17,761 nt of DNA from Porticoccaceae bacterium. GTDB taxonomy: Bacteria; Pseudomonadota; Gammaproteobacteria; Pseudomonadales; Porticoccaceae. The DNA is taken from positions 1 through 17,761 of the forward strand of contig NZXB01000044.1 of assembly GCA_002701765.1 (NCBI GenBank), read 5' to 3'. A program made the translations under genes and the position numbers. Positions 1 through 17,761 of the stretch are shown piece after piece (the first letter of the stretch is position 1; every line of letters starts with the position of its first letter). Below the pieces are notes generated by a model. The model did not search any database. It had not been told where the DNA came from and saw only the letters and a program-made list of their open reading frames with translations.

Positions 1-27
1 TTTAAAAGGTGCCAGTTAGCAATGGCA

Positions 28-453
28 TTACTTCATTTCTTTTAGCACTGCTTGCATTATTCGGTGAAGTGCTGTGACCGCCTGCAATGGGCGCACTATG
101 ACCTTGAATTCAGTTATTTTCCCTCTCTCGTCCCAACTGATTAAATCCACGCCATTTATGTAGATCCCATCTACTTCGGTCTCAAACTCTAAAAGTGCTG
201 AATTTCCATTAACAATTTCCTTTATATATCGGAAAGTGGGGCCCTCATTCTTGTTCACAGATTTTATGTCTCTTGTTTTTATTTCCCCGAATACCTTTTT
301 TGCTGCTATCAAATATACTTTTGTTATTTCTTTGCCTTTTTGTGGGGTGTAAACCACGGGCGAATAGAACACGACATCGTCGGCTAGCAAATCTTCTAAA
401 TCATTTAAGTCATTAGATTTGATTACCGAGTACCATTTTTCTAACGTGTTCAT
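28..453 (-). CDS. SnoaL-like / NTF2-superfamily protein, function unknown
   Basis: A complete 141-residue protein of the size and build of small NTF2-like (SnoaL-type) alpha+beta cone proteins. The N-terminal helix (MNTLEKWYSVIKSNDL) is followed by a segment with DDVVFYSPVV, where these proteins usually line a cavity. The C-terminal half has alternating beta strands (ALLEFETEVDG, then INGVDLISWDERGKITEFKV) and ends in an RPLQAV segment and a helix. The family includes cyclases, isomerases and many proteins of unknown role; nothing here fixes a substrate. There is no signal peptide, so it is probably cytoplasmic. The ATG is supported by AAGGAG about 9 bases upstream. It diverges from the YjbR gene and has no operon partner inside the window; its downstream side lies at the edge. 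Fold assignment is fairly safe, function is not. Confidence 0.8.
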   Translation of the reverse strand: MNTLEKWYSVIKSNDLNDLEDLLADDVVFYSPVVYTPQKGKEITKVYLIAAKKVFGEIKTRDIKSVNKNEGPTFRYIKEIVNGNSALLEFETEVDGIYINGVDLISWDERGKITEFKVIVRPLQAVTALHRIMQAVLKEMK

Positions 454-477
454 ATTACCGTTCTCCTTTTGGACTAG

Positions 478-505
478 ACTATAGTTACAAACTTGTGAAA
501 TACAA
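478..505 (-). promoter_or_regulatory. Candidate sigma70 promoter of the SnoaL-like gene
   Basis: On the minus strand, TTGTAT (500-505) and TATAGT (478-483) are separated by 16 bases. The -10 matches the consensus at five of six positions, the -35 at only three. The predicted start of transcription would leave a leader of about 18 bases that just holds the AAGGAG ribosome site. Plausible but judged only by eye. Confidence 0.3.
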
Positions 506-635
506 AGTAATTATTGATCACCATGAAGTTAACACTTAGCTATGTTGCCTAATTGAGCTGACCATTAGACTGGACGTCTTAATTTCAATAGAGTCTTTGC
601 CACCTGTATGCTTCCAGATGAGCTAAAATAAAAAA

Positions 636-986
636 ATGAATGCGGAGCAAGTAAGAGCGTACTTTATCTCCAGGCCTGAAACTTTGGAGGTTTTCCCTTT
701 TGGAGTAGAACCTCCTGTTTTTAAAATTAAGGGGAGGATGTACGGATTCATGTGGAAAAAGGACAATCTGACGTGTATTAATTTAAAATGTGATCCTGAT
801 GAGGCAAGAATGCTGAGGGAAATTTTTGAAGCGGTCACTCCAGGTTGGCACATGAACAAAGAGCCTTGGAATACAGTGTTACTTGATACTTCAATACCTC
901 GGCAAGATATCGAAAGAATGATTGACGTGTCGTATGGCCTAGTTATAGATAAGCTCAAAAAAATGAGCGTTTGGGACTGGAGTTAA
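636..986 (+). CDS. MmcQ/YjbR family protein
   Basis: A complete 116-residue protein of MmcQ/YjbR family length and layout. These are small CyaY-like-fold proteins, often annotated as DNA-binding, of unproved function. The N-terminal helix (MNAEQVRAYFISRP) leads to the family's characteristic stretch with VFPFG, then a beta hairpin (VFKIKGRMYGFMW), the INLKCDPDEA turn, and PGWHMNKEPWNTV with its conserved Trp and His. The C-terminal helix (IERMIDVSYGLVIDKLKK) matches the family end. There is no signal peptide. The ATG has only a poor ribosome site; a TAAAAT hexamer at 624-629 sits so close that, if it is the -10 box, transcription would begin at or next to the ATG. The gene stands alone, divergent from the SnoaL-like gene. 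Confidence 0.85.
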   Translation: MNAEQVRAYFISRPETLEVFPFGVEPPVFKIKGRMYGFMWKKDNLTCINLKCDPDEARMLREIFEAVTPGWHMNKEPWNTVLLDTSIPRQDIERMIDVSYGLVIDKLKKMSVWDWS

Positions 987-1316
987 AGCACGGCAAATGG
1001 ATAAAAAGATGGTGGAGAGAAACATGAAATAACCGCAAAGAGCGATCGTTGGGGGTGTGTTGGTCATTTTTGCAAGAAGCGCTTGGTTCAGAACTGGCTA
1101 ATTCAATCAAGGATTTTACTGCAGATAGATCACAAAAACGGTTTCGGAAAAGCGGTCTCGGGTCACAGAGAGATATTCAAGCTACACATTGATAGTATTT
1201 TGAGCTTATGGTTTCGTAGATGGTGTCAATCGATTTAATCAGATTGAACCTGTAGTGCAAATCATTAATTTACGTACGTACGACATACAAATTTGCCTAA
1301 CGCAGAGAGGATGCAA
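987..1316 (+). other. Gene-free stretch between the YjbR and MDR genes
   Basis: About 330 bases with no convincing coding region. A short start-to-stop run near 1018 would encode only about a dozen residues. Longer open stretches without a good start codon cross the middle, but their translations resemble nothing I recognise. I found no tRNA-like fold, no clear terminator with a U tract and no insertion-sequence ends. The only marked structure is the palindrome at 1271-1280. The leader and promoter of the MDR gene presumably lie in the right half. Confidence 0.5.
1271..1280. promoter_or_regulatory. Perfect 10-base palindrome TACGTACGTA, possible operator
   Basis: TACGTACGTA equals its own reverse complement and lies 36 bases before the preferred ATG of the MDR gene, where a regulator site would be expected. 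It is also an alternating purine-pyrimidine repeat of ACGT units. No regulator gene is adjacent, so the operator role is only a suggestion. Confidence 0.25.
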
Positions 1317-2456
1317 ATGAAAACACTAACTTCTACTGAAATAAGATCTACACTTACCAGTCAAGGTTACATTGAGCTATCTATTTTGACCGTGGATAAG
1401 CCAACTCCGGCAGAAGACGAAGTCCTGATCAGGGTAGAGGCTGCTCCAATCAATCCGTCCGATTTAGGCCTTCTGCTAACTTTTGGGGCTGACTTGGACA
1501 ACATAAATGTCTCAGGATCGGGTGATAAAACAGTAACAAAAATTAAAGTCAATGACCGTTTGATCAAGGTGATGGAGCAAAGACTTGATCAATCTTTGCA
1601 GGTGGGCAATGAAGGTGGTGGCATTGTTGAAGATGCTGGGGACTCTGCCAAAGACTTGATAGGAAAGACTGTTGGCGTTGCCGGCGGTTCAATGTATGCA
1701 AAGTATAGATGTATTCCGGCAAAGAACTGCCTAGTCATGGATGATACAACGAATTCCGTTGAGGCCGCTTCTTCATTTGTAAATCCATTGACTGTTTTGG
1801 CATTTGTTGAAACTATGAAACTAGAAAAACATAGTGCAATAGTGCATACCGCGGCCGCCTCAAACCTCGGTCAAATGTTAGTTAAAGTTTGCAAGGACGA
1901 TGGTATTCCTCTTGTTAATATCGTTAGAAAACCGGAGCAAGCAGGTCTTCTTAAAAACCAAGGTGCAAAATATGTATGCAATATGGCTGAGCCAGATTTT
2001 ATGGAGTGTTTGATTGACGCGTTGGTGGAAACTGGCGCCACTCTGGGGTTTGATGCAACCGGAGGTGGGAATGAGGGTAAATTGCCGGGCCAGATCTTGT
2101 CGGCCATGGAAATAGCTGCAAATAAAACTGCCACTCAGTATAGCCGATATGGTTCAGACGTTCATAAGCAAGTTTATATATATGGCGGTCTTGACCAATC
2201 ACCCACAATTCTTAATAGGTCATATGGCATGCAATGGGGGCTAGGGGGGTGGTTGTTAATGCCTATGATAGGGAAGATAGGCATGGAAAAGTTTCAACAG
2301 ATGCGTGCACGAGTGGCGAGAGAAATCAAATCAACTTTTGCTAGTAACTACTCAAAGGAGGTCTCTTTCGAGGAAATGTTGCAACCGGACCATCTCAGGG
2401 CTTATGCAAAACAAGCGACTGGTCAGAAGTATTTGGTTGTCCCCCACAAAGAGTAA
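1317..2456 (+). CDS. Zinc-binding-dehydrogenase-like MDR oxidoreductase, uncharacterised subfamily
   Basis: A medium-chain dehydrogenase/reductase of about 379 residues. The N-terminal GroES-like domain carries EDEVLIRVEAAPINPSDLG, typical of quinone-oxidoreductase-type MDRs. It is followed by a longer-than-usual loop containing RLDQSLQVGNEGGG, which I associate with a conserved but unstudied proteobacterial MDR subfamily. The Rossmann domain begins around HTAAASNLGQMLVKV, where the NAD(P) pyrophosphate would bind, and continues through VRKPEQAGLLKNQGAKYV and TLGFDATGGG. The structural and catalytic zinc cysteines of alcohol dehydrogenases are not evident, so hydride transfer to an enone or quinone is more likely than alcohol oxidation. 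I chose the ATG at 1317 because GAGAGG ends 6 bases upstream; an ATG at 1311 and a TTG at 1293 are in frame. It has no close operon partner. Substrate unknown. Confidence 0.85.
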   Translation: MKTLTSTEIRSTLTSQGYIELSILTVDKPTPAEDEVLIRVEAAPINPSDLGLLLTFGADLDNINVSGSGDKTVTKIKVNDRLIKVMEQRLDQSLQVGNEGGGIVEDAGDSAKDLIGKTVGVAGGSMYAKYRCIPAKNCLVMDDTTNSVEAASSFVNPLTVLAFVETMKLEKHSAIVHTAAASNLGQMLVKVCKDDGIPLVNIVRKPEQAGLLKNQGAKYVCNMAEPDFMECLIDALVETGATLGFDATGGGNEGKLPGQILSAMEIAANKTATQYSRYGSDVHKQVYIYGGLDQSPTILNRSYGMQWGLGGWLLMPMIGKIGMEKFQQMRARVAREIKSTFASNYSKEVSFEEMLQPDHLRAYAKQATGQKYLVVPHKE

Positions 2457-2580
2457 TGTTCCAACCTCTGATGACAATATTGCCTTACTTTAGGGTGATA
2501 GGTAACTTGCTTTTCTAATGCTTATGAGTTTAAGGCTTGGTTTGATTGGCTTAACTGGACTGATAAAAACTAGTCTATCA

Positions 2581-2609
2581 ATTTAGCTGGTTTTCTCGGA
2601 AAATATAAT
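2581..2609 (+). promoter_or_regulatory. Candidate promoter of the DUF3604 gene
   Basis: A perfect TATAAT lies at 2604-2609, with a weak upstream hexamer near 2581-2587 (TTTAGC) at 16 bases. Transcription would start near 2616. That leaves no room for a ribosome site before the in-frame TTG at 2620 but suits the TTG at 2659. Only the -10 box is convincing. Confidence 0.35.
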
Positions 2610-2658
2610 CAATACTGGCTTGCGATTTTGGGACAGAAATTATACAGGGAACAAAACC

Positions 2659-4539
2659 TTGAGAAATGTTTTTAAAATAATAATAGCGCTCCTGGTGCTT
2701 AAAAGCGCTTCGGTCTTCTCTGAACAACCAAAAAGGGTCTTCTTTGGAGACACGCATCTTCACTCGTCATATTCATTCGATGCTTTTCTCAATAACAATC
2801 ACAGTGCTGATCCAGACACAGCCTATCGCTTTGCAAAGGGTCAACCCGTGATCCATCCTTTCAACAGGACGCGAGTTCAAATTAATACTCCTCTTGATTT
2901 CTTAGTAGTATCTGACCATGCTGAGCTGCTTGGTGTGATGCGCGCTGTTCGGGAAGGCAAGTTCATTGAAACTGATATGGGGCCGTTGGGAAACGTTCAG
3001 CGCTGGTATTCCTTCAGACTAATTAATGATGCAATTGATAACAACACTGGACTGGCATTTTTTCGTAGATTTTTGCCCCAGAATCCCGTTATCAAAAACC
3101 ATACTGATCCTGTTAAAGATCAATCTAATGATCTTTCTGACATCAGCGTGTTTGGTGATATGAGGCCAACATCAAGAGCTGCTTGGGATGATATTGTGGA
3201 GTCAGCCGATCGTCATAATGATCCCGGCAAATTTACTAGTTTTTTGGGTTGGGAGTGGAGTTCGATTCCCTTGGGGGCGAATTTACATCGTATTGTGATA
3301 ACGCCTGATGGCGCGGAGAAAGGAAAGCAGTTTTTACCCTATGGCTCTGATCAAAGTCAGTATCCAGAAGATTTGTGGAAGTGGTTAGAAGAGACTTCGG
3401 AACGCACAGGCACCCGGTTCATTGCTATTCCGCATAACTCAAATATTTCAAAGGGCTATATGTTTGATGATACCTCTTTAAGGGGTGAACCGATTAACGC
3501 AGATTATGCGAAACGACGCATCAAGTGGGAGCCTATTGTTGAAGTAACGCAAATCAAGGGAGACAGCGAGACTCGCAGTGAACTCTCTCCTGAGGACGAA
3601 TTCGCAGATTTCGAAAACTATGATCACTACATCCAAGTTGGAAGATCTGATTATGTAGCTTCCGCGGCTGATTACATTAGGCCTGCGCTGAAGAAAGGAA
3701 TAGCAATTCAGCAGAAGATTGGTGTAAATCCTTACAAATTTGGACTAATCGGCTCAACGGACGCCCATACGGGGCTTTCAACTGCCGAAGAAAATAATTT
3801 TTGGGGAAAAATGGCGGCCGATTCAACGCCAGAGACGAAAGAACGGTTAGGGAATTCATTGGGTGCTAATGGCTGGAATATGTCTGCCTCAGGTCTTGCG
3901 GCTGTATGGGCTGAGGAGAATACCAGAGAGTCCCTCTATGCGGCATTCAAACGCAAAGAAACGTATGCAACTTCGGGACCGAGAATTCGTTTGCAAATTT
4001 TTGGGGGTTGGAAGTTTCCTGATCAGGCAGTGACCAGTCCGGACTTTGCAAAGATAGCAAGTCAGTATGGAGTGCCAATGGGTGGTGATCTTGCGGTAAA
4101 TGACGAACCCCAGAGGGCTCCAGTATTCCTAATGCGCGCAGTAAAAGATCCAGTTGAAGCAAATTTAGACCGTTTGCAGATTGTTAAAGGATGGGTAGCA
4201 GTTGACGGGGTCCAGCACGAGAAAGTTTATAATGTTGCTTGGTCGGGCGACCGCGTTGCAGACAAGGATGGTAAGCTGCCCAATGTTGGAAATACAGTTG
4301 ATTTGGTGTCTGGCCGGTACAAAAATAGTATAGGTGCATCAGAGTTTGCGGCAGAGTGGATTGATCCGGATTTTGATGCACAGCAGCCGGCATTCTATTA
4401 TGCCAGAGTCTTACAAATACCTACCCCAAGAAATGGCTTTTTGGATGGTTTGGCCTTGCAGTTGGAGCAGCCTCCTAGAGGCCCTAAAACCATTCAAGAG
4501 AGGGCCTACAGTTCCCCAATTTGGTATCAGCCGAATTAG
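2659..4539 (+). CDS. Exported DUF3604 family protein (PHP-like putative metal-dependent hydrolase)
   Basis: About 626 residues, full length for DUF3604. After a probable signal peptide (MRNVFKIIIALLVLKSASVFS) comes the family hallmark FFGDTHLHSSYSFDA, a PHP-type metal-binding HxH motif. Further likely metal-site segments are VVSDHAELLG, a WEWSS region, IPHNSN and GSTDAHTG followed by the typical AEENNFWGK. The C-terminal part (from about YATSGPRIRLQIFGGW) holds the beta-rich region usual in this family. Related PHP domains are phosphoesterases, but no substrate is established for DUF3604. It probably acts in the periplasm. The TTG at 2659 is preferred because AGGGA lies 8 bases upstream and it gives a compact signal peptide; the TTG at 2620 would start too near the predicted transcription start. 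The gene stands alone and faces the minus-strand operon. Confidence 0.88.
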   Translation: MRNVFKIIIALLVLKSASVFSEQPKRVFFGDTHLHSSYSFDAFLNNNHSADPDTAYRFAKGQPVIHPFNRTRVQINTPLDFLVVSDHAELLGVMRAVREGKFIETDMGPLGNVQRWYSFRLINDAIDNNTGLAFFRRFLPQNPVIKNHTDPVKDQSNDLSDISVFGDMRPTSRAAWDDIVESADRHNDPGKFTSFLGWEWSSIPLGANLHRIVITPDGAEKGKQFLPYGSDQSQYPEDLWKWLEETSERTGTRFIAIPHNSNISKGYMFDDTSLRGEPINADYAKRRIKWEPIVEVTQIKGDSETRSELSPEDEFADFENYDHYIQVGRSDYVASAADYIRPALKKGIAIQQKIGVNPYKFGLIGSTDAHTGLSTAEENNFWGKMAADSTPETKERLGNSLGANGWNMSASGLAAVWAEENTRESLYAAFKRKETYATSGPRIRLQIFGGWKFPDQAVTSPDFAKIASQYGVPMGGDLAVNDEPQRAPVFLMRAVKDPVEANLDRLQIVKGWVAVDGVQHEKVYNVAWSGDRVADKDGKLPNVGNTVDLVSGRYKNSIGASEFAAEWIDPDFDAQQPAFYYARVLQIPTPRNGFLDGLALQLEQPPRGPKTIQERAYSSPIWYQPN

Positions 4540-4652
4540 TGGGAATGTTGACTGATACTGCAAAACTTGATGAGATTTAGGAAAGTTAAAGTATATCTGC
4601 CTGATGTTTTGGGTGAAATTTTTTATCAACGCCAATTAAATGTGAGAACTGG

Positions 4653-7100
4653 CTACATTAGGGCTTTGGTGATTCCTGCCAATATGTTTTTCAACTTTTG
4701 AGTACGACGTTGCGCGATTTTCCCCGTAATTGGGTCTTCAATTGATTTTTGAAGAGCACTTATTTGTTCTGCGAGCCTTCGATCACCGCCCTTCTGCAAA
4801 GCTGGGTTAACTCTATCCAGTTTCCTGGAAATGTTTGCTGCAATCGTAATGTCGATGTCCCCGGAACGGGTTAACTGGTCGATATATGCCAGCGCAACTT
4901 CGGGTTTTTCGGGCCAGGTCATGGGCATTTGTTGTTGGGGGTTAAATGATCGATGGGGTCCAATTAATGGGTAGGCAAGAGCTGCAGCGGCAATCTCATT
5001 CTGACTTAGATATTCACTGGGCATTAGTTTTAATACATCAAGGCCTCGGGTGATTTCAGTCGCGTAGACAAAGCCCTCGTAGTAATAAACAGACCAGTAG
5101 CCGCCTGTGACGAGTTCGTCTTCCATGATGGGTCCACGATCAAAGTATGCTATCTCTTGAGGGTTTGACGAATCAGTAAAATCGACCACAGAGATACCAC
5201 CTTGGTACCAGGCTTGAACAAAGATGTCTCGGCCAGGGACAGGAATAATTGAACCATTATGGGCCACACAGTTTTCTGTTTCCAATTGCGGGGCCGGCAT
5301 TTTATAGTGACTCTTGAACTCAAGCCCACCGTCGATCAGGTCATAGATGGCATCTGCGCCCCAGTTCAGAGGGTCCCAAGCCCTGCACCGAGCTCGTCCG
5401 CCGCCGCCCCATTCGTCCGTAAACAACACTTTATTGCCTTCATTATTAAAAGTTGCTGAGTGCCAGTAGGCAAAGCCGTTATCGGTCACGACATCGAGTC
5501 GGGAAGGGTTCCTAGGGTCAGTGATATCGAAGAGAATACCATTACCTGAACAGGCTCCGGCGGCTATGTTTGCAGATGGAAATACTGTTATATCATGACA
5601 ATGGTCTGTGATATAGGTCTCTTGCGAATCATCACCATGATCGCCACCCCGCCAAAGGCCAGCAAGCATTCCTGTTTCCGAATCAGCAAAAACTGCCGGG
5701 CTATCGATTACTCGGGATTTTGCAGGGTTGTCCAGAGGGATTTCAATCACATCGATGCGAAAAAGTGCGGTCCGTTGATCACCGGGGACATCATCGATAC
5801 ACCCTTCTAGTTCTTTCTCTTCTCTGACGTCTCGAATGCCCGAATTATAAACAAGAATTTTACCTTTTGAAGAGGGATGACTTACCACCGAATGCGTGTG
5901 TGAACCGCGACAAGTCTGCACTGCACCAACTTGTTTGGGGAGACTCAAGTCCGAGATATCGAAGATACGTAATCCCTGAAAGCGATCCGGACTAGCATCA
6001 GAATTTACGCCTTCCAGACCGCAGTCAATTCGACTTCGACTTTGTTCTACCGAATAAATCAAAAGGTCTCCCACAACCGAAACATCACCTTGCCCGCCCG
6101 GGCATACCACAGAACTGAGAAGTCTTGGTAACCCTTCGTTATTAATCCGGTAAATATTGAAACCATGGTAGCTGCCGGTTACTAATATATCGTCACGGAA
6201 GGCCATGTCTGTATTTGCAAAACTAAGCATTGGGTAGCGCTTATTTTCTGCTTTCTCTTCAATAGTTTTCGATTCTTTCAGAGCCTTCTCTTTATCTTCT
6301 TCTTGCTTTTCAGCACCCTGGCCCGCGGGATTTTCTGGGTCAAAGAAGCCTTGAGGCTTGCGCTGGGATTCAACTAGTTGAAGATGAAGAATTGCTTCTT
6401 CGGCATCATATAGGCCAGCAGCCAAACCAGCCCTAGGATCGTTCGATAGACCAATTAGCAATACGTTCATTCGTTCAATTTCTACGGCCTGATCATTCAC
6501 TATATCTGAGGCAAACTCGTCTAAAATCGAGTCGAACGCTGAACCCGGTTGTTCTCTTAGGTCTTCAACCATCTCGATAGCACCGTCATGATGCGCTATC
6601 ATCAGATTTAGAAATAGACGATCGAACTCTTTACCGGTTGAATTTCCGAGTGAAGTCATTTGTTCCGGTGTTGCCATACCGGCCATGCCATGATGAGTGT
6701 TATGCGATTGCTCTGTGAAAGGATTGGGAGCTACTTCACTCCGCTCCTCAAGCCACTCTTGCATGAAAATTATTTCATCGGCCTGTGACGTGTCAATGCG
6801 CTTTGCTAGATCAACGATTTCCTTATTATTGGTATTTGAGTCTGCCAATTTGGCCATTAAAGTAGCTTGATGGTGGTGAAAGATCATGTCCTGAATGAAA
6901 CGCACGTCGTCTAAAGTGTAAGACGAATTGGCAATGCTCACAGCGGTCTCTGCATCAAGTAGTCGGGTGGTCTCTCCGGGCGCGCCTGGCTGAAGAATGG
7001 GTGCAGCAAAGGCGCTACAAGACGAAAGCAAAATGGAGCAAAGAAAACCGGCCAAGACCAAGACGGTAGACGGTTTAGGTGGATTGATTCTATGAGACAT
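4653..7100 (-). CDS. DUF305 + LVIVD-repeat lipoprotein
   Basis: About 815 residues. The N-terminus is a lipoprotein signal with lipobox LSSC (Cys about 28). Residues about 50-220 form a DUF305 domain: the histidine-rich helix DMIFHHHQATLMAKLA and the second motif LMIAHHDGAIEMVEDL are its two hallmark metal-candidate motifs. A charged Glu/Lys-rich linker (about 255-290) leads to LVIVD-type beta-propeller repeats, seen in recurring segments such as GLRIFDISDLSLPKQVG, NGILFDITDPRNPSRLD and GISVVDFTDSSNPQEIA. A helical tail ends the protein. DUF305 proteins are ferritin-like helical proteins linked in places to metal handling; LVIVD propellers are surface or periplasmic proteins of unknown role. 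The likely ATG at 7100 overlaps the MFS gene by 11 bases, so translation is probably coupled; an in-frame TTG lies at 7106. Function is not known. Confidence 0.85.
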   Translation of the reverse strand: MSHRINPPKPSTVLVLAGFLCSILLSSCSAFAAPILQPGAPGETTRLLDAETAVSIANSSYTLDDVRFIQDMIFHHHQATLMAKLADSNTNNKEIVDLAKRIDTSQADEIIFMQEWLEERSEVAPNPFTEQSHNTHHGMAGMATPEQMTSLGNSTGKEFDRLFLNLMIAHHDGAIEMVEDLREQPGSAFDSILDEFASDIVNDQAVEIERMNVLLIGLSNDPRAGLAAGLYDAEEAILHLQLVESQRKPQGFFDPENPAGQGAEKQEEDKEKALKESKTIEEKAENKRYPMLSFANTDMAFRDDILVTGSYHGFNIYRINNEGLPRLLSSVVCPGGQGDVSVVGDLLIYSVEQSRSRIDCGLEGVNSDASPDRFQGLRIFDISDLSLPKQVGAVQTCRGSHTHSVVSHPSSKGKILVYNSGIRDVREEKELEGCIDDVPGDQRTALFRIDVIEIPLDNPAKSRVIDSPAVFADSETGMLAGLWRGGDHGDDSQETYITDHCHDITVFPSANIAAGACSGNGILFDITDPRNPSRLDVVTDNGFAYWHSATFNNEGNKVLFTDEWGGGGRARCRAWDPLNWGADAIYDLIDGGLEFKSHYKMPAPQLETENCVAHNGSIIPVPGRDIFVQAWYQGGISVVDFTDSSNPQEIAYFDRGPIMEDELVTGGYWSVYYYEGFVYATEITRGLDVLKLMPSEYLSQNEIAAAALAYPLIGPHRSFNPQQQMPMTWPEKPEVALAYIDQLTRSGDIDITIAANISRKLDRVNPALQKGGDRRLAEQISALQKSIEDPITGKIAQRRTQKLKNILAGITKALM

Positions 7101-8307
7101 AAGCAAATTCCGGAATTTTCTTCCTGAATGTTAAGAACATATAAAAATAGATTCCCATCGCTAGGAGGGCTGCCCCAGAACACATCAAAAATATGCTGCT
7201 GTAGCCCAATTCAAAATCTAACAAGGATGCCGAAACAATTGGTCCTATTATTTGACCGAGGCCTTGAGCTGCGGGCATCATTGCGGCATATTTTCCAGCG
7301 ACATCGATATTGGCTATGGTGGACATCTGATAGACATCGATAAAAATCCATAATAAGTTGAATGAAAATACACTGACCAGCAGTGTTATATCATCGATTC
7401 CATTTGCTAATAATCCCACCGCGCATGCCATAGTGAAAAGCGCCACCAATAATGGCCTTATCAAACCAAATCGGTTGCTCAGAAGTGTGGCAAATGCGCA
7501 ACCAATGATGCTGCAGAATGATGACCAAACAAGTACCTGTCCGGTCCACGAGGGAGTTGCTGTGTCGCTTAATGCGGCAAGCTCAATGTAGGTCCAGTAT
7601 GAACCGATGTTGACATAGGTGATCACCATCGCGAGAAGACATAACCAGGGTACATACTTTGGTATTGTTGCTGAAATGCCATTCTCAATATGCGTCTGTG
7701 CGTCTGGAGCGCCGTTCTCTGCGTCCAGATCTTTCAATGCATGGGCAGGTATCCATCTAATGAATGGAACGGTCAGCATAAAGAAAAAGATAAAGACGCT
7801 ATAGATGCCAGACATCGATAGTAGTGGTAGGAAGTGGAGCTCAAGAGCCTGTGAGAAGGCGAATGCAAATAACATCGCATTATAGGCCAGCGCAGGTTTT
7901 GATGTTGCCCCTAGCGAAGAAACCGCGACAGCTGTATAAATGCCGCTGCCTAATCCTGCCAGAAGGCGCAAGTACAAAACTTGTTGATAATCTACCCAAC
8001 TAATGCAAAGCCAATTAGCTGTGACCGCGAGTAAGATGGCAAATATAACCATAAAACGGCGATTAAATCTGGATATAAAGAGTGAACTAATAAACGCCCC
8101 TAGTGACAAGCCGCCTAAGTCAGCTGCCGCCAAATAGCCTACCTCGACCTCCGAAAATCCGAGTAACTTGACCCAAGCGGTTGAGATCACAGGAATGCCA
8201 ACCAGGACGCCATATCCAACGAGCGTCATGTAGAGACTTATTCCGACCGACGTCCAATGGTCAAACGGAGATTTTGAGCTATTTTCATCGCTTTCTGCGG
8301 AATTCAC
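7090..8307 (-). CDS. MFS transporter, substrate unknown
   Basis: About 405 residues of mostly hydrophobic sequence with roughly twelve membrane segments, the usual size for the major facilitator superfamily. The loop between segments 2 and 3 has a degenerate MFS motif (GAFISSLFISRFNRRFMV). A charged cytoplasmic loop near the middle (HALKDLDAENGAPDAQTHIE) separates the two six-helix halves. The second half ends with QGLGQIIGPIVSASLLD. Overall it resembles YbfB/YjiJ-type or sugar/drug MFS proteins, but not closely enough to name a substrate. I prefer the GTG at 8307, with GGGAG 8 bases upstream; an in-frame TTG at 8349 would add 14 residues with little ribosome-site support. It overlaps the DUF305-LVIVD gene and lies about 126 bases after the thioesterase, so it may belong to the larger operon or be transcribed separately. 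Confidence 0.85.
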   Translation of the reverse strand: MNSAESDENSSKSPFDHWTSVGISLYMTLVGYGVLVGIPVISTAWVKLLGFSEVEVGYLAAADLGGLSLGAFISSLFISRFNRRFMVIFAILLAVTANWLCISWVDYQQVLYLRLLAGLGSGIYTAVAVSSLGATSKPALAYNAMLFAFAFSQALELHFLPLLSMSGIYSVFIFFFMLTVPFIRWIPAHALKDLDAENGAPDAQTHIENGISATIPKYVPWLCLLAMVITYVNIGSYWTYIELAALSDTATPSWTGQVLVWSSFCSIIGCAFATLLSNRFGLIRPLLVALFTMACAVGLLANGIDDITLLVSVFSFNLLWIFIDVYQMSTIANIDVAGKYAAMMPAAQGLGQIIGPIVSASLLDFELGYSSIFLMCSGAALLAMGIYFYMFLTFRKKIPEFAYVS

Positions 8308-8433
8308 ATGGAATCTCCCAAAATAATTTTCCAAGGGCCTTGTTTCCAATATCTCGGAGAAACCCCCTTTTTAACCAACTAAAAACTCGCTACAAATGGC
8401 CAATGAAGAACTTCTAAAAATCCATCTAGATTA

Positions 8434-8847
8434 TCAAGTCTCGATAAGATATTTTTGAGCTGTTGCTTTCATGGTTGACGTTATAGGTATTGCGGTCCGC
8501 GCTTCAAGGTCAAAATATACGCTGGTGCTCTCGAGCGTTGCTGCTAGTGCTTTTTTACTCACATTTTGCATCTCATAAAGCACAGTAATTGACTTGTTTC
8601 CAATCTTAAGCAGTTGTGCAGTGATCTCGAGCAAGTCACCTTCAGCTACTTCAGCTTGATATTCGATTACGTGACGAACGTCTGCCCATCCGGTTTTTTC
8701 TTTAGTTAGATGCTCGGCAGACCATCCAAAAACTGTGTGTAGGAAGTGATAAGAGCCATCATCAAACATCGCCACATAATGACGGGTCGTCATGTGTCCC
8801 ATAACATCGCATAGGTTTGGGTGGTTTATGCCTTTATATACAATCAT
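8434..8847 (-). CDS. Hotdog-fold acyl-CoA thioesterase, probable betainyl-CoA thioesterase
   Basis: A small hotdog-fold protein of 137-141 residues of the 4HBT type. The N-terminal motif HPNLCDVMGHMTTRHYVAMF holds the conserved catalytic Asp (about residue 14) followed by GHM, as in 4-hydroxybenzoyl-CoA thioesterase-like enzymes. The central helix precedes VRHVIEYQAEVAEGDLLEI, the usual beta strand and EGD turn. Family members hydrolyse acyl-CoA in the cytoplasm. Its place directly after a BKACE enzyme mirrors carnitine-degradation loci, where a hotdog enzyme (sometimes fused to carnitine dehydrogenase) hydrolyses betainyl-CoA to glycine betaine and CoA; I infer that role here. The start is uncertain: ATG at 8847 or GTG at 8859, neither with a strong ribosome site, so it may rely on coupling with the gene 11-23 bases upstream. 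Confidence 0.82.
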   Translation of the reverse strand: MIVYKGINHPNLCDVMGHMTTRHYVAMFDDGSYHFLHTVFGWSAEHLTKEKTGWADVRHVIEYQAEVAEGDLLEITAQLLKIGNKSITVLYEMQNVSKKALAATLESTSVYFDLEARTAIPITSTMKATAQKYLIET

Positions 8848-8870
8848 GATTAACAACACTGCCAGGTTGG

Positions 8871-9782
8871 TTAATGGAAACGCTTGAGGTTAAAGCTATC
8901 CCGCGCCTCTTGGGGCGATTGCACTTTACAGCCGATTAGCTCAAGTATATTGCGCGCTCGCTCGACTAGCTGAGCATTCGTGGCAAGCACTCCTCTGTCG
9001 AGGTAAAGGTTATCTTCAAGCCCTACCCGTGCATGTCCACCGAGCATGGCACTTTGCGCGACCATTGGCATTTCCAGCGCACCCAGAGCAAAAGCGCTCC
9101 AATTGGCCCCGTCAGGTAAATTATCAAGCATGGTCTGAAAATTTCGCGGCAGAGCTTCTGCGGCCCAACGGACATTTAGACAGATCTGGAATAGAGGGGG
9201 GCTATCTATAAGCCCTTCTTCAATCATCTGTTTGGCGAACCAAATATGTCCCAAATCAAACGTTTCTAACTCTGGCTTGACACCAATTTTCAGCAGCCTT
9301 TCGGCGCCTATGCGGAGCATGTTTGTTGACGAGATATAGACATAGTTATCAATAGGATAATTGAATGATCCGCAATCGAGGCTACATATTTCGGGTAAGA
9401 GTTCTTCCACATGTTCCATGCGCTCTACTTGGCCAACGCAATCCGTGGCCCCGTCGAAGTTAAGCGGATCGTCATCTGGGCCTAGGAACAAGTCGCCTCC
9501 CATGCCAGTGGTTAGGTTTATCACTACATCGGTACCGCTGCTTCGTATTCGATCAACGACCTCCCGATAGAGCGCAAGGTCCCTAGAGGGTGCTCCTGTA
9601 TCTGGATCTCTAACATGAATATGAGCGATAGCGGCACCCGCTTTTGCTGCGTCAATTGATGCATCCGCAATTTGCTTAGGCGTAATGGGCAGATGGGGTG
9701 TTTTACTGGCGGAATCGCCCGAGCCCGTAACTGCACAAGTGATTATGACAGACCGATTGATAGAGTTTATTGTAGAAGCCAC
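8871..9782 (-). CDS. BKACE family (DUF849) beta-keto acid cleavage enzyme, probable 3-dehydrocarnitine type
   Basis: 303 residues, normal for this TIM-barrel family. Its members condense a beta-keto acid with acetyl-CoA (or another acyl-CoA) and release acetoacetate and a new CoA ester. The metal-binding HIH (His54, His56, followed by VRDP) is present, as is the segment GGHARVGLEDNLYL. There Arg252, Glu256 and Asp257 match the spacing of the Arg, metal-ligand Glu and catalytic Asp of the 3-keto-5-aminohexanoate cleavage enzyme. Segments such as LDCGSFNY, LETFDLGHIWFAKQMI and WSAFALGALEMPMVAQ recall the dehydrocarnitine-cleaving branch as I remember it; this needs a tree. It starts with GTG, with AAGG 8 bases upstream. 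Genes on both sides (BCCT transporter, thioesterase) fit conversion of dehydrocarnitine to betainyl-CoA in the cytoplasm. Family is certain, substrate is not. Confidence 0.9.
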   Translation of the reverse strand: MASTINSINRSVIITCAVTGSGDSASKTPHLPITPKQIADASIDAAKAGAAIAHIHVRDPDTGAPSRDLALYREVVDRIRSSGTDVVINLTTGMGGDLFLGPDDDPLNFDGATDCVGQVERMEHVEELLPEICSLDCGSFNYPIDNYVYISSTNMLRIGAERLLKIGVKPELETFDLGHIWFAKQMIEEGLIDSPPLFQICLNVRWAAEALPRNFQTMLDNLPDGANWSAFALGALEMPMVAQSAMLGGHARVGLEDNLYLDRGVLATNAQLVERARNILELIGCKVQSPQEARDSFNLKRFH

Positions 9783-9809
9783 CTTTCGTACCTTATTATT
9801 TTAAGAAGT

Positions 9810-11354
9810 TTAAGTCTCTGCTTTTATCGCCAAGTGATGGTTATCTTCGCGGAGAGATCGCATCAATGATACACACATTAGTATCCCGACTGCTAGTAAA
9901 GGAAGAGATACGACAATAGTTGTGGCGAGAATTACTCGTTGACCCCCATCGACATACATGAGTGACAAAGGAAGAACGGCGAGAACTACGGCCCAAAAAA
10001 GACGTTGCCAACGAGCCGGATCCTCGGCGGCACGGAGTTCTTGCGTGGCCACAGAAGCAAGAGTATATGACGCGGAATCATATGTCGTTACCAAAAAAAC
10101 AATCGAGATAATACAAAACGCCGCCAGACAAATATTGCCAAGTGGCATCGACAGAAAAACCTGAGTTATTGCAAAAGATTCACTGTGTTCTCTCATGATT
10201 TCGGTAACATTTAATAGTTCGCTTATCTCAAGATGGAGAGCGTAGTTGCCTAAAATAATGAAGAAAAGACCCGCCCCCATACTTCCAAATACTAACATGC
10301 CCAAAATTACTTGACGTATTGTTCGACCATAGGAAATTCTCGCGACAAAAATACCGACGAAGGGAGCATATGCAACCCACCAGGCCCAGTAGAAAATTGT
10401 CCAACTCTCAATAAAACCACTATTGGCGATCGGGTCGGTCCAAGTATTCATTTTGAGGAAATTTTGCAGAACGAGACCAACACTGTTGGTACCTGTTTTT
10501 AGGATAAACAGCGTGGGGCCTGCGGTGAGGACAAAGGCTAAAAGTGCTAACGCAGCAATCATATTGAAATCAGATAGACGCTTTATACCTTTTTTAAGAC
10601 CCAGCCAGGCGCTGGTGGCAAAAATTACGACACAAAATAATACCAGCGACATCTCGAGAACGAAGTCGTGGGACAGGCCACTAAGTTCAGCTATACCTGC
10701 CGCAATCATCGGCGTGGCCAAGCCTAATGAGGTGCCCGTGCCGCCAATCAGATTTATCATAAATAGGAAATCAATGATTCGTCCTCGCTTGCTATTGATA
10801 CCTTTAGGGAGGAAATGAGAGCAGGCCGTACTCAGGCGTAGATAAGGAACCTTTTTTACATAGAAAGGATAGGCTATCGCCAGCGCAGGTAAGCAGTAGA
10901 TAGCCCAACCAGTAATTCCCCAATGAAATAATCCATAAGTGGCAGCCCATTCGATGGCCTCATTGGAACGGGGGGTCAAGTTGAAAGGTGGGCTATCAAT
11001 ATAGAACCCCCACTCAATAACTGACCAATATAACAGTCCGGCCCCAACTCCTGTGCAAAAGAGCATACCTGTCCAGCTGAATGTCGAGAATTCTGGCTGG
11101 CTGTCCGTCTCGCCTAGTTTGATAGAACCATATCTGCTGACCGCGAGGTAGGTAAGGAACACAAGAAGCGCCACGGCATACCAAATATAGAGTATGCCCA
11201 GGTTATCAGTGATGACGTCATAGGCTAAATTGATAGTCCTGCCTGCAGCCTCAGGAGCGCTGACGATGGGAATAGAAACTACTAACAGTGATGCGATGGT
11301 GGAAAAAAAAATGGTCCAGTCAACTCTCGAGATAGGTAACAAAGATTTAGTCAT
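9810..11354 (-). CDS. BCCT family betaine/carnitine-type transporter
   Basis: About 514 residues with some twelve membrane segments, typical of the betaine/carnitine/choline transporter family. The glycine-rich stretch GVGAGLLYWSVIEWGFYIDS and EWAATYGLFHWGITGWAIY closely resemble the carnitine antiporter CaiT. The substrate-box segment WTIFYWAWWVAYAPFVGIF, with Trp323, Trp325 and Trp326, would hold a quaternary ammonium head by cation-pi contacts, and the ARISYGRTIR sequence after it is the family signature. Two positions differ from CaiT in ways that suggest sodium coupling: a Val where CaiT has Met331, and an Asn in SDFN where CaiT appears to have Arg262. TTYDSAS lies at the region of the Na2 site. 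The ATG at 11354 overlaps the esterase stop by 8 bases; an ATG at 11381 lacks a ribosome site. Likely substrates are carnitine, betaine or an analogue. Confidence 0.92.
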   Translation of the reverse strand: MTKSLLPISRVDWTIFFSTIASLLVVSIPIVSAPEAAGRTINLAYDVITDNLGILYIWYAVALLVFLTYLAVSRYGSIKLGETDSQPEFSTFSWTGMLFCTGVGAGLLYWSVIEWGFYIDSPPFNLTPRSNEAIEWAATYGLFHWGITGWAIYCLPALAIAYPFYVKKVPYLRLSTACSHFLPKGINSKRGRIIDFLFMINLIGGTGTSLGLATPMIAAGIAELSGLSHDFVLEMSLVLFCVVIFATSAWLGLKKGIKRLSDFNMIAALALLAFVLTAGPTLFILKTGTNSVGLVLQNFLKMNTWTDPIANSGFIESWTIFYWAWWVAYAPFVGIFVARISYGRTIRQVILGMLVFGSMGAGLFFIILGNYALHLEISELLNVTEIMREHSESFAITQVFLSMPLGNICLAAFCIISIVFLVTTYDSASYTLASVATQELRAAEDPARWQRLFWAVVLAVLPLSLMYVDGGQRVILATTIVVSLPLLAVGILMCVSLMRSLREDNHHLAIKAET

Positions 11355-12948
11355 AAATTTCTTTTTCCATTGATGAGGCATAACGCGTTGGAGTCAAGAT
11401 TTCACAAAATGCGCTGCTTGTATGACGCCCGTTGCTAATATTCTTGTCGAGCACCTGCGTAAGTTTGGTGTTCTTATTATAGGCGGGCCAAACAGGCGTG
11501 TTATCAGGCGAGTTTGGATTGCCTGTTCGTGCAAAGCTAACCCAGTAATTCTGTATGATTTCAGAGAGTTTTCGATCATCATCGGTCGTAGGCAGCCAAT
11601 CATCATGCGTACCAAAAACGTAAGGTAACTCAGCACCATGATAAGAACCCATCGAGGCGGCAAGCTCTCCGATACGCTTGCGAGTGAAGCTATAAACCCA
11701 CGCTTGACCACCTTGAGAGGAAACTTTATCGGCAAGAAATAGAGATGGGCAAACGAATAAATTTGCAGTGATTAGCAGATCCATCTGTCGCCGCGAGTCG
11801 GAAACTCCATTGACCAAACCTTTTAATTTTCGTGACTCTTCAGGAGATACCGTCTCTTTCAACCAGCCATCTACATCTATTTCATCATCCAGATAAATAA
11901 GCCACTCGTCGTCGTTGGATCCTATCAATAGATCTACGTCGTGTATTTGGGTGTCGCTTACAGCATCAATCAAAGTGCTGGTAACGATTTTGCCATCGAT
12001 GACTGACTCGAAGTAATGGCCTTCATACGCCGATACCGACTGTTGCAGAATTTCCTCGGCAGGCAAAGTTCGCATTAGATCTATAACATCGTTCCTGCCC
12101 TCGCCAACGATCTGGCGGGCAAATAGCTCGCCACGTCGCAAGTGTTCAGGTCGGATAACCCCATTGGTCATTGACGAGCCCCCACTCTGAAGAATTGCTC
12201 TCCTGAACAGGCCTTCACCGAGCGGTGAAGCAAGCAGGTAGGCTACATGATCCGCTCCAAGTGACTCGCCCATGATGGTAACATTGGCAGGATCACCCCC
12301 AAAACTCTTAATGTTATCTCGGACCCATTCCAGGGCCATCACCTGATCTGAAAGTCCGAAATTAGTCTCCCCCAAAAAGGGGTGTGAAAAGAAACCGAAA
12401 ACACCCAAGCGATATGATATTCCTACAACAATAACATCTTTTTTGGCTAGATTATGGCCAAAGTAGTTTGGTTCGAAAGACCAGCCTCCCTTATTACTTC
12501 CTCCATGAATATAAACTATCACCGGGAGACCTTCCTCGAGTGGTTTCGAGGGGCGCCAGATATTAAGATAAAGGCAGTCTTCGCTCATCTCGGGTGCCGG
12601 AAAGGACTCAGGTTCTCCCCCGAAGCCGGCGATAACATCTCGGTACCATTCCACAATATGGGGAGTCTGCATACACGCCGAGGCAAATTGTTTCGCGGAA
12701 TATACATTGTGCTGCGCGACCCAAGCTTGCGGCGATCTCCATCTCAGTGGTCCGACAGGAGGCTGGGCAAAGGGAATCCCTTGAAAAGAGTCTACGCCAT
12801 CTGTAACAGATGTTGACCCTAGAAAGGTGACCTGATCTAACTTAACTTTAACCTCATTGTCAATTGGGTTGCATCCGCTTAGGGCAAGCAGACATGCTGT
12901 TGCCATATAGGTAAATGAAGAAAAAAAGTTCGAGCGTAAGAACTTCAT
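11347..12948 (-). CDS. Type-B carboxylesterase, predicted lipoprotein
   Basis: 533 residues, full length for a type-B carboxylesterase (alpha/beta hydrolase, cholinesterase-like). The signal sequence ends in lipobox LSGC (Cys26), so the enzyme is probably anchored at the periplasmic or outer-membrane side. The family signature SEDCLYLNIWRP is at 122-133 and the oxyanion-hole IHGGSN at 147-152. The catalytic triad looks intact: Ser229 in GESLGA, Glu348 in GSNDDEW, His437 in YHGAELPYVFG. The enzyme hydrolyses carboxylic esters; which one is not visible. In this operon, between oxidoreductases and a quaternary-amine transporter, it could split acyl esters of a choline- or carnitine-like compound before uptake, which is inference. 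Its ATG overlaps the stop of the preceding MDR gene (TAATG), with no strong ribosome site, suggesting coupled translation. Confidence 0.9.
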   Translation of the reverse strand: MKFLRSNFFSSFTYMATACLLALSGCNPIDNEVKVKLDQVTFLGSTSVTDGVDSFQGIPFAQPPVGPLRWRSPQAWVAQHNVYSAKQFASACMQTPHIVEWYRDVIAGFGGEPESFPAPEMSEDCLYLNIWRPSKPLEEGLPVIVYIHGGSNKGGWSFEPNYFGHNLAKKDVIVVGISYRLGVFGFFSHPFLGETNFGLSDQVMALEWVRDNIKSFGGDPANVTIMGESLGADHVAYLLASPLGEGLFRRAILQSGGSSMTNGVIRPEHLRRGELFARQIVGEGRNDVIDLMRTLPAEEILQQSVSAYEGHYFESVIDGKIVTSTLIDAVSDTQIHDVDLLIGSNDDEWLIYLDDEIDVDGWLKETVSPEESRKLKGLVNGVSDSRRQMDLLITANLFVCPSLFLADKVSSQGGQAWVYSFTRKRIGELAASMGSYHGAELPYVFGTHDDWLPTTDDDRKLSEIIQNYWVSFARTGNPNSPDNTPVWPAYNKNTKLTQVLDKNISNGRHTSSAFCEILTPTRYASSMEKEIYD

Positions 12949-13934
12949 TAGCTAGTGTCTACCACCACACAACCTCTTAGGCCGGGCGATTCAATAAGTT
13001 GATGGGCTTGAGGAAGAGATTCGAGGGGCACAGTCTTAGCTATTCGATGCCTAAGAAGGTTTCTTTCAAGCGCTTTAGTAATATCGCCGACGGCCAGGGC
13101 CTTTGCGGCTTCAGGCATGGAATATACTATAACCATTCGAACGGTCAGGTCCATATACATCATCTGTAAAAAAGGCAGTTGTGGCTGTTTGACCAGTGTG
13201 GAAGAGTAGGTAGCGATCGTTCCATTGACCGCAATGCATTCAAGAATTTCAGGCAGATTGGCTCCGAACTCGACCTCTATTACTCTTGATATTTTTTTTC
13301 CACCTGTGCAATCTAGGACCTTTTTACTCCAATCCGGTTCCCGGTGATTAACGACCCCTGACGCACCAAGCTTGATGCAGAGCGCCTTATCTTCCATATT
13401 GCTTGCGGTCGCAATTACCTTGGCGCCAGCCATTTTTGCCCATTGAATCGCATAGTAGCCAACACGACCGGCGCCACCAGTAACCAAGATCCAATGATCC
13501 TTCACATCTCCATCAGAGTGCACACATCGATGAGCGGTCATCGCGGGTATCCCTAAACACGCACCTACATCGAAGTCAGTATTATCGGGCAACGATACGG
13601 CTCGGTTTGAATCGAGGGCAACATATTCCGCTGCTGTTCCCAAAGAACGGGCAAACTGTGCCTGATAAACCCAGACTCTCTCTCCCACTCTACTATTAGC
13701 GACCTTGTCTCCCACGGCTTCAATGACCCCAGCCCCATCGCTATGAGGTATCACGGGGCCATCCTTAAGTAGGTTAGGGAATGCTCCGGCCCGCTTTTTA
13801 ACATCAGATGGGTTTACGCCACTTGTTTGTAGCCTAACTAGAACCTCTCCCGGTCCAGCTTGGGGTTTGGTCTGTTCGCCGACTCGAATCACATCTTTGG
13901 CATTTCCAAACGCTTCAAACCATGCCGCTTTCAT
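12948..13934 (-). CDS. NADPH:quinone oxidoreductase-like MDR protein
   Basis: 328 residues, the standard length of zeta-crystallin-like MDR enzymes. The N-terminal GroES-like domain carries PGEVLVRLQTSGVNPSDVKKRAG and IPHSDGAGVIEAVG. The Rossmann fold starts at VTGGAGRVGYYAIQWAKMAG (about 151-170), the NADPH-binding motif. Zinc-binding cysteines are absent, so reduction of a quinone, enone or enoyl compound with NADPH is expected in the cytoplasm. The ribosome site AGGAGG is the strongest in the window and overlaps the stop codon of the upstream SDR. Its job in the operon is unclear: it might reduce an unsaturated intermediate (for example a crotonobetaine-like compound) or a released side product. 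It differs strongly from the other MDR at 1317-2456, so the two are not recent duplicates. Confidence 0.87.
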   Translation of the reverse strand: MKAAWFEAFGNAKDVIRVGEQTKPQAGPGEVLVRLQTSGVNPSDVKKRAGAFPNLLKDGPVIPHSDGAGVIEAVGDKVANSRVGERVWVYQAQFARSLGTAAEYVALDSNRAVSLPDNTDFDVGACLGIPAMTAHRCVHSDGDVKDHWILVTGGAGRVGYYAIQWAKMAGAKVIATASNMEDKALCIKLGASGVVNHREPDWSKKVLDCTGGKKISRVIEVEFGANLPEILECIAVNGTIATYSSTLVKQPQLPFLQMMYMDLTVRMVIVYSMPEAAKALAVGDITKALERNLLRHRIAKTVPLESLPQAHQLIESPGLRGCVVVDTS

Positions 13935-13939
13935 TTTTT

Positions 13940-13945
13940 CCTCCT
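13940..13945 (-). promoter_or_regulatory. Strong Shine-Dalgarno site AGGAGG for the MDR gene
   Basis: The minus strand reads CTAGGAGGAAAAAATG. AGGAGG lies 5 bases before the ATG at 13934 and overlaps the TAG stop of the SDR gene. This fixes the start of the MDR gene. Most neighbouring genes have weaker sites. Confidence 0.8.
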
Positions 13946-14747
13946 AGCCAGTAAATTTCTCTGCCTTGTAGTCAAACCAGTTTGATAACCCTTCTGTGTG
14001 ACCGTCAAGTGAGATTGCTTGTCCTGATATGTGTTTACCTGATTTTGAACAGAGAAATAACGCCATTTGTGCGACATCTTCTGCTTCTACAAAAACTCTT
14101 AATGAATTTTGCCTAAGGTATGTCTCGCGAATGTTGTCTACAGTTGTGTCTCTCTGTCTAGCGTCATTGGCAATTACACTTTCTATCCTCGGGCCATTTA
14201 CACTACCTGGGCATATCGCATTGACCCTCACTCCAAATGGCCCCAGTTCCATTGCCCAAGTTTTGGTGAGGCCAATCATAGCCCATTTTGCGGCCACATA
14301 AGGGGATCGGAGGGGAAAACCAAACAATGCAGCCGTAGATGCTATGTTTACCATGCAGCCACTTGAAGCTTTTAGAAGAGGGGCCGACCTCCTAGAGACA
14401 TAGAAAAAACCGTTTAGATCAACGTTCAGGGTATGTTTCCAATCTTCTGGTTCAATGTCCTCAAGTGCTGCAGTTGGTCCGGCAATCCCCACGTTATTAA
14501 CCACCACATCAAGCTGCCCATAAAGCCTATCTATGTCATTAAAAACTTGATCAACATCATCTAAATTGGATACATCCGCCAAAGTTGAGCTTATCTTTGG
14601 TATCTCGCTTGTCGCTGACTGTATCGCTTGGCTCGATATATCGCAAATATGCACTTGGGCGCCTGCAGACAAAAACGCCTCAGAAATTGCCCACCCAATT
14701 CCTGACGCGCCAGCCGTTACCAACACAGTTTTTTCTGATAGGTCCAT
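13944..14747 (-). CDS. Short-chain dehydrogenase/reductase, probable NAD-dependent alcohol dehydrogenase
   Basis: 267 residues, a classical SDR. The cofactor motif TAGASGIG is at 11-18. Asp36 at the end of the second strand (HICD) favours NAD over NADP. NNVG occupies 84-87 in place of the common NNAG, and the catalytic set is Asn108, Ser137 (NIAS), Tyr150 and Lys154 (YVAAK). PGSVNGPRI follows, then a C-terminus SLDGHTEGL like many SDRs. Such enzymes oxidise secondary alcohols to ketones, or the reverse, in the cytoplasm. Because the same operon has a BKACE enzyme that needs a beta-keto acid, I infer that this SDR makes it from a beta-hydroxy acid such as L-carnitine, replacing the unrelated carnitine dehydrogenase usual elsewhere. 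It follows the amidohydrolase stop by 7 bases and has only a weak ribosome site. Confidence 0.9.
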   Translation of the reverse strand: MDLSEKTVLVTAGASGIGWAISEAFLSAGAQVHICDISSQAIQSATSEIPKISSTLADVSNLDDVDQVFNDIDRLYGQLDVVVNNVGIAGPTAALEDIEPEDWKHTLNVDLNGFFYVSRRSAPLLKASSGCMVNIASTAALFGFPLRSPYVAAKWAMIGLTKTWAMELGPFGVRVNAICPGSVNGPRIESVIANDARQRDTTVDNIRETYLRQNSLRVFVEAEDVAQMALFLCSKSGKHISGQAISLDGHTEGLSNWFDYKAEKFTG

Positions 14748-14754
14748 AATAGAA

Positions 14755-16074
14755 TTATTGCCCCAGCTCGTTTTTTATGATCTGTCCGTTTTTCATAACG
14801 AACAAGGGTTGTTCAAGGGCTGATATGTTTTCAAGAGGGTTACCTGGCACCGCAATGATATCAGCAAGTTTGCCAACTTCAATGCTACCGATCCGATCTT
14901 CCCACTGTAATAGCTCAGCGCCCACAATGGTACCAGCTTTAATTGCATCCATGGGGCTCATACCCGCTTCAATGAGGGTCGCGAATTCGCGAGCACAAAC
15001 ACTCGATTCAATCATTGGTCCGCATAGGTCCGAGCCCACCGCGATCTTGACTCCGGACAGATGTGCTTTGCCAATCAACTTTAGCCATGACGCTCTTAAG
15101 GACAGATAAAATTCATCATTCTTTGTTTGCTCCCGTAACTTGCCGCTATGTGCGTAGTAATCACCAACGTAGATCGTCGGAACTAAAAATGTCCCATGTT
15201 TTACCATTAGGTCGATCGACTTTTGATTGATAAAGCTTCCGTGCTCAATCGATCGAACCCCCGCAATAATCGCTTGATTTATGCCCTCTGTTGCATGCGC
15301 ATGCGCGGCCACGGGTACGTTTTGTCTATTTGCTTCTGCCACAGCGGCGTTTAGCTCCTCAGGGCTAAATGAAACATTTTTTGGATTATCGCCCACTGAC
15401 ATAAAGGCACCCGTGACCATAATCTTAATCCAGTCGGACCCATACTTAATTTCTTTTCGAATTGCCTTGCGAATCTCATCTGCCCCGTCAACTATCAACC
15501 CATCTGAGATCACGTGTTGCTCGGGAGATAGATAATTAATATCACCCCCGCCGCCAGTTATCGAAATGTAATGGGCGGCACCGGTTAAACGCGGGCCTGA
15601 AAACACGCCTTCGTCAATGATCCTCTTCAGATCCTGAACCGCATAGAAGACGTCTGCGTCACCCATAACTCGGATGGTAGTCCAACCCGCAAGCAATAGG
15701 TTTTGGAGGTTAGATAAACCAAGGAGAGCTTTGTAAGCCGAAGATGCCTCCAAGTGACCGTTTTGATAGTCATGTTTGTAGATCATAGGATGTTCATGAA
15801 CGTTAATCATGCCGGGCATCAACATGGTTCCTGGCAGATCAATTGTTAAAGCTTCAGGGGGAATTTCACTTTCGTTGACAACAGCAGTTATGACATTTCT
15901 GTTTACCAGGACTGCTTTGTTTTTGAGAACCTTTGCAGATATCCCGTCAATTACTGCATCCGATACCAGTGCATATGTGGTTGTCGATTCTGAATAAAGC
16001 AAAGGACTTATCCAAAAAACAGTTAACATAAAACCGATAAAGGTTATTCTTTGGTTGACCGATCTATGCTTCAT
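14755..16074 (-). CDS. Exported metal-dependent amidohydrolase (imidazolonepropionase/prolidase-like)
   Basis: About 439 residues from the preferred ATG at 16074; an ATG at 16113 would add 13. The protein starts with a signal peptide (MKHRSVNQR, then ITFIGFMLTVFWISPLLYS), which suits the 16074 start. It is an amidohydrolase-superfamily TIM barrel with a binuclear metal site. Numbered from the longer start, the ligands are HEH at 106-108 (INVHEHPM), a probable carboxylated Lys230 (WIKIMVTG), His271/His273 (AAHAHAT), His291 (SIEHGSF) and Asp362 (VGSDL). The C-terminal GSIEVGKLADIIAV closes the beta-sandwich, as in imidazolonepropionase-like and Xaa-Pro/Xaa-Arg dipeptidase-like members. It would cleave an amide, peptide, lactam or ester bond, probably in the periplasm. 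As first gene of the operon it may release the transported compound from a conjugate. Substrate unknown. Confidence 0.87.
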   Translation of the reverse strand: MKHRSVNQRITFIGFMLTVFWISPLLYSESTTTYALVSDAVIDGISAKVLKNKAVLVNRNVITAVVNESEIPPEALTIDLPGTMLMPGMINVHEHPMIYKHDYQNGHLEASSAYKALLGLSNLQNLLLAGWTTIRVMGDADVFYAVQDLKRIIDEGVFSGPRLTGAAHYISITGGGGDINYLSPEQHVISDGLIVDGADEIRKAIRKEIKYGSDWIKIMVTGAFMSVGDNPKNVSFSPEELNAAVAEANRQNVPVAAHAHATEGINQAIIAGVRSIEHGSFINQKSIDLMVKHGTFLVPTIYVGDYYAHSGKLREQTKNDEFYLSLRASWLKLIGKAHLSGVKIAVGSDLCGPMIESSVCAREFATLIEAGMSPMDAIKAGTIVGAELLQWEDRIGSIEVGKLADIIAVPGNPLENISALEQPLFVMKNGQIIKNELGQ

Positions 16075-16113
16075 ATTGACTTTTTCATATTTGAAGGTGA
16101 CGAAGGTTTTCAT

Positions 16114-16328
16114 TAATCGCTGTAACCGAGATAGTTTAATTAATTGTTGTTACCCAAATATATAAGAATGTTTTAACCTGCGTACCCTTAAGCCAAACTA
16201 CAGAAAATCCACCTGCAGAGCAAGCCCCATCCGCTAAGGAATTTGATGTAACTGCTTCGTCAATTTGTGGCAAAATACAAGCATTCCTGGTTGGGAATAT
16301 AAGATAACAGTGGAGGACGGTCTTAGTT
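16114..16328. promoter_or_regulatory. Divergent intergenic region between the operon and the sulfotransferase gene
   Basis: About 215 bases between two divergent starts, so promoters for both are expected here. The part nearest the operon (about 16131-16175) is AT-rich. On the plus strand, TATAAG at 16298-16303 could be a -10 box, but no good -35 hexamer is present. On the minus strand, TTGGGT (16152-16157) lies 17 bases from CTATCT (16129-16134), a poor match. I cannot fix either promoter by eye. Confidence 0.4.
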
Positions 16329-17761
16329 TTGGCAGGCAATGATCAAAGGCGTATATTTGAACGCGTCATATCGCTCCTGAAAAGTGGTGATCTTGAACAA
16401 GCGGAGTCGCTTTGTAGAGAGCAGTTGCTTGAGGACCCTCAAGAGGTGAATTTTTTATCGATTCTGGGATCCATTTTGCTGCGCAAGAATGATTTTGAGC
16501 GGAGCGAAAAAATCATGCGAACTGTCGTTCAAATAGCACCAGAATATCCCAACGCCCAGGAAGATCTTGGGACAGTGCTAATGAACCTCAAAAAGTGGGA
16601 AGAAGCTCTGCCTTTTCTGCAAGAAGCTATCAAATCAAAGCCAAATAGTGCCGGAGCATTTTTTAAGCTGGGAGGGGCACTCAAAAGCTTAGGGCGACAC
16701 GAGGCGGGCGATGCAGCCCTTGCGCATGCAGCGAAGCTCTCTCCAATGCAAGCAAATTTGGAAAAGGCCACGAAGCTTTTTGCCGAAGAAAAGTACCGCG
16801 AGTCAGAAGTAGCCGCCAAAGCGGTACTTGCAGATAATCCAAAGGATGTTAATGCTGGTCTGTTGCTGGCGCGTATTGCAATTCACGCGCGCGCATACAA
16901 AGAAGCCGAAAAACTCTTAAGGAAAGTTGTTGAGTATGCGCCTAGATTTACTCTTGCATGGCATGAATTGGGAGCCGCTTTACGAGAGCAGCATAAAGAT
17001 CAAGAGGCTGCAGAGGCCATGGAAGTTGCGCTTCAGATGGACCCGAACGATTCGACCACTCACTATCAATATGGCGCTGCTTTAGCGATGGCCGGTCGAA
17101 CCGAAGAAGCTGCGCAAGCTTATAGGCGCGCGGTGGAGATTGATCCCAAGCAGGCGGGCGCTTATGTGGGCTTGGGGCACGTCCTAAAGACCCTCGGAGA
17201 TCAGACCGGGGGGATTGCTGCGTACAGAGCAGCAATAAAGCTAAAACCAAATCTGGGAGAGATTTACTTTAGCTTGTCGAACCTCAAAACATTTCGTTTT
17301 ACCGCTGATGAGATTGACGACATGATGAAGCGTATTGGGCAAGAATCATTGCCGAGTGCTTCCGTTGTGCACTTTGCATTCACCTTGGGTAAGGCCTTTG
17401 AGGACAATGGAGACTATGATCGGGCCTTTGAGTACTATATTCAGGCTAATGAGGAGAATCGAAAGTCGATAATATATGATCCAGTTCAGACAGAAGTTGC
17501 GCATAGAAAGATGAAAGAAACTTTTAGCGCTGAATTTTTCGAGCGTATCAACGAATCACACACAGGCATCAAAGACCCTGCTCCGATTTTTATTGTGGGC
17601 CTTCCGAGATCGGGCTCTACCCTCATAGAGCAGATACTTGCCAGCCACAGTCTGGTTGAGGGTACTAGCGAGTTACCCGATTTGGGAATTGTTTCCCAGA
17701 TGATATCAAATAAACAAAAAGGCAGAGTTTTTCCGGGCGGTATTCTTGAGATGAGCGATTT
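16329..17761 (+). CDS. TPR-repeat sulfotransferase, cut by the window end
   Basis: An open frame of at least 477 codons that runs off the right edge. The first 330 or so residues are tandem tetratricopeptide repeats, visible as helical pairs with the usual small residues and Pro at repeat ends, such as AWHELGAALREQHKDQEAAE and AYRRAVEIDPKQAGAYVGLG. From about residue 418 the P-loop-like motif IFIVGLPRSGSTLIEQILAS appears, the 5'-phosphosulfate-binding loop of PAPS-dependent sulfotransferases, followed by EGTSELPDL, also typical. The remaining catalytic domain lies beyond the window. It would transfer sulfate from PAPS to a carbohydrate, lipid, peptide or small molecule; the TPR part may bind the acceptor. 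An in-frame stop at 16305 bounds the start region, so TTG at 16329 is the likely start, with GGAGG at 16312-16316 and a long 12-base spacer. Confidence 0.88.
   Translation, partial: MAGNDQRRIFERVISLLKSGDLEQAESLCREQLLEDPQEVNFLSILGSILLRKNDFERSEKIMRTVVQIAPEYPNAQEDLGTVLMNLKKWEEALPFLQEAIKSKPNSAGAFFKLGGALKSLGRHEAGDAALAHAAKLSPMQANLEKATKLFAEEKYRESEVAAKAVLADNPKDVNAGLLLARIAIHARAYKEAEKLLRKVVEYAPRFTLAWHELGAALREQHKDQEAAEAMEVALQMDPNDSTTHYQYGAALAMAGRTEEAAQAYRRAVEIDPKQAGAYVGLGHVLKTLGDQTGGIAAYRAAIKLKPNLGEIYFSLSNLKTFRFTADEIDDMMKRIGQESLPSASVVHFAFTLGKAFEDNGDYDRAFEYYIQANEENRKSIIYDPVQTEVAHRKMKETFSAEFFERINESHTGIKDPAPIFIVGLPRSGSTLIEQILASHSLVEGTSELPDLGIVSQMISNKQKGRVFPGGILEMSD

Follow-up and report, generated by a model that had tools for sequence, protein, structure and literature searches.

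The locus described here raises the question of which enzyme would oxidize carnitine in it. An earlier note proposed that an SDR might stand in for the classical carnitine dehydrogenase (CDH), which is of the 3-hydroxyacyl-CoA dehydrogenase type. The window, that is, the whole stretch of DNA that was analysed (17,761 nt), comes from the genome of a marine Porticoccaceae bacterium; this genome comprises 2.07 Mb in 104 contigs and is 78.6% complete.

Gene Organization of the Locus

The thioesterase, BKACE, BCCT and SDR genes lie on the minus strand where the earlier note had placed them, and profile matches confirmed all four. The run begins with an amidohydrolase with a signal-like N-terminus (positions 14755–16113), followed by the 267-aa SDR, the proposed carnitine dehydrogenase (13944–14747; PF13561, 182.5 bits), an MDR of the quinone-oxidoreductase type (12948–13934; ADH_zinc_N and ADH_N), a cholinesterase-like carboxylesterase with a lipoprotein-like signal (11347–12948; PF00135, 357.8 bits), the BCCT transporter (9810–11381; PF02028, 508.3 bits), BKACE (8871–9782; PF05853, 313.9 bits, cut-off 24.8) and the hotdog thioesterase (8434–8859; PF13279, 68 bits), all on the minus strand. 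An MFS transporter, recognized as an ORF with a family profile match, lies downstream on the same strand (7090–8349). The amidohydrolase preceding the SDR, and the MDR and esterase between the SDR and BCCT, had been omitted from the earlier note.

The gaps between the seven genes from amidohydrolase to thioesterase are 7, 9, −1, −35, 27, and 11 bases, and the run is therefore likely to be a single operon. The grouping is repeated in other taxa and is thus not mere chance. Genes were called with our own script using a longest-frame rule, a procedure that can overlook genes that are short or that overlap others, and counts of neighbouring genes are lower bounds due to contig ends. Scans of the window for promoters (26 versus 19.2 in shuffled sequence) and terminators (14 versus 12.8) stayed near the shuffled level, and no tandem repeats were found.

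Distribution of Carnitine Dehydrogenase and SDR Genes

No CDH gene was present among the window ORFs, in agreement with the earlier note, or in the rest of the 78.6%-complete genome at 1e-40 (best NF005716 match, 3.6e-19). Where the same NF005716 search did score strongly, at 13 places, it gave 345.6 to 714.1 bits. With PF02737, the own genome yielded one strong match (a 718-aa frame, 197.8 bits, FadB-type by length) and four further matches of at most 25.6 bits. CDH was also not found at 1e-40 in three genomes of the same genus sharing the window-type BKACE (92, 74, and 68% complete) or in the nearly complete genomes G393, G422, G458, G167, G804, and G675.

Co-occurrence was assessed in 42 genomes with a window-type BKACE, comprising 41 in the clade described below and L122 (68%); L122 and L134 were counted, and L103 and L106 were left out. 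An SDR relative was detected in 37 of these genomes at 1e-60 (34 at 1e-72), leaving five without one at 1e-60. CDH was absent from 34 and present in eight at 1e-40: two genomes, both also with the SDR, had strong matches (G1082 and G1088; 530 and 762 bits), and six had a CDH-like match of 176–267 bits. The SDR subfamily is rare, reaching 1e-72 in six of 369 class-sample genomes, the own genome included. Its enrichment in the BKACE genomes (Fisher p about 1e-36) ignores kinship, and the class sample scored seven SDR candidates per genome versus up to 51 in the BKACE genomes. In a set of 24 genomes picked for the SDR, a window-type BKACE or (G051) a CDH operon, CDH at 1e-40 was absent from all 10 genomes with a BKACE at ≥70%, some of which overlap the 42, and present in all nine with a BKACE at 50–58%.

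SDR and CDH occurred together in one operon with BKACE in four loci (L080, L081, L139, and L177), for which mere replacement offers no explanation. The L098 locus contains a CDH-like frame that is 25% identical, below the threshold used. The SDR and BKACE are not always in one operon: the SDR was found elsewhere in 19 stretches from genomes without an SDR beside BKACE; MDR still accompanied it in 18 of these and BCCT in 10. Close SDR relatives also occur apart from a window-type BKACE (L178, L180, L182–L184, L188, and L189). The SDR module was present in G485, which had neither BKACE nor CDH at 1e-40; this speaks against a carnitine role. It was also present in G818, which had no BKACE at 1e-40 and carried two CoA-transferase subunits beside the module; this speaks for such a role. 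DhcAB belongs to the CoA-transferase family. PMC12482172 mentions that dehydrocarnitine can take a DhcAB route.

The SDR Protein

The SDR is complete and of the NAD type, as first described: it possesses the Gly motif, the Ser-Tyr-Lys residues and the NAD-type Asp that define the family (G16, G18, Asp36, Ser137, Tyr150, and Lys154), all invariant across 73 aligned SDRs. It scored barely above the cut-off of a broad FabG subfamily model (NF009466, 222.9 bits versus 222) and below those of two narrower FabG equivalogs (176.4 versus 296 and 150.8 versus 297.75). Next best were models of 3-hydroxybutyrate dehydrogenase, again below cut-off (TIGR01963, 198 bits versus 307.05; PRK12429, 197 versus 258). 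The window SDR resembles that enzyme in its fold, its NAD type and a probable free beta-hydroxy acid substrate, and differs from it in these scores and in two pocket positions: Arg147, three residues before the catalytic Tyr, aligns with a Lys of the 3-hydroxybutyrate dehydrogenase 3v2h, and Ser182 with a Tyr. We take both to be positions with pocket roles in 3-hydroxybutyrate dehydrogenase; a literature search on residue roles in this enzyme yielded no informative source.

The closest solved chain was 5unl (233.6 bits), '3-ketoacyl-ACP reductase' by its depositors' name only, which shares the residues at Arg147, Trp155, and Arg187. Arg147 and Trp155 occurred in all 46 module SDRs, compared with one and none of 11 generic SDRs, respectively. 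Their use as a pathway marker was rejected, since Arg147 (8/8) and Trp155 (7/8) also occur in eight SDRs that belong to none of the four linked groups; a more distant BKACE lies near three of them (L076, L178, and L183). The SDR tree, a quick tree with SH-aLRT support only and long branches flagged, was built without ten SAR11/Glaciecola near-copies.

Phylogeny of BKACE

The window BKACE matches the PF05853 profile and carries the HxH, R and ED residues of its family; H54, H56, R252, E256, and D257, which have metal and catalytic roles, were invariant in 29 sequences. Among 14 same-genus genomes, 10 had no BKACE match. On the BKACE tree, the window protein fell inside a clade of 49 rows (SH-aLRT 99), with an SDR nearby in 18 loci, neither SDR nor CDH in 31 and CDH (≥34% identity) in none. 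The 57 other rows were associated with CDH (18), CDH and SDR (14), SDR (17) or neither (8). The nearest rows outside the clade were the CDH-linked pair L141 and L144 (support of the joining fork, 94), whose genomes contain CDH and no SDR at 1e-60. The earlier note had tied its proposal to the position of BKACE and to CDH elsewhere in the genome, and neither of the outcomes that it named as contradicting the proposal appeared. The window protein lay in no branch with another proven substrate, in a tree without experimentally assayed BKACEs, but also outside the main CDH-linked branch, in its own clade sister to the CDH-linked pair. BKACEs beside CDH were 46–61% identical to it, and the clade differs from the CDH group by three fixed differences (alignment columns 92, 134, and 142). 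This tree, too, was of the quick kind, with SH-aLRT only and long branches flagged; it skipped L066–L068 (apparently the same genomes as L086–L088), L103, and L106, and does not contain L122 and L130, which failed the frame-length filter or lacked a full frame.

Transporters, Esterase and MDR

The closest solved relative of the BCCT transporter was DddT (522.9 bits), with CaiT at 271.5 bits, and its score against the CaiT equivalog PRK03356 was below the cut-off (418.7 bits versus 541). DddT is a DMSP importer whose Y112F variant lost activity, according to PMC13270143. The window BCCT keeps 10 of the 12 DddT residues named there for DMSP entry or binding, and differs from DddT in having Phe for Tyr112 and Gly for Ala99 and in its carnitine-like gene company. 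Tyr was found at DddT position 112 in 15 of 30 module BCCTs.

The esterase has an N-terminus resembling a lipobox signal, and its best solved chain was 6emi, a Cholinesterase (225.5 bits); PF00135 esterases were present in 26 of 46 module loci. We propose it as a putative acyl ester hydrolase and a candidate acylcarnitine hydrolase. MDR directly adjoined the SDR in 37 of 46 module loci and was its most constant neighbour, and was not seen beside it in L089, L090, L098, L105, L122 or the Rhodospirillaceae SDR–BKACE pairs. Its nearest model was the PIG3 quinone reductase (138 bits, below cut-off), and inspection by eye found no catalytic zinc motif.

Only genomes of the same genus have the amidohydrolase in this position; in L224 and L227, relatives (33% and 31%) lie close to the module. 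An MFS transporter follows the thioesterase in L086 and L087 and is nearby in L088, and a 57% relative occurs near the module in L227. A TauD-family gene beside BKACE in Woeseiaceae was considered as a gamma-butyrobetaine hydroxylase and dropped (best solved match 1y0z, 50.8 bits).

Proposed Pathway

Dimethylglycine-dehydrogenase-type genes were found near BKACE and the thioesterase in L098, L113, L119, L120, and L121, and also in L122; L098 additionally has the SDR, esterase and BCCT, and L122 the SDR. MTTB genes lie near BKACE in L113, L120, and L121. The own genome carries a cluster of corrinoid methyltransferase (MTTB) and dimethylglycine-dehydrogenase-type genes away from the locus (G000:C91). 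Glycine-betainyl-CoA arises from dehydrocarnitine in the BKACE reaction. These genes, which part of the clade has beside BKACE and which the own genome also carries, point to glycine betaine as the product and hence to dehydrocarnitine as the putative BKACE substrate. The dimethylglycine-dehydrogenase type was absent at 1e-40 from five nearly complete genomes with a window-type BKACE (G393, G422, G458, G804, and G675).

Judging by sequence, the gene set probably degrades carnitine or its esters, the carnitine probably being supplied partly as an O-acyl ester. That the locus does so with the SDR as a non-homologous replacement of CDH is the reading we favour, and it has, in our estimate, about an even chance. 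The apparent exchange is also seen in related gene sets of other bacteria. This reading of the SDR is based on gene content, missing CDH matches, co-occurrence and trees; the reactions, the substrate, its L-configuration and the esterase substrate we infer. The earlier proposal stands in part: co-occurrence and the locus data speak for it, whereas the position of BKACE outside the main CDH-linked branch, the joint SDR and CDH operons and the DddT-nearest BCCT limit this support. The exported esterase would release free carnitine from O-acylcarnitine, BCCT would import it, and the SDR would oxidize it with NAD to 3-dehydrocarnitine. BKACE would convert 3-dehydrocarnitine and acetyl-CoA to glycine-betainyl-CoA and acetoacetate, and the thioesterase would yield glycine betaine, which the corrinoid methyltransferase and dimethylglycine-dehydrogenase-type genes clustered at G000:C91 may be able to use.

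In Pseudomonas aeruginosa, cdhA encodes the dehydrogenase, cdhC BKACE and cdhB the thioesterase. The carnitine operon of that species is caiX-cdhCAB-hocS (PMC5806209); the window resembles it in combining a dehydrogenase, BKACE, a thioesterase and an acylcarnitine hydrolase on one glycine betaine route, and differs in its SDR dehydrogenase, its cholinesterase-type exported esterase, a BCCT transporter versus an ABC system and the extra MDR. With the fused CDH-thioesterase systems (PRK07531/NF005716) the window shares a related thioesterase domain (42.6 bits, E 3.3e-11, model positions 354–471 of 495) and a BKACE of the identity given above, but its locus and genome contain no CDH of the 3-hydroxyacyl-CoA dehydrogenase type. 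Among the titles and abstract openings of open-licence papers that a literature search listed, none described an SDR as carnitine dehydrogenase.

Alternative Explanations

The operons combining SDR, CDH and BKACE would be expected if two enantiomers were oxidized, the SDR acting on D-carnitine or a D-configured beta-hydroxy betaine and CDH on the L-form, both giving 3-dehydrocarnitine. (R)-3-hydroxybutyrate corresponds spatially to D-carnitine, and the related 3-hydroxybutyrate dehydrogenases use the (R)-acid, although the differing pocket residues of the SDR mean that substrate orientation is not fixed by this analogy. D-carnitine is rare in nature, and the 34 genomes lacking CDH would use the D-form only; the esterase, in turn, suggests natural L-acylcarnitines. 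PMC2131755 mentions an activity of D-carnitine dehydrogenase. Overall, we consider the D-carnitine explanation fairly unlikely. We think it very unlikely that a classical CDH lies in the unassembled part of the genome and the SDR has an unrelated function: the incomplete assembly and the two genomes with both the SDR and a strong CDH would allow it, but CDH was also missing from the three same-genus and six nearly complete genomes.

The affinity of the BCCT transporter to DddT rather than CaiT, its retained DddT residues and the separate BKACE clade with its fixed differences would also suit another beta-hydroxy zwitterion, such as the sulfonium osmolyte gonyol, from which BKACE and the thioesterase would give DMSP. 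Several hosts also belong to marine genera. This substrate appears unlikely in view of the dimethylglycine-dehydrogenase-type and MTTB genes, the CDH-linked nearest outside BKACEs and the Phe at DddT Tyr112, inactivating in DddT, yet half of the module BCCTs have Tyr there. Still more doubtful is that the entire SDR–MDR–esterase–BCCT–BKACE–thioesterase set serves, in marine bacteria, to degrade esters of some beta-hydroxy osmolyte, sulfonium or ammonium, that is not L-carnitine. With gonyol, for example, the SDR would produce the beta-keto acid, BKACE would form DMSP-CoA and acetoacetate from it, and the thioesterase would liberate DMSP, connecting gonyol with the DMSP pool. It is equally improbable that the SDR acts as a FabG-like reductase or a 3-hydroxybutyrate dehydrogenase on other beta-hydroxy acids, handling, for instance, the acetoacetate released by BKACE, while another enzyme, perhaps MDR, oxidizes carnitine. 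Its best models and the constancy of MDR agree with this, but both 3-hydroxybutyrate models remained below cut-off, two family-typical positions (Ser182 and Arg147) are altered, and MDR seems less essential, being missing beside the SDR in several loci.

Implications

If the SDR does replace CDH, it would be a candidate gene for D-carnitine dehydrogenase activity as well. The SDR subfamily, whose assay is simple, would be a candidate carnitine dehydrogenase and the esterase a candidate for environmental acylcarnitines, and carnitine breakdown in such bacteria would escape searches for the classical dehydrogenase.

Gene Order in the Window

A tight run of minus-strand genes begins with an amidohydrolase (14755-16113) and continues with the SDR bearing Asp36 (13944-14747), a quinone-oxidoreductase-type gene (MDR; 12948-13934), a PF00135 esterase with a lipobox-like start (11347-12948), a BCCT transporter (9810-11381), BKACE (8871-9782) and a hotdog thioesterase (8434-8859). 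Downstream lie an MFS transporter and an 817-aa minus-strand protein (4653-7106) with a DUF305 domain and a choice-of-anchor-B-like region (43.1 bits, below the cut-off of 100). The earlier note, which proposed the SDR in place of carnitine dehydrogenase in a carnitine-type locus, was right about the genes it named and about Asp36, but its list lacked the MDR, esterase and amidohydrolase. On the opposite strand lies a TPR protein (16329-17759) whose C-terminus, judged by eye, is sulfotransferase-like, without a TonB receptor beside it; in several taxa this protein and the module's TonB receptor are found together (L091, L101, L171-L173, L175, L176). Among related loci, the closest with a taxon name were Porticoccaceae, and window-type BKACE was present in 4 of 14 genomes of the same genus.

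Classical Carnitine Dehydrogenase and BKACE Phylogeny

The lack of a classical carnitine dehydrogenase (CDH), noted earlier for the window, extended to the whole assembly (2.07 Mb, 78.6% complete), where model NF005716 gave no match at 1e-40 (best 3.6e-19). Matches to PF02737 were one 718-aa frame (197.8 bits), which by its length is FadB-type, and four of at most 25.6 bits. The three other genomes of the genus that share this BKACE likewise had no CDH match at 1e-40. The classical route is at home in the family, since all six loci fetched from another genus (L069-L074) hold CDH and BKACE (49-51%).

The BKACE tree comprised 106 proteins and was built by a quick method with SH-aLRT support only and long branches flagged; CDH was counted as nearby only at ≥34% identity. 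Window BKACE fell in a 49-row clade (support 99). Of the loci in this clade, 18 have the SDR close by, 31 have neither dehydrogenase and none has CDH; one of them, L098, has a CDH-like frame at 25% identity. A distinct 15-row clade (support 98) was CDH-linked (11 with CDH, three with CDH and SDR, one with neither), and further CDH-linked BKACEs occurred in other branches. For the carnitine-type assignment in the earlier note the result was mixed: window BKACE lies outside this 15-row clade, but its own clade adjoins two CDH-linked rows, L141 and L144 (joining fork 94). Such a pattern would be expected if CDH was replaced at the base of the window clade, provided the substrate was unchanged. 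Between 47 window-clade and 16 CDH-linked sequences, 80 of 303 columns were conserved and alike, and the fixed differences were Thr92/Ala, Ser134/Thr and Tyr142/Phe. In the loci from SAR11 and other Alphaproteobacteria with BKACE at 54-56% (L145, L146, L148-L165; 20 in all), an SDR (39-47% identity) was present in 19 and CDH in 10.

Co-Occurrence across Genomes

A relative of the window SDR was detected in 37 of the 42 genomes with window-type BKACE at 1e-60 and in 34 at 1e-72. It was found in at least 6 of 369 genomes of the class sample, own included, and at least 10 of 398 of the phylum sample (both at 1e-72), and in at least 6 of 244 of the order sample (1e-80); some SDRs may be missed in these three samples because 6 to 10 candidates were scored per genome, against up to 51 for the 42 genomes. 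CDH reached 1e-40 in eight of the 42, strongly in two (G1082, 762 bits; G1088, 530 bits) and at 176-267 bits in the other six; BKACE-adjacent CDHs of other searched genomes score about 346 bits or more, and SAR11 CDH 282.

In a set of 24 genomes picked for the SDR, window-type BKACE or, for G051, a CDH operon, CDH at 1e-40 was present in 0/10 with BKACE ≥70% (several also counted among the 42) and 9/9 with BKACE 50-58%; two of the remaining five had BKACE 38-43% and a CDH-like match, and three had neither. Within the class sample (274 genomes), both genomes with BKACE ≥70% (own and G167) lacked CDH at 1e-40, and 12 of 13 others with BKACE 44-59% had CDH at ≥345 bits, the exception being G120. 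CDH was also present in G060, where no BKACE reached 1e-60 and BKACE lies at a contig start.

Neighbours of the SDR Module

Within eight genes of 46 SDRs of the window kind, some neighbourhoods being cut by contig ends, we found the MDR in 38 (directly adjoining in 37), BCCT in 29, esterase in 26, BKACE (≥60%) in 19, TonB receptor in 15, LysR in 13 and CDH in none. Some genomes have the SDR away from their BKACE locus; across 19 such SDR stretches, the MDR recurred in 18, BCCT in 10 and esterase in five; Woeseiaceae and their like had SDR-MDR-BCCT, with the esterase absent. Marinicauda, Oceanicaulis and Hyphomonas beringensis carry a single row, TonB-SDR-(MDR)-esterase-BCCT-BKACE-thioesterase. 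A TauD-family dioxygenase lies near BKACE in Woeseiaceae and relatives (L109-L111, L114-L118, L124, L128); as a gamma-butyrobetaine hydroxylase it was rejected, one member being unlike known ones in a solved-structure search.

Two genomes with the module, G485 and G818, had neither BKACE nor CDH at 1e-40. In G818, two PF01144 genes for CoA-transferase subunits adjoin the module (L176, 15888-17312), and a CoA-transferase route may replace BKACE there. As PMC12482172 names a DhcAB route for dehydrocarnitine in P. aeruginosa, the G818 genes fit a beta-keto acid product, although an acetoacetate transferase would look alike.

The best solved relatives of the window esterase were cholinesterases and p-nitrobenzyl esterase. 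By analogy with HocS, a short-chain acylcarnitine hydrolase that PMC5806209 places in the P. aeruginosa carnitine operon, it is a candidate for acylcarnitine hydrolysis.

Substrate and Enantiomer

Dimethylglycine-dehydrogenase-type genes (DAO and GCV_T) occur near BKACE and thioesterase in L098 (also with SDR, esterase and BCCT), L113, L119, L120 and L121, and in L122 (with SDR); corrinoid methyltransferase (MTTB)-type genes do so in L113, L120 and L121. Away from the window, the genome encodes an 837-aa dimethylglycine-dehydrogenase-type protein; after it come MTTB (749 bits), a B12-binding protein, DUF1638, a pterin-binding methyltransferase and RACo. Such genes are consistent with glycine betaine, or with another methylated amine related to it. 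Should glycine betaine be the thioesterase product, the BKACE substrate would have to be 3-dehydrocarnitine, with carnitine before it. However, five genomes with window-type BKACE (G393, G422, G458, G804, G675) had no dimethylglycine-dehydrogenase type at 1e-40. Among solved relatives the window BCCT was nearest to the DMSP importer DddT (522.9 bits; carnitine transporter CaiT, 271.5). Of the DddT residues named in PMC13270143, it keeps W105, W140, S204, G101, W313, F316, Y317, W320, W321 and Y324, whereas A99 is Gly and Y112 is Phe, a change (Y112F) that abolished activity in DddT; module BCCTs have Tyr at this position in 15/30 and Phe in 12/30. Given this likeness and residue pattern, a sulfonium substrate is possible.

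The 73 aligned SDRs of four linked groups (module, CDH-operon, Rhodospirillaceae, SAR11) share invariant G16, G18, D36, S137, R147, Y150, K154, W155 and R187, among others. Arg147 and Trp155 also occur in SDRs outside these groups, so they mark the subfamily and were discarded as pathway markers. In 3-hydroxybutyrate dehydrogenase 3v2h, Arg147 is replaced by a Lys that presumably binds the carboxylate. At position 182, where 3v2h has Tyr, 45 of the 46 module SDRs have Ser and one has Cys. The other three linked groups have Ser, Thr or Ala at this position, whereas eight SDRs from outside the four groups vary (Leu, Pro, Ile, Thr, Ser, Ala); we infer that a small residue here would make room for a trimethylammonium group. 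Among its best 25 NCBIfam models, the window SDR scored 222.9 bits with a broad FabG subfamily model, barely above the cut-off of 222, and reached the cut-off of no 3-hydroxybutyrate model.

L-carnitine is the substrate of the classical CDH, and D-carnitine is the spatial counterpart for (R)-3-hydroxybutyrate-type SDRs; the window SDR may therefore act on either enantiomer. The four operons that combine SDR, CDH and BKACE (L080, L081, L139, L177) would make sense if each enantiomer had its own dehydrogenase, and PMC2131755 mentions a D-carnitine dehydrogenase activity. In L080 (4728-5435) and L081, the SDR and CDH genes flank a gene of the Asp/Glu racemase family.

The replacement proposed in the earlier note is favoured by the lack of nearby CDH in the window clade and by co-occurrence, and opposed by these four operons. 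On gene content and phylogeny, there is a good genomic case that an SDR takes CDH's place in a carnitine-type route. The locus would represent a known pathway in a new variation, with the SDR as the predicted dehydrogenase and an enzyme open to assay.
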